Source: Candidatus Fimadaptatus faecigallinarum
Lineage (GTDB): Bacteria; Bacillota; Clostridia; Christensenellales; Aristaeellaceae
Assembly: GCA_018714445.1 (NCBI GenBank)
Contig: DVNK01000009.1
Span: 1-54,566, forward strand
Direction of reading: 5' to 3'
Length of the DNA stretch: 54,566 nt
Part shown: piece by piece, positions 1-54,566 of the stretch
Position numbering within the stretch: the stretch's first letter is position 1
Layout of the letters: each line of letters opens with the position of its first letter
Notes under the pieces: generated by a model
What the model was told of the DNA's origin: nothing
Seen by the model: only the letters and a program-made list of their open reading frames with translations
The model's database searches: none
Made by a program: the position numbers and the translations under genes

Positions 1-390
1 CTCGTCCTCGTCCTCATCCTCGTCGTCATCGTCCGAGCCGAACGCGGACTCCATCTCGTCGAACTCGCGCGGCGGTATGTCGTCGCCCAAGTCGTCTATC
101 TGTATTTCGTCCATCGTGCTCACCATGTCTATATCCAGCGGCGACGTCTCTACGGTACCCTCGTCGTTGTCGGACTGAGCGTTGGCGGCGTTGCGCCGGC
201 CCATCTCCTTGAGGCACAGCAGGCAGTACTCGCTGCCAGGCACCGCCGGGCGCTCGCCACACTCAGAGCACAGTTCGCTCAGCGTATCGCGATCGTGCTC
301 GCCCTTGACCTCGCGGCGGCATACCGAGCACAGCTTCTCATCGTCGGTTATATAGTTAAGCTCACACCTGGGACATTTCCGAAATGCCAT
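1..390 (-). CDS. Zinc-ribbon protein, 3' part cut off by the window edge
   Basis: The minus-strand frame opens at ATG 390 and stays open for 130 codons to the left edge, so the C-terminus is missing. Four CxxC pairs are visible in the first 70 residues (CPRC, CSVC, CSEC, CLLC), the pattern of a double zinc ribbon. The rest is acidic and ends in a long Asp/Glu run (DDDDEDEDEDE) at the edge. A strong GGGGGAGG ribosome binding site with a TATAAT-like stretch lies directly upstream, which supports this start. Such proteins often bind nucleic acid or other proteins through the ribbon, but no specific function can be assigned. Confidence 0.75.
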   Translation of the reverse strand, partial: MAFRKCPRCELNYITDDEKLCSVCRREVKGEHDRDTLSELCSECGERPAVPGSEYCLLCLKEMGRRNAANAQSDNDEGTVETSPLDIDMVSTMDEIQIDDLGDDIPPREFDEMESAFGSDDDDEDEDEDE

Positions 391-639
391 ATTATACCCT
401 CCCCCAACGTATGACCTGAAGAGCACAGCATGTTACGCCGATTTGCTTCAATCGCCGTACATTATAACCCACCATAATACCGGTATGCAAGGGTCTGAGA
501 TAATTTTACTGTTAAAGATAGTGCAAATTATCCTGCTCTCCAGCCCGCCAGGTCAAATACGTCCCGCACGCGTCCGCCCGGCGCGACTTGCCCGCGCGCA
601 GCCAGTCCGCTTTTCAGCCACACGCCGCGCCTGTTTCAA

Positions 640-892
640 AGCGGCACATGCATCAACGAACATCCACGGCGGCTTTAATTGTCCATCCACGATCAAAACG
701 ACGGGCTTCGCCGCACATGCATCCGCGCATATCCACGGCGAATCGTCATGCACGATCAAAACGATGGGCTTCGCCGCACATGCATCCGCGCATATCAACG
801 GCAAATCGTCATCCGCAATCAAAACAACCGGCTACGCCGCACATGCTTCCGCAATTATCAACGTCGAATCGTCATGCACGATCCTGTGCCTG
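640..892. repeat. Degenerate 63-bp tandem repeat, four copies
   Basis: Four contiguous copies start at about 645, 714, 777 and 840 (spacings 69, 63, 63). Each contains CACATGCATCCGCGCATAT-like and GATCAAAACGA-like blocks. Copies differ mainly by transitions. The period of 21 codons keeps frames open on both strands, which makes spurious open frames. The last copy overlaps the final codons and stop of engB. Bases 391-639 hold only the upstream region of the zinc-ribbon gene and nothing else recognisable. Confidence 0.85.
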
Positions 893-1540
893 ACCGCCAC
901 TCCGCATGTCAGCGGCATCAGTCGCAGCTACTGCTTCCGGCGCCTCCGTCGGCATCAGCGCATCCAATCGCTCAAGCAGCTTATCCATACCCTGACGGCT
1001 CTGGGCCGACACCGGCAGCACCTCCCAGGGCTGCACCTGCAGCGCGCGGCAGATCGCCTGCACCGAGCGCCCCACCTGCGCGCGGCTGAGCTTGTCGGCC
1101 TTGGTCGCCACGACGGTGAAGTCCAGTGCATAGTGGCGCAGGTACTGCACCATCAGCGCATCGTCAGCCGAAGGCTCATGGCGGCTGTCCACCAGCATCA
1201 GCACGTGTTTAAGCCCTGATGCGTTGCTCAGATAACCCTCGATCATGCCGCGCCAGCGCTCCTTCTCGTCGCGCGACACGCGCGCAAATCCATACCCGGG
1301 CAAGTCGACCAGCACAAATTCGCGTCCGTCCTGCGCATAGAATTTAAACAGGTTTATCAGGCGCGTCTTGCCCGGCTCTGACGACGTGCGCGCCAGCTTC
1401 TGGTTGTGCCCCAGCGCGTTTATCAGCGACGACTTGCCCACATTAGATTTGCCCGCCACCGCCATCTCATACGCGCCGCCCGCGGCCAGCTCGTCGGCCT
1501 GCGCCAGCGATGTCATGAACTCCGCACGCTTTATTACCAT
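872..1540 (-). CDS. engB: Ribosome biogenesis GTP-binding protein EngB (YsxC/YihA)
   Basis: A 222-residue circularly unmodified Era/TrmE-type GTPase needed for assembly of the 50S subunit. The G1 loop GKSNVGKSS lies near residues 31-39, G3 is DLPGYGFA, G4 is TKADKL and the G5-like loop is SAQSRQG, so all GTP-binding motifs are present. The start at ATG 1540 is preceded by GGAGG with 6-base spacing. Length is slightly above the usual 195-200 because of an Ala/Asp-rich tail. The gene lies just downstream of lon on the same strand, a common Firmicutes pairing, and is probably co-transcribed with it. The last four codons form part of a tandem repeat that continues past the stop. Confidence 0.96.
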   Translation of the reverse strand: MVIKRAEFMTSLAQADELAAGGAYEMAVAGKSNVGKSSLINALGHNQKLARTSSEPGKTRLINLFKFYAQDGREFVLVDLPGYGFARVSRDEKERWRGMIEGYLSNASGLKHVLMLVDSRHEPSADDALMVQYLRHYALDFTVVATKADKLSRAQVGRSVQAICRALQVQPWEVLPVSAQSRQGMDKLLERLDALMPTEAPEAVAATDAADMRSGGQAQDRA

Positions 1541-1566
1541 CTGATTCCTCCATCTCCATATAGACC

Positions 1567-1605
1567 GCGCCGCCCGCTGGGGCCATATGCCCGGGCGGGC
1601 GGCGC
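1567..1605 (-). other. Perfect 11-bp inverted repeat between lon and engB
   Basis: Arms GCGCCGCCCGC (1567-1577) and GCGGGCGGCGC (1595-1605) pair perfectly around a 17-base loop in the gap between lon and engB. There is no T-run on the minus-strand 3' side, so it is more likely an intercistronic stem, an mRNA-processing or stability element, than a classical terminator. Confidence 0.55.
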
Positions 1606-1673
1606 GCTGTGCCCGGCTATTGACCGGGCGTACATCCGCATTTAGTTCGCAGTTGTGCCGATGTGGCGCCGCG

Positions 1674-4163
1674 CTATTGCGGCTTTACCAGCACCGTGTC
1701 CAGCGCCTGCTCGACGCTGCCGATCAGCTTTACGTCCAGCTTGGCGCGTACCTCGCCGGGTATCTCGTCCAGGTCGCTGGCGTTGTCGCGCGGCAGCAGC
1801 ACGGTATGTATGCCCATTCTGTGCGCCGCCAGCACCTTTTCCTTGACGCCGCCTATCGGCAGCACCTTGCCGCGCAGCGTTATCTCGCCGGTCATGGCCA
1901 CGTCCTGGCGCGCCGGACGGCCGGTCAGCGCCGAAGCCAGCGCGCACGTTATCGTGACGCCCGCGCTCGGGCCGTCCTTGGGCACCGCGCCCTCGGGCAC
2001 ATGTATGTGCAGGTCGCTCTTCTTATAGAAATCGCTGTCCAGCCCCAGCGCGTCCGAACGCATCCGTATCACGCTCAGCGCCGCGCGCGCAGACTCCTGC
2101 ATTACGTCGCCCAGCTGGCCGGTCAGATCCAGATGGCCGTTGCCCGGCATGACCGCAGCCTCGACCGCCAGCGTCTCGCCGCCGGCCGCCGTCCACGCCA
2201 ACCCGTTGACCGTGCCCACCTCGGGCTCCCGGTCGGGCTCCTGGCGATGGTAGCGCGGCGTACCCAGCATGGGCTTCAAGTCGTCGCAGGTGATCGTTAT
2301 ATGCTTTAGGTCCTTGTCCTCTATGAACCGGCACGCGGCCTTGCGGCACAGCGCGCCAATCTCGCGCTCGAGCTGGCGCACGCCGGCCTCGCGCGTATAG
2401 CCGTCAATCAGCGCCTCTATCGCGTCGTCGCGCAGCTTCACGCGCCGCTTGTCCAGGCCGTGTTCCTTGAGCTGCTTGCCCAGCAGGTGGCCGCGCGCTA
2501 TCTCCAGCTTCTCGCCCGACGTATAGCCCTCTATCTCAATTACCTCCATGCGGTCCAGCAGCGGCCGCGGTATCGTGTCCAGCGAGTTGGCCGTCATTAT
2601 GAACAGCACCCCCGACAGGTCGAACGGTATCTCCAGATAGTGGTCGCGGAACGCAAAGTTCTGTTCGCCGTCTAGCACCTCCAACATCGCGCTGGCCGGA
2701 TCGCCCTTGTAGTCGGCGCCCATCTTGTCTATCTCGTCCAGCAGGAACACCGGCGTCATGCTGCCAGCCTGGCGTATCGCCGAGATTATGCGCCCGGGTA
2801 TTGCGCCTACGTAGGTGCGCCGGTGGCCGCGTATCTCAGCTTCATCGCGCACGCCGCCCAGCGACACATGCGCCAATGGCCGCTTGAGCGCCCGCGCTAT
2901 CGACTGCGCTATCGACGTCTTGCCCACGCCGGGCGGGCCCACCAGGCACAGGCACGGCCCCTTCATGTCGTTTTTGAGCGCGCGCACCGCCAGGTACTCT
3001 ATCAGGCGCTGCTTTACGCGCTCCAGGCCATAGTGATCCTTGTCCAGCGTCTTGCGCGCGCGCACGGTGTCTATCGGAGCCAGCTGGCGCTTGCCCCACG
3101 GCAGGCTCAGTATCCACTCGACATATGTGCTGGCAATCGCTATTTCGGGCGTGCCCGGCGCCATCGACTCCAGCCGTTCCAGCTCGCGCTCGACCTTGTC
3201 GCGCGCCTCTGCATTCAGCGGCAGGCGCTTGAGCTTTTCGCGGTACTCGGTCACGTCGCCGGCCTCGCGGTCGCCCAGTTCCTTTTGTATCGCGCGTATC
3301 TGTTCGCGCAGATAGTATTCCTTCTGGCTCTTGTCGATCTGCTCGCTGACGCGCTTTTGTACGCTGGCCTCGATCTCGATGAGCTGCTGAGTGCGGTTGA
3401 GCATGCGGCACACCGCGTCCAGCCGCGCGCCGACCTCGGCCGTCTCAAGCAGCTTTATGCGCTCAGGCACATGGTTTATCATGTGCGTCGCCAGCATGTC
3501 CGCCAGCCGCGAGGGATCCTGTTCACTTTCGAGTTTGCGCAGGTAGTGTTCGGGTATCGTATCCACGGAGTCGGAGATGCGCTTGACCAGCGAGCGCGCG
3601 ACGTTCATGTACGCTTCCAGCTTGACCTCGCTCATCGCGCGGCGATCGGCCACGCGCTGTGCGCGCGCTATCTCATACGGCCTGAACCTGCGTATGTCCA
3701 CCAGCACCGCGCGCGATATCCCCTGCACCCCAATGCTGAGCACGCCTCTGGGCAATTTTACAACGCTCATTATATTGGCAATCGTGCCCACCATATACAT
3801 ATCCTTCAGCAGCGGCTCCTCGACTTCGTCGTCGCGCTGCGCCACCAGCAGCACCGGCTGCTTGGCGGCAAACGCGGCCTCGACCGCCGCGCGCGACTTC
3901 TCGCGCCCGACCTCCAGCCGCACCGGCTCGCCCGGGAACACGACCATGCCCCGCAGCGCTATCATGGGCAGCACCTCGGTGCCGTCGGGCTGCGGGCCGA
4001 ACTCTATGCCGCTGTCAGGCCCGTCCTGGCCCGCGTCGGGGGCGTCGGAGGCTTCGGGCGCTTCAGGCGCTTCGGAGGCGTCCGCACCGGAGCCCTGCTC
4101 CAGGTCCAGCGCCGCCGCTATAAGTTCATCCAGTTTATCATCCAACCTAGATTCGTTTGGCAA
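1674..4163 (-). CDS. lon: ATP-dependent protease Lon (La)
   Basis: Cytosolic AAA+ serine protease that degrades misfolded and regulatory proteins. The order is N-terminal LON substrate-binding domain (about residues 60-260), coiled-coil, AAA+ module with Walker A GPPGVGKTS and Walker B FLLDEID, then the S16 protease domain with the catalytic Ser in PKDGPSAG and the Lys in PIGGVKEK. The expected domains and catalytic dyad are intact at 829 residues. I choose TTG 4163 as the start because AAGGAGG sits seven bases upstream; an earlier TTG at 4181 lies inside that binding site. The first 50 residues after the start are acidic and Ala/Pro-rich. The gene has its own promoter-like sequence (4228-4255). 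No CIRCE element is visible. Confidence 0.97.
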   Translation of the reverse strand: MPNESRLDDKLDELIAAALDLEQGSGADASEAPEAPEASDAPDAGQDGPDSGIEFGPQPDGTEVLPMIALRGMVVFPGEPVRLEVGREKSRAAVEAAFAAKQPVLLVAQRDDEVEEPLLKDMYMVGTIANIMSVVKLPRGVLSIGVQGISRAVLVDIRRFRPYEIARAQRVADRRAMSEVKLEAYMNVARSLVKRISDSVDTIPEHYLRKLESEQDPSRLADMLATHMINHVPERIKLLETAEVGARLDAVCRMLNRTQQLIEIEASVQKRVSEQIDKSQKEYYLREQIRAIQKELGDREAGDVTEYREKLKRLPLNAEARDKVERELERLESMAPGTPEIAIASTYVEWILSLPWGKRQLAPIDTVRARKTLDKDHYGLERVKQRLIEYLAVRALKNDMKGPCLCLVGPPGVGKTSIAQSIARALKRPLAHVSLGGVRDEAEIRGHRRTYVGAIPGRIISAIRQAGSMTPVFLLDEIDKMGADYKGDPASAMLEVLDGEQNFAFRDHYLEIPFDLSGVLFIMTANSLDTIPRPLLDRMEVIEIEGYTSGEKLEIARGHLLGKQLKEHGLDKRRVKLRDDAIEALIDGYTREAGVRQLEREIGALCRKAACRFIEDKDLKHITITCDDLKPMLGTPRYHRQEPDREPEVGTVNGLAWTAAGGETLAVEAAVMPGNGHLDLTGQLGDVMQESARAALSVIRMRSDALGLDSDFYKKSDLHIHVPEGAVPKDGPSAGVTITCALASALTGRPARQDVAMTGEITLRGKVLPIGGVKEKVLAAHRMGIHTVLLPRDNASDLDEIPGEVRAKLDVKLIGSVEQALDTVLVKPQ

Positions 4164-4227
4164 GACCGTTCCTCCTTCCAAAGCGCGTCATGCGGCGCGC
4201 CTTGGCCATGTCGCTATGCGTATATCT

Positions 4228-4255
4228 ATTGTACTACTTTTTTGCGTCATGTAAA
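4228..4255 (-). promoter_or_regulatory. Likely sigma-A promoter of lon
   Basis: On the minus strand, -35 TTTACA (4250-4255) and -10 TACAAT (4228-4233) are separated by a 16-base A-rich spacer. It lies about 65 bases upstream of the lon start, in the gap after the GerMN gene. Confidence 0.6.
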
Positions 4256-4281
4256 TAGGCCATGCGCTTGGAATTTATGGC

Positions 4282-5808
4282 TCAGGAGCGCACTATGCCC
4301 ACATTGCTCATCAGCGGCCCGCGCAGGCAGATCGCTCCGGCAAGGTAGTCCACCCGCTCCCCGTCAAAGTAAAACCTCACGCTCTTTATATCCGGCAATT
4401 CGCACATGGTGTTGACTATCGAGTACACCAGCGCGCGCGCCTCGTCGGCGCTCATGCCCTGGCACGCCTGATAGAACGCGCCCGACAAGTTGATGAGCAC
4501 CTGATCGCTGTCCACGCGCACGCCCAGCACGTCCGCATCGGTCACGCCCTGGGGCATCGCGCGGCGCGCCCCGCCGTCTTCGGGCGCCTCCATCAGGAGC
4601 TTGAGCAGCGCGCGCGGATTGTCCACGTCATAGCGCGACACCGCGATATCGTACGGCTTGAGCACCGCAGGCTCTCCGGATGGATAGTAGACCCGCGCCA
4701 CTTCGCCCACCAGCGAGTCAAAGTCGCTGCGGCGCATTATCCCGTCGTCAAACGTGTACACCACTTCGCCGTTTATGTCAGTAAGCTCGGTCAGCGTTAT
4801 GCCGTTTATGTCGCACAGCACGCCGTCGACCTCGGGCACAAAGCCGCAGATACTGCGCGTAAGCGCGCCCATCGCCAGTGCGGTCGATATGCCGTTGCGC
4901 TCAAAGTACTCCATTATCTTGCCGTTGAACGACAGCACCGCTATACGGTTGCCGTCGTCGGATACGACTATCGCCGGCGTTCTGCGCAGGTACTCGCTGT
5001 CCGACGGCATCAGCCGCGAATACGTGAGCGTATCGTCCGGCCCGCGCAGCAGCTGCTCCACCACCGCGCCCAGATAGTCGTCGCCCTCGATGCGCACCGA
5101 ACGCACCTCGGGCAGAATATACTCGCCACCCGCGGCGCCAAAGTACAGCGTCATATACCGCTCCAGCACCGCGCTCTCGTCGCTGTCAAAGCGCGCCTGT
5201 TCGGAGGCGGCCTGCGTCCACTCGGCGTCCAGCTCCGTGCCAAACCGGTTCAACGTGCCCGTGGGCAGCTGTATTATGCATTCTTCGCGGTCGTTTATCA
5301 GCACGTTCACGTAGTCCATGTCGCTCAGCTCCAGCAGCGAATTGACCAGCGCTGCACGCAGCGAATGCAACTGCTCAGGATCCAGCATCCGCGCGTCTAT
5401 CGACAGGTTGACGGTGGCCACGCGCTGACTTACCTCCAGCGAGAGCAGCTGTATGTCGTCGGCGTCGGCTCCCAGCTCATCCAGCACGGCCTCGACCACG
5501 GCCTCCTCCAGCGTAAGATCGCTGCCATACGTGACCTCGCGCACGTCGGTCACCAGGTTGAGCCCAATTGCATCGGGGTGATATATCACGACGCTGCGCA
5601 CGCGGTCGGCGCGGCTATCGCCTATCGGCGCCAGCGGCACCGCCGCCTCGGGCTCGGGTATCTGGCCCACCACGTCGGCATTGAGCACGACCTGGCGATT
5701 GCTGCGCAGCATCAGCGCCACGCCCGCGACCACGGCCAGTAACACCACCGCGCCCGCTATCAGCCAGGCGGTGCGCTGGCGGTGGTTCAGTCCATCAAAC
5801 AACTTCAC
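4282..5808 (-). CDS. Membrane-anchored protein with two GerMN domains
   Basis: A 508-residue protein with one N-terminal membrane segment (about residues 14-34) and an extracellular part. Two regions, about residues 85-190 and 230-370, have the GerMN pattern seen in spore germination protein GerM and in LpqB; a third related stretch follows near the C-terminus (about 385-500). GerMN domains are thought to act at the cell wall, but their ligand is unknown. The start is GTG 5808, with GGAGGG about ten bases upstream inside the end of the preceding lipoprotein gene. Only six bases separate the two genes. Last gene of a two-component operon, so probably a cell-envelope effector or accessory sensor of that system. 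Confidence 0.75.
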   Translation of the reverse strand: MKLFDGLNHRQRTAWLIAGAVVLLAVVAGVALMLRSNRQVVLNADVVGQIPEPEAAVPLAPIGDSRADRVRSVVIYHPDAIGLNLVTDVREVTYGSDLTLEEAVVEAVLDELGADADDIQLLSLEVSQRVATVNLSIDARMLDPEQLHSLRAALVNSLLELSDMDYVNVLINDREECIIQLPTGTLNRFGTELDAEWTQAASEQARFDSDESAVLERYMTLYFGAAGGEYILPEVRSVRIEGDDYLGAVVEQLLRGPDDTLTYSRLMPSDSEYLRRTPAIVVSDDGNRIAVLSFNGKIMEYFERNGISTALAMGALTRSICGFVPEVDGVLCDINGITLTELTDINGEVVYTFDDGIMRRSDFDSLVGEVARVYYPSGEPAVLKPYDIAVSRYDVDNPRALLKLLMEAPEDGGARRAMPQGVTDADVLGVRVDSDQVLINLSGAFYQACQGMSADEARALVYSIVNTMCELPDIKSVRFYFDGERVDYLAGAICLRGPLMSNVGIVRS

Positions 5809-5814
5809 TTGACG

Positions 5815-6822
5815 CTATCCCTCCAGCAGGGCGCTCAGCGACGCATACGCTATCTTCCACACTTCGCCCTCGCGATGCAGCCGCACCGGGAACGACAACA
5901 GCTCGCGCGCCGAACCATCGCCCAGCGTAAACGTCGCGTCGACGCACACCGTCGCGCCCTGTCCATCGTCGGTCACCATCGCATCGCCCACCGTATACTC
6001 GGTCAGCGCGAACGTGCGCGCCTGCATGTCGGCGGTGAACTCGTCCAGCGTGGGGCGATTGCCCGACGCGTCCTGGGCGGCTATCAGCTGATACAGCTCT
6101 TCCCAGCTCTTGGACTGCAGCTCGGCCAGCGCCTGACCCAGCGCGTTGCGCGGCGTCAGCACCAGGCTCTGGTCGCGGCGCACCACATCCAGCATCAGGC
6201 TCGGATCGCCCAGCGCGTCGGCGTAAAAGTTAAGCCGCGGCACGCGCTCGCCCGGGCGATTGCCTTCGCCATCGTAATCTATAAGCAGCTGCACGCGGTC
6301 GTACTCGCCCAGGTCGGTGACCGCGCACACTATCGACTGCAAAGCCAGCAGTCGCCGCCGCGGCACCTCGCTCGCCCAGTATTCGTCGCCCTGCCATGCG
6401 GCGGGCGCATCGCCGGGCAGATCCATGAACTCCTTTGACAGCGTCACAAACAGTATGCCTTCGCGTTCCTCCACGCCCAGCACCTGCGTGCCGGCCGGCA
6501 CCAGTGCGGTCAGCTCCGGATGATCGGCGCTGGGGCCTTTTATCAGTTCCTCGATTATGTACTTTTCAACGCGCGTGTCCATCGCCGACTCAATCGTGCG
6601 GCACTCAGTGGACATAAAGCCCGTGTCCTGAAATTCGAAGTACAGCGTGACCGACTGTTCCTCGCCCAGCGCGCTGTCGGCGTTGGGCGATACGGGCTGA
6701 TATGTGGGCTGATCGGGCGCCTGGGTCGTCAGATGCCCGCTGAGCGGATCCAGCGAGCAGCCCGTCAGCAACAGCGCCAGCAGGCCCAACGCCAGCGCGG
6801 CTATGCGTTTTGTGCGTTTCAA
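5815..6822 (-). CDS. GerMN-domain lipoprotein (LpqB-like position)
   Basis: A 335-residue exported lipoprotein. The N-terminus has basic residues, a hydrophobic stretch and the lipobox LLTGC, so cysteine 22 should be lipidated and hold the protein on the outer membrane face. A GerMN domain spans about residues 60-215. The C-terminal third (about 225-335) looks like an NTF2-like fold, a guess from its pattern. The start is TTG 6822 with GGAG twelve bases upstream; no ATG in this frame fits the signal peptide. It follows the sensor kinase by 49 bases. In Actinobacteria LpqB, also a GerMN lipoprotein, follows MtrA-MtrB and modulates the kinase, so the same role is a reasonable inference. Confidence 0.8.
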   Translation of the reverse strand: MKRTKRIAALALGLLALLLTGCSLDPLSGHLTTQAPDQPTYQPVSPNADSALGEEQSVTLYFEFQDTGFMSTECRTIESAMDTRVEKYIIEELIKGPSADHPELTALVPAGTQVLGVEEREGILFVTLSKEFMDLPGDAPAAWQGDEYWASEVPRRRLLALQSIVCAVTDLGEYDRVQLLIDYDGEGNRPGERVPRLNFYADALGDPSLMLDVVRRDQSLVLTPRNALGQALAELQSKSWEELYQLIAAQDASGNRPTLDEFTADMQARTFALTEYTVGDAMVTDDGQGATVCVDATFTLGDGSARELLSFPVRLHREGEVWKIAYASLSALLEG

Positions 6823-6871
6823 TTGATACCATCACTCCATGCGCCCGGCGCGGTACAGGCCGCGCGCGGCG

Positions 6872-8299
6872 TTATTTGGGCAGTGTGACCGTAAACACCG
6901 AGCCCTTGTCCTCGACCGACTGCACGTTTATCGTGCCGCCGTGCAGCTGCACTATCTGACTGACTATCGACAAGCCCAGGCCCGTGCCGCCGGTCTCGCG
7001 TGAGCGCGCCTTGTCCACCCGGTAGAACCGGTCGAATATATGCGCTATGTCGGCGGCAGGTATGCCTATGCCGGTGTCCGACACCTTGATTATCGCGCTG
7101 CGGGCGTTTTCGCCCAGCTCCACGCGCACGCGGCCGCCCGCCGGCGTATACTTTATGGCGTTGTCGATGAGGTTGTAGAACACCTGCTGTATCTTGCTGG
7201 CGTCGCCCTCGACGACCGGCGCGGCATGCGCCTCCAGCGTAAGGTTTATCTCGCGGTTGCGCGCCAGCGGCGTCAGGCGCTTGACCGTGTCGGCCAGCAT
7301 CTCGTCCAGCTGCAAGTCGCCCAGCCTCAGCCGCATCTCGCCGCTGTCCATGTTGACCAGCGTCAGCAGATCGACTATTACCGAGTTAAGCCTGTCTATT
7401 TCCTTATTTATGTCGGTTAAGAACTCGCGCGTCATCTCGGGCTCGAACGTGTCCTGATATATAAGCGATTCTATTAGTATTTTCATCGTCGCCAGCGGGG
7501 TCTTGAGCTCGTGCGACGCATTGGACACGAACTGGCTGCGCGAGCGGTCCAGGTTTTCGAGCTTTTCGCTCATCATGTTAAACGCCGCCGCCAGCTGAGC
7601 GTACTCTGAATGGCCGCGTATTATCACGCGGTGGCTGAAGTCGCCCACGCTCATGTGCTCTATGCCCTCGCTGAGCGCCTTTATTGGCTTGGTCACCATC
7701 CGCGACAGCAGCAGCACCATCAAAAGCGTCACCAGCGCCACGCCTATCAGCCAGTACACCATCTGAGTCTGCATATACGTAAGCCGGCTGTACAGCTCCT
7801 GCTCGTTGACCGAATAGAGCAGCACGCCTATCACCTTGTCGCCCGACACTATGCTGGACGCGTACAGACCGTATATCGACGCATCGCCGGCAAACCCCAG
7901 CCGGCTCAGCAGCCAGTTGCCGCTGGGCTGAGTCTCCTTATAAAAGCTGTATGCGCTGGACTTTTCGCCGCTGAGCACCGCTACGACCTCGGGATGTTCC
8001 AGCCGGGCGCCATTGAGCTGCGAAAACGCGTCGGCCTGCACCGTGCCATACGCGTCCAGTACCAGCACGCGCCCGCCGTACTCGCGCGACGCGGTCACAG
8101 CGGACTCGTACAGCGCGCCGGCGTCCTGATCCGCCAGGTCGGACGCCACGCTTATCGCCAGTTCCTCGGCGATGCGCTGCTCCTCCTGCACGCGCTGGCT
8201 GAACATATAGTCGCCCACCAGCTGTATCAGCGACGCCGCGACTACGTAAAACGCCACGCCTATTATCAGCAGATACAGCAGCAGCAGCTTCCAGCGCAC
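6872..8299 (-). CDS. Two-component sensor histidine kinase
   Basis: A 475-residue membrane kinase that pairs with the response regulator just upstream. Membrane segments lie at about residues 5-28 and 180-199, with a 150-residue extracellular sensor domain between them. A HAMP domain (about 200-252) is followed by HisKA with the phosphoacceptor H263 in SHELKTPL, then HATPase with N box NLIDNAIKY (376-384), G1 DTGIGIP (408-414) and G2 GGTGLGLS (437-444). There is no PAS domain, unlike classic WalK. The frame's first usual start is GTG 8299, 16 bases after the regulator stop. The AAGGA there is rather far away and would fit a CTG at 8311 better, so the exact start is uncertain. Confidence 0.95.
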   Translation of the reverse strand: MRWKLLLLYLLIIGVAFYVVAASLIQLVGDYMFSQRVQEEQRIAEELAISVASDLADQDAGALYESAVTASREYGGRVLVLDAYGTVQADAFSQLNGARLEHPEVVAVLSGEKSSAYSFYKETQPSGNWLLSRLGFAGDASIYGLYASSIVSGDKVIGVLLYSVNEQELYSRLTYMQTQMVYWLIGVALVTLLMVLLLSRMVTKPIKALSEGIEHMSVGDFSHRVIIRGHSEYAQLAAAFNMMSEKLENLDRSRSQFVSNASHELKTPLATMKILIESLIYQDTFEPEMTREFLTDINKEIDRLNSVIVDLLTLVNMDSGEMRLRLGDLQLDEMLADTVKRLTPLARNREINLTLEAHAAPVVEGDASKIQQVFYNLIDNAIKYTPAGGRVRVELGENARSAIIKVSDTGIGIPAADIAHIFDRFYRVDKARSRETGGTGLGLSIVSQIVQLHGGTINVQSVEDKGSVFTVTLPK

Positions 8300-8315
8300 C
8301 GACGCGACCAGGTTT

Positions 8316-9008
8316 TTAATCCTTGTCAGTGAAATAGTAACCCACTCCCCACTTGGTGAAGATGTACATGGGCTGCGCCGGGTTCTTCTCTATCTTTTCG
8401 CGCAGGCGGCGTATGTGCACGTCCACCGTGCGCAGGTCGCCCAGGAACTCGTACTTCCATATGCTCTCCATCAGCATCTCGCGGCTGAACACCTTGCCGC
8501 GATTGGTTATGAACAGCTGCAAGAGGTCGAATTCCTTGGCGGTCAGGTTGACGTCGCGCCCGGCTATCGACACAGAGCGGTTGTTGAAGTTGACCGTCAG
8601 GTCGCGCACGGTTATCTGCGACTGCTTTTCCTCGGGCTTGGACGCGCCCACGCGCCGCAGTATCGTCTTTATGCGCGCCTTGACCTCCAGTATGTTGAAA
8701 GGCTTGGTCATGTAGTCGTCCGCGCCGTACTCAAGGCCCAGGATCTTGTCCATGTCCTCGCCCTTGGCGGTCAGCATGATTATCGGTACAGTGCTCTTTT
8801 CGCGTATGCGCTGGCAGACCTCTATGCCGCTCATGCGCGGCAGCATCACGTCCAGCAGTATCAGATCGAAATCCTCGCTTTCGAATTTGGCCAGGGCCTC
8901 CTCGCCGTCGGCTGCGGACACCGTTTCATATCCATCCTGTTCGAGTGAGAATTTGAGCCCCTTGAGTATCAACGGCTCGTCGTCAACGAGCAACAGTTTT
9001 TTTGCCAT
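8316..9008 (-). CDS. OmpR/PhoB-family response regulator (WalR/MtrA-like)
   Basis: A 230-residue DNA-binding regulator. The receiver domain has the acidic pocket at D9-D10, phosphoacceptor D53 in LLDVMLP, T80 and K102 in TKPF. A winged-helix DNA-binding domain fills about residues 131-226. I use ATG 9008 rather than a farther upstream codon, because MAKKLLLVDDE is the usual start of the family and AGAGGGG precedes it. It is first in the operon with the kinase and two GerMN proteins, behind a good promoter. Nearby cell-wall genes carry sites like the WalR box TGTWAH-N5-TGTWAH, suggesting cell-wall control. Whether it is the orthologue of WalR or MtrA cannot be decided by eye. Confidence 0.95.
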   Translation of the reverse strand: MAKKLLLVDDEPLILKGLKFSLEQDGYETVSAADGEEALAKFESEDFDLILLDVMLPRMSGIEVCQRIREKSTVPIIMLTAKGEDMDKILGLEYGADDYMTKPFNILEVKARIKTILRRVGASKPEEKQSQITVRDLTVNFNNRSVSIAGRDVNLTAKEFDLLQLFITNRGKVFSREMLMESIWKYEFLGDLRTVDVHIRRLREKIEKNPAQPMYIFTKWGVGYYFTDKD

Positions 9009-9120
9009 ATATAAACCCCTCTCCCGCGCCGCGCACCGGCGCGTCCTGAACGGGCGCGGCTTTGACTTATCGCCGCCGCGCGTGCCTCCGGGCAATCTAA
9101 AAATACCCATATATACCTTT

Positions 9121-9149
9121 ATTATAGACAAATCTGCCGCCAATTACAA
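9121..9149 (-). promoter_or_regulatory. Likely sigma-A promoter of the two-component operon
   Basis: On the minus strand, -35 TTGTAA (9144-9149) and -10 TATAAT (9121-9126) are separated by exactly 17 bases. The transcript leader would be about 105 bases. Confidence 0.7.
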
Positions 9150-9212
9150 GCCCTGGCGCACTCGGAGCATGATTTAACATGTCTTTATGCACACACGCAG
9201 GCAAAAGTGTTG

Positions 9213-9218
9213 TATAAT
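9213..9218 (+). promoter_or_regulatory. Candidate -10 box for the carboxypeptidase gene
   Basis: A perfect TATAAT lies 63 bases before the ATG at 9281. No good -35 is found at 17 or 18 bases upstream, so an activator may be needed, or this is chance. Confidence 0.35.
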
Positions 9219-9280
9219 CCTGATATATGCAACTCGTCGCCCGACTCACCCGGGCAGGGACAAAAAAAGGAGTTTTGATT

Positions 9281-10699
9281 ATGGCTTCATCGCAAACGCG
9301 TACGCGAGTGCTGGCCGTGCTGCTGGCGCTGCTGCTGATGCTGGCAAACGCCGCGACCGCACTGGCTTACGATTCGGATCACCCCGAGGTGTTGACCGAC
9401 TCCGACTTGGTCGCCGCCAGCGCGATTCTGATAGACGGCCACACCGGGCGCGTGCTCTATCAAAAGGATCCCGACACGGTGCGATACCCGGCATCGACTA
9501 CCAAGATAATGACGCTGCTGCTCGCACTGGAAAACGTCGACGACCTCGACGCGACGATTACCATACCCAAAGAGGCCAATCAGTACCCTGAAGGCTCGTC
9601 GCTGGTGGGCCTGTACACTGGCGAGGAGATGACCTGGCGCACGCTCTTGAACGTATTTTTCATCTGCTCGGGCAACGACGCCGGCATAGCGATTGCAGTG
9701 CTCATTGCCGGCAGCGAGGAAGCGTTTGCCGACATGATGAACGAGCGCGCTCAGGAGATCGGCTGCACCAACACCCACTTCACCAATCCCCACGGCTTCC
9801 ACGACCCCGACCACTACACCACCGCGCGCGACCTGGCCATGATAGCGCTGGAAGCCATGAAAAATCCGGAGTTCCGCACGATAGCTTCCACCACCAATTA
9901 CACTATACCCGCCAACAACAAGCGCTCCGAAGCCACCACCAAGTGGACCAAAAACCAGTTCATAGCCCGCAACGATCCCGCGATGCAGTACAAGTACGTC
10001 TACGGCACCGGCATAAAGACCGGCTATACCAGCAAGGCCGGTCAGACCTTCGTGGGCTCAGCCACGCGCGACGGCGTGGATCTGATAAGCGTGGTGCTGC
10101 TGTCCTCGACCGACGGCAAGTGGATAGACTCGATAAGGCTGATGGAGTACGGCTTTGCGACTTACAAGAGCTACGATCCGGTCGCGCTGTACAATCAAAG
10201 CCCGCTGGACGTGTCGGTCAGCGATTTCGCATCGGACGATCCCAGCGGCGGCCTGGTGCGCCTGAACATTTCGTCCAGCTATACCGACCCCATATGCGCC
10301 ACATCTGAGGAAATAGAGGCCATCAACTCCGGCTTTGCCTCGATGCTGTCCACCAACTTCACGCGCGAACTCAAGGCGCCCGTGTCTGAGGGCGAGGTCA
10401 TGGGCACGCTGACTTACACCGCGCCCAGCGGCGACAAGTACTACTTCACCATGACCGCCGCCAACTCGGTCGCCGCCGCGCCCGCGACCGACCTGCCCTC
10501 TATCGACGAGCTTATGCAGCCCGATGAGGCCGCCGGTGAAACCACGACCAGCCCGCTGATCTGGATAGTGCCGCTGGCCGCCGTGATAGGCGTGATGCTC
10601 ATCATGATCGCAATCAACAACGCGCGCACGCGCAGTCGCCGCCGCTCGGCTTCCCGCCGCAGCTACGGCTCCTATGACCCATACCGGCGGCGCAAGTGA
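9281..10699 (+). CDS. D-alanyl-D-alanine carboxypeptidase (DacF/PBP5 type)
   Basis: A 472-residue penicillin-binding protein that trims the terminal D-Ala from peptidoglycan pentapeptides outside the membrane. A signal peptide covers about residues 1-29. The S11 peptidase triad is complete: S72-T-T-K75, S130-G-N132 and K246-T-G248. A PBP5 C-terminal beta domain follows (about 310-410). Instead of an amphipathic helix there is a true membrane segment (about 425-446) and an Arg/Tyr-rich cytoplasmic tail. ATG 9281 has AAAGGAG eight bases upstream and gives a clean signal peptide. It diverges from the two-component operon. Removing D-Ala makes the tetrapeptide donors used by the two L,D-transpeptidases downstream, so the three form a logical set. 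Confidence 0.96.
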   Translation: MASSQTRTRVLAVLLALLLMLANAATALAYDSDHPEVLTDSDLVAASAILIDGHTGRVLYQKDPDTVRYPASTTKIMTLLLALENVDDLDATITIPKEANQYPEGSSLVGLYTGEEMTWRTLLNVFFICSGNDAGIAIAVLIAGSEEAFADMMNERAQEIGCTNTHFTNPHGFHDPDHYTTARDLAMIALEAMKNPEFRTIASTTNYTIPANNKRSEATTKWTKNQFIARNDPAMQYKYVYGTGIKTGYTSKAGQTFVGSATRDGVDLISVVLLSSTDGKWIDSIRLMEYGFATYKSYDPVALYNQSPLDVSVSDFASDDPSGGLVRLNISSSYTDPICATSEEIEAINSGFASMLSTNFTRELKAPVSEGEVMGTLTYTAPSGDKYYFTMTAANSVAAAPATDLPSIDELMQPDEAAGETTTSPLIWIVPLAAVIGVMLIMIAINNARTRSRRRSASRRSYGSYDPYRRRK

Positions 10700-10771
10700 C
10701 ACGCCCCGCCAGACCTTATTATTTCGAACTTATATTTACCGGCAGTACCGTCTCTGCGCGGCCGCCGGCTG

Positions 10772-10797
10772 GCGCGCCCTGCTGACTCGGGGCGCGC
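10772..10797 (+). terminator. Hairpin downstream of the carboxypeptidase gene
   Basis: Arms GCGCGCCC (10772-10779) and GGGCGCGC (10790-10797) pair perfectly around a ten-base loop, 72 bases past the stop. No T-run follows, so termination is plausible but not certain. Confidence 0.4.
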
Positions 10798-10802
10798 ATT
10801 GC

Positions 10803-10819
10803 TGTAATATTTGTGTGAA
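10803..10819 (+). promoter_or_regulatory. WalR-box-like site upstream of the first L,D-transpeptidase
   Basis: TGTAAT-ATTTG-TGTGAA matches the Firmicutes WalR consensus TGTWAH-N5-TGTWAH with one mismatch, in the second half. It lies about 150 bases before the start codon and 35 bases before the shared promoter-like element. Confidence 0.4.
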
Positions 10820-10853
10820 ATCTCATATTCTCACATATATTAGCCGGAATTTT

Positions 10854-10880
10854 GAAACTTGATGTACTTTTTACAGTCTA
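10854..10880 (+). promoter_or_regulatory. Promoter-like element GAAAC-N17-GTCTA
   Basis: GAAAC (10854-10858) and GTCTA (10876-10880) are 17 bases apart, a layout like ECF sigma promoters. The second L,D-transpeptidase gene has GGAAC-N18-GTCTA at a similar position. An ordinary sigma-A promoter using TAAATA as -10 is also possible. Confidence 0.35.
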
Positions 10881-10951
10881 AATATACGTAAGCTCCGCGC
10901 TGACGCGGGCCCCGCGCCGACGCGAAATAATACGCAATGGAGTGATAGCAT

Positions 10952-12448
10952 ATGCACCGCAGATTAATCACGGCCCTGGTCGCGATATTGCTGGCGTTTG
11001 CGCTGGTCATACCCAGCGCGCTGGCTGACGATTCAGTCGGGCTCATCTCGCGGGCCGCGCGCGCCACGGCCACAGCAACCGATAAAGCCACGCCTGAACC
11101 GGACAAGCCCGGCTCCGCGACCGCCGTGCCGACCATAAAACCTGTCTCATCAACCCGGCCCACCGCAACGGCTAAGCCCACCGCGACCAGCCGGCCGACC
11201 GCCAAACCCACCGCGACGCCCACCGCCGCTCCCACTGAAGAGCCGACGATTGCGCCGACCGCGATACCCACGCTCGAGCCTCAGCCCACGGCGACGCCGC
11301 TACCGCTGCCGTTGCGCGAGGATGATCGGGGCGACCTGGTAAAGCAGATACAGACGCGGCTGAGAGAGCTGGGCTTTCTGAACGACACCGCCGACGGCAT
11401 ATTTGGCCCCAACACGCTCAAGGCCGTAAAGGCGTTCCAGGAATTCGTATACGAATACCTCTCGCTCGAGCTGCACTACATCGACCCCAATGCAACTCCG
11501 GAACCCACAGCCGAGCCGACTCCTACCCCGGAGCCGACCGAGGAACCCACCCCAACGCCCACTGAGGCGCCTACCGAACGGCCCACTGCGATGCCTTCGC
11601 TCGCGCCCGGCGAGTCGGCCGCGCCCGGCACACCCGTGCCCGCCACCGCCGCGCCCGCTACATCCACGCCTGCGCCCACGCCCGCGCTGCCCACTGCCAC
11701 GCCCTATGTGGCGGACGGCATAGTCGACGAGCAGGGCTACGCGCTGCTGACCGGCGATGACTTCCCGGCGTACGTATCCGACCTGGAAAAGGGCGCAGAA
11801 GGCACCGACGTGCGCCGGCTACAGACCCGCCTGACCACGCTCTACTACCTGACCGACGGCATAGACGGCATATTCGGCAGCAATACGCAGTCGGCAGTCA
11901 AGTACTTCCAGAAGCACAACGACCTGGAGCAGACCGGCATAGCCGACGAACAGACCCAGCTGAAGCTGTACAGCTCCGACGCCGTGCCCACCGCCAAACC
12001 CACGCTCCAACCCGCCAGCCGCGACTCCAAGGGCAACGGCAAGTCGTACAGCAAGTACAAGCTGGTCATAGACGTGTCCGACCAGCGCGTGTATGCCTAC
12101 GGCTACGAGAACGGCGCATACGGGCCGCTGGCGCGCGTTATGGTGTGCTCCACCGGCACCAAGTCCGATCCTACGCCGCTGGGCACGTACACCTCGACCG
12201 AACGGCTGGGCAAGTGGTACTACTTCACCAAGTTCAAGTGCTGGGCTCAGTATGCATACCGCATAACCGGCCCGTACTACTTCCACTCGGTGCTCTTTAA
12301 CAACAAGGGCGACTCCAAGCCCACTTCCAGCTCAGTGCGCAACCTGGGCAAGCGCGCCTCGCACGGCTGCGTGCGCCTGAGCGTGGAAGACGCCAAATGG
12401 ATCTACAACAACTGCGACGCCGGCACCACAGTCGTCGTGCGCGAATAA
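10952..12448 (+). CDS. L,D-transpeptidase with two peptidoglycan-binding domains
   Basis: A 498-residue secreted enzyme expected to make 3-3 (meso-DAP to meso-DAP) cross-links or attach proteins to peptidoglycan. A signal peptide (about 1-25) is followed by a Pro/Thr linker, a peptidoglycan-binding domain (about 121-170), a second Pro/Thr/Glu linker (about 180-250), a second binding domain (about 280-340) and a YkuD catalytic domain (about 369-498). The active-site block SHGC at 470-473 gives H471 and C473, and a conserved H445 precedes it. ATG 10952 has GGAG nine bases upstream. The linkers should let the enzyme reach through the thick wall. A paralogue lies about 780 bases downstream. Confidence 0.95.
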   Translation: MHRRLITALVAILLAFALVIPSALADDSVGLISRAARATATATDKATPEPDKPGSATAVPTIKPVSSTRPTATAKPTATSRPTAKPTATPTAAPTEEPTIAPTAIPTLEPQPTATPLPLPLREDDRGDLVKQIQTRLRELGFLNDTADGIFGPNTLKAVKAFQEFVYEYLSLELHYIDPNATPEPTAEPTPTPEPTEEPTPTPTEAPTERPTAMPSLAPGESAAPGTPVPATAAPATSTPAPTPALPTATPYVADGIVDEQGYALLTGDDFPAYVSDLEKGAEGTDVRRLQTRLTTLYYLTDGIDGIFGSNTQSAVKYFQKHNDLEQTGIADEQTQLKLYSSDAVPTAKPTLQPASRDSKGNGKSYSKYKLVIDVSDQRVYAYGYENGAYGPLARVMVCSTGTKSDPTPLGTYTSTERLGKWYYFTKFKCWAQYAYRITGPYYFHSVLFNNKGDSKPTSSSVRNLGKRASHGCVRLSVEDAKWIYNNCDAGTTVVVRE

Positions 12449-12457
12449 CCCGTCTAT

Positions 12458-12497
12458 GCGCTCCCCGCTGCATGTCATGCGGCGGGGAGCGCGTTTT
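12458..12497 (+). terminator. Rho-independent terminator of the first L,D-transpeptidase gene
   Basis: Arms GCGCTCCCCGC (12458-12468) and GCGGGGAGCGC (12482-12492) form a perfect 11-bp stem, with TTTT shortly after. It begins ten bases past the stop codon. Confidence 0.85.
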
Positions 12498-12514
12498 GTG
12501 TGTCACATGATAAA

Positions 12515-12990
12515 GGCGCGCCGCAGTTGCAATGCGGCGCGCCGCAGACCGCTGGCAAAGCGCACGAGGCAAAGCCGCGCTTTTCGCTGGTCCTCAGTTC
12601 ATGGATTTACGTATCAGGCATACAAAAATACTAAAATGCAAGTCCACCATTGCCGGCACGCAAATGTTGTTTGCGAGTCATAACAATGTAATGTGCATAT
12701 CAGCCTTATGTGCGGGTTTTATGTTCTGCTGATTATAAGTTGCGGCGCACCGCAGTTGCAATGCAGCGCGCCGCAGACCGCTGGCAAAGCGCAAGATGAA
12801 AGACCGCGTTAGTCGCTGGTCAATCCATGGATTAACGCGTCAGGCATACCACAAGGCAAGTCCACCATTGCCGGCAAACGCCCGTTGTACGCAAGTCATA
12901 GCGATGTAATATGCATATCATCCTTATGTGCGGGTTTTATGTTCTGCTGATTATAAGTTGAGGCGCGCCGCAGTTACAATGCAGCGCGCC
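12515..12990. repeat. About 2.1 tandem copies of a 220-229-bp repeat, each starting with a hairpin
   Basis: Equivalent points fall at 12522, 12751 and 12969 (spacings 229 and 218). Each copy begins with a GC-rich inverted repeat around GCAGTTGCAATGC, then a CGCTGGCAAAGCGC block, a CAAGTCCACCATTGCCGGC block and a TGTGCGGGTTTTATGTTCTG block. The third copy is only the hairpin, followed by TTTGTG. No protein frame is conserved. It may be a duplicated small RNA or a decayed mobile repeat. Bases 12991-13095 show nothing further. Confidence 0.8.
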
Positions 12991-13095
12991 TTTGTGCTGT
13001 TACCGCGAGCGAGCCCGCAAATAGCAGCAGTTTATAGTTCAATATATCCGGGCGACATGGCTGTTGTGTGGCTAAGTTCGGATGTTTTAGCGGAA

Positions 13096-13112
13096 ATTAC
13101 AGTCTTTTTACA
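13096..13112 (-). promoter_or_regulatory. Perfect WalR-box match upstream of the second L,D-transpeptidase
   Basis: Read on the minus strand, TGTAAA-AAGAC-TGTAAT fits TGTWAH-N5-TGTWAH at every position. It is 117 bases upstream of the start codon and 29 bases before the promoter-like element. Confidence 0.5.
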
Positions 13113-13140
13113 TTTTTAGCGGAAATAATTCGCTGATTTG

Positions 13141-13172
13141 GGAACTTTTTCTTTTGAAAGTTAGTCTATACT
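13141..13172 (+). promoter_or_regulatory. Promoter region of the second L,D-transpeptidase
   Basis: GGAAC (13141-13145) and GTCTA (13164-13168) resemble the element before the first transpeptidase gene. Overlapping it, TATACT (13167-13172) could be a sigma-A -10 without a good -35, which suits an activated promoter. Confidence 0.4.
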
Positions 13173-13228
13173 AGCAGTATCCATGTCATGGCTCATCACA
13201 GCCTAAATCGCATATACGGGGTGATTTG

Positions 13229-14377
13229 ATGTTCAAGCGCGCACTGTGCATACTGCTGGTACTTGCGCTATCTCTGGCCTGCGCGAGCACCGCGCTGGCT
13301 GACCTGACCAGCGTTACAGACGTCGAGTTCGAGACCCGGCCCGCGTATGGCGTCCGGCCCACCGAGCCGCCGCCAACGCCCACGCCCATACCCACCGCTA
13401 CGCCCGAGCCAACCGCAACGCCCGAGGTCACTGCGACCCCTGTGCCCACGGCCACTCCGACCGCTTCGCCCAGCCCTGAGCCCACTCATGCGCCGCTGAG
13501 CAACGGCAGCCGTGGCGCTGAAGTTTCGGCATTGCAAAACGCGCTGACTCAGCTGGGCTTCTCGACCGAGAGCGCCGACGGAATATACGGCTCGCGCACC
13601 GAAGCCGCGGTCAGCGCGCTGCAATCGTATCTGATGCTGCTCAACGCGCGCGGTCAGGTGAGCTACGTCCGGCTGATAGACGGCATGGCCGACTCGCAAT
13701 TGCTAAAGATACTGCTGGACGACGGCGTACCGGCATACTATGCCACGCTCAGCGACGGCAGCTCCGGTTCGCAGGTCACGCGGCTGCAAAAGCGCCTGAC
13801 CTCGCTGGACTACATGCTGGACATAAACGTGGACGGCGCATTTGGCCCGACCACTGAATCCGCTGTAAAGGATTTCCAGCGCACCAACGGCCTGAGCGCC
13901 ACCGGCATCGCCGACAGCCAGACCCAGAATCTGCTGTTCTCAGCGTCCGCCAAGAAGTGCACCGACCCGAACATCCGCTACCCGTATAAGCTGATAGTCG
14001 ACGTATCGGATCAGTACGTCTACGTGTACAAATACGTAAACGGCTCGTACTCTCAATATGTGCGCAAGTTCATCTGCTCGACCGGCACCAAGTCCGACCC
14101 CACTCCGCTGGGCACATACCGCTCGACCGAGCAGATCAACGTATGGCATTACTTCACCAAGTTCGACTGCTGGGCGCAGTACGCATACCGCATAACCGGT
14201 GCGTACTACTTCCACTCGGTGCTGTTCAACAACAAGGGCGACTCCAACCCGACTTCCAGCTCGGTGCGCAATCTGGGCCGGCGCGCCTCGCATGGCTGCG
14301 TGCGCCTGAAGGTCGCCGACGCCAAGTGGATCTACTACAATTGCCCTGCCGGTACCACAGTCGTTGTGCGCAACTGA
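13229..14377 (+). CDS. L,D-transpeptidase with peptidoglycan-binding domains (paralogue)
   Basis: A 382-residue paralogue of the upstream enzyme. It has a signal peptide (about 1-24), one Pro/Thr linker (about 42-90), two peptidoglycan-binding domains (about 92-150 and 175-235) and a YkuD domain (about 252-382) with SHGC at 354-357, so the catalytic cysteine is C357. The last 130 residues are very close to the first enzyme, with the motifs STGTKSDPTPLGTY and SSSVRNLG shared, while the linkers differ. This points to duplication with linker drift. ATG 13229 has GGGGTG five bases upstream. It should act outside the membrane on tetrapeptide stems. Confidence 0.95.
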   Translation: MFKRALCILLVLALSLACASTALADLTSVTDVEFETRPAYGVRPTEPPPTPTPIPTATPEPTATPEVTATPVPTATPTASPSPEPTHAPLSNGSRGAEVSALQNALTQLGFSTESADGIYGSRTEAAVSALQSYLMLLNARGQVSYVRLIDGMADSQLLKILLDDGVPAYYATLSDGSSGSQVTRLQKRLTSLDYMLDINVDGAFGPTTESAVKDFQRTNGLSATGIADSQTQNLLFSASAKKCTDPNIRYPYKLIVDVSDQYVYVYKYVNGSYSQYVRKFICSTGTKSDPTPLGTYRSTEQINVWHYFTKFDCWAQYAYRITGAYYFHSVLFNNKGDSNPTSSSVRNLGRRASHGCVRLKVADAKWIYYNCPAGTTVVVRN

Positions 14378-14410
14378 CGCGCCGCGATTAGTCGACAGTG
14401 ATATACCCCC

Positions 14411-14446
14411 GCCGCCTCGAAGCTCAACTTTCGAGGCGGCGCTTTT
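14411..14446 (+). terminator. Rho-independent terminator of the second L,D-transpeptidase gene
   Basis: A perfect 10-bp stem GCCGCCTCGA (14411-14420) / TCGAGGCGGC (14431-14440) is followed by GCTTTTATTT. Confidence 0.88.
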
Positions 14447-14703
14447 ATTTAGTCGAACGCAGACTTCACCCGCAGGCGCACATGCACGACGTTACGCGAC
14501 TTGCGCAAAGCAGCGTCTGCCTGGCATGGAGTGTACACCTCATAATGCGCAGTTCTCCGGCATGGCGTGGCATCTGGCGGCATTTCACAACCGACACGGC
14601 ATTCCGAGCGACGCGCATTCGGCCAATTATTGCATGGCATTTGGCGGCGCTTCTCGATTTATATATGCCACATCGCAGTCCAGCTATTGTGTCCGGCAGG
14701 CGC

Positions 14704-14733
14704 GCAAAAAGGCCGCGACTCATGTCGCGGCCC
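14704..14733 (-). terminator. Rho-independent terminator of the nadD-yqeK-rsfS operon
   Basis: On the minus strand, arms at 14724-14732 and 14711-14719 (GGCCGCGAC and its complement) pair around a four-base loop and are followed by TTTTT. It lies 27 bases past the rsfS stop. Nothing is recognisable in 14447-14703 between the two convergent terminators. Confidence 0.85.
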
Positions 14734-14759
14734 AGTTTAAATAAGATAATAACCTTTAT

Positions 14760-15116
14760 TCAGTCCTCGGATTGCTCGAACTCGACGCGATTGGAGCCGT
14801 CGGTCCACAGCCGCTCCAGGTTATAATACTCGCGCTCCTGCTCGTGGAACACGTGTACCAGCACACTGCCATAATCCAGCACCGCCCAGCGCCCCTCATT
14901 GACGCCCTCGCGCCGGCGCGGCGTTTCGCCCAACTCGGCCAGCTTGTCGTCCACCTCGTCGGCCAGCGCGCGCACCTGGTTGGCCGAACGGCCGCTGGCT
15001 ATGACAAAGTAATCCGCTATGATCGTCAGATGCTGCACATCCAGCACCATTACGTTTACGCCCTTTTTCTCATCCAGCGCGCGTGCCGCGGCCAGTGCCA
15101 ATTCCCTAGACTGCAT
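14760..15116 (-). CDS. rsfS: Ribosomal silencing factor RsfS
   Basis: A 118-residue protein that binds L14 on the 50S subunit and blocks subunit joining when nutrients are short. The family block DYFVIASGRSANQVRALADEV is present near residues 33-53, followed by WAVLDYGSVLVHVF. I choose ATG 15116 because GGGAGG lies seven bases upstream; another ATG two codons earlier sits too close to that site. The start overlaps the end of yqeK by 11 bases, so translation is probably coupled. It is last in the nadD-yqeK-rsfS operon, an order widely conserved in Firmicutes. Confidence 0.95.
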   Translation of the reverse strand: MQSRELALAAARALDEKKGVNVMVLDVQHLTIIADYFVIASGRSANQVRALADEVDDKLAELGETPRRREGVNEGRWAVLDYGSVLVHVFHEQEREYYNLERLWTDGSNRVEFEQSED

Positions 15117-15714
15117 CTGCATCCCTCCCCGTATTATTCTGCGCATTAAGGCGCTTAACCCAGACGTAGGCCTGCGCAGAGCGCTCAAACAGTTGCTGGC
15201 CCCGCGCGGTCACGTATGAATTGCTGCTCATCAGCCCCAGTTCCAGCGCTGCGTACAGATCGCGCCGCGCCAGCCGCCGCAACTGCGCCAGCCCGTCAAA
15301 GTCAGCCCGGTACGGCTCTATCATGTCGGCCAGGTATATTATGGCCTCCAGCGGCGCCATGCCCGGTCGCCCAGTCGTATGATACCGTATCGCGTCCAGC
15401 ACCGCCGCGTCGGTCACGCCAAACCGCGTCCGCGCCAGATACGCTCCCACCGGCGCATGCAGCAGCGACGCCGACGCCTGCTCGCCCTCGCTCACGTTGA
15501 GGCCTGCCGCGCGCACTATCTCGCGCATGGTCTCCACGCTCAGCGACTTGGCGTTGTCATGCAGCAGTCCCGCCAGCTGTGCGCGCGCTTCGTTCTCACC
15601 ATGTATCTCGGCCAGCTCGCGCGCCGTAGCCATCACTCCCAGCGTATGCTGAAAGCGCTTGGGCTTTAACTCGGCGCGCAGTATATTCTCGATCTGTTCC
15701 GGCGTCATGCTCAT
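15106..15714 (-). CDS. yqeK: YqeK-type HD-domain hydrolase (diadenosine tetraphosphatase)
   Basis: A 202-residue HD-domain protein. The HD residues H23 (QHTLGVM) and H52-D53 (GLLHDNAK) are in place, and the family member from Bacillus hydrolyses Ap4A symmetrically to two ADP. It starts at ATG 15714, overlapping the nadD stop in an ATGA arrangement, and its TAG stop lies inside the start region of rsfS. Ap4A removal next to NAD synthesis and ribosome silencing is the usual Firmicutes grouping. Confidence 0.94.
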   Translation of the reverse strand: MSMTPEQIENILRAELKPKRFQHTLGVMATARELAEIHGENEARAQLAGLLHDNAKSLSVETMREIVRAAGLNVSEGEQASASLLHAPVGAYLARTRFGVTDAAVLDAIRYHTTGRPGMAPLEAIIYLADMIEPYRADFDGLAQLRRLARRDLYAALELGLMSSNSYVTARGQQLFERSAQAYVWVKRLNAQNNTGRDADAV

Positions 15715-16322
15715 ATCTCCCGTGCTGTATACAGCTTGTTGTCCGAAATGTACTTTGCCACGGCCGGCGGCACCAGCGCCGAAATATCCCGGCCCGCGCG
15801 CACCATGCCGCGTATCTCAGTAGACGATATGTCCGGGCCCATGCCGCGCAGCACGTCTACCCGCGCGCCAAACGTGACCCGCAGATAGTGCACCATGTGC
15901 TCCAGCCGTACCACGTCCTCGCCCGGACGTGGCGCCGCCGCCAGCGCCGCCAGCGCGATTATCTCGCCCGGCTCACGCCACGACGGTATGTCCAGAAACA
16001 TGTCGCCGCCCAGTATGAACACCAGCTCCACGCCCGGCTCGCATGCGTGAATCGCCCTGAGCGTATCGCAAGTGTACGACCGGCCCGCACGCCGCACCTC
16101 CATATCCGAGACTGTAAATCCTTCCATGCCGGCCAGCGCCAGCTCGACCATCTGCAGCCGCTGCCAGCCCGGCACGTCCACGCGCTTATGCGGCGAATCG
16201 CCAGTGGGCATGAACCACACCTCGTCCAGTTGCAGTTCACGCCGCGCCATGCCGGCTATCGCAAGGTGGCCATTGTGAATCGGGTTGAACGTGCCGCCCA
16301 TTATGCCCAATCGCTTGCCCAT
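15711..16322 (-). CDS. nadD: Nicotinate-nucleotide adenylyltransferase NadD
   Basis: A 203-residue enzyme joining nicotinate mononucleotide and ATP into deamido-NAD in NAD synthesis. The N-terminus has the nucleotidyltransferase signature GGTFNPIHNGHL (residues 9-20), and the ISSTEIR block lies in the last third. Length is normal. ATG 16322 has GAGGTGG just upstream. First gene of the operon with yqeK and rsfS, behind a candidate -10 at 16352-16357. Usually obg-yhbY lead straight into nadD; here a gene on the opposite strand and a repeat array intervene. Confidence 0.96.
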   Translation of the reverse strand: MGKRLGIMGGTFNPIHNGHLAIAGMARRELQLDEVWFMPTGDSPHKRVDVPGWQRLQMVELALAGMEGFTVSDMEVRRAGRSYTCDTLRAIHACEPGVELVFILGGDMFLDIPSWREPGEIIALAALAAAPRPGEDVVRLEHMVHYLRVTFGARVDVLRGMGPDISSTEIRGMVRAGRDISALVPPAVAKYISDNKLYTAREI

Positions 16323-16351
16323 CGTCCACCTCGTAAAACTTCCTTTGTTTC

Positions 16352-16357
16352 ATTATA
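16352..16357 (-). promoter_or_regulatory. Candidate -10 box of the nadD operon
   Basis: TATAAT on the minus strand, 30 bases before the nadD start. The hexamer 17 bases upstream is TTTCGT, a poor -35. Confidence 0.45.
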
Positions 16358-16468
16358 CACTACTTGCGCGCAAAACGAAAGAGCCTGACAAAATTTCCCG
16401 CATCGCGGCATAATCCCGCCACAGCGAGGCAAAATATGCCTATACCGCAAAAAGGAGGCTCCCATTCA

Positions 16469-17290
16469 ATGCACGCGCAACGCACCCCGCTGGCGCGCTT
16501 CATCGACCTGAGCGCTTTGTGGTCTTTGAGCCTTATGATATGGTTTTATGTGCTGCTGGCGCGACTCAGGCAGCTTTATCCGGCGCTGCTGCTGGCATGC
16601 GCATGCGCCGCTGCCACGCTGGGGCTGTGGGCGCTGCTTAGACGCGCGCTGATATCGCGAAGGCGCGCCGCGTTGCCCGAAGAGCTGGTACGCCAGTTAT
16701 GCGCCCATGTCGCGCTGATGCCGCCCGATGCCGCTCTGGACGCCCTGGCGACATGGCTGCGCTTCAGCGGCACATACCCAAAGTGCACCCGCGCTGGCGA
16801 CGCGCTCGAAGCGGCCTCGCACGACGGCGAGCTCATCACAATAGCGCTGGCTCAGGTCTGGCCCGATGCGCGCGCCGGCACGACTGAATTGTTGGCGGCA
16901 TGGCGGCGCTGCGGCGGCGACCGTTCGCACACGCAACCTGACGCCCCGCGCATCGCAATAGCCGCCACTGCCAGCTTCACGCCCGAAGCGCTATCGCTCG
17001 CGCGAGAGCTGGGCATAACGACATTAGCCCCCGAAGCGCTGGCTACGGTCATGCGTGCAGCGCTGCCGGTCTGCGGCGAAGCGCGCCGGCGCAAACCTCG
17101 CTGGAGCGTGCTGCGGACGATTGTATCGCGCGCGCACGCAGGCCGGTTCGGCGCATATGCGCTCGGGCTGAGCGTCGCAGGCCGGCTGCTTGGGCTGAGC
17201 TACTTCCGCGCCGCGGGACTGATATGCGCGCTGGTGTGGCTCATCTGCGCCGCGCAACCCCGCGCCGCACGCAGCGACGTCTGGCCATAA
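16469..17290 (+). CDS. Membrane protein with an Mrr-like domain, function unknown
   Basis: A 273-residue protein starting at ATG 16469, with AAAGGAGG ten bases upstream. Two membrane segments lie at about residues 13-32 and 36-58, and a third hydrophobic stretch at about 230-265. Between them is a soluble part in which ASFTPEALSLARELGI followed by LAPEALATVM resembles the end of Mrr-type restriction endonuclease domains (TSxFTxxA...A...I.LxDGxxL..L). The usual catalytic D...QxK core is not recognisable before it, so any nuclease activity is doubtful. It sits on the opposite strand between yhbY and nadD, breaking a conserved gene block. No function is assigned. Confidence 0.6.
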   Translation: MHAQRTPLARFIDLSALWSLSLMIWFYVLLARLRQLYPALLLACACAAATLGLWALLRRALISRRRAALPEELVRQLCAHVALMPPDAALDALATWLRFSGTYPKCTRAGDALEAASHDGELITIALAQVWPDARAGTTELLAAWRRCGGDRSHTQPDAPRIAIAATASFTPEALSLARELGITTLAPEALATVMRAALPVCGEARRRKPRWSVLRTIVSRAHAGRFGAYALGLSVAGRLLGLSYFRAAGLICALVWLICAAQPRAARSDVWP

Positions 17291-17349
17291 ACGCATCTGC
17301 CTGCTGATGAACTGCTTGAGGCTGTCTTTTCATATCAGCCGTGAATAAC

Positions 17350-17645
17350 GGTTGATATTGCATTTTCCGACCAATGCGCTGAGCGGTGTGAATTGCATAT
17401 ACTGCCTGACGCGATGAGCAACGGGTATTGCATTACCTGATGCCACTCATTGCAGCAGGTATCGTATTTCCTGACCGACGCGCTGAGCCGCAGATATTGC
17501 ATTACCTGATGCCATGCATCGCAGCAGGTATCGCATTTCCCGGCTGACGCGCCGAGCCGCGGACATTGCATTACCGATGCCACGCATTGCAGCAGGTATC
17601 GTATTTCCTGACCGACGCGCTAAGCCGCAGACACTGCATTTACCA
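17350..17645. repeat. Degenerate 68-69-bp tandem repeat, about four copies
   Basis: The block GCAGCAGGTATCG recurs at 17452, 17521 and 17589, each followed by TTTCCTGACCGACGCGCTGAG-like and ATTGCATTACCTGATGCCA-like sequence. A more decayed copy precedes them from about 17350. The array lies between the ends of two convergent genes. Bases 17646-17874 show no further feature. Confidence 0.85.
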
Positions 17646-17874
17646 AACAGACCTCTGCACATAACGGCTACCGCCCGGTTTATCGCGGCATATGCGTCGC
17701 ATGCCTGTGACCGTATCCCGACAAAAGTACGGCTCGCAGTCAGACCGGCACGGCACCATATCGTCACTGTGCGCAATGCAGTCGCGGCAGGCATGCGGGT
17801 CGCCCCGCCGCCCGCCGCGATTGCGTCCACTCATCCGATCGCTATTGCGCCGACTGTCATGGCGCTGCGCTCGC

Positions 17875-18171
17875 TCACTTGACCAGTTCGTCCAGGTCTA
17901 TCACCGGCTTGCGCGCCGGACGGTATATCACAAAGCGCTTGCCTATGCACTGCACCGGCTCGGCATGTACGCGCTCGCACAGCTCGCCGCAGGCTTCCCG
18001 CGTGGTCATCGGCGCGCCGTCCTGCAGTCCCACTTTAATCAGTTCGCGCGCCTCCAACGCGTCCCAGGCCTGCTGACAGACCTCCTTGGTTATGCCATTG
18101 ATGCCTATGTGCAGTATCGTGGGCATTGTGTTGGCCATGCCCCTGAGCGCCGCGCGCTGCTTTGACGTCAT
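17875..18171 (-). CDS. yhbY: YhbY-family (CRM domain) RNA-binding protein
   Basis: A 98-residue CRS1-YhbY protein that associates with the 50S precursor. The family features are present: KQRAALRGMAN at the N-terminus, the HIGINGIT loop near residues 21-28 and GKRFVIYRP near the C-terminus. The start has GGGGGAG eight bases upstream. It follows obg by 21 bases, as in many Firmicutes, and is surely in the same transcript. Confidence 0.93.
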   Translation of the reverse strand: MTSKQRAALRGMANTMPTILHIGINGITKEVCQQAWDALEARELIKVGLQDGAPMTTREACGELCERVHAEPVQCIGKRFVIYRPARKPVIDLDELVK

Positions 18172-18192
18172 AGTATATCTCCCCCACGCAAA

Positions 18193-19458
18193 TTATTCAA
18201 CAAAGTCAAACTCCATATCGCCCACGCGCACCGTGTCGCCCTCGCCCGCGCCCTGCGCGCGCAGCTCGTCTATGACGCCCCAGCGCCTCAGCGTGCGATG
18301 GAACCAGTTCAGCGATTCCTCATCCGAGAAGTTCACAGAGTCTATCAGGTGCTGCATCGACGGCCCCACGACCTCGTATATACCGCCGTCGCATATCACG
18401 GTAAACGGCCGCTCCTCGGTCGGCAACGGCAGCTCGTCCGGCTCTATCGGCGCGGGCTCGGGCAGAGTGCGCAACATCGCCAGCACCGACCGCATTAGCG
18501 GCTTTACGCCCTCGCCGGTCGCCGCCGATATCGGATACACTTCGATGCCGCGATCCGCCACGTGCGCGCGCAGCCGCTCTATGTGCTCCTCGGCCCCGGG
18601 CAGGTCGGTCTTGTTGGCGGCCACAATCATCGGCCGGCTGGCCAGGTCGCCGTACTGCTCCAGTTCGCGCATTATGGCGTCGAAGTCGGCCACCGGATCG
18701 CGACCTTCGCTGCCCGACACGTCGACGACATGAAGCAGCATCCGCGTGCGCTCGACGTGGCGCAGGAAGTCGTGGCCCAGCCCCACGCCCTGGCTCGCGC
18801 CTTCGACCAGACCCGGTATGTCCGCCATGACGAAGCTCTCGCCGTCCTGACTGGCTATACCCAGATTGGGCGTCAGCGTCGTGAAGTGATAGTTGGCTAT
18901 CTTGGGCCGAGCCGCCGTCACCACCGACAGCAGCGTCGACTTGCCCACGTTCGGGAACCCCACCAGCCCCACGTCCGCTATCGACTTGAGCTCCAACATG
19001 ACCTCCAGCGGCTGGCACTTGACGCCGGGCTTGGCAAAGTTGGGCGCCTGACGCGTGGGCGTGGCAAAGTGCATGTTGCCAAACCCGCCGTTGCCGCCGC
19101 GCAGCAGCGTCTTCTTCTCGCCGGGCGTGTACAGATCCAGCAGTATGCGGCCGGTCTCCTTGTCGCGCACCAGCGTCCCCGGCGGCACCTCGATGACCAG
19201 ATTCGCGCCGCTGCGGCCCGATGAGCGCCGGTTCTTGCCCGGCTCGCCATTGGGCGCGGCATACGACCGCTTGTACCTGAAATCCAACAGAGTATGCATG
19301 CGCTCGGACGCCATGAACACTATGTCTCCACCGCGCCCGCCGTCGCCGCCATCCGGTCCGCCCTGCTGCACGTACTTCTCGCGGTGGAACGACACGCAGC
19401 CATTGCCGCCATCGCCCGCCTTGACCTTTATCGTCACGATATCTACAAATAAAGCCAT
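18193..19458 (-). CDS. obg: GTPase Obg (CgtA)
   Basis: A 421-residue essential GTPase linked to 50S assembly and stress signalling. It has the glycine-rich Obg fold (about 1-158, with GGDGGRGGDIVF), a G domain with G1 GFPNVGKST, DIPG and ANKTD, and a C-terminal OCT domain (about 345-421). I choose ATG 19458, since MALFVDIVTIKVKAG is the usual Obg start and GTGGGG lies upstream; a longer in-frame version would only add non-conserved residues. rplU and rpmA, which often precede obg, are absent here. Confidence 0.96.
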   Translation of the reverse strand: MALFVDIVTIKVKAGDGGNGCVSFHREKYVQQGGPDGGDGGRGGDIVFMASERMHTLLDFRYKRSYAAPNGEPGKNRRSSGRSGANLVIEVPPGTLVRDKETGRILLDLYTPGEKKTLLRGGNGGFGNMHFATPTRQAPNFAKPGVKCQPLEVMLELKSIADVGLVGFPNVGKSTLLSVVTAARPKIANYHFTTLTPNLGIASQDGESFVMADIPGLVEGASQGVGLGHDFLRHVERTRMLLHVVDVSGSEGRDPVADFDAIMRELEQYGDLASRPMIVAANKTDLPGAEEHIERLRAHVADRGIEVYPISAATGEGVKPLMRSVLAMLRTLPEPAPIEPDELPLPTEERPFTVICDGGIYEVVGPSMQHLIDSVNFSDEESLNWFHRTLRRWGVIDELRAQGAGEGDTVRVGDMEFDFVE

Positions 19459-19654
19459 ATCCCCACGCGGGCCCATGCCCGCCCTCCATGACAGTTTGAG
19501 CCGCGGCATGCGCCGCCAGCGCTAACAGCATATTCCGTTTTATCGCCCTTGACAAGCATACTGGCGATAAACCCGCATTAATATTTTGCCCGACTGCGGG
19601 CGCGCGATTCAGCCAGGCGCCCTATCCGCTGATTGAGCGGCACCCGCCGCCATA

Positions 19655-19698
19655 TAAAAGTAAACCGCCGGCAGGCGCTTGAACACGCCCACCGGCGG
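19655..19698 (-). terminator. Terminator-like hairpin downstream of nfnB
   Basis: On the minus strand, CCGCCGG (19692-19698) and CCGGCGG (19665-19671) pair, with further inner pairs GGGCG/CGCCT, and are followed by TTTACTTTTAT. It lies about 280 bases past the nfnB stop, so the transcript would have a long 3' region. Confidence 0.65.
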
Positions 19699-19880
19699 AT
19701 ATATTGCACTAACGCGCAGTGCATCCCGTTCACTATCGGCGACGTCCTGCCGATGAGCTCTACGCTCACCGCTACTGACGCTAAAGCATCGCAAACTTCA
19801 TCAGCATAATATGCCCCGCTGCATCGCACGCTGCACTTTAATTGCGCATCGCATCAACATTGAGCCCTGCGCTCAATTTA
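19699..19880 (-). other. Hairpin-rich non-coding stretch, possible structured RNA
   Basis: Several short perfect stems follow one another: GCACT/AGTGC (19706-19722), ATCGGC/GCCGAT (19735-19754), TGAGC/GCTCA (19754-19768) and ATTGAGC/GCTCAAT (19859-19877). On the minus strand they lead into the terminator-like hairpin at 19655-19698. No known riboswitch, SRP, 6S, tmRNA or RNase P signature was recognised. It may be a 3' UTR element of nfnB or a separate RNA. Bases 19881-19976 show nothing. Confidence 0.4.
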
Positions 19881-19976
19881 CCGCAATGCCTGCATCGCAT
19901 GCCGCGTCAATATCTAACGCAACGGCATAACATGCCGCGCATAGCGACGCGGGGGTTGCAGCGCCTGATTCGCTGC

Positions 19977-21350
19977 TCATTTGCCTTTAAGATACTCGTC
20001 GATCTCGCGCGCGGCCTGCTTGCCCGCGCCCATAGCAAGTATTACCGTGGCAGCGCCGGTCACGGCGTCGCCGCCGGCCCAGACTGCCTCGCGGCTGGTA
20101 TGCAGCGAATCCTCGCGCACGACCAGGCAGCCCTTGCGGTTGGTCTCAAGCCCCGGCGTGGTGGAAGCTATCAGCGGATTGGGGCTCGTGCCTATCGCAA
20201 CGATGACCATGTCCACGTCCAGCACGAACTCGGTGCCCGGCAGCTCGACCGGACGGCGACGCCCCGATGCGTCCGGCTCGCCCAGCTCGCAGCGTATCGC
20301 CTTCAGGCCTCTGACCCAGCCCTTCTCGTCGCCCAGCACCTCCAGCGGCGCGACCAGGTTCATGAACTCGACGCCCTCTTCGCGCGCGTGGTGTATCTCC
20401 TCGCGCCGCGCAGGCATTTCCTCAAATCCGCGCCGGTACACGATATAGCTTTGTGCGCCCATGCGCAGCGCACACCGCGCCGCATCCATGGCCACATTGC
20501 CCCCGCCGATTATCGCGGCGCGCTTGGCGTGCATTATCGGAGTATGCGCGCCGGGCTTGTATGCCTTCATCAGGTTTATGCGCGTGAGGTATTCATTGGC
20601 CGAATACACTCCATTCAGATCCTCGCCGGGCACGCGCATGAAGTTGGGCAGACCCGCGCCCGAACCTATGAACACCGCCTTGAACCCATCGTCAAACAGC
20701 TCGTCTATCGTGTGCGTGCGGCCGATTACCTGATTGAGGCGTACATTAACGCCCATGCGCTCCAGCGTATCGACCTCGCGCCGCACGAGATCCTTAGGCA
20801 GCCTGAACTCGGGTATGCCATAGATCAGCACGCCGCCCGGCGCATGCAGCGCCTCAAATACCGTCACGTCATACCCCAGCCGCCGCAGGTCGCCCGCGCA
20901 CGTAAGCCCCGACGGACCTGCGCCCACGACCGCCACGCGCACGCCATTGGACGGCGGACATTCGACTTCATGCTCGCCTGCCATGTGCCGGTCGGCCACG
21001 AACCGCTCAAGCCGGCCTATCGCCACGCTCTGGCCCTTTATGCCCAGCACGCACTTGCTCTCGCACTGGCTCTCCTGGGGGCACACGCGCCCGCACACCG
21101 CCGGCAGGCTGTTGGTCAGCCGTATCGCCTGATATGCGCCCTCGTAGTCGCCCTGCTTTATATGCGATATGAACTCAGGTATGTGCACGTTGACCGGACA
21201 TCCGGTCACGCAACGCGGATTCTTGCAGTTCAGACAGCGCGCAGCCTCAGCCGCCGCATCGCTCTCGCTATAGCCCAACGCAACCTCGTCAAAGTTGGTA
21301 GCCCGCACCTTGGGAGACTGCTCGGGCATGGCCACGCGCTCACTTGACAT
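19977..21350 (-). CDS. nfnB: NfnB-type NADPH-dependent oxidoreductase subunit (GltD/GltA-like)
   Basis: A 457-residue flavoprotein. The N-terminus has a cysteine set for [4Fe-4S] clusters (CLNCKNPRC then GCPV, later CGRVCPQESQCESKC), then an FAD Rossmann motif GAGPSGLTCAGDL and an NADPH motif GGGNVAMDAARCA. Alone it looks like the glutamate synthase small subunit. It overlaps nfnA by 11 bases, however, and that pairing is typical of NfnAB, which links NADH, NADPH and ferredoxin by electron bifurcation. No glutamate synthase large subunit is in the window. I favour NfnB; a sulfide dehydrogenase SudA-type role is a close alternative. Confidence 0.85.
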   Translation of the reverse strand: MSSERVAMPEQSPKVRATNFDEVALGYSESDAAAEAARCLNCKNPRCVTGCPVNVHIPEFISHIKQGDYEGAYQAIRLTNSLPAVCGRVCPQESQCESKCVLGIKGQSVAIGRLERFVADRHMAGEHEVECPPSNGVRVAVVGAGPSGLTCAGDLRRLGYDVTVFEALHAPGGVLIYGIPEFRLPKDLVRREVDTLERMGVNVRLNQVIGRTHTIDELFDDGFKAVFIGSGAGLPNFMRVPGEDLNGVYSANEYLTRINLMKAYKPGAHTPIMHAKRAAIIGGGNVAMDAARCALRMGAQSYIVYRRGFEEMPARREEIHHAREEGVEFMNLVAPLEVLGDEKGWVRGLKAIRCELGEPDASGRRRPVELPGTEFVLDVDMVIVAIGTSPNPLIASTTPGLETNRKGCLVVREDSLHTSREAVWAGGDAVTGAATVILAMGAGKQAAREIDEYLKGK

Positions 21351-22188
21351 TGCCTATACCTCCAATTCTGCACTTGTGCTCTTCAAACGCGCGCGACTCC
21401 TGATCGCGGTACGCGCCCAGCCGCCGCATCAAGCCGTCGAAGTCGACCTTGTGACCGTCGAACTCAGGGCCGTCCACGCAGGCATACTTTACCTGACCGT
21501 CGACCGTGACGCGGCAACCGCCGCACATGCCCGTGCCATCGACCATGATGGGATTCAGGCTCACCAGCGTGCGTATGCCCAGCGGCCGCGTGGCTTCGGC
21601 CACGACCTTCATCATGATCGGCGGGCCGATAGCTATCACCAGGTCGTAGTGCTCGCCGCGCTCCATCAGCTGGTTGAACACGTCGGTCACAAAGCCCTTT
21701 GCGCCGCGCGTGCCGTCGTTGGTGGCCACGTACAGATGGTCGGCCAGCGCGCCCAGTTCGTCCTGCAGCACCAGCAGGTTCTCGGTGCGCGCGCCGACGA
21801 TCACGTCCACATAGATCCCCGCGCCCGACAGATACCTCACCTGTGGGTACAGCACCGCCGTGCCCACGCCGCCGCCTATGCACAACACGCGTCGCGCGTC
21901 GCCAAACTCCGTCGGCCGGCCCAGCGGCCCGGTAACCGATGCAAACTCGCCGCCCACCGGCGTCTCACCCATAAGCGTAGTAGACAGACCCACCATCTGC
22001 ACCAGCAGCGTTATCGCACCGGTCGCGGCGTCAGCTCCGCCTATCGTCAGCGGTATGCGCTCGCCGTCCTCGACCGCGCGCACTATCACGAACTGCCCGG
22101 GTCGCGCCTTGGCGGCCACGTCGGGCGCGCTCACGTCTATGCGCATCAGCCCCGGCGCGAGCAGCTGTTTTGCAAGCACCTTATGCAT
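21340..22188 (-). CDS. nfnA: NfnA-type ferredoxin-NADP reductase subunit (FAD/NAD-binding, [2Fe-2S])
   Basis: A 282-residue protein of the sulfide/dihydroorotate dehydrogenase-like FAD/NAD-binding family. It has an FAD-binding beta barrel with RPGQFVIV and RIPLTI, a NAD-binding region with GGGVGTAVLYP, and the C-terminal cysteine cluster MCGGCRVTV...YACVDG expected for a [2Fe-2S] site. ATG 22188 is chosen because AGGGGG precedes it and the conserved MHKVLAKQ-type start begins there. With the overlapping nfnB it should form a cytosolic complex that balances NADH, NADPH and ferredoxin pools in an anaerobe. Confidence 0.87.
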   Translation of the reverse strand: MHKVLAKQLLAPGLMRIDVSAPDVAAKARPGQFVIVRAVEDGERIPLTIGGADAATGAITLLVQMVGLSTTLMGETPVGGEFASVTGPLGRPTEFGDARRVLCIGGGVGTAVLYPQVRYLSGAGIYVDVIVGARTENLLVLQDELGALADHLYVATNDGTRGAKGFVTDVFNQLMERGEHYDLVIAIGPPIMMKVVAEATRPLGIRTLVSLNPIMVDGTGMCGGCRVTVDGQVKYACVDGPEFDGHKVDFDGLMRRLGAYRDQESRAFEEHKCRIGGIGNVK

Positions 22189-22240
22189 AATCAAATACCC
22201 CCTGAGTTCATAATGGCTGTGTTTTTGAGCCATTTAGTTC

Positions 22241-22269
22241 ATTATAGCACGAATATTTGACGCTGTGAA
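22241..22269 (-). promoter_or_regulatory. Likely sigma-A promoter of nfnA-nfnB, with a leader hairpin
   Basis: On the minus strand, -35 TTCACA (22264-22269), 17-base spacer and extended -10 TGCTATAAT (-10 at 22241-22246). The leader contains a small stem AATGGCT/AGCCATT (22212-22234) before the ribosome binding site. Confidence 0.72.
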
Positions 22270-22915
22270 TAGCCTTCAATTTCTTTCCGCGCGAATTTTG
22301 CATATTTTAGCACGGTTTGCAGCCGCTCAGCGCGGTTCTAACATGTCGATTACGCCTCATAGCTGCGCTCCCCGCCCGGCACATCGGCGGAACTTGCGCA
22401 TGCCGCGGATTGCTGAGCCGAACGCTTTAACACACGCAAGCATCAATTCCGCCAGCAAGCAACGCTGTCAACATATCTATCTGATGAAGCCGCCGGTACC
22501 ATGCCGCACAATGCAAGCGTCGACCGCAAGCGCCGCCCACGTCAAGCCCCATTTACGCTGGAATACCGCATGCAACGCCGCTCCGGGCATATTCGCCTGC
22601 ATTTGATCGCATTCGCCACATGCCTCCACTTGTCTGCACGGCACATGCGTTTGCGAGTCGGATTTGCCCCGCAAGTTCTCATTTCGGCATTGTTCCTCCA
22701 CTTCATGCCACTTGTACCAGGTTTTAATCGCTTGTATTCCACTTACATCCACTTTGTCGCCTTTTCGGCCAGAATACGCCCTCTTTTTGCGTCCACAATC
22801 GCCACTTGCGCAGTGCACGCGCCACTCGTCACCACCTGCGCCTCCGCCGCTTCTCACTGCCTGTTCGATCCGCCCCGTCAGATCTACCCATTCTGGCCAT
22901 CACCCCAAATGATAC
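22270..22915. other. 646 bases without a recognisable gene
   Basis: Open frames on both strands here have no family resemblance, no ribosome binding sites and random-looking composition. No repeat with more than two copies and no tRNA was seen. It separates the end of one minus-strand unit from the promoter of nfnA and may be decayed sequence. Confidence 0.5.
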
Positions 22916-22951
22916 GCAAAAACGGCCCCCACCAGAACCGGTAGGGGCCGC
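22916..22951 (-). terminator. Rho-independent terminator of the solute-binding-like gene
   Basis: On the minus strand, GGCCCC (22944-22949) and GGGGCC (22924-22929), with extra pairs CC/GG inside, form a stem followed by GTTTTTG. It lies 15 bases past the stop of the upstream gene. Confidence 0.88.
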
Positions 22952-22965
22952 CTGATATACAGTTG

Positions 22966-23961
22966 TCACGCCGCGTCGGGCTGAGCCGTCTGTTCAGTTG
23001 AGGCATCTGGCGCAGGCGTGGCGTCAACCGCCGTCTCGGTTGCATCGGGCGGTTGGGTTGCCGCTGACGACTCGGCAGCGGCGTCGGTCGAGGTCCCGTC
23101 CGATTGAGCCGCCTCGGACTGGTCAGCAGCGGACTGGGGCGCTTGCGATTGCGCCGCATCGGCCGTCGCCTCGGGCGCCGGCGTCGCCTGTGCGTTCAGC
23201 GAATCCACCGTCAGCTCGCTGGGCAGGTTGGCGATCTCCTGGCGCTGCTGCTCTTCCTGTTCGATGAGCCAATCGGGCTTATCGGCGCGGAAGCGCTCGC
23301 TGAACACGTTCAGCAGTTCGATGCACTTGTCCACCTTGTCGGTATACGACATAACGACAAAGTACATGCCGGAATTGGATATGATGTTCTCATTGATGAA
23401 CCCGTATAGCGGCTCGGCCGGCAGCGCATATACATGGCGTTCGTTGCTGTATATCGTGTTGCCGTTTTCGTCCTGACCGGCGGGCGCAGCGCGGGTCACG
23501 GTCTCAAGATCCTGACCGGTCACATCCAGCGCGCCGCTTTCAATGTACTCGTCCAGCGGCGTCGCCAGCTCCTGAGCCACGAACGACGCAAACGTCTGCT
23601 CGTCGACCATGTAAATGTCGCCCTCATGCGAAGCCAGGCGCGTCATCAGCAGCTGCGGGCCGTACACGTCGTCCTCGGAGCCGTAGTTGACGACGTAGAA
23701 GTTGAGTTCTTCCATGTCGCCCTCGTCCTCGCCGACGAAGAGCGGAGCCAGTTCCTCTTCAAGCGCCTTTATGTTCTCCTCCACGTACGCCGTGCTGAGG
23801 AAGTACACCTCCAGCCGCTTTTCACGCGGCGGCTTGTATTCGGTTATGCTGTACGTCAGGTTCCAGCCCGCCACAAATATCACTATCATCAGCAGATATT
23901 TCCAGGAGCTGTACAACCAGTGATTCTTCAGCCGCTCCTTTGTAATCCGGGTATCGGGCAT
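22966..23961 (-). CDS. Membrane-anchored protein with a solute-binding-like region
   Basis: A 331-residue protein with one N-terminal membrane segment (about 16-37) and an outer part. The stretch around VYFLSTAYVEENIKALEEEL and GDIYMVDEQTFASFVAQ, followed by PLDEYIESGALDV, resembles extracellular solute-binding proteins that read out a substrate near the middle of the fold, but the region is shorter than usual. The last 75 residues are Ala/Thr/Asp/Gln-rich low complexity. AAAGGATG lies about nine bases before ATG 23961. It follows lysS on the same strand with a 49-base gap and could be co-transcribed. No transporter partner is adjacent, so the function stays unknown. Confidence 0.6.
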   Translation of the reverse strand: MPDTRITKERLKNHWLYSSWKYLLMIVIFVAGWNLTYSITEYKPPREKRLEVYFLSTAYVEENIKALEEELAPLFVGEDEGDMEELNFYVVNYGSEDDVYGPQLLMTRLASHEGDIYMVDEQTFASFVAQELATPLDEYIESGALDVTGQDLETVTRAAPAGQDENGNTIYSNERHVYALPAEPLYGFINENIISNSGMYFVVMSYTDKVDKCIELLNVFSERFRADKPDWLIEQEEQQRQEIANLPSELTVDSLNAQATPAPEATADAAQSQAPQSAADQSEAAQSDGTSTDAAAESSAATQPPDATETAVDATPAPDASTEQTAQPDAA

Positions 23962-24010
23962 GGGTACACATCCTTTCGCTTATGCGCTCAACAGGCATGG
24001 CGCACGCGGC

Positions 24011-25570
24011 TCAGTCGCGGGGTTTCATCGTGGGGAACAATATGACGTCGCGTATCGTATCCGAATTGGTCAGCATCATGACGCACCGGTCGACGCCTAT
24101 GCCCATGCCGCCCGTCGGAGGCAGCCCGTATTCCAGCGCCGTGATGTAATCGTCGTCCATCATGCCGGCTTCCTCATCGCCCTTGGCGCGCAGCTCGACC
24201 TGCTTGAGGAAGCGCTGCTTCTGATCTATCGGATCGTTCAGCTCGGAGAACGCATTGCCGATCTCGCTGCGACAGATGAAGAACTCAAAGCGCTCGGTCA
24301 GGCGCGGATCGCCCGGCGTATGCTTGGCCAGCGGCGAAACCTCTACCGGATATGTCGTTATGAACGTCGGCTGCACCAGCTGCTCCTCGACCTTCTGATC
24401 GAAGCACTCGTACAGCGCGTTGCCCCAGGTCGGATCGGCGGTCGGCGGCAGCTCCACGCCCTTTGACTTAGCCGCAGCCACGGCTTCGGCGTCATCGGTT
24501 ATCGCCATGAAGTCAATGCCGACGTACTTCTTTACGGCTTCGGCCATCGTCATGCGCGGCCAGCCGGGCGTCAGATCCACCTTTTCGCCCATCCACTCTA
24601 TCTGGTATGTGCCCAGTATGCTCTTGGCGGCGCCCGATATCATGCCCTCGGCTATGTCCATCATGTCGGTGTAATCGGCATACGCCTGGTACAGCTCAAT
24701 CGACGTGAACTCGGGATTGTGGCGCGGGTCCATGCCCTCGTTGCGGAATATGCGGCCGATCTCGTATACGCGCTCCATGCCGCCGACTATAAGGCGCTTG
24801 AGCGGCAATTCGGTAGCAATGCGCATGTACATGTTTATATCCAGCGTGTTGTGGTGCGTCACGAACGGGCGCGCCGTTGCGCCGCCGGATATGGTATTGA
24901 GCACCGGCGTCTCGACCTCGATATAGCCGCGCGCATCCAGATAGTCGCGCATGTACTTTATGAACCGCGAGCGCACCTCAAACGTGTGGCGAACCTCCGG
25001 GTTCATTATCAGATCCACATAGCGCTGGCGATAGCGCAGCTCGCGATCCTTGAGCCCGTGGAATTTCTCCGGCAGCGGCCGCAGCGACTTGCTCAGCAGC
25101 TTGAGCTCCATGACCTTTATCGACATCTCGCCGGTGCGCGTGCGGAACAGCTCGCCCTTTACGCCGATTATGTCGCCTATGTCCAGGTCCTTGAACGCGG
25201 CGTAGCACTCGTCGCCGACGTTATCCCGGCGCACATATGCCTGTATCTGGCCCTCTCTGTCCATTATGTGGCAGAAGCTGGCCTTGCCCATAATGCGGCG
25301 CGACATCATGCGCCCGGCCATCGAAACCTCCAGATGCGGCGCGCACTCGTGGTTTTCGGCATCGGCGTCGTCGCCATGTTCGGCGCGGAACTGCGCCTCC
25401 AGCCGCTCATACTCGGCTATCGCGGAGGCCGAATGCCAAGTCACGTCGTACCGCATTACCTGGTACGGGTCCTTACCCTGACTGACCAGCGCGGCCAGCT
25501 TGTCGCGGCGTATCTGTTCCTGCTCGCTGAGCGCCTCGGCGGACGCGGGCCGGTTTTCCTCATTTGCCAT
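24011..25570 (-). CDS. lysS: Lysyl-tRNA synthetase, class II
   Basis: A 519-residue cytosolic enzyme that charges tRNA-Lys. The N-terminal OB-fold anticodon-binding domain (about 75-175) is followed by the class II catalytic core: motif 2 in EIGRIFRNEGMDPRHNPEFT and motif 3 in GGMGIGVDRCVMML near the C-terminus. The start has AGGAG ten bases upstream. It follows greA by 31 bases, the common greA-lysS pairing, and probably uses the greA promoter. Confidence 0.97.
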   Translation of the reverse strand: MANEENRPASAEALSEQEQIRRDKLAALVSQGKDPYQVMRYDVTWHSASAIAEYERLEAQFRAEHGDDADAENHECAPHLEVSMAGRMMSRRIMGKASFCHIMDREGQIQAYVRRDNVGDECYAAFKDLDIGDIIGVKGELFRTRTGEMSIKVMELKLLSKSLRPLPEKFHGLKDRELRYRQRYVDLIMNPEVRHTFEVRSRFIKYMRDYLDARGYIEVETPVLNTISGGATARPFVTHHNTLDINMYMRIATELPLKRLIVGGMERVYEIGRIFRNEGMDPRHNPEFTSIELYQAYADYTDMMDIAEGMISGAAKSILGTYQIEWMGEKVDLTPGWPRMTMAEAVKKYVGIDFMAITDDAEAVAAAKSKGVELPPTADPTWGNALYECFDQKVEEQLVQPTFITTYPVEVSPLAKHTPGDPRLTERFEFFICRSEIGNAFSELNDPIDQKQRFLKQVELRAKGDEEAGMMDDDYITALEYGLPPTGGMGIGVDRCVMMLTNSDTIRDVILFPTMKPRD

Positions 25571-25601
25571 ATGATAGCACTCCTAATATTTGATTGCGGG
25601 C

Positions 25602-26090
25602 TCAGTTGCTGCGCACCGACAGTATCTTCATCTTTATCATGCCGTCGGGAGCGGCGACCTCGACCGTATCGCCCACATGCGCGCCCAGCAACGCCGCGCC
25701 CATAGGCGACTCGTTGGATATGCGGTTCTGGGTTATGTCGGCCTCGGTGGAGCCGGTTATCGTGTACTCGTCCTCCTCGTTGAACTCGACGTCCAGCACG
25801 CGCACAGTCGAGCCCAGGCCCACCTCATCCTTGTCCAGCTCGCTGCTGTCCACTATCTGCGCGTGGCGCAGCATGTTGTCCAGCTCCAGTATGCGGCCTT
25901 CCATGAACGCCTGTTCGTTTTTGGCCTCCTCATACTCGGCGTTTTCGCTCAGGTCACCGAAGCCGCGTGCGACGCGGATCTTCTCGGCCACCTCGGCGCG
26001 CTTGGTCTTGAGCAGGTAATCCAGCTCTTCTTCGAGCTTCTTAAAGCCCTCCTGGGTCATCACAAACAGGCCATTCTGATCCTGTGCCAT
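25602..26090 (-). CDS. greA: Transcription elongation factor GreA
   Basis: A 162-residue factor that rescues backtracked RNA polymerase by stimulating transcript cleavage. It has the N-terminal coiled coil, with [16 protein letters not shown] and the acidic tip [13 protein letters not shown], and a C-terminal FKBP-like domain with [18 protein letters not shown] 26090 has AGGAGGAG seven bases upstream. An in-frame extension of 41 residues upstream has no conserved sequence. First gene of the greA-lysS unit. Confidence 0.97.
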
Positions 26091-26225
26091 ATAAAACTCC
26101 TCCTGTCGCGCACTCAGCGCCATATAAATAAATAACAAACGGCGAATTGCCTCGCCGCTTGTCTGAAGCGCCGGCTCGCTCCCCACTCGCCGGCGTCTCT
26201 CTGTCGCAAACAACCATTGGGCATA

Positions 26226-26255
26226 AGTATACAGTATAACGCGTTAATTTGTCAA
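26226..26255 (-). promoter_or_regulatory. Strong sigma-A promoter of greA-lysS
   Basis: On the minus strand, a consensus -35 TTGACA (26250-26255) and -10 TATACT (26226-26231) are separated by 18 bases. The leader is about 130 bases. Confidence 0.78.
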
Positions 26256-26316
26256 CCGTACTCGCGCAACGCGTGGGTTTTTTCACTACTTTTTGCCCTG
26301 CGCGCCACATTTTGCG

Positions 26317-28311
26317 TCACTCGTCGGAATAGGGCGTAGTGCGGTCTATGCGGTGCACCAGCACGACCGCTATCGCCATAAGCCCCGACGTCAGCAGCAA
26401 TAGATACTGCTTGTTCACCATCTCCAGCCCCAGCACGTTAATAGACACTTCCTCGGTCGCCTCGATGAAGTACTTGCCTATCGTGACGCCGATCAGCGCC
26501 GCAAAATTGGCAACCGTCGAATAAAACCCTATGAACACCGTCTGGTGCTCGTGCGGTATATTCACATACGGTATGCTGGCAAACGGCAGGTTGATTCCTA
26601 TCGCCATTATGAACGCCCATATGAGCGTCAATGGATAAATAAACAGCGCGCGCTCGGTCACAAACGCCAGCCCGATATAGTGCAAAAGGTACATGCTCAT
26701 GCCCATCGACAGTATCCTGAACGGCGAGCGTCCGCTGGATATGCGGCTCCACACGCGCGTCAGCAGCAGCACTATCGGCACATTGAGCATGTTGACGACC
26801 ATTATGTACGTATACGACACGTTCAGGTTCTTGAGCAGATACACCGTATAGTACGAGCCGGGTATATTGGCCGTCACGTTCCACAAAAACACTATCGCGA
26901 TCGTGCGCAGGTAAAGCTTGTTTTTAAGCGGCAGTGTCACCAGGTCGCGCACGCTGAAGCGCTCGCCGGCGTTCTCATACGGATATTCGCGTATGCGCCC
27001 ATAGAGTATGAAGTCCACGACATACAGCCCCAGCGATATGATTCTCAGCGCCATAAGGCCGCCGTACTCGTTGCCATAGGCCGTAAATACGTCCACCAGC
27101 GCGCTGCCCGCCAGGTTGAATATCGCCACCACCGACCCGACAGTCATTGTGACCAGCGAAAAGAAACCTGCCCTCACCTTGGGCGGTATCGATTGCAGAT
27201 GCCATACCGTTATGCCCGGCGAGGCTATCGCGCCCACGAGGTTTACTATCGCAACGCATATGCCCACTAATGTGAGCTTTGACTGCTGCGCCACCGGCGC
27301 CAACGGTATCAACCCTATGACCAGTATGTTTATGACCATCGTCGTCGCGCGCATGGCCATCAGCAAAGGCTTGCGCCGGGAGAACCGCTCCAGCAGCAGC
27401 GGCGCAAACATCTGCACCATGTTGGCCGCGACGCCTATCATGCTCATTGTGCCTATGAAACCGTCGTCGGCATCCATCAGCAACAGCAGCCCCGTAAAAA
27501 AGCTGCCGCCTATCAGGTTTGCGATTATGTTGGCGGTATAGTTGAGCACCAGCAGCCGCGCGCGATCCTGACTGGAGCGCTCGCCGGGCGTGTACCAGCC
27601 CGCGCACAGCGACAGCTTCATGCGCTCATACGACCGCCGCGCACTGAAATTGCGCAGCGACATGCCGCTGAAGTCCAACCGCAACCGATAGCGCGCGCGC
27701 AATCTTCCCATTGGGCCATGTGGCACCCGCGCCGGGCAAACCTCGGATTGCGACTGACGCGGCAAGTCGTCGGCTGACCGCGCCTCGGATTGGGCCGGCA
27801 TTGAGTCCGCGGCCTCCGGCTTTACAGCGGTATTTGGCACTTTGGCGGTTTTGGTGGCCGACGACGCTCTCTCCGCTTTGGCGGCTTGAGCAGCTGATGA
27901 GGCTCTATCCGCCTTGGCGGCTTGAGCGGTTGATGACGCTCTCTCCGGCTTGGCAGCTTGAGCGGCCGACGACGCTCTATCAGCCTTGGCAGCTTGAGCG
28001 GCTGACAACGCCCTATCAGCCTTGGCGGTTTGAGCGGTTGACGACACTCTCTCCGGCTTGGCAGCTTGAGCGGCTGATGAGTCTCTCCCCGGCTTGGCGG
28101 CTTCGACGGCTGACGACGCCTTCTCAGACTGGGCCGCCGCCGCGGCAGTCTGCGCTCGGTGCAGTTCAATCGACCTGTCAGGCGCAGTCGGTTCGGATTC
28201 GGCCGATGCGATGCGGTTGGAGCGCAATTTGGCTGCGTCATCCGCCCGCCCGGCAGGTGGGGGCACCTTGTCGACCTGCGCGTTGGACGCGCCGTTGGTT
28301 TTGTGCTTCAT
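26317..28311 (-). CDS. MFS-type transporter with a long repetitive cytoplasmic N-terminus
   Basis: A 664-residue protein. The C-terminal 410 residues have about twelve membrane segments and the loop LLERFSRRKPLLM after TM2-3, typical of the major facilitator superfamily. No substrate can be named. The first 230 residues are Ala/Lys/Ser-rich; residues 72-157 are seven copies of a 12-residue unit close to AKADRASSAAQA, and the rest is Gln/Glu/Ala low complexity. ATG 28311 has only a weak binding site (GTGGGATTGAG). A start at an internal methionine just before the membrane part cannot be excluded, though the N-terminal frame is open and codon use is like the rest. Confidence 0.8.
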   Translation of the reverse strand: MKHKTNGASNAQVDKVPPPAGRADDAAKLRSNRIASAESEPTAPDRSIELHRAQTAAAAAQSEKASSAVEAAKPGRDSSAAQAAKPERVSSTAQTAKADRALSAAQAAKADRASSAAQAAKPERASSTAQAAKADRASSAAQAAKAERASSATKTAKVPNTAVKPEAADSMPAQSEARSADDLPRQSQSEVCPARVPHGPMGRLRARYRLRLDFSGMSLRNFSARRSYERMKLSLCAGWYTPGERSSQDRARLLVLNYTANIIANLIGGSFFTGLLLLMDADDGFIGTMSMIGVAANMVQMFAPLLLERFSRRKPLLMAMRATTMVINILVIGLIPLAPVAQQSKLTLVGICVAIVNLVGAIASPGITVWHLQSIPPKVRAGFFSLVTMTVGSVVAIFNLAGSALVDVFTAYGNEYGGLMALRIISLGLYVVDFILYGRIREYPYENAGERFSVRDLVTLPLKNKLYLRTIAIVFLWNVTANIPGSYYTVYLLKNLNVSYTYIMVVNMLNVPIVLLLTRVWSRISSGRSPFRILSMGMSMYLLHYIGLAFVTERALFIYPLTLIWAFIMAIGINLPFASIPYVNIPHEHQTVFIGFYSTVANFAALIGVTIGKYFIEATEEVSINVLGLEMVNKQYLLLLTSGLMAIAVVLVHRIDRTTPYSDE
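27841..28100 (-). repeat. In-frame 36-bp tandem repeat, seven copies
   Basis: Encodes seven copies of a 12-residue unit, consensus AK(A/P)(D/E)RASS(A/T)AQA, in the N-terminal extension of the MFS protein. The copies differ in a few positions, so the array is not freshly expanded. It could form a charged helix or a flexible tail. Confidence 0.9.
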
Positions 28312-28568
28312 AAAAGCTCAATCCCACTTTCATCGTATTGAATGAGGCGACCTTGGAACCGTTATGTTGAGTTCAACCCGCCGGGTTGCGTGCGCAGCCA
28401 CGGTGTGCGCGGCGCAGTGCCGCGCGTATTCTGTTTTTCATGCCGGATAACTGCCGGCGAGATGCATATGCGGTCGTACTTGTCTGTCGGTTGCGGGCGG
28501 CATATTCCATACATGTACGATATTGCCGATTAGCCGGCTGCATTCTGGCCTGACTGTGCGCCGCGCGT

Positions 28569-28826
28569 TCACAGCCCGAACGCATCGTAGCGCGCCAGTA
28601 CTGCGCTCAGCGTAAGCTTTTGCCCGAGCAGCTGGCGGAACGTCGCCGAGTTTTGCCGGCCCTGCGCGCGCAGGCTCTCGAGCTTGCGCTCAATGCCGGC
28701 GTACTCGGCCCTGGCCGCGTCGCGGCACTGTTCATAGCGCGCAAGCCGCTCTATCGCCGCGGCGCAATCCACGCCCGTGCGCAGCGCCCAGCCCTGGCCG
28801 CTACGCTCGGTTAGCGATTCGCTCAT
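28569..28826 (-). CDS. Small charged protein, likely helical, unknown function
   Basis: An 85-residue protein starting at ATG 28826 with AGGAGGG seven bases upstream. It is rich in Arg, Glu, Ala and Leu and probably forms two helices (about 20-50 and 55-80). There is no membrane segment and no known motif. It follows the larger unknown gene by 13 bases, so the two are probably made together and may interact. It ends 257 bases before the MFS gene start; that gap (28312-28568) shows nothing clear. Confidence 0.6.
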   Translation of the reverse strand: MSESLTERSGQGWALRTGVDCAAAIERLARYEQCRDAARAEYAGIERKLESLRAQGRQNSATFRQLLGQKLTLSAVLARYDAFGL

Positions 28827-28839
28827 GCCATCGCCCTCC

Positions 28840-30159
28840 TCAGCGCAGCGGGAACATCTCCTGACGCAGCTGCGCGTCATCCAGCAGCTTTTCCCAGTCG
28901 GTTATATGCAGATAGCGCGGCTCACGGCCAAATATGAACGACAGCATCGCTTCCAGCTCCGCGGTTGACACGTACGTCTCCTCGGGCATCGGCGTGAACA
29001 CCGCCACGCGGCTCAGTCCCAGCGCGCGCAACGGCTCTATCTGCTCGGCGCGTATCGTATCGCATATAAGCAGCTTGCCGCTCAGGTTCAGACGCGTACC
29101 CTGCGCGCGGGCGTCTTCCAGCAGGCCGTTCACGCTCTCAAACAGCACATTTGCCTGCTCTATCTTCTGAGCGCGGCGTGCGGCGCTGGCTGAGTCGCGA
29201 GTGCGCAGCGCGTCGGTCTTGACGCCGGCCAGTTGCAGTTCGGCCATCGTGGCCTGACTGACCGACGCATCGGCGACATACGCGCGCGTGCGCTTGTTGA
29301 TCCAGCCACGCCGCCATGCCGCAAATATGATGCGCCGCTCCAGCACATAGCGCAGAAACGACCCATCCACCAACCCCGCATTTAGCAGCACGCCGTCCAA
29401 TCCCAGCGAGTTGACCACGGCCTCAATCGGCTTGGGCAACGGACGCCGTCGCGGCGAAGCGGTTTGGACCGGTTGCGCGGGTTGACTCTGCGCGCGTTCG
29501 GCGGCGTATTCACCGTCGCGCCCGTAGTTCGAGCGCGGACTGTCATACGTAAGCCGCCGCGTGGCATCGCCGTCGTACTCGCGTCCGGTCTGGCTGCGCG
29601 CTCCATACCGGGAGCGCTCGCTGGGCCGCACATAGGCGTCGTCCTCACGCGCCGCCCCATCGACCCGGGGCGCGCCCTGTTCGCGCACGGCGTCGGCTCG
29701 GCCAGCGCCGGTGTCTACGCGGCTGTACGAGCCGCCATATGCGCGTTCCGGCTCCTGCCCATTGCTGTGCGGCGGTTCAGCGCGCCCCTGAGCGCGTTCA
29801 GCGCTGAGCCGGCGGCTGCGCGCCTCGGCGGCAAGCCTGTCCAGTTCCTCGCTCTCGCGCTGTTCGTCGGCACGGCGCGACTCGTCGCGCATTTCGGCGG
29901 CCTGCGCGCGCGCACTGCGCAGTTCTTCGCCATCCTCGTCATTTACGCCCGCCAGCGCGGTATAATACGGCGGCGTGAACGCATCCACATATCTATCCAG
30001 CTGCAACACCCACGCGCGCATCGTGCGCTGATCGGTCGCGGGTATGCGCTCAACATAGGTTGTCACGCCGCTTATGCTCACCAGGTCGCGCTCGAATCTG
30101 TCGCCGTCGTAAAACGACGTCACACGGCGCACCAGCCTACCCTCGTTCCCAGCCAGCAT
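28840..30159 (-). CDS. Unknown protein with a conserved-looking C-terminal domain and disordered middle
   Basis: A 439-residue soluble protein. The N-terminus (about 1-85) is compact, with tyrosine and aromatic residues (SFYDGDRFERDL, DRYVDAFTPPYY). Residues about 90-240 are Arg/Glu/Ala/Ser-rich and look disordered. The C-terminal 200 residues form an alpha/beta domain with KLLICDTIRAEQIEPLRALG and REPRYLHITDWEKLL. I do not recognise the family. ATG 30159 has AAGGAGG about six bases upstream. A well-formed promoter lies at 30234-30262, and the 85-residue gene follows in the same operon. Confidence 0.7.
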   Translation of the reverse strand: MLAGNEGRLVRRVTSFYDGDRFERDLVSISGVTTYVERIPATDQRTMRAWVLQLDRYVDAFTPPYYTALAGVNDEDGEELRSARAQAAEMRDESRRADEQRESEELDRLAAEARSRRLSAERAQGRAEPPHSNGQEPERAYGGSYSRVDTGAGRADAVREQGAPRVDGAAREDDAYVRPSERSRYGARSQTGREYDGDATRRLTYDSPRSNYGRDGEYAAERAQSQPAQPVQTASPRRRPLPKPIEAVVNSLGLDGVLLNAGLVDGSFLRYVLERRIIFAAWRRGWINKRTRAYVADASVSQATMAELQLAGVKTDALRTRDSASAARRAQKIEQANVLFESVNGLLEDARAQGTRLNLSGKLLICDTIRAEQIEPLRALGLSRVAVFTPMPEETYVSTAELEAMLSFIFGREPRYLHITDWEKLLDDAQLRQEMFPLR

Positions 30160-30233
30160 GACCGCCTCCTTACAGCTTTTTAACACCTCAAACTACGCAC
30201 CCCGAATCCGGGCCGCGCATTCGCTCTCGTGAT

Positions 30234-30262
30234 ATGATAGCACAATTTTTCCGCTTTGCCAA
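30234..30262 (-). promoter_or_regulatory. Likely sigma-A promoter of the two-gene unknown operon
   Basis: On the minus strand, -35 TTGGCA (30257-30262), 17-base spacer and extended -10 TGCTATCAT (-10 at 30234-30239). Confidence 0.68.
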
Positions 30263-30416
30263 TAAGTTCCCGATAAAATCACAATTGTGTGCCGAAGTTT
30301 TACCAGTTGCAACGTCGCGCCGCCGCCTGCGCATTGACGCGCTGCGCTCGCTGCCGCCTTAATCGCATTTACACCTCACCGGCGCCATCGCGTCCTTGCC
30401 TCCGCTCCGGCATACA

Positions 30417-30452
30417 GAAAGGGCGGACCATCCCCAGTGGAATGGCCCGCCA
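30417..30452 (-). terminator. Terminator of the Gld-like ABC operon
   Basis: A 13-bp stem with two mismatches, GGCGGACCATCCC / GGAATGGCCCGCC region (30422-30451), with a four-base loop; on the minus strand CTTTCTG follows. It lies about 27 bases past the stop of the DUF4340 gene. Confidence 0.7.
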
Positions 30453-30478
30453 TAAATCCCATGTCTTAAGTCCGCCGC

Positions 30479-32437
30479 TTACGCCTGGTAATCGACCAGC
30501 GCCTGTATCATTCCTTCTATCGTGCTGTTGTTGACGTAGAAGTAGGTGTGTCCATCGCGCCGCACCGCATACGCATCGCGGGTATAGGGCACGTATTCGA
30601 CGGTGAACTCGTTCGGCTCCACGTTCAGGTGGTAGGTCACCGTGACGGTCGCGTCGCCAGCTATGTCGTAGTCCTCGGTCATGCCGTTGACCAGCACGCC
30701 TATGACCTCCTGATACAGCTTTTTGAACGAGTCCTCATCGGTTTCCTCGCCGTTAAAGTAGTAGACCTCGTTTATTATCTGTTCGCCATCATCGTCCAGC
30801 GACGGGTTGCCCTCCTCGTCGACCTCGGGCACGCGCTCTATCTTCAGCTCGTAGCTACCATCGGGCGTCGTGACGTCGAGCGAGTCGACCTTGGCTATGT
30901 TGATTATGTTGGCAAACCTGTCGACTATGCCCGCCACGGTCAGCGTGCGCGCAAACTCGACCAGCGACGACTCGGTCAGATATACATCGCCCGTGTCGTC
31001 CACGCAGATGTAGGTGTAATCCTCATCCGCGCGATTGCCTATGCGGAAGGTTATCTCGGCGCCGTTGGAATCCTTGGCCACCAGCACTATCGGATTGTCC
31101 ATGCCGTAGGGGTTGTCAGGCTCGCTGACGTTGCCCACGTACGAGCTGATCGTGATCGCCGCCACGTTCTGAGACAGCGCCGTCAGCGCGTCGGAATCCA
31201 CATCGTACTCAAACGGCTGGATCATCTTGTACGCCGATATGCCCAGCGAATCGTCGCCGTCCTCGCGCAACGCGATCTCGATTACCGTCATGTTCTCGGG
31301 TATCTCGGTGGGTTCGGCCGTGGGCGCGGAGGTGGGTTCAGCCGTCGGTTCGGCGGTGGGCTCTGCAGTCGCCGCATCGGTCGGAGCCTCGGTGGCTGCG
31401 GGCGCCTCAGTAGCTGCGCTGGTCGCAGCCTCGGTCGGAGCCTCGGTTGCGGTCGCAGCATCCGCCAACGCCCTGCCGCTGCCGCCTGCCTCAGTTGCAG
31501 GTTCGGCCGTCGGCTCAGCCTCGGGCGCCTCGGTCGGCTCGGCCGCAGGCGCCTCGGTCGGCTCGGCTGCGGGCGCTTCGGTCGCGTCGGTCGCGGCCTC
31601 GTCGGTCGCGGCAGCGTCGTCAGTGGCCAGCACGTCGCTGGTATCCAGCGTGCCCAGCAAGCTGTCGGACTCCAGCAGCCCGGACAGCAGCGCGCCATCG
31701 CCCGAGCCCTCGTCGGCAAACGCGACGTCGGCCTGTTCCTCAGTCTCAGGGCGCTCAAGGCGAATGTAGCTGATCGCATCAGAGCTGATAGTCGCGGGCA
31801 GTTCGACGGTGTGCAGCGACTCATAGCTGGTCATCATCGTCGTAGCCACCGACGAGTACACGGTGTACACGTTCGGGTCGTCGTCTATCATCAGATAGTA
31901 GTACGTCAGCGGCGACTTGTCGCCCAGCTTGAGCGTCGTCGTCGTGCCGTCGGTATAGTTGATCGTCATGACCGCTTCCGGCTCGTCAAGGCCGTATTCG
32001 GCCAGATCCTGGCAGTTCTCGCTGGCGGTCGACTGAGTCGTCAGCGTGGTGCCGCGCGATATCAGCGAGCTGGCCACGTCCTGATCGAGCTTGAAGTCGC
32101 TCTGGCCCTCCAGCGAATAGCCATCGTCGCCGTTATTGAGTATAGTATAGGTATCGCCCTGGTAGGTCACGGTGACGCTTTCTACCTCATCGGTAGTGCG
32201 CGAGATCAGCTGCGTCGTGTAGTCGGGGGCCTCGGTGGCCTGCACCTCCTCCTCGACGGGCTTGAACTCATTCGCAGCCCAGTAGCCCGCGCCGCACAGC
32301 CCGACTATGCACACCACCGATACCAGCCATATCAGCGCCGGATGGTGACGCTTGCGCGCGCCGGTCAGCGTGGTCGCGCTCTCGAGCACGGGGCGCTTTT
32401 CGGCGCCCTGGCCCTCCTTGCGCTTGTCCTCGGACAT
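30479..32437 (-). CDS. DUF4340-family membrane-anchored protein with a low-complexity insert
   Basis: A 652-residue protein: cytoplasmic N-terminus, one membrane segment (about 34-52), then a large outer part. The outer part has DUF4340-like repeats of the pattern VTVTYQGDTYTILNNGDDGYSL...DLAEYGLDEP...LKLGDKSP, seen twice (about 80-220 and 385-560). Between them lies an insert (about 231-382) rich in Ala, Thr, Glu and Pro, with TEAPAAEP-type repeats. Such proteins occur with Gld-like ABC transporters in Firmicutes. It overlaps the upstream gene by one base (TAATG). Its role in the complex is unknown. Confidence 0.8.
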   Translation of the reverse strand: MSEDKRKEGQGAEKRPVLESATTLTGARKRHHPALIWLVSVVCIVGLCGAGYWAANEFKPVEEEVQATEAPDYTTQLISRTTDEVESVTVTYQGDTYTILNNGDDGYSLEGQSDFKLDQDVASSLISRGTTLTTQSTASENCQDLAEYGLDEPEAVMTINYTDGTTTTLKLGDKSPLTYYYLMIDDDPNVYTVYSSVATTMMTSYESLHTVELPATISSDAISYIRLERPETEEQADVAFADEGSGDGALLSGLLESDSLLGTLDTSDVLATDDAAATDEAATDATEAPAAEPTEAPAAEPTEAPEAEPTAEPATEAGGSGRALADAATATEAPTEAATSAATEAPAATEAPTDAATAEPTAEPTAEPTSAPTAEPTEIPENMTVIEIALREDGDDSLGISAYKMIQPFEYDVDSDALTALSQNVAAITISSYVGNVSEPDNPYGMDNPIVLVAKDSNGAEITFRIGNRADEDYTYICVDDTGDVYLTESSLVEFARTLTVAGIVDRFANIINIAKVDSLDVTTPDGSYELKIERVPEVDEEGNPSLDDDGEQIINEVYYFNGEETDEDSFKKLYQEVIGVLVNGMTEDYDIAGDATVTVTYHLNVEPNEFTVEYVPYTRDAYAVRRDGHTYFYVNNSTIEGMIQALVDYQA

Positions 32438-34059
32438 TACAGATGCCTCCTTCTACGCCAGATGATGAAGCCCGCCAGCAGTATCACGACCGGTATCACT
32501 ATTATGACCGTGACCGTCAGTATCTGGTAGGTGGTATTGTCCGGTATGCTCATCACATAGGTGCCCATCGACTTGCTGGGCACGTACACGGACGTATCGC
32601 GGTTGACCAGCCACTCCATCGGCGAGATCAGCAGCGTGGAGTTGTCATAGTAGTTGAGATAGCTCTCGCTGGCCAGGAAGTAAGCGTTGCCCACGACGAA
32701 TATGCGGGTGGTGTTTTCCACGTTCTCGTAATCGGGCTTGTCCATGGCCACGGCTACGCTGAACTTGCCGCTCTCGTCGGTTTCCTGCTTGTCTATCGTG
32801 GTGTTCTCGGTGATGTTGCTCTTGATGTAGGCCTTGTCGGACGTAGTGAGCACGTCGGTGTACACTATGCCGCTCTGCTTCATCTCGGGCGTGCGTATGG
32901 CCTGGCACTCGGGCAGCACGACGTAGCTGGACGAATTAAAGCCCTTGGTTATGTCGAGCTGTTCGCCCTCTTCATCGGTCAGCGCTATCTCAGGCATCAG
33001 CACCAGCTGCTGACGGTAGTAGCGCCCGGACGAGCTGACATCTTCGACCAGCAGGCCGTCGTCAACCGTCAGGCCGTACAGGCCCAGCAGCGCCTCGAAG
33101 TTGGGCAGATCGCCGCCAATGCCGTACTGGCTGGAGTAGTACATGCGGCCGCCGTTTTCCAGGAAGTTCTTGAGTATTTCGTATTCAGCGTCGGTCAGGT
33201 CCTTGGTGGGTGCGACGACCATGACTACATCGCCCGCCTCCAGCGTCACGCTGCTGTCGGTCAGGTTGAGTTCCATGGGCTCGTAGTTCTGCGCGGTCAG
33301 CGCGTCGGTCACGTGCGTCATGCTGTCATAGGATACCTCGCCGTGGCCCTGCAGCAGGTACACTATCGGCGTATCGTCGCTGGTCACGTACAGTATGGCC
33401 GACGTCACCGCCTGCTCGCCCACGAAGTCGTACTTGCTGTACGAATACTGGCCGGTCGTGTAGTCGTAGCTGTACTCGTAGTCGTACAGGTCCGAGCTCG
33501 ATATCACGCGGAACTTGGTCTCGTCGGCGTTGGACACGACTATCGAGTTAACGCTCAGCGCATTGCCATCGGTCTGGAACTTGGCCGCCGCCGTAGGATT
33601 GGCCACTATGTCGAGGTTCTGCACGGATATGTTATTGCTCAGCGCCTTGTAGCGGTTAAGCATCTCCTCGAGCATCGTGTTGAGCGACGAAGTCGAGTTC
33701 TCCTGGAGCAGGGTGTATATCTTTACCTCCTCGTCCAGGCCCTGTACGACCTCGCGCGTTGCGTCGGATATCGAGAACTTCTGGTTATACGACAGGTCGA
33801 TCGTCCATGCGAAGTTGCTCTCCGCCAGGCCGAACACGTAGTTTACAAGCATAACCAGCACTATTACGATTACCGTCATCACTATGCTCAGCGAGCCATA
33901 GCGCAGTTGCTTCAAGTGGAATATGCTCGCCATGCGGGACTTTTTGCTCTTTTTGCCGGATTTCTTCATGACATCGCGCGGAGCCTTGTCGCCGCTGGGC
34001 GCGGTCTGCGGGTTGGTTTCCACCGCGTTTTCGGGCTTGTTCATATTATCCTTATCCAT
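32437..34059 (-). CDS. GldG-like auxiliary subunit of an ABC transporter
   Basis: A 540-residue protein with membrane segments at about residues 57-78 and 512-532 and an outer domain between. The pattern (DLSYNQKFSISDATREVVQGLDEEVKIYTLL, then a middle ABC-type auxiliary region with YLLQGHGE and VVMVVAPTKDLTDAE) is that of the GldG / IFT-like family. Partner genes for ATPase and permease lie immediately upstream. The start has GGAG and GAGGG upstream of ATG 34059. In Bacteroidetes Gld proteins serve gliding; in Firmicutes the role of such systems is not known, so gliding should not be inferred. Confidence 0.8.
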   Translation of the reverse strand: MDKDNMNKPENAVETNPQTAPSGDKAPRDVMKKSGKKSKKSRMASIFHLKQLRYGSLSIVMTVIVIVLVMLVNYVFGLAESNFAWTIDLSYNQKFSISDATREVVQGLDEEVKIYTLLQENSTSSLNTMLEEMLNRYKALSNNISVQNLDIVANPTAAAKFQTDGNALSVNSIVVSNADETKFRVISSSDLYDYEYSYDYTTGQYSYSKYDFVGEQAVTSAILYVTSDDTPIVYLLQGHGEVSYDSMTHVTDALTAQNYEPMELNLTDSSVTLEAGDVVMVVAPTKDLTDAEYEILKNFLENGGRMYYSSQYGIGGDLPNFEALLGLYGLTVDDGLLVEDVSSSGRYYRQQLVLMPEIALTDEEGEQLDITKGFNSSSYVVLPECQAIRTPEMKQSGIVYTDVLTTSDKAYIKSNITENTTIDKQETDESGKFSVAVAMDKPDYENVENTTRIFVVGNAYFLASESYLNYYDNSTLLISPMEWLVNRDTSVYVPSKSMGTYVMSIPDNTTYQILTVTVIIVIPVVILLAGFIIWRRRRHL

Positions 34060-34062
34060 TGC

Positions 34063-34785
34063 TTAACCCTCACTCCATCTTCTTCTCTCGACGACGCGCA
34101 CCGACAAGAACAGCACTACCGCCACAAACGAGATAAAGTACAGTATATTCGAGAAGCTCAGCAGCCCCGCCGCAAAGTCGCTGTTGCGCGAGTTGAGCGA
34201 CAGCCACCCGAACAGGTTGCCTATGAAGCTGAAGTAGCTGCCCGACGACAGCATGGAGGGCACATATTCAAGCACCTGCAGCATTATGTTGACGACCAGC
34301 GTCACCACGGCCGCGGTGACCTGATTCTCGCACAGCGTGCTCATCAGCAGGCCAATCGATATGTACACGCAGCCCAGCAGGAAAAAGCCCAGATAGTTGG
34401 TGAACAGCGTGCCAAACGTGAGCCGGCCGTACACCGCGATTATCGTCGGATAGATAAACGTTATGACCAGCGTTATCAGCAGCACGCTCGCCGCCGCCAG
34501 GAACTTGCCCACGATTATCGACGTGATCGACATGGGCGACGTGATAAGCAGCTGATCGGTCTTATTGCGGCGCTCCTCGCTCATCAGTCGCATCGTGAGC
34601 ACCGGCACGAACATTACGAATATGTAAGTCACCTGACTGAAGAAGTTGGTCATGTCGCTGGAACCGCTGGAGATGTTATAGCCCCAGAAGAAGTAGCCGC
34701 TGACCAGCAGGAAAAAACCCATGAACACATAGCCTATCGGCGTATAGAAAAACGCCTGTAGCTCGCGTTTCCAAACAGCGCGCAT
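34063..34785 (-). CDS. GldF-like ABC transporter permease
   Basis: A 240-residue membrane protein with about six transmembrane segments. The N-terminal WKRELQAFFYTPIGYVF is typical of the ABC-2 permease / GldF family, in which the first segment follows a short amphipathic helix. ATG 34785 has GGAGG seven bases upstream. It lies 30 bases after the ATPase gene, and the GldG-like gene follows with a three-base gap. Confidence 0.9.
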   Translation of the reverse strand: MRAVWKRELQAFFYTPIGYVFMGFFLLVSGYFFWGYNISSGSSDMTNFFSQVTYIFVMFVPVLTMRLMSEERRNKTDQLLITSPMSITSIIVGKFLAAASVLLITLVITFIYPTIIAVYGRLTFGTLFTNYLGFFLLGCVYISIGLLMSTLCENQVTAAVVTLVVNIMLQVLEYVPSMLSSGSYFSFIGNLFGWLSLNSRNSDFAAGLLSFSNILYFISFVAVVLFLSVRVVERRRWSEG

Positions 34786-34815
34786 AGTTTTGCCTCCGTC
34801 CTTTGATATGAAATA

Positions 34816-35766
34816 TTATTGTTCGGCCTGATCCCCGTCCTGAGTGAGTTGCAGGAATATGTCCTCCAGCGTCATGTCCATAGGCTTCATCATCATGATG
34901 GGAGTCTCCTGCTTGGCCATGCGCGCAAACAGCGTCTGGCGTATGTCGATCTTGCGGTCGGACTCGATCAGGAAGTCGAACGTGCCGGGCTCCTTGGTGC
35001 CTATGCATTCGCAGTAGCGGGTGCCGTCTATGTCGCGGATTATCTGGCGGGTCTCCTTTTCGGGGCCCTTCACGCGCACGGTCATGCGGAAAGTCTCGCC
35101 GATGCCGTGAGTGAGGTTTTCGAGCGTGTCCTGCGCGACTATCTGGCCGTTGTTGATTATGACCAGGCGCTCGCAGACGTCGGCGACCTCGGGCAGTATA
35201 TGGCTGGACAGCACGACGGTGTGATCCTCGCCCAGTTCGCGTATCAGTTTGCGTATCTCGATTATCTGCTTGGGGTCAAGGCCCACGGTGGGCTCGTCCA
35301 GTATTACGACCTCGGGATTGCCCACCAGCGCCTGCGCCAGACCCACGCGCTGCTTATAGCCCTTGGACAGGTTCTTTATCAGCCGCTTGCGCACGTCGCC
35401 CAGGCCGGTCAGCTCGCATATGTCGTTCAAGTGCTTGGTCAGATACTTGCGCGCCACGCCCTTTATGTCGCAGCAGAACCGCAGGTACTCGTCGACTGTC
35501 ATATCCATGTACAGCGGCGGCAGCTCGGGCAGATACCCTATCTGCCGCTTGACCTCGCGGGGGTTTTTAAGTATGTCGTAGCCGTCCAGCAGTATGCGGC
35601 CCGCGGACGACGAAATGTAACCGGTAATCATGTTCATCGTCGTGGTCTTGCCCGCGCCGTTGCGCCCAAGAAAGCCCAGTATCTCACCTTTGTTTATTGT
35701 GAAGGTGACATCCTTGACGGCGTACTTGTTGCCGTAGCGCTTGGATACGTTTTGTATCTCGATCAT
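34816..35766 (-). CDS. ABC transporter ATP-binding protein (GldA/CcmA family)
   Basis: A 316-residue ATPase that should drive the permease encoded next. It has Walker A GRNGAGKTT (about 34-42), signature LSKGYKQRVGLAQAL, Walker B VVILDEPTVGLDP and the switch histidine in SSHIL. The C-terminal 95 residues form the extra domain usual in DrrA/GldA-type proteins. ATG 35766 has GGAGGG upstream. First gene of the operon, with a good extended -10 promoter. Confidence 0.95.
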   Translation of the reverse strand: MIEIQNVSKRYGNKYAVKDVTFTINKGEILGFLGRNGAGKTTTMNMITGYISSSAGRILLDGYDILKNPREVKRQIGYLPELPPLYMDMTVDEYLRFCCDIKGVARKYLTKHLNDICELTGLGDVRKRLIKNLSKGYKQRVGLAQALVGNPEVVILDEPTVGLDPKQIIEIRKLIRELGEDHTVVLSSHILPEVADVCERLVIINNGQIVAQDTLENLTHGIGETFRMTVRVKGPEKETRQIIRDIDGTRYCECIGTKEPGTFDFLIESDRKIDIRQTLFARMAKQETPIMMMKPMDMTLEDIFLQLTQDGDQAEQ

Positions 35767-35791
35767 GTACTTCCCTCCAATCAGTTAACCC

Positions 35792-35800
35792 ATTATACCA
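35792..35800 (-). promoter_or_regulatory. Extended -10 promoter of the Gld-like ABC operon
   Basis: On the minus strand TGGTATAAT gives a consensus -10 with TGn extension. The best -35 is TTATCC, 18 bases upstream. Bases 35801-35999 between two minus-strand units contain only this promoter region. Confidence 0.6.
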
Positions 35801-35999
35801 CATTTAACGCCCGGCGGATAAAACATTCTATGAACAAACTGTAAACGCGGTCTCGGATTCTTTACTTTCAATGTGAATTTGTCATATTCTGCCGGGAATT
35901 GAGGCTGATATGCGTACAAGTCATGGCATCTGCACGTCGGGCATGTTGTCCAGTTGCGCGGTTCAGGTTGCGTTTTGGCAAAGAATGCGGACACGACAA

Positions 36000-36033
36000 G
36001 GGCGAGCCAGGCTGGTGTTTGCCTGGCTCGCCC
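36000..36033 (-). terminator. Strong hairpin terminator of the repeat membrane protein gene
   Basis: Arms GGGCGAGCCAGGC (36000-36012) and GCCTGGCTCGCCC (36021-36033) form a perfect 13-bp stem with an eight-base loop, five bases past the stop. The T-run after it is weak (CCTTGTCGTG). Confidence 0.78.
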
Positions 36034-36037
36034 CATG

Positions 36038-37285
36038 TCAGCGCCGCTTTTTACCGCGGCGCTTGCCCCTGCCCGGGCGCTGTGAGTTTGGTTTTTTAAC
36101 AGTCGCCGGGTTGACATTGGATGCAGTCTGTTCTGACGCGGTAACTTCATGTGCAGTATCGTCAGATGCGGCCTGTTCTGATGCGGGCTTTCCGGACGCG
36201 GCCTGACCAGATGCAGCCTTCTCGGATGCGGACTGTTCAGATGCGTCCCCTTCGGATGCGACTTGTCCAGCGGCAACCGCCGCTGCCGCCGCCGCAAGCG
36301 CGGCCGCAGCGGAGTCGCCCGCAGCAGGCGTTCCGACCGGCGGCAGCGCGCTGAACGCCGCTTCGGGCGGCGGTGCGGCAGGGGGCAACCGTTCAGCCTC
36401 AGTCTCGGAGTTTGCAATCTTGCGTGAATCACTTGCGTCATCCTGGCTGACTGGGTCGGCGTCATGTGCGAAAGCGGCATCCGGCGTCGACATGTTATCG
36501 GCATGATCGGAGTTATCAGGCATGACCTGGATTTCCGATACAACCGGAACGTCCTGCGCTACCGGCTCAACTACAACGGCAGTCTTAACCGGAGCCGCCG
36601 GTTCGTCCGCCGGAGTCAATGTGGAAGCGCTGCGCATTTGTTCATCTATTGCACCTGACGCAGCGTCGCCACGTGTCTGTTCGTCTGACTGTCCAATTGC
36701 CGTATCGCCGCGTGCCAGCTCGTCTGTCTGTTCCGTTGCAGCGTCACCGCGCGCCAGCTCGTCTTTTCGTCCCGTTGCAGCGTCACCGCGCGCCAGCTTG
36801 TCTGTCCGTTCCGTTGCAGCGTCGCCGCGCGCCAGCTTGTCTGTCCGTTCCGTTGCAGCATCACCGCGCGCCAACTCGTCTGTCCGTCCCGTTTCAGCAT
36901 CACCGCGCGCCAACTCGTCCCGTGCACGTTGAGCCACGCCGCGCACGCTAACGCTTACCCTCCGGCGCAGCACCAGTTCGCCCGCCACGTACAGCACTCC
37001 CGGCAGCACCAGCGTGATCGCTGGCGCTATGAAAAACTCGGGCAGCGCCAACAGCCCTGCCGCGCCGCACACCGCAACCAGCAACGCGCCCTTGCGCCAG
37101 TGCGCGCGCATATTCACCGCGCCCGCCAGCGCGACCAGGCTCGCCAGCAGCGCCAGCGCCGCCAGGCCCGGAGACAGCCCCGCGCCCAATGCCCGCCCCA
37201 GCAGCGCACCTACCAGCGCCGCCAGGCTTATGGCCACGCCCAGCAGCGAACCCAGCACGCCCAGCGCTATGCAAGCGTACAGCAT
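36038..37285 (-). CDS. Membrane protein with a repetitive, disordered cytoplasmic tail
   Basis: A 415-residue protein starting at ATG 37285, which overlaps the preceding stop by one base, with GAGGTG upstream. The first 105 residues form about four membrane segments. After a basic stretch come seven copies of a 13-residue unit near DELARGDAATERT (about 123-213), then Ala/Ser/Glu/Asp-rich low complexity, and a strongly basic end (GRGKRRGKKRR) that could bind nucleic acid or acidic lipids. Family unknown. It is translationally coupled to the sugar-nucleotidyltransferase-like gene upstream. Confidence 0.7.
   Translation of the reverse strand: MLYACIALGVLGSLLGVAISLAALVGALLGRALGAGLSPGLAALALLASLVALAGAVNMRAHWRKGALLVAVCGAAGLLALPEFFIAPAITLVLPGVLYVAGELVLRRRVSVSVRGVAQRARDELARGDAETGRTDELARGDAATERTDKLARGDAATERTDKLARGDAATGRKDELARGDAATEQTDELARGDTAIGQSDEQTRGDAASGAIDEQMRSASTLTPADEPAAPVKTAVVVEPVAQDVPVVSEIQVMPDNSDHADNMSTPDAAFAHDADPVSQDDASDSRKIANSETEAERLPPAAPPPEAAFSALPPVGTPAAGDSAAAALAAAAAAVAAGQVASEGDASEQSASEKAASGQAASGKPASEQAASDDTAHEVTASEQTASNVNPATVKKPNSQRPGRGKRRGKKRR
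36647..36919 (-). repeat. In-frame 39-bp tandem repeat, seven copies
   Basis: Encodes about seven copies of a 13-residue unit, consensus DELARGDAATERT, with later copies more diverged. It lies between the membrane part and the low-complexity tail of the host protein. Confidence 0.9.
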
Positions 37286-39660
37286 CACGTCACCTCATCC
37301 GGGCTGCGCAGTATGTCGCGCAGCAGCCGCGAATAGCGCTCGCACATGCGGCTGGCCGCAACGCTGTCACGCGCCTCACAGGTTATGCGCATGTCGCCGT
37401 GGGTATCGGGGCTGATCCATGCAAACCCGCCGTCGCGCTTCATGTACACTCCGTCGATGAACTCGGCCGACGCCTCCATGCCGCGCAGAACGCGCAGTAC
37501 CCGCCCACGGTCGCCCGCATTGACCGGTACGGCCGACGAGCGCCGGTACACCTGCGGATAGTCCTCGGTTATCGTGCGCAGCGGCAACTGCCGGCGCGTG
37601 ACCAGCATCAGCACCTGCGCCATCGCAAACAACGCGTTGAAGTGTAGTTCGGCCTGGAACATGCCCTGTGCAGCCGGCTCCATGTCCAACATTGCGCGCA
37701 GGCGCTCTGCGGAGTCATGGCGAGTGTACCTCAGCGACGCGCCGCGCGACGCAGCCACGTCCTCCAGCGCCCGAGTCGAACCCACCGGCACGCAGATCTC
37801 ACTTGCACCATTGTCCAGCGCTATCAGCGTGAGCAGTTCCAGCTGCTCCTGCTCGCTGAGCATGCCCTTCGAATCGCATATGCGCAGCGATTCGCCGTTC
37901 TCATCAGGCGCAAACCCCAGTTCGCCCGCGCGCAGGCTGTGCTCAAACACCGTGGGCGGCGCTATACGGTAGCTCGCGCCCAGCGCCCTGAGCAAGACCT
38001 CGGCGCGCGCACACACCGCGCCCGGCTCACACAGCAGCACTACGCCCGGCGCGTCGCGCATGTCCATGTCCGGCAGCTCATCAAGCAGCCGCCTCACAAA
38101 GAAATCCTCGGGCAGCACTACCGGCTCGGGCGACGGGCACCCCAGCGCAAAGGGCCGTGCAAAGTCCTGACGCATGAACAGCGTCTCCATGCGGCGTTCG
38201 CGCGCCGAGTCCGGCGGCAGTCCGCGCTCGTCCAGCAACAGCGCGCCCGAGTCCGATATGTGCGCACCCGCCGCGCTGAGCATCCGCTGCAACGCTCTAA
38301 GCTCAGGTACAATGCCCTCTCCGGCGCTGAACACCCGCGCGCCCTGCGAGCTGAGTCCCGCTATGAACGCGCCCGCCAACGCCTCCGCACGCCCGCTGGA
38401 ACCGTGCGTGACCACTATGTCGCGCGCGCCCGCCGCCGCACACGCCTGACCCAGCAGCACCGCCTGCCCGGGCGTGTCCAGCGATGCGCCGCGCAATCCG
38501 AACAGCGCGCCCCGTTCGCCGCCCCACACCAGGTTCTGTTCCAGCCGCGCGCCCGCCGGAGCCTTCTTGCGCGGCCACACCATGACCCCGGGCATAATTG
38601 CCGCGCGTTCGCCCAGCTCGACCCGGTCGCCCAACACGCCATGCTCGTATACGCATGCGCCTTCGCCCAGCGAGCAGTTGTGCCCCACTATTGCGCCGCG
38701 CAGCTGAGCGCCCGGCGCTATGTGCGTGCCCGACATCACCACGCTGTGCTTTACGCCGGATTGGCCCGCCATGTGCGTGCCTGCGCCGATCACGCTCTTT
38801 TCACCGACATTTGCCCCAGCTTCTATCACCGCGCCTTCGCCTATAAAGCAGGGCGGCGTCAACTGCGCATGCTCGCTGACTGACGCGCCGGGCATTATCA
38901 GCGTGCCCGCGGCCTCGTGGCCTTCAGGCAGACCAAGTATCTCGCTTACGCCATCCACGCGGCCGGTCAGCGCGTCGAAATTGGCCTGCGCATACGCCGC
39001 CGGATCGCCTATGTCGCACCAGTAGCCGCCCATGACCCAACCGTATACCGGGTGGCCCTCGTGCACCGCCTGAGGCAGCAGCTCACGTCCAAAGTCGCAC
39101 GGCCCCGCCGGTATGAGATTAAGCGCCTCGGGCTCCATTATGTATATGCCGGTATTCACCGTGTCGGTAAACACCTCGCCCCAGCCCGGCTTTTCCACGA
39201 ACCTGCGTACGCGTCCGCCCTCGTCGGTCTCCACCACGCCGTATTCCAGCGGCACCGGCACGCGCTTTAATACCATCGTCATCAGCGCGCCCTTGCGCCG
39301 GTGGAACTCCAGCGCCGCGCTCAGGTCGCAGTCGGTCAGGCCGTCGCCCGACAGCACTATAAACGTCTCATCCAGGAACCCCGCCGCCGCCTTGACGCCC
39401 CCGGCCGTGCCCAGCGGGGCCTTTTCAACGTAGTAGCTCAGCTCCACGCCCAGCCGCGAGCCGTCGCCAAAGTAGTCGCGCACGCGGTCGGGCATATATC
39501 CCAGCGTGACCGCCGCACGCGTTATGCCATGTCGCCTGAGCAGCCTGAGCGCATACTCCATGATAGGCCGGTCGAGCACCGGCATCATCGGCTTGGGCAT
39601 GTCGCAGGTCAGCGGGCGCAGCCGCGCGCCCTCGCCGCCCGCCATTATTACAGCTTTCAT
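37285..39660 (-). CDS. Nucleotidyltransferase fused to an inactive phosphomannomutase-like domain
   Basis: A 791-residue three-part protein. Residues 1-230 are a sugar-nucleotidyltransferase: the signature AGGEGARLRPLT (7-18), the PKP lysine near 23 and the metal-binding GDG (105-107) are intact, so transfer to a sugar phosphate is likely. Residues about 245-360 are a left-handed beta-helix. Residues about 375-760 have the length and layout of a phosphomannomutase, but its key loops are gone (see findings). Such fusions are often labelled mannose-1-phosphate guanylyltransferase, but the substrate is not fixed by sequence. ATG 39660 has CCGGAGG upstream, inside one arm of an inverted repeat. 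It should feed cell-surface polysaccharide synthesis. Confidence 0.85.
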   Translation of the reverse strand: MKAVIMAGGEGARLRPLTCDMPKPMMPVLDRPIMEYALRLLRRHGITRAAVTLGYMPDRVRDYFGDGSRLGVELSYYVEKAPLGTAGGVKAAAGFLDETFIVLSGDGLTDCDLSAALEFHRRKGALMTMVLKRVPVPLEYGVVETDEGGRVRRFVEKPGWGEVFTDTVNTGIYIMEPEALNLIPAGPCDFGRELLPQAVHEGHPVYGWVMGGYWCDIGDPAAYAQANFDALTGRVDGVSEILGLPEGHEAAGTLIMPGASVSEHAQLTPPCFIGEGAVIEAGANVGEKSVIGAGTHMAGQSGVKHSVVMSGTHIAPGAQLRGAIVGHNCSLGEGACVYEHGVLGDRVELGERAAIMPGVMVWPRKKAPAGARLEQNLVWGGERGALFGLRGASLDTPGQAVLLGQACAAAGARDIVVTHGSSGRAEALAGAFIAGLSSQGARVFSAGEGIVPELRALQRMLSAAGAHISDSGALLLDERGLPPDSARERRMETLFMRQDFARPFALGCPSPEPVVLPEDFFVRRLLDELPDMDMRDAPGVVLLCEPGAVCARAEVLLRALGASYRIAPPTVFEHSLRAGELGFAPDENGESLRICDSKGMLSEQEQLELLTLIALDNGASEICVPVGSTRALEDVAASRGASLRYTRHDSAERLRAMLDMEPAAQGMFQAELHFNALFAMAQVLMLVTRRQLPLRTITEDYPQVYRRSSAVPVNAGDRGRVLRVLRGMEASAEFIDGVYMKRDGGFAWISPDTHGDMRITCEARDSVAASRMCERYSRLLRDILRSPDEVT

Positions 39661-39671
39661 CCGCCATACCT

Positions 39672-39703
39672 CCGGTCAAATAGTCCGAATTTAGTTTGAC
39701 CGG
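39672..39703. promoter_or_regulatory. Perfect 9-bp inverted repeat at the ribosome binding site of the fusion gene
   Basis: CCGGTCAAA (39672-39680) and TTTGACCGG (39695-39703) flank 14 bases. In the minus-strand mRNA the 3' arm includes the first bases of the Shine-Dalgarno CCGGAGG, so the stem could mask translation; as DNA it looks like an operator. It lies in the divergent region shared with the ECF sigma gene. Confidence 0.55.
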
Positions 39704-39813
39704 ATTGGCATATTTAATACAAAATTTGTGCGCACCACTGTCAATGTGCGCGGCCCGGTCGTCTAACAGGCGTGATATCACAAACGCATCTGATCGCAGT
39801 AGGGGGTGATGAC

Positions 39814-40293
39814 ATGACCCGGGACGAGTTTGAACAGGCCGTGCGCGGCTGCGAGGACAAGCTGTTTCGAATAGCTTTCCTGTCGCTGCGCAACTGGGCG
39901 GACTGTCAGGACGCGGTTCAGGAGGCGCTGCTCAAGGCCTGGTCCGCGAGCGCGTCGCTCAAGCATGCCGAATACTTTGACACCTGGCTGGTGCGCATAC
40001 TCATAAACGTGATCCGCGACGCGACACGCCGTGCCGCGCGCCATCCCACCCTTGAACTGAGCGATGCCTATCCCGGCGCGGACTTTGTCCCGCCCGATCC
40101 CGATCTTGCAAACGCGGTGCGCGCGCTGGACGGCCGCCTGCGCGCGCCGCTGCTGCTAAAATACGTGGCTGGCTATTCAGTAGGCGAGGTCGCGCGCATA
40201 CTGCGCATCACACCCGCACAGGCCCGCTGGCGGTTGGAACAGGCGCGCAAAAAGCTGCGCGCGAGCCTTGGCGACAGGGAGGCGACACTATGA
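39814..40293 (+). CDS. ECF-type RNA polymerase sigma factor
   Basis: A 159-residue sigma-70 factor with only regions 2 and 4. Region 2 has LSLRNWADCQDAVQEALLKAW and TWLVRILINV; region 4 has the helix-turn-helix YSVGEVARILRITPAQARWRLEQAR near the C-terminus. ATG 39814 has AGGGGG seven to eight bases upstream. The stop overlaps the next gene's start (ATGA), so the two are coupled. That gene encodes a membrane protein in the usual anti-sigma position. Confidence 0.93.
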   Translation: MTRDEFEQAVRGCEDKLFRIAFLSLRNWADCQDAVQEALLKAWSASASLKHAEYFDTWLVRILINVIRDATRRAARHPTLELSDAYPGADFVPPDPDLANAVRALDGRLRAPLLLKYVAGYSVGEVARILRITPAQARWRLEQARKKLRASLGDREATL

Positions 40294-41513
40294 AGCTGAA
40301 TGGCGCATACCCCGATACCCCGCAGCGCTTTCACGCGCTGATTGAGCGCACACTGGACGACCTGCCCCAGCGCGCACATCGCATGCCGCGCGCGCGACTG
40401 CTGGCCGTAGCGCTGGTAGCGATGCTGCTGGTTGGCGGCGCGGCGCTGGCGGCGGCGCGGCTGGGCATAATCGACATGATTTACGGCGAGCGCACGCCCA
40501 GCGACGCCGCGCGTTCGAGCGTGGTCACGTCCGACGTCACCGACCAATGCGACCGCGGCGCACTCACACTGCACCAGTACCTGCTCGACGGCCTGCGCCT
40601 GCACGTCGACTACGAGCTCAGCGGCAGTGCCGAAGGCGCGCAGCTGGCCATAGTGGACATAACCGCCACGGATCAGTCCGGGACTGAACTGGCCTATGGC
40701 GCATCCGACTTTGACGTGGCGCAAGCGCTGGGCGGCGAGTTTGACTCGGCAGCGCAGCTGTACTCGAGTCTATACTTCGACAGTATGCCTGCTGAACCGT
40801 TTACGCTGACGCTGCGCGCATATCTGATCGCGCCCACACTGCCCATCGAGACGCATCAGCCCAGCCAGGCCGAAGCCTACGGGCTGCCCGAGCCCACCCC
40901 GGCCTTGCAATCCGGCGATGCGATAGCCATAAACGCCGCAACCGGCACTGCACCGCTGAGCGATATAAGCGGCTTTGACGAGGCATGCTACGGCCTGATA
41001 GTCGCCGGAACCGACCCGCTGGACGCCGCGGCGCAGGCGCTCATCGACCTTGGCATAGCGCGCGACGCGGTGCCGCTGGAGCTGAGCGTCCAAATCGACC
41101 CGGCCAAGCTGACCGGCGCGCTGGCCTCGCTGCCCGAGCCGGTGGAGTACGAGTTTGACGAGTACACGCTGCGCGCGCTGAGCATAGACCTCACGCCCGC
41201 CAGCGCATACCTGCACTTTGAGGTGCATCCCCGGCGCCCGATGGCCGAGCTGACGCTGACCAACGACGACCCGCTGTACCGCTGGTATGAATGCCGATAT
41301 CCGGACGGCACGCCGATAGAGTGCGTATCCGGCGGCGGCTTCTCGACGATGCGCGACGCGGACGGCGTATACCTGGACTACGAACTGCGCCTGACCGGCA
41401 TAAGCGATATACCGGATGAAGTGCTGCTGACGCCCTACCGCACGCTGCCCGACGGCACGCGCGAATACGCCGAGGACGAGACGGTGCGCATCGCGCTGGC
41501 TGTCGCCGGCTGA
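40290..41513 (+). CDS. Membrane protein, likely anti-sigma factor (DUF4179-like)
   Basis: A 407-residue protein with a cytoplasmic N-terminus of about 33 residues, one membrane segment (about 35-56) and a large outer domain rich in beta strands. This layout, and the overlap with an ECF sigma gene, suggest an anti-sigma factor holding the sigma at the membrane until an outside signal is sensed. The N-terminal part lacks an obvious zinc anti-sigma motif (HxxxCxxC), so it would be of the RsiV/DUF4179 type. The role is inferred from position. Confidence 0.7.
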   Translation: MKLNGAYPDTPQRFHALIERTLDDLPQRAHRMPRARLLAVALVAMLLVGGAALAAARLGIIDMIYGERTPSDAARSSVVTSDVTDQCDRGALTLHQYLLDGLRLHVDYELSGSAEGAQLAIVDITATDQSGTELAYGASDFDVAQALGGEFDSAAQLYSSLYFDSMPAEPFTLTLRAYLIAPTLPIETHQPSQAEAYGLPEPTPALQSGDAIAINAATGTAPLSDISGFDEACYGLIVAGTDPLDAAAQALIDLGIARDAVPLELSVQIDPAKLTGALASLPEPVEYEFDEYTLRALSIDLTPASAYLHFEVHPRRPMAELTLTNDDPLYRWYECRYPDGTPIECVSGGGFSTMRDADGVYLDYELRLTGISDIPDEVLLTPYRTLPDGTREYAEDETVRIALAVAG

Positions 41514-41538
41514 CGAAACGACTTACATGGAGGATACT

Positions 41539-42723
41539 ATGAATAAATCGAAACTGCGCGCATTGGCGCTGACCATGCTTTTTGCACTGATCACGATATC
41601 CGCTCCCGTGCTGGCCGAGCCTGCGCAGGAACCGTGCAACTCACTTGAAAGCGATACCGAGCCGCTCACGATAGACGGCAGCTTCGCATATCAGCCCGAC
41701 GAAAGCGACGCCGACGCTCAGCTAAAGCAGGCCGCCGTGGACGCCTATCGCCAGCAGATACTGGAACTTGTAAAGCCCTCCGAGGCGCGCTACGAAGGCG
41801 CCACGCTGACGCTTGAGGCGCACGAGGTCATGGCTACCGACGACATGACCGTAATCACCTGGAGCGTTACCAACACCACCGACATGCCGCTGTACGTGCG
41901 CTCGAGCGAATTCGAAGCCAGCTTCAGCGGCATAGAGTACGACCTGTGCGGCGGCTGGCGCTGGGCCAACTACATAATACAGCCCGGACAGACGTTGCAG
42001 TCGCGCTTCAGCGGCGTGTTGTGGGAGCATTTTGAGCCCGGTCACGGCGCATTTGAATTGAAGCTGCACGTATACGAGATCGCGCCCGACGCGATACCCG
42101 ACGACTACTATACCTCCACGACCGACTATGCCGCTGGCGAATACTTCCCGCCCGAGGACGGGCTGAACCTGCTCGAAGACATATCCTTCAACGTCCCCAT
42201 CGACATGGGCGCAAGCGCGGTGCGCTCGGCGCTAAAGGACGGCGAACCGATAACGCGCGACTGCGGCCGCTATGAGCTGCGGGTAACGCGCGCCGACATG
42301 AACCTGGTGAACACCTTCATAGAGTACGAGCGCATCTACCCCACGCGCGAGGACGCGCTGAACGATTCGCCCATCGGCTCCACATACTGGCAGTACCAGT
42401 TTCTGGACAGCGCAATAGAGCTTGACAGCGCGCAGGACTGGATGAAGGGCATGGAATGGATAAGCTCCGGTTTCGGCTCGATACCCGACGAGCCGGTAGA
42501 GCTGGACGACGGACGCTGGGCCTGGCGGATAACCTATCGGGCGTATTACATGCACTGGCAGCCAAAACAGCTGCTGATGCACGAACTGTATTACGGCGGC
42601 CAGGCCGGCTATTCAGACGGCGGCAGCGAGGATATCGTGCTCGACTTTGGCACCAGCATGACCGAAGCCGCCACGCCCGCCGGGCGCAAGTTCACCTGGG
42701 ATTATGGATTTGTGCAGCTATGA
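41539..42723 (+). CDS. Secreted protein of unknown function in the ECF sigma operon
   Basis: A 394-residue protein starting at ATG 41539 with GGAGG five to six bases upstream. A signal peptide is visible (residues 1-27, ending ISAPVLA). The mature part is acidic, aromatic-rich and mostly beta in pattern, with no cysteine-rich or catalytic motif recognised. It shows general similarity in style to the outer domain of the preceding membrane protein (WRW-type and YXXXYP motifs), which may mean a shared fold, but I cannot confirm it. Third gene of the operon. Confidence 0.65.
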   Translation: MNKSKLRALALTMLFALITISAPVLAEPAQEPCNSLESDTEPLTIDGSFAYQPDESDADAQLKQAAVDAYRQQILELVKPSEARYEGATLTLEAHEVMATDDMTVITWSVTNTTDMPLYVRSSEFEASFSGIEYDLCGGWRWANYIIQPGQTLQSRFSGVLWEHFEPGHGAFELKLHVYEIAPDAIPDDYYTSTTDYAAGEYFPPEDGLNLLEDISFNVPIDMGASAVRSALKDGEPITRDCGRYELRVTRADMNLVNTFIEYERIYPTREDALNDSPIGSTYWQYQFLDSAIELDSAQDWMKGMEWISSGFGSIPDEPVELDDGRWAWRITYRAYYMHWQPKQLLMHELYYGGQAGYSDGGSEDIVLDFGTSMTEAATPAGRKFTWDYGFVQL

Positions 42724-42860
42724 CGCAAGTCAACGCGCCATGCTCAAGCAGCGACGTCTTTGCCGTTGACGAGTTATACTCTTAGTTACCAAATGCTGGC
42801 AGTTACGCATATGGCGACGGCGCGGCTGCATCGCGCCCAAGCTTGCTCAATAAACGACAG

Positions 42861-42895
42861 GCGGGACCGTTATTATTACGGCCCCGCTTAATATT
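42861..42895 (+). terminator. Hairpin terminator of the ECF sigma operon
   Basis: Arms GCGGGaCCGT (42861-42870) and ACGGcCCCGC (42878-42887), one mismatch, with the loop TATTATT, followed by TTAATATTG. The rest of 42724-43169 holds no gene. Confidence 0.6.
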
Positions 42896-43169
42896 GCTAC
42901 CCGCTTCCGCTTTGCAAGCCGCACGCCCGCGCGTCAAGTCAACTTGCACTTTTAACGATCAACGCCCCAAGGCGCCGTCATATATGCCTCTTTCATCAAG
43001 TCCTGGGCAACCTCAGAAATGTTTCATTGGGTTATTGCCGTTCAGTGATCGGAGGCCATGTCAACGGTCCAAGGCGAAACCATCCGCATGACGAAACAGC
43101 ACATGATCCGGCACGTCGCGCAGTCGCCGGTTTGCCACGCACTTCAATTTTGCCGCATATGCACAACAC

Positions 43170-43200
43170 GGCGCGCCGGGGCCAACATCCCCGGCGCGCC
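43170..43200 (-). terminator. Strong hairpin downstream of hslU
   Basis: Arms GGCGCGCCGGGG (43170-43181) and CCCCGGCGCGCC (43189-43200) form a perfect 12-bp stem with a seven-base loop, eight bases past the hslU stop. No T-run follows, so it may end transcription by stalling or protect the 3' end. Confidence 0.65.
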
Positions 43201-43207
43201 ACGCAGT

Positions 43208-44581
43208 TTACAGTATGTACTTGTGCAGGTCTTTGCCTATCGATATCTCGGGCAGGTGCTTGAGCACGTACTCGGCGTTCACGCGCACCTCTATCGGCTC
43301 GCCGCCAGCGTCGCTGCCATCGGCGTAATAGCTTATCTCCTGCAGCAGGCTCTCCATCAGCGTGTGCAGGCGGCGCGCGCCTATGTTCTCGTTGGTCTCG
43401 TTGGCGGCAAACGCCAGCTCGGCCAGCTTGTCAAGCGCGTCCTCCTCGAACACGAGCTTTATGTTGTCCACGCCCAGCAGCGCCTGGTACTGGCGTATCA
43501 GCGCGTTTTCGGGCTGTGTGAGTATGCGGCGGTAGTCCTCCTGCGAAAGCGGCTTGAGCTCTACCCGCACCGGGAACCGGCCCTGCAGCTCCGGTATCAG
43601 GTCGGACACCTTGGACACGTGGAACGCGCCCGCCGCCATGAACAGTATGTGATCGGTCTTGACCGGGCCGTACTTGGTCGACACCGTGCTGCCCTCGACC
43701 AGCGGCAGTATGTCGCGCTGCACACCCTCGCGCGACACATCCGGTGAACTGCTGCCGGAGTTGCGCCCTGCGATCTTGTCTATCTCGTCCAGGAACACTA
43801 TGCCGTCCTGTTCGGCGCGCTCTATCGCCTCGCGGTAGACCGAGTCCATGTCGATGAGGTTTTGCTCCTCCTCGGCGGTGAGTATGCGCCGCGCCTCGGA
43901 CACCTCGACCTTGCGCATGTGCGTCTTCTTGGGCAGTATCTGGCCCAGCATGTCGTTCATGTTGACGTCGGTGCCGGGTATCTCGCTCTTGGGCTGGAAC
44001 TCCTCGACCTCGACCTCGACCAGCTGATGCTCCAGCTCGCCCGCGCGCAGTTTGGCGCGCACCTCGTCTCGCTGCGTCTGATACTTCTGCTTTTCTTCGG
44101 GCGTGCCCTCGGGCTCGCGGGGCTTGGTGCCCAGCAGTATGTCTATCGGGTTGGTGGGCTTCTTCTGGGGCTTGACTATCAGCTGCACCAGCCGGTCCTC
44201 GGCCGCGGCCACCGCCTTGTCGTGCACCAGCTCGGCCTGCTTTTCCTTGGCCACGCGTATCGCCGCCTCTACCAGGTCGCGGATTATCGAGTCCACATCG
44301 CGGCCCACATAGCCCACCTCGGTGAACTTGGTCGCCTCTACCTTGACAAATGGCGCATCCACCAGCTTGGCCAGCCTGCGCGCTATCTCGGTCTTGCCCA
44401 CGCCCGTAGGGCCCATCATCAGTATGTTCTTGGGCGTCACTTCATCGCGTATCTCCGCGGGCAGCATCGCGCGCCGGTAACGATTGCGCAGCGCCACAGC
44501 CACGGCCTTTTTGGCCTCATCCTGCCCGATTATATACCTGTCCAGCTCGCGCACTATCTCGCGCGGCGTGAGTTTGTTCAT
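43208..44581 (-). CDS. hslU: ATP-dependent protease ATPase subunit HslU (ClpY)
   Basis: A 457-residue AAA+ unfoldase that forms hexamers on the HslV protease. Walker A GPTGVGKTE lies at about 57-65 and Walker B IVFLDEIDKIA in the second half, with an I-domain between. The C-terminal tail ends LHKYIL, as needed to dock into and activate HslV. The start ATG 44581 has AAGGGAG upstream. It follows hslV by 18 bases. In Bacilli codY comes next; here a hairpin ends the unit instead. Confidence 0.97.
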   Translation of the reverse strand: MNKLTPREIVRELDRYIIGQDEAKKAVAVALRNRYRRAMLPAEIRDEVTPKNILMMGPTGVGKTEIARRLAKLVDAPFVKVEATKFTEVGYVGRDVDSIIRDLVEAAIRVAKEKQAELVHDKAVAAAEDRLVQLIVKPQKKPTNPIDILLGTKPREPEGTPEEKQKYQTQRDEVRAKLRAGELEHQLVEVEVEEFQPKSEIPGTDVNMNDMLGQILPKKTHMRKVEVSEARRILTAEEEQNLIDMDSVYREAIERAEQDGIVFLDEIDKIAGRNSGSSSPDVSREGVQRDILPLVEGSTVSTKYGPVKTDHILFMAAGAFHVSKVSDLIPELQGRFPVRVELKPLSQEDYRRILTQPENALIRQYQALLGVDNIKLVFEEDALDKLAELAFAANETNENIGARRLHTLMESLLQEISYYADGSDAGGEPIEVRVNAEYVLKHLPEISIGKDLHKYIL

Positions 44582-44599
44582 GTTCCGACTCCCTTCGCT

Positions 44600-45133
44600 T
44601 TAAACGCGTTCAACGATTATGTTGTCATTGGTGTACACGCAGATCGACGCGGCGATGTGCAGCGCCTTTTCGGCTATTTCGGCGGCGCTGAGTTCGGTGT
44701 TCTGCACCAGCGCGCGCGCCGCGGCCAGCGCAAAGTTGCCGCCCGAGCCTATCGCCACCACGCCGTCATCCGGCTCTATGACCTCGCCCGTGCCCGACAC
44801 CACCAGCAGGTTTTCCTTGTCGGCGCACAGCAGCATCGCCTCCAGCTGGCGCATCGCGCGGTCGCCCCGCCACGTCATCGCCAGTTCCACCGCCGCCCGC
44901 GGCAGATTGCCCGAGTACTGCGTCAGCTTATCCTCGAGCATTTCACTCAGCGTAAACGCGTCGGCCACCGAGCCCGCAAACCCTATCACGACAGTATCGT
45001 GATACAGCCGCCGCACCTTGCGCGCAGTCGCCTTCATGACGACCTTTTCGCCCATTGTCACCTGGCCGTCGCCGGCTATCGCTATCTCCCCGTTGCGCTT
45101 CACCGCGCATATCGTAGTCCCCTCGAGTTTCAA
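44600..45133 (-). CDS. hslV: ATP-dependent protease subunit HslV (ClpQ)
   Basis: A 177-residue Ntn-hydrolase protease of the proteasome beta family. The mature N-terminal threonine is in MKLEG-TT, so a five-residue propeptide would be cut off, as in other Firmicutes HslV. The GDGQVTMG and [14 protein letters not shown] blocks are intact. The start is TTG 45133 with GGAGG seven bases upstream; no ATG fits. It is two bases after the trmFO stop and just before hslU, so the genes are co-translated. Confidence 0.97.
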
Positions 45134-45135
45134 AT

Positions 45136-46482
45136 CTATTCCTCCTGCAAAGCGTATTGCCCCTTGAGCTGCTCTATCACTTCCAGCGCGCGCTGACCTA
45201 TCGCCTCATACCGCTCCTTCTTTGAGCGTATGCGCCGGCCCAGCGGCGCCATGAGCCCGAAGTTGGCGTTCATCGGCTGGAAATCGCGGTTGGGCGTGGA
45301 TATGTACTTGCCCATCGCCCCCAGCGCCGTCATATCGGTAAAATCGACCGGCGCCTGTCCGCTGAGTTGCCGCGCCATCGATATACCCGCAACCAGCCCC
45401 GAGCCCGCCGACTCGACATAACCCTCCACGCCGGTCATCTGCCCGGCAAAGTACAGATCCTCACGTCCGATGCACTGATACCGCTCGTTTAAGAACCCTG
45501 GCGAATGCAGGTACGTGTTGCGGTGCATCACGCCATAGCGCGCAAACTCCGCGTGCTCCAAACCGGGTATCATGCCGAACACGCGCTTCTGCTCGCCGAA
45601 CTTCAGCCGCGTCTGGAATCCAACCAGATTGTACAGCGTACCCGCCGCGTCGTCCTGGCGCAGCTGCACCACCGCAAACGGCTCGCGTCCGGTGCGCGGA
45701 TCCTTCAGGCCCACCGGCTTGAGCGGCCCGTAGCACAGCGTATCGTGTCCGCGCGCCGCCAGCAGCTCCACCGCCAGGCAGCCCTCGAACACGTTCGCGC
45801 TCTTGTCCAGCGGGCGCTCGTCAAACCCATGCAGCGGCGCCAGCTCGGCATGGGTCAGCGCCTCATAGAACGCCTCATACTCCTCGCGCGTCATCGGGCA
45901 GTTCAGATAGTCGTCGCCGCGGTCGTAGCGCGACTGGCGGAACACCTTATCCATGTTAAGCGAGTCGGCGTACACCACCGGCGCGGCCGCGTCGTAGAAG
46001 TTGAGCTGGCTCACGCCTGGCAATGCAGCGATGGCTGCGCTCAGCGCATCGCTGGTCAGCGGGCCGGTCGCCACTATGCACGGCCCGTCGGGTATCGCGT
46101 CCAACTCCACGCGCTCCACGCTGCACAGCGGATGCTCGGTCAGCGTGCGCGTAATGTATCCCGAAAACTGCTCGCGGTCGACGGCCAGTGCGCCGCCCGC
46201 CGGCACCCGCGCCGCATCCGCCGCGCGCATTATCAGCGAGTCCAGCGCGCGCATCTCGGCCTTGAGCACGCCTACCGCATTGCTGAGCCGGTCCGAACGC
46301 AGTGAGTTCGAACACACCAGCTCCGCAAATCCCTGCGAATTATGCGCCGGCGAAAACCGCACCGGCTTCATCTCAACCAGGCGCACCGGTATGCCCCGAC
46401 GCACCAGCTGCCAGGCGGCTTCGCTGCCCGCCAGGCCCGCTCCTATTATTGTAACCTGCGTATTAGTCATAAAATCTGTCAT
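45136..46482 (-). CDS. trmFO: TrmFO, folate- and FAD-dependent tRNA m5U54 methyltransferase
   Basis: A 448-residue flavoprotein that uses methylenetetrahydrofolate to methylate U54 of tRNA. The N-terminal FAD motif [13 protein letters not shown] lies at about 14-26, followed by [16 protein letters not shown] and the conserved [11 protein letters not shown] block. Length is normal. The start is ATG 46482 or, equally well, ATG 46470; neither has a strong binding site. It is first in the trmFO-hslV-hslU unit. The xerC (codV) gene usually found between trmFO and hslV in Firmicutes is missing. Confidence 0.96.
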
Positions 46483-46633
46483 TAAGCGTACACCAAGATA
46501 ATTTATTTTGTCAAAATCAAGGTTAATGAGTTCAGGCGAATGATCTGCGCGCGATATACGCGCGTTGACTGCATGGCCATGGCGCGCCGTAAACGCACAC
46601 GCGCTAACGGCAACTTATCCACGGTGCACGCCA

Positions 46634-47032
46634 GTCGAGTCCACTGGACGCGCATTTGCCAACTGCGGCTTATCCGCGCAGCGCGCGTCTCTCGCGTCCA
46701 CTAGGCGTACATCCGCTAACTGCACCTTATCCGTTCGGCGCGTGTCTCTCGCGTCCACTAGACGTACATCCGCTAACTGCGGCTTACCCGCGCGGCGCGT
46801 GTTTCTCGCGTCCACTAGACGTACATTCGCCAACTGCGGCTTACCTGCGCAGTGCGTGTCTTTCGCGTCCACTAGACGTACATCCGCTAACTGCGGCTTA
46901 CCTGCGCGGCGCGCGTCTCTCGCGTCCACTAGGCGTACATCCTCCAACTGCGGCTTATTCGCGTAATGCGTATCTCTCGCGTCTACAATATGCACATTTG
47001 CCAACTGCATTATATCGGCTTTGCACGCTATG
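46634..47032. repeat. 57-bp tandem repeat, seven copies, between trmFO and topA
   Basis: Seven contiguous units start at 46634, 46691, 46748, 46805, 46862, 46919 and 46976, all exactly 57 bases apart. The unit carries CTCGCGTCCACTAGACGTAC-like and CAACTGCGGCTTA-like blocks; the middle copies are most alike and the ends decay. Changes are mostly transitions. Because 57 is 19 codons, a minus-strand frame (46615-47109) stays open with a 19-residue repeat, but it has a GTG start and no binding site. Confidence 0.92.
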
Positions 47033-47055
47033 CACACTGTAAATTGATGTAATTC

Positions 47056-47074
47056 GCATGGCAGCAAGCCATGC
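47056..47074 (-). terminator. Small hairpin, possible terminator of topA
   Basis: A perfect 7-bp stem GCATGGC/GCCATGC with a five-base loop, about 95 bases past the topA stop. On the minus strand GAATTACATCAATTT follows. Weak. Confidence 0.3.
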
Positions 47075-47170
47075 ACAATACCTGCGCGGCTAGACTGCCG
47101 TATCCACACGCCGGCACAACCGAGTCAGCAGCACAACCAGCTTTGCGGCGCATACCGCTCATTCTGGCCG

Positions 47171-49270
47171 TCAGTCTTCGTCGCCCTCCTGCGGCGTCAG
47201 CTCGACGCGGTGGCGGCAGGTCTCGTTGGTGCACACATGCGCCATCGCGCCCTTGCGCCCGCGCTTGAGCACCATCATCGAGCCGCACACCGGGCACTTT
47301 TCGCGCACCGGCATGTCCCAGGATACAAAGTCGCACTCGGGATAGTGCTCGCATCCGTAGAACTTGCGCCCCTTGTGGCTCATGCGCTCCAGCAGCTTGC
47401 CGCCGCATTTGGGACACGGCGCGTCGATCTCCTTGAGCAGCGCCTTGGTATTGCGGCACTCCGGGAAGTTGGGACATGCCAGGAACTTGCCATACCGTCC
47501 CATCTTGTACACCATAAGCGCGCCGCACTTATCGCACACCACGTCGGACACCTGATCGACTATCTGCACCTTTTCCATCGACTTTTCGGCGTTTTCGAGC
47601 GTCTTTTCAAACGGGCCATAGAAGTCGGAAATCACCTTGTGCCAGTCGAGCTCGCCCTCCTCGACCTCATCGAGCTCCTCCTCCATGTTGGCGGTGAACG
47701 TAAGGTCGACTATGTTGCTGAAGTACTGCTTCATCAGGTCCGTGACTATCAGGCCCAGCTCCGTGGGCACCAGGCGCTTGTTCTCGCGGGATATATAGCC
47801 GCGCGCGATTATCGTGGTTATCGTAGGCGCGTAGGTGCTGGGACGGCCTATGCCCTTTTCCTCCAGCTCGCGCACCAGCGACGCCTCGGTATAGCGGGGC
47901 GGCGGCTGCGTAAAGCGCTGATCGGCCGCGGCGTCCTTGAGCTCGAGCGCCATGCCCTCGGTTATGTCGGGCAGACGCGTATCCTTCTCCTCGACCTCGT
48001 CGTCCAGCGACTCCTCGTACACCACAGTGAAGCCCGCAAACTTCTTGCGCGTGCCGGTAAAGCGCATCACGACCGGCCCGCCGCTCAGATCGACCGACAG
48101 CGTGTCGTACACTGCCGGCGTCATCTGACTCGACACAAACCGCGAATATATCAACTTGTACAGCTTGAACTGATCGCGCGTCAATGACTCCTTGATGGAG
48201 TCGGGCGTGCGGGTCATATCGGTGGGACGTATCGCCTCATGGGCATCCTGCGCAGTTTTGCGCGAGCGGTAAACGTTGGGGGTCTCAGGCAGATACTCCG
48301 CGCCATAGCGCTCGCCTATCAGCCCGCGCACCGCGGCTATCGCCTCATCGGACACTCGCGTCGAGTCGGTGCGGATGTAGCTTATAAGGCCCTGCGTGCC
48401 CTCGCCCTCCAGATCCACGCCTTCGTAGAGTTGCTGGGCTATCTGCATCGTCTTTTGAGTCGTGAAGCCCAGCTTGCGCGAGGCCTCCTGCTGCATGTTG
48501 GATGTGGTGAACGGCGCGGCGGGGTTTTTGCGCTTTTCGCCCTTGCGCACCGCCGAGACCGTGTACGACTGTGCGCGAATCAGCTCCAGCGCGCTTTCAG
48601 CCTGTTCACGGCTGGTTATGTGTTCCTGTTCGCCGCCCAGCGTGACCAGTCGCGCGCCCAGCTCAACGCCGGCGCAACTGAATCGCCCGGTCAACACCCA
48701 GTACTCCTCGGGCACGAATTCGTCTATCTCGCGTTCGCGGTCGCAGATCATGCGCGTGGCCACCGACTGCACGCGGCCTGCGCTCAGGCCCTTTTTGACC
48801 TTCTGCCACAGCAGCGGGCTTATCTTGTAGCCCACAAGCCGGTCCAGCACACGCCGCGCCTGTTGCGCGTTTACCAGGTTCATGTTGATTGGCCGCGCGA
48901 CCTTCATCGCCGCCTTGACTGCCTTACTGGTTATCTCGTGGAACTCAACGCGACAGGCCTCGTCCTCCTTTATGCCCAGCACGTATGCCAGATGCCACGA
49001 TATCGCCTCGCCCTCGCGGTCAGGGTCGGTGGCCAGGTATATCTTGCTTGCGGTGCGCGCGTCCTTGCGTATGCGGTCGAGTATCTCGCCCCGGCCGCGT
49101 ATAGTTATGTAGCGCGGCTCGAAGTTGTTGTCCACGTCCACGCCCATCTGCGACTTGGGCAGATCGCGCACGTGACCGTTGGACGCCTCGACTTTATAGC
49201 CCCGACCCAGGAACTTGCCTATCGTGCGTGCCTTCGCCGGGGATTCCACTATTACCAGCTTGTTCGTCAT
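47171..49270 (-). CDS. topA: DNA topoisomerase I
   Basis: A 699-residue type IA topoisomerase that relaxes negative supercoils. The TOPRIM domain starts at VIVESPAKARTIGKFLG with the acidic DPDRE block at about 82-86, and the active-site tyrosine Y298 is in ISYIRTDSTR. Three C-terminal zinc ribbons follow, with CDKCG...CPNFPEC, CPKCG...CEHYPEC and CPVCG...CTNETC. ATG 49270 has GGAGG seven bases upstream. It lies 36 bases after dprA, the standard dprA-topA pair. Confidence 0.97.
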   Translation of the reverse strand: MTNKLVIVESPAKARTIGKFLGRGYKVEASNGHVRDLPKSQMGVDVDNNFEPRYITIRGRGEILDRIRKDARTASKIYLATDPDREGEAISWHLAYVLGIKEDEACRVEFHEITSKAVKAAMKVARPINMNLVNAQQARRVLDRLVGYKISPLLWQKVKKGLSAGRVQSVATRMICDREREIDEFVPEEYWVLTGRFSCAGVELGARLVTLGGEQEHITSREQAESALELIRAQSYTVSAVRKGEKRKNPAAPFTTSNMQQEASRKLGFTTQKTMQIAQQLYEGVDLEGEGTQGLISYIRTDSTRVSDEAIAAVRGLIGERYGAEYLPETPNVYRSRKTAQDAHEAIRPTDMTRTPDSIKESLTRDQFKLYKLIYSRFVSSQMTPAVYDTLSVDLSGGPVVMRFTGTRKKFAGFTVVYEESLDDEVEEKDTRLPDITEGMALELKDAAADQRFTQPPPRYTEASLVRELEEKGIGRPSTYAPTITTIIARGYISRENKRLVPTELGLIVTDLMKQYFSNIVDLTFTANMEEELDEVEEGELDWHKVISDFYGPFEKTLENAEKSMEKVQIVDQVSDVVCDKCGALMVYKMGRYGKFLACPNFPECRNTKALLKEIDAPCPKCGGKLLERMSHKGRKFYGCEHYPECDFVSWDMPVREKCPVCGSMMVLKRGRKGAMAHVCTNETCRHRVELTPQEGDED

Positions 49271-49306
49271 CAGCCGACCTCCATCATATGAAAAACCGTC
49301 CGCGCC

Positions 49307-50824
49307 TCAGCGCAGCGCATCATCGATTCTAAAATGTTTACCCGTGGTTTCATATATTATTCTCTTTATTTTCAGCATTGTCAAGAGTGAATTTAGCCTG
49401 GCCGTGTCAAAATCGGTTTGAGAAATCATTTCGTCGAATGAATGTTCGCGCTTTTGGAGCAATTCGACTATCCTGCGCTCATCCTCAGTCAGCTCCGGCA
49501 TCGCGCGTCGGGGCACGGATTGCGCGTCAGCCGCGGCAGTATCGGTCGGTGCATGATCGGTTTTGCGCGAGGCGCGCAGTTTCCTGGAAGCGCGTGCAGG
49601 TATGGCGGGTTTAACTGGCTCGGCGCCTGCATTTGACGCATTGCGCTTAGCGCCGGACGGCTCGGGACTGGCCGTAAGCGCCGCATGTCCATCGGCCGCA
49701 GCCTGCACATGTGCGTCAGCCGGCGCTGTATCGCGCTGCAGGCCCGGCTTTGTGCCACAGCCGACTGCGACTTCGCGCACCGCTTGACGCGACACGGATG
49801 CCTTCCGCGCGTCGGCGTCGGACATTAGAGTGGCGTCGCCCTTCTTGCCGGCAAAGCCTGCCGCGCTGTCTGACGGCGCATACGTCTCAGCGACGTCGAG
49901 CGCGCCAAACCTGTCGCGGTCGTCCAACCCGACTATGCCGAGCGGTTCCAGCACATCGAAGCTGGTCAGTGCAGGCGCGGCGCCTTCCAACAGCAGCGCG
50001 TTGGAGCCGGCATACCGCGCGTCGAGTATCGAACCGGGCACCACGAACACTTCACGACCCATATTGAGCGCATGACTGGCCGTGTTGAGCGCGCCCGAAC
50101 GCGCCGGCGCTTCAACTATGAGCGTGCCGCGCGCCAGCCCGGCGATTATGCGATTGCGCACCGGAAAGTATATGTGATTGGCATGCATACCGGGCATGTA
50201 CTCGGATATCAGCGAGCCGCCGGACTCGAGCAGCCTGCGCACCAGCACCTGGTTATCGGCAGGATACGGCACGTCCACGCCGCAGCCCAGTACGCCTATC
50301 ACCCGCCCGCCGCCATCCAGCGCGCCCTCCACAGCAGCGGCGTCTATGCCCACGGCCATGCCCGTTATGAGTTGAGCGCCCGCCTGCGCAAAGTCTCGGC
50401 CAAAGCCCCGGGCGATGCCCGCACCTTCAGGCGAACACTTGCGCGTGCCTACGACCGCAATGCCTTCAAGCACGTTCAGGTCGCGATTGCCGCGCACGAA
50501 CAGCAATTCGGGCGGTATGATTATGTCGGCCAGTTCCTCCAGGCACTCGGGATATTCGGCGTCGCCGCGGCAGACAAACGTCACGCCGCGCATGCGCAAC
50601 CGCTCCAGCAGCGCATCTATGTACTGTTCAGAGTTGAGCCTGCGCATGCGTGCCAGCTGTTGCTCGCCCACGTACCTGCTCAGCACATCGGGCGGATTGT
50701 CGAACAGCTCCTCCGGCGAGGCCAGGTCGCGAACTATGCGCGCATACTTGTCTATCGCGGGGCACACAAATGTGTATAGCCACAACCGCCTGCGCTGTCT
50801 GAGCGAATACTCCACGCTCATCAT
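49307..50824 (-). CDS. dprA: DNA-processing protein DprA with a long low-complexity linker
   Basis: A 505-residue protein that loads RecA on incoming single-stranded DNA during transformation. The Rossmann core (about 90-300) has VVGTRKCSPEG, GMAVGIDAAA and LGCGVDVPYPADNQ. A linker of about 140 residues (301-443), rich in Ala, Asp, Lys and Pro, separates it from the C-terminal winged helix (446-505). Usual DprA proteins are about 360 residues. The start is ATG 50824 or the next ATG at 50821; the binding site AAAGG is very near both. It diverges from comM. Confidence 0.94.
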   Translation of the reverse strand: MMSVEYSLRQRRRLWLYTFVCPAIDKYARIVRDLASPEELFDNPPDVLSRYVGEQQLARMRRLNSEQYIDALLERLRMRGVTFVCRGDAEYPECLEELADIIIPPELLFVRGNRDLNVLEGIAVVGTRKCSPEGAGIARGFGRDFAQAGAQLITGMAVGIDAAAVEGALDGGGRVIGVLGCGVDVPYPADNQVLVRRLLESGGSLISEYMPGMHANHIYFPVRNRIIAGLARGTLIVEAPARSGALNTASHALNMGREVFVVPGSILDARYAGSNALLLEGAAPALTSFDVLEPLGIVGLDDRDRFGALDVAETYAPSDSAAGFAGKKGDATLMSDADARKASVSRQAVREVAVGCGTKPGLQRDTAPADAHVQAAADGHAALTASPEPSGAKRNASNAGAEPVKPAIPARASRKLRASRKTDHAPTDTAAADAQSVPRRAMPELTEDERRIVELLQKREHSFDEMISQTDFDTARLNSLLTMLKIKRIIYETTGKHFRIDDALR

Positions 50825-50898
50825 CCTTTATCATTTGTAACGCTATCGTCCGTCCTGATGCATTCGCAACCCTGTACTATCAGCGATGCGTCTATTCT

Positions 50899-50927
50899 AT
50901 ATTAGCACACGATGTGTGAATTTACAA
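50899..50927 (-). promoter_or_regulatory. Likely promoter of dprA-topA with a palindrome in the spacer
   Basis: On the minus strand, -35 TTGTAA (50922-50927), 17-base spacer and TGCTAATAT extended -10 (-10 at 50899-50904). The spacer contains CACAC-N3-GTGTG (50906-50918), placed where a repressor could block polymerase. Confidence 0.62.
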
Positions 50928-51062
50928 CTTTGCCATATATATTTTCACATGTTCGACAGTTCAAAATCTCAAATACTGCGCAGTTTCCCGCAAAGTTCAG
51001 GCATTGCGCACTGAATTCAGTCATATTTTACAGCTAATTCTATGTATCAGTCAAATCGGAGC

Positions 51063-51091
51063 TTTACGCCGACTGTGCTGCGATATATAAT
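51063..51091 (+). promoter_or_regulatory. Likely sigma-A promoter of comM
   Basis: -35 TTTACG (51063-51068), 17-base spacer and consensus -10 TATAAT (51086-51091), 62 bases before the comM start. Confidence 0.7.
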
Positions 51092-51153
51092 ACATACATA
51101 TGATACTAACGCAAAACCGGCCGCGCGTCAAGCGGGCCGCAGGGAGGTGCGCC

Positions 51154-52683
51154 ATGCTTGCCAGGGTGATGAGCATAGGTATACTCGGAATAGACGGCTA
51201 TCCGGTCACGATAGAAGTCGACAAGAGCACCGGACTGCCCGGCTATGACATAGTGGGCTTGCCCGACGCTTCGGTCAAGGAGAGCCGCGAACGCGTGCGC
51301 TCGGCACTGCGCAATTCAGGCCTTGAGTTCCCGGTAGGCCGGTACACCGTCAACCTCGCGCCCGCTGACACCCGCAAGGAAGGCCCCGCTTTTGAACTGC
51401 CGATAGCCATTGCCATAATGATCTGCGCCGGCGCGCTCGAGCAGAGCTCCATTAACGGCATGGCGATATCCGGCGAACTCGCGCTGGGCGGCGGCGTAAA
51501 CCCTATAAACGGCGCGCTGTCCATGGCCATAACCGCGCGTCAGCTGGGCTTTAAGCGCATTATGCTGCCGAGCGAAAATGCCCCTGAAGCCAGCTGCATA
51601 CAGGGTCTGGACGTGATACCGGTGTCCTCGCTCGCCGACGTGGAGGCCCACCTCACCGGCCGCAAAGTCATTGAGCCGCTGCATCCGCAGCCCTATTCCG
51701 ACTTGATGGGTGCGCGTCAGTTTGACCAGGACTTTGCCGACGTGCGCGGCCAGCGCGCCGCCAAACGCGCTCTTGAGATCGCCGCCGCCGGCGGACACAA
51801 CGTGATAATGGTCGGTGAACCCGGCTCGGGCAAGACCATGCTGGCGCGCTGCCTGCCCTCCATACTGCCGGACATGACGTTTGAAGAGGCGCTCGAGGTC
51901 ACGCGCATACACTCGGTGCTGGGCGGCACTCGCGGCAAAGGCCTCATGACCATGCGCCCATTCTGCGCGCCGCACCACACCTCATCAGCTGCAGCGCTGG
52001 TGGGCGGCGGCTCAAACGCCAGGCCCGGTCAGGTATCACGCGCGCATCGGGGCGTGCTGTTCCTCGACGAGCTGCCCGAGTTCGCACGCAGCGCGCTGGA
52101 AGCGCTGCGCCAGCCATTGGAGGACGGCTTCATATCAGTGACTCGCACTCATGCGCAGGCGGTATATCCGGCGCAGTTTATGCTGGTATGCTCAATGAAT
52201 CCCTGTCCGTGCGGCTATTTCGGCTCGCACTCGCACACCTGCCGTTGTACGCCGGCCGAACTCAAGCGCTACCGCAATCGCATATCCGGCCCGCTGCTGG
52301 ACCGCATAGACATACAGATAGAAGTCGAATCCGTGCCGGTCAACCAGATAACCATGCGCTCGGCCGAGGAGCCGTCCGACGCCATACGCCAGCGCGTCAA
52401 CGCCGCGCGCAGGCTCCAGCAGCAGCGCTACTGCAACGACGGCATAACCTGCAACGCACAGCTGACGAGCCGTCTGCTCGAAAAGTACTGCGCGCTTGAT
52501 GAAGCGCCGCGGCAGCTGCTTGAATCCGCCGCAAACGTCCTGCACCTGTCGTCGCGTGGCTTCACGCGGCTCATAAAGGTCGCGCGCACAATAGCCGATC
52601 TGGACGGCGGCGCCAATATAACCGAGCAGCACGTCGCCGAAGCCATTGGCTACCGTTCGTTGGATGGAAAGTACTGGAACTGA
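51154..52683 (+). CDS. comM: YifB/ComM-family Mg-chelatase-like AAA ATPase
   Basis: A 509-residue protein. The N-terminal half has a Lon-protease-like S5 fold (DIVGLPDASVKESRERVRSAL), the middle has Walker A GEPGSGKTM and Walker B VLFLDELPEF, and the C-terminal part is the Mg-chelatase-like lid (FTRLIKVARTIADLDG). ComM in Gram-negative bacteria is a hexameric helicase that aids branch migration in transformation. ATG 51154 has AGGGAGG about six bases upstream. It lies divergently next to dprA, also a transformation gene. Confidence 0.95.
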   Translation: MLARVMSIGILGIDGYPVTIEVDKSTGLPGYDIVGLPDASVKESRERVRSALRNSGLEFPVGRYTVNLAPADTRKEGPAFELPIAIAIMICAGALEQSSINGMAISGELALGGGVNPINGALSMAITARQLGFKRIMLPSENAPEASCIQGLDVIPVSSLADVEAHLTGRKVIEPLHPQPYSDLMGARQFDQDFADVRGQRAAKRALEIAAAGGHNVIMVGEPGSGKTMLARCLPSILPDMTFEEALEVTRIHSVLGGTRGKGLMTMRPFCAPHHTSSAAALVGGGSNARPGQVSRAHRGVLFLDELPEFARSALEALRQPLEDGFISVTRTHAQAVYPAQFMLVCSMNPCPCGYFGSHSHTCRCTPAELKRYRNRISGPLLDRIDIQIEVESVPVNQITMRSAEEPSDAIRQRVNAARRLQQQRYCNDGITCNAQLTSRLLEKYCALDEAPRQLLESAANVLHLSSRGFTRLIKVARTIADLDGGANITEQHVAEAIGYRSLDGKYWN

Positions 52684-52714
52684 GCAGGCCTTGCGCGAGC
52701 GCCCGGCAAAACAT

Positions 52715-52755
52715 ACAAAGCCTGTGCTCCGCAAGCTCAGGAACACAGGCTGATT
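52715..52755. terminator. Bidirectional terminator between comM and the peptide cluster
   Basis: Arms AGCCTGTG (52719-52726) and CACAGGCT (52744-52751), with further inner TCC/GGA pairing. On the minus strand TTTGTATGTTTT follows, and on the plus strand GATTTAGC, so it could end both convergent transcripts. Bases 52756-52903 hold only a repeated CTGGCAGTCC motif. Confidence 0.68.
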
Positions 52756-52903
52756 TAGCTTATCGCCCGGCGAACCGCCCTGGCAGTCCGCGCTGTTAAG
52801 GCTCGCCCGCGCCAGCGCGCGCCTGGCCGGACAGACTGGCAGTCCCTGCGGCATGCGCACAGGCCCGGTCTGCCCACGCCTTGCGCACCCGGGGAACGGT
52901 TCG

Positions 52904-53260
52904 TCAGTCGGAGCCGCCCGAGCCGAACGCGCTGCACTGGCAGAGCTGCGTGCCGGTTATCGTCTTGCCGGTACCGCCCTGCAGGCAGAGGCAGAACTTC
53001 CTCTTCGAGCTTTTGCCGTATCCAGCTTCGCTGCAGGTGCACGAATTGCCGCCAGCCATCGAGCAATAGCCGCCAGCCACGGCGGTCAGCTCGTCATCGC
53101 TCACCTCGTCGGCTCCTTGTTCAAAGTCGCCATCCGTCAGTTGCATGCCCATAGTGCGCGCCAGCTCCCGCAGCTCATCCGCGCTCATTGCGACGGCGCG
53201 CTCGGCCAGCCCGGCGTCTCGGGCGATCATCTCGAGGAACGCCTTCATGTTGTCTGTCAT
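52904..53260 (-). CDS. Nif11-leader peptide precursor, copy 1 (last in cluster)
   Basis: A 118-residue RiPP-type precursor. Residues 1-64 form a Nif11-like leader starting MTDNMKAFLEM, acidic toward SDDELTAVAGG, where processing after GG (63-64) is expected. The 54-residue core has seven cysteines; six lie in three motifs CTCSEAGYG, CLCLQGGTG and CQCSAFGSG, each C-x-C-x3-G-x-G, and one more follows the GG (YC). ATG 53260 has AAAGGAG eight bases upstream. It lies 48 bases after copy 2 on the same strand. Whether the cysteines bind metal, form disulfides or become thioethers cannot be told from sequence. Confidence 0.85.
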   Translation of the reverse strand: MTDNMKAFLEMIARDAGLAERAVAMSADELRELARTMGMQLTDGDFEQGADEVSDDELTAVAGGYCSMAGGNSCTCSEAGYGKSSKRKFCLCLQGGTGKTITGTQLCQCSAFGSGGSD

Positions 53261-53308
53261 GTATACGTCTCCTTTCCAGCCGTACATTATCGTCCAGCGC
53301 GCGCGGCA

Positions 53309-53647
53309 TCAGTCCTCACCGGTGCCGTACAAGTAGCAGTCGCAGCGAAATTTCCCGCCCAGGCCCTTGCCAATGCCTATCGCCACGCAGCCGCACGGAT
53401 TGTTTTTGTCGCCGGCCGTGCCACCGCCGCCCGCCACGCAGGTGCACTTACCGCCGCCTGCGACCGTGCTCAGCTCATCGTCGTTGATCTCGCCATTCCC
53501 TTCGGGCGCCAGGTCGGCCTCGCCCAGTTCGAACCCCTGCGCCTTGGCCAGCGCCACAAGCTCCGCCTTGTCGAGCTTGGACGCACGCTTGGCCAGCTCG
53601 TCGTCGGCCGATATCCGTTCCATAAACTTTTTCATGTTGTCAGTCAT
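53309..53647 (-). CDS. Nif11-leader peptide precursor, copy 2
   Basis: A 112-residue paralogue. The leader starts MTDNMKKFMERIS, has helical Leu/Ala/Lys segments, and ends NDDELSTVAGG (GG at 64-65). The core of about 47 residues has exactly six cysteines in CTCVAGGGG, CGCVAIGIG and CDCYLYGTG, each C-x-C-x3-G-x-G, with 14 residues between successive CxC pairs. ATG 53647 has AAGGGAG eight bases upstream. It is 75 bases after copy 3. It is the most regular member of the family here. Confidence 0.86.
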   Translation of the reverse strand: MTDNMKKFMERISADDELAKRASKLDKAELVALAKAQGFELGEADLAPEGNGEINDDELSTVAGGGKCTCVAGGGGTAGDKNNPCGCVAIGIGKGLGGKFRCDCYLYGTGED

Positions 53648-53722
53648 GTATAACACTCCCTTATAAAGCCCTGTTTGCCGCCGGATGCGCATTGCCCGCA
53701 ATCCATGCACGCCTTTGCCGCG

Positions 53723-54073
53723 TCATTCGTTCACGCCGCCGCCGCAGAAGTTGCAGGAGCAGCGCTGCGTGCCGTCGGTGAAATTGCCGTTGCCCGCCGC
53801 ATAGCATCCGCAATAATTGTGCCGCAGGTCCTTGTACTCCTCACCGACGCCAGCCAGCACGCAGCCGCACCGCTTGCCGCCTGTGACCGACAGCAGCTCG
53901 TCGTCCGACAGCTGGTCGTTGGGTTCCGTGGTCAGGTCAGCCTCGCTGATGTCCAGCCCGAATGCCCTGGCCTCGGCTATCAGTTCGGCCTTGTCGCTTA
54001 TCTTGCTCAGGCGCTCGCCGAGCTACTGATCGTTGGATACCATTTCCATCAGTTTCTTCATATTATCAGTCAT
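53723..54073 (-). pseudogene. Nif11-leader peptide precursor, copy 3, interrupted by an in-frame TAG
   Basis: The frame starts at ATG 54073 with AAGGAG six bases upstream, and reads MTDNMKKLMEMVSNDQ before TAG at 54025-54023 (codon 17). After it the same frame continues without a gap for 99 codons to TGA (53723-53725), with the full leader (SDDELLSVTGG) and a core holding CGCVLAGVG, CGCYAAGNG and CSCNFCGGG. A single base change from GAG or CAG would explain the TAG. Because everything else is intact, the break must be recent, or it is a sequencing error. A TATAAT-like site (54098-54103) lies just upstream. Confidence 0.75.
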
Positions 54074-54274
54074 ACGCCGCTCCTTAAATCGATTCAAATT
54101 ATATCGGCAGCCACGAGCGAGCCCACGGGTGAACCGGCTCGACGCCGGCTGCATTCCTGCACGTTTTAGCCCCGTCGGCCCGCACGGCGTCCGCTCCGGG
54201 CGCGCGACGCGCAGCCGCATCGGACTTCAGTGTCATCGAAGCCGCTTCACATCGCCTTTGGCGCCGCCAGTCGA

Positions 54275-54566
54275 CTAATGGTCCACGCCGCCGCCGATGC
54301 TAGCGCAGCGGCAGCGATTCACTTTGTCTTCGAACACGCCGCCGCCCCCGAAGCTGCAGTCGCACTCCTTGCAGTTATCGCCCGCCTTGCCGACGCCGCA
54401 CACGACGCACGCGCACTTGCCGCCGCCTGCGACCGCGTCCAGCTCGTCATCGCTCAGCTCCGCGCTCGTATCCGCTGCGAAATCGGCCTCGCTCAGCGCT
54501 ATGCCCCGCTGCTGCGCTTCGGCTATTATGGCATCCTTGTCCATGCCATTGAGCCGTTCAACCAAC
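54275..54566 (-). CDS. Nif11-leader peptide precursor, copy 4, 5' end beyond the window
   Basis: The frame is open at the right edge, so about 18 leader residues are missing by comparison with copies 1-3. The visible part has the leader end SDDELDAVAGG and a core with eight cysteines: CACVVCGVG, CDCSFGGGG and CRCASIGGG, plus a cysteine just before the second motif (NCKECDC) and one inside the first motif. The stop is TAG 54275-54277. The gap to copy 3 (54074-54274) contains no gene. It is the first of the four in transcription order seen here; more may lie upstream. Confidence 0.82.
   Translation of the reverse strand, partial: LVERLNGMDKDAIIAEAQQRGIALSEADFAADTSAELSDDELDAVAGGGKCACVVCGVGKAGDNCKECDCSFGGGGVFEDKVNRCRCASIGGGVDH

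Follow-up and report, generated by a model that had tools for sequence, protein, structure and literature searches.

We describe here a family of small precursor peptides in which a Nif11-type leader is followed by three units of the pattern C-x-C-x3-G-x-G, and which in related genomes is encoded beside one family of radical SAM/SPASM enzymes and, at part of the loci, beside a C39-peptidase exporter. Together these precursors and enzymes very likely constitute a radical-SAM-matured RiPP family. The stretch of DNA analysed (54,566 nt, hereafter the window) is the whole of contig C48 of a 2.6 Mb home genome in 65 contigs, and four paralogous small genes lie on the minus strand at its right end, as follows.

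52904..53260, minus strand: precursor copy 1, with a Nif11-type leader, V-A-G-G and three C-x-C-x3-G-x-G units; core at about 52907-53068
53309..53647, minus strand: precursor copy 2, with three units; core at about 53312-53452
53723..54073, minus strand: precursor copy 3, interrupted by a TAG in the leader, with the three units kept; core at about 53726-53875
54275..54566, minus strand: precursor copy 4, with its leader cut by the contig end; core at about 54278-54421
54462..54566, no strand assigned: exact 105-base overlap with the end of contig C54, where the array continues

The leaders of all four copies are acidic and end in V-x-G-G. Copies 1 and 2 exceeded the cut-off (32.3 bits) of the Nif11-like leader model TIGR03798 with 40.0 and 43.7 bits, respectively, and copy 2 also that of PF07862 (29.3 bits, cut-off 23.8); with these scores and the Gly-Gly end the precursors are of the Nif11 type by their leader. 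With TIGR03798, copy 4, which is truncated, reached only 26.9 bits and the fragment of copy 3 only 25.2 bits, both under the cut-off. All 12 units of the four window copies fit the pattern, three per core, with C-to-C start spacings of 16/17, 17/17, 19/17, and 17/17 residues in copies 1-4. Shuffling of each core (200,000 times) yielded three or more units in 1, 0, 1, and 3 cases for copies 1-4, i.e., in 5 of 800,000 shuffles in total. A preliminary description of the window, made from the sequence alone, had claimed these 12 units, three per core, with 13-16 residues between the first two C-x-C pairs and always 14 in the second gap, and this held fully for every window copy. Its claim of four tandem precursors held with corrections, the in-frame TAG within the leader of copy 3 (54024-54026) and the cut of copy 4 at the contig end having been overlooked. 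Because of this TAG no full-length precursor is expected from copy 3 as read. The genes on the window side of the array were read as comM, dprA, and topA from open reading frames (ORFs), without a family search.

Over its final 105 bases the window is identical to the end of contig C54, which reads in the opposite direction. Following the array past position 54566, as the preliminary description had proposed, thereby led onto C54, which carries the remainder of the copy 4 leader including its start, two further full three-unit copies, and a degenerate remnant. Local modification genes were rejected on both sides of the array, on the window side in view of the genes named above and on C54 because the genes upstream of the array show a housekeeping-like order (ffh, rimM, trmD, rplS, rnhB; names read from ORFs with no family search behind them). 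Contig C12 holds two further copies, which adjoin a truncated ABC ATPase fragment, so that the home genome encodes a total of eight paralogues of three units each on three contigs (C48, C54, and C12). In an alignment of these eight copies, with copy 3 entered from after its stop and copy 4 without its missing start, all 12 frame residues (six Cys and six Gly) are conserved without exception, and variation is seen at most of the other core positions. Contig C30 additionally has an odd three-unit copy that lacks a Gly-Gly site.

Exactly one member of the radical SAM/SPASM family is present in the home genome (C51:29436-30848, 891.6 bits); its frame is open across the entire profile, and a decayed precursor copy without intact units lies upstream of it. 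The next-best radical SAM proteins of the home genome, on contig C4, reached 244.9 bits or less, and with a broader profile 330 bits or less compared to 736 for the C51 enzyme. They belong to a cluster of four radical SAM proteins, a YcaO-like ORF, a C39 and a second ABC transporter, and one Nif11 precursor, which includes the only C39 domain of the home genome, away from array and enzyme. This cluster was rejected as the maturation site of the array, since its own precursor lacks the motif and its enzymes score at most 245 bits as opposed to 891.6; it is likely that it represents a separate pathway, which may lend its exporter. Enzyme (C51), array, and sole C39 exporter (C4) of the home genome are thus on separate contigs, and both the enzyme-substrate relation and export via C4 are inferred.

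The home copies could be relics, a reading that is compatible with the others considered below. It is supported by the scattered array, the TAG in copy 3, the remnant on C54, and the decayed copy beside the C51 enzyme. Against it, the available sequence shows an open frame in seven of the eight three-unit copies (copy 4 across two contigs), all eight retain the 12 frame residues, and the enzyme frame is open; precursors of two related genomes (G213 and G232) are likewise on contigs apart from the close enzyme. We regard the relic reading as unlikely.

To the question whether matches of the motif occur next to a common enzyme, which the preliminary description had raised, the answer is positive, with the limit that the home-genome enzyme does not adjoin the array. 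The 308 genomes of the home GTDB family were searched with a profile of the eight home copies (E-value up to 0.001), which matched 36 genomes; in 19 of these, picked by our own reading of the match table, the match reached the core end, and the remainder were mostly leader only. The best ORF contained three units in 14 of the 19 core-spanning genomes, and four units, two units (G152), and a single unit (G123) in one genome each; in the remaining two, G102 and G080, canonical units are absent and two units show the frame as G-x-N. Half of the stretches fetched around core-spanning precursors (10 of 20) hold a member of one radical SAM/SPASM family, some of the others being contig ends. A close enzyme was defined by a score of 580 bits or more (the next score was 540, and the line was set after the gap was seen). 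Close enzyme and core-spanning precursor occur together in 16 of the 308 genomes, the enzyme alone in one (G241), the precursor alone in three (G065, G123, and G243), and neither in 288 (Fisher p = 8e-23, which is overstated because the genomes are related and the line is post hoc). The corresponding numbers are 14, 3, 2, and 289 if only precursors with at least two canonical units are counted. The enzyme of G065 is more distant (498.5 bits), and this genome is the only one with a core-spanning precursor among the 31 genomes that have only lower-scoring enzyme relatives, and for G123, the core of which keeps one intact unit, there was no enzyme match at E-values up to 1e-90. Precursor and close enzyme are on different contigs in G213 and G232, and 12 kb apart in G238.

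Starting from the enzyme, eight aligned enzymes were scanned against 84,980 GTDB species genomes without using the core in the search, and the best 80 of 174 enzyme relatives were kept, some of them from genomes already included in the family search. ORFs with at least two units were present in 51 of the 80 enzyme loci and ORFs with at least three units in 46; once one-unit leader-bearing precursors are added, a unit-bearing precursor, mostly with exactly three units, is found in 55 loci. By record names, these 55 belong to Bacillota (38), Actinomycetota (6), Synergistota (6), Spirochaetota (1), and Acidobacteriota (1), with three unplaced. The single Acidobacteriota locus is a metagenome bin, and judged by record names the members derive largely from animal-gut sources. 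Nearly all ORFs with at least two units (106 of 108) are on the same strand as the enzyme, both exceptions being in L155, and the nearest such ORF is no more than 150 bp from the enzyme in 44 of 50 loci (distances calculated from stop-to-stop frames). The maximum at one locus is 12 unit-bearing ORFs (L099).

By these filters a unit-bearing ORF is absent from 25 of the 80 enzyme loci, some of which end near the enzyme. Eight of the 25 make up a Synergistaceae enzyme clade (SH-aLRT 99), and the precursors of six of these eight have other cores; the enzyme family is therefore not limited to the three-unit motif. On the enzyme tree the three-unit label is clustered, with 18 changes compared to a mean of 27.4 after shuffling (0 of 500 shuffles as low), a result that is helped by near-copies. 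Homologues that do not keep the frame, which according to the preliminary description would count against the proposed class if numerous, thus exist as a minority, namely the Synergistaceae clade with other cores and the G-x-N frames of G102 and G080.

The strength of the frame was determined on ORFs that were chosen at the enzyme loci by their leader only, so that the core frame was not used for selection. Such ORFs number 170 on the strand of the enzyme and 4 on the opposite one; the 170 have zero (66), one (5), two (9), three (88), or four (2) units, with either zero or three in 154. The 120 non-redundant cores (those with two or more Cys) contain 256 occurrences of C-x-C; Gly occupies offset +6 in 93% of these and offset +8 in 97%, and any other tabulated offset in 43% at most. 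At least three units are present in 70 of these 120 cores, whereas 200 shuffles of the set produced zero three-unit cores. Within the unit, small or hydrophobic residues predominate at positions 2, 4, and 5, and Gly or Ala at position 6; the commonest length is 8 residues for the first linker and 8, 9, or 15 for the second. Apart from the two Cys and the two Gly, the position tables revealed no fixed acidic or other functional residue inside the unit, and no constant Ser/Thr or Tyr within units. A pairing test on partial modules, with seven cases only, gave no signal.

One alternative is that the Cys remain thiols and bind a metal or cluster, the enzyme performing, e.g., epimerisation or serving other precursors. 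C-x-C pairs are common metal ligands, and the enzyme family also adjoins precursors with other cores. Against this, a metal site does not require the strict Gly at +6 and +8, the peptide has an export-type leader, and unit-bearing precursors are the neighbours of the enzyme in 55 of 80 loci; we consider this reading very unlikely.

In an alignment of 68 enzymes the cysteines of CxxxCxxC are strictly conserved, as are C346, C364, C411, C420, C424, and C444, and C414 is almost so; this pattern is consistent with a SPASM domain that has two auxiliary clusters. Three family enzymes were compared with NCBIfam, and none of the 25 best models for each reached its cut-off. The top score was obtained with ScmE (95 of 400 bits). 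The sactipeptide maturase model StsB scored 71.9-77.7 bits (cut-off 625), SkfB 55.0 bits on the enzyme of L058 and 50.2 on that of L068 (cut-off 300; outside the best 25 for the home enzyme), the ranthipeptide maturase model PapB 57.8 bits on the home enzyme (cut-off 340; outside the best 25 for the other two), and TIGR04103 75.7, 74.3, and 70.1 bits (cut-off 725). Among the thioether maturase models shown, StsB hence ranks over SkfB and PapB. Among proteins of solved structure, the closest in sequence is SkfB (81.3 bits), a sactisynthase (PMC6231123). For the home enzyme, AlphaFold produced a model of pLDDT 91.5. Its nearest PDB structures are SuiB, SkfB, PqqE, and 5why, all of which we take to be SPASM peptide-modifying enzymes; the title of 5why refers to sactipeptide thioether formation. 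The preliminary description had suggested looking for an RRE domain; Pfam returned none for the N-terminal 96-100 residues of five family enzymes. As predicted by the model, the N-terminal part of the enzyme has strands followed by two helices, possibly an RRE-like arrangement.

A C39-peptidase ABC exporter, likewise suggested in the preliminary description, occurs in 30 of the 80 enzyme loci in a form resembling the transporter of L058, and in the home genome only on C4. The L058 transporter, located beside the array of that locus, passes the NHLP-family export model TIGR03796 (863.4 bits, cut-off 853.3). A second ABC transporter is found in up to 45 of 80 loci, some of these being possibly unrelated ABC proteins. 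The full 5 kb on both flanks of the enzyme are present in 44 of the 80 loci.

Export bears on a further alternative, a disulfide ladder in which Cys-Cys bonds, either C1-C3 or from one unit to another, would close three hairpins and the enzyme would act elsewhere. The even number of frame Cys (six), the export-type leader, and the C39 exporter in 30 of 80 loci are in favor of this possibility. It leaves the Gly frame and the enzyme association unexplained, and C-x-C disulfides are strained; like the metal site, it has very little likelihood.

The proposal of the preliminary description that the units act as modules in folding or modification is supported by the enzyme association, while its choice between metal site, thioether ring, and disulfide ladder is not decided by the data. 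The association favors a linkage made by the radical SAM enzyme, without demonstrating one. Our best overall explanation, which we hold to be somewhat more probable than not, is a Nif11-leader RiPP with three hairpin modules carrying nested thioethers, made by an enzyme acting in trans. The Nif11-type leader with its double-glycine end would probably be bound by the dedicated radical SAM/SPASM enzyme, and in the home genome the enzyme on C51 would act in trans on the arrays of other contigs. The core consists of three copies of a palindromic module, C1-x-C3-x3-G7-x-G9, centred on residue 5, with C1 opposite G9 and C3 opposite G7. Each module would fold as a beta-hairpin, and the enzyme would link C3 to G7 and C1 to G9 via S-to-C-alpha (sactionine) bonds, so that every module would contain two nested rings and the whole peptide six. 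The leader would then be cut off at Gly-Gly by a C39-peptidase ABC exporter, which would export the peptide, probably a bacteriocin-like or signalling product; linkage, register, and biological role are all inferred in the absence of mass or structural data.

That each unit indeed carries nested Cys-to-Gly alpha-thioethers is, in our view, about as likely as not. This part is inferred because RumC2 has nested hairpins, because streptosactin has Cys-Gly sactionines, and because the unit is palindromic and modelled as a hairpin. Nested S-C-alpha rings are the rule among known sactipeptides, RumC2 having two such hairpins, and the Cys-Gly rings of streptosactin are unnested (PMC8172795). A fold model of a home precursor predicted one two-stranded beta-hairpin per unit, in which the C1-G9/C3-G7 register agrees with the strand ends of units 2 and 3 and is missed by one residue in unit 1; confidence in this model is low (pLDDT 66 on average, about 41-64 for the core blocks). 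The inference fits Gly as the sole constant candidate acceptor, the usual count of three units, and a frame that travels with the enzyme family. Action of the home enzyme in trans on several precursors is inferred by analogy to the prochlorosins, where one promiscuous enzyme serves many precursors (PMC10783134).

It remains possible that the product is a radical-SAM thioether peptide with another linkage, i.e., from Cys to residues 4-6, to beta or gamma carbons (ranthipeptide-like), or to Gly in unnested rings, and that, with the first two, Gly is needed for the turn only. The enzyme association would be identical, the PapB model does give 57.8 bits on the home enzyme, and the rings of streptosactin are unnested (PMC8172795). 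Against this, the Gly are the only constant acceptors, there being no further fixed functional residue in the unit, and PapB scores below StsB on the home enzyme (57.8 compared to 76.8 bits), although both are far under their cut-offs. The nested Cys-to-Gly reading can also be put more boldly, as a modular class with three autonomous nine-residue hairpins of two nested Cys-to-Gly rings each, in which one iterative, leader-guided enzyme would read the palindromic frame only and tolerate other residues, and which would span Bacillota, Actinomycetota, Synergistota, and Spirochaetota (by record names) and owe its diversity to arrays with as many as a dozen precursors. Taken jointly, this bolder version is one we would narrowly bet against.

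Sactipeptides (subtilosin A, thurincin H, ruminococcin C, and streptosactin) likewise have Cys-rich cores beside radical SAM/SPASM enzymes, with nested hairpins in all of those named except streptosactin (PMC8172795); a Gly acceptor is known from streptosactin, and SkfB is the best PDB sequence match of the present enzyme. The present family differs by its Nif11 leader, its three short tandem modules with the exact C-x-C-x3-G-x-G frame, Gly as sole constant acceptor candidate, and up to 12 unit-bearing ORFs per locus. The pathway thus appears to work in a sactipeptide-like manner, yet membership is unproved, as the defining bond is inferred and the cut-offs of curated maturase models are not met. 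SCIFF peptides/ranthipeptides (TIGR03973; PapB, CteB) share six frame Cys in about 45 residues and a radical SAM/SPASM maturase, and are distinguished from the present family by its Nif11 leader, Gly frame, and hypervariable paralogues; a genome with SCIFF usually has a single peptide of nearly fixed sequence. This class was rejected because TIGR03973, by which a rumen bacteriocin survey defined ranthipeptides, had no match on the window precursors at E-values up to 1, and because the PapB model remained under its cut-off.

With the prochlorosins (ProcM) the family shares a Nif11 leader and many variable cores, a single promiscuous enzyme being only inferred here, but it has a radical SAM enzyme and no constant Ser/Thr in its units. 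A lanthipeptide reading was rejected, as the LanC domain (PF05147) had 0 matches in the home genome, which is 91.1% complete. Spliceotides (PlpX) have a SPASM radical SAM enzyme together with a leader of the Nif11 or NHLP type (PMC11002830), and both leader type and enzyme type are common to the two groups. The units of the present family have no constant Tyr, in contrast, and spliceotide membership was rejected with TIGR04103 (nif11-class maturase 3), which we take to be the PlpX spliceotide enzyme, far under its cut-off on three enzymes (70.1-75.7 of 725 bits).

No NCBIfam or Pfam model scored above cut-off on the core, and no description of the motif or core was found in the open-access literature searched, which leaves out most subscription journals. 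Within these sources the statement of the preliminary description that no described peptide class has this pattern held. Nif11 and sactionine were encountered together in a genome-mining review and in a paper on an azole-containing proteusin. The curated models and literature searched cover neither core nor enzyme family, and we consider it likely that this is an undescribed peptide family. It can be tested directly, since some of the records with members are named as strains (Pseudobutyrivibrio sp. OR37, Collinsella tanakaei An791, and Bullifex porci); for the last, the paper on pig-gut isolates that describes it reported SCIFF-type clusters. If the proposed reading is right, a fixed nine-residue rule would tell one enzyme two ring sites, three times per peptide, and leave the other residues free, which would amount to a simple programmable hairpin code for stable peptides and to a widespread, apparently unstudied class of exported peptides of animal gut bacteria.

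The leader of copy 3, one of the tandem precursors at the right end of the window, contained an in-frame TAG (window 54024-54026), and paralogues of this copy without the interruption were present in the home genome. An ORF with three C-x-C-x3-G-x-G units and a Nif11-like start was located on contig C30 of this genome (L016 7435-7839), with no Gly-Gly site ahead of the units. At one end of contig C12, also of this genome, a truncated ABC ATPase fragment (L013 1-240) adjoined two three-unit precursors. Contig C4 carried a second Nif11 cluster, distinct from the three-unit system, whose sole precursor had a Ser/Cys-rich core from which the motif C-x-C-x3-G-x-G was absent.

Nif11 cluster on contig C4
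L018 4178-17008: one precursor, accompanied by four radical SAM/SPASM proteins, a C39-ABC and a further ABC, and a YcaO-like ORF

Four units, versus the usual three, were found in ORFs of three loci (L065 8006-8572, L122 6622-7029, L145 9901-10338), and 12 unit-bearing ORFs lay downstream of a single enzyme in a Marvinbryantia bin (L099, from 9393 on). Precursors from two genomes of the home GTDB family, G102 (L076 about 8200-8560) and G080 (L044), had C-x-C-x3-G-x-N in two units; both genomes possessed a family enzyme (radical SAM/SPASM).

Within the family enzyme tree, a Synergistaceae subclade had no unit-bearing precursors.

Members of the Synergistaceae subclade
L123, L135, L137, L138, L139, L144, L154, L156

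Because the precursors from six of these eight loci (all but L137 and L138) carried other cores, it is possible that the linkage, a putative Cys-to-Gly thioether, has switched in this subclade.
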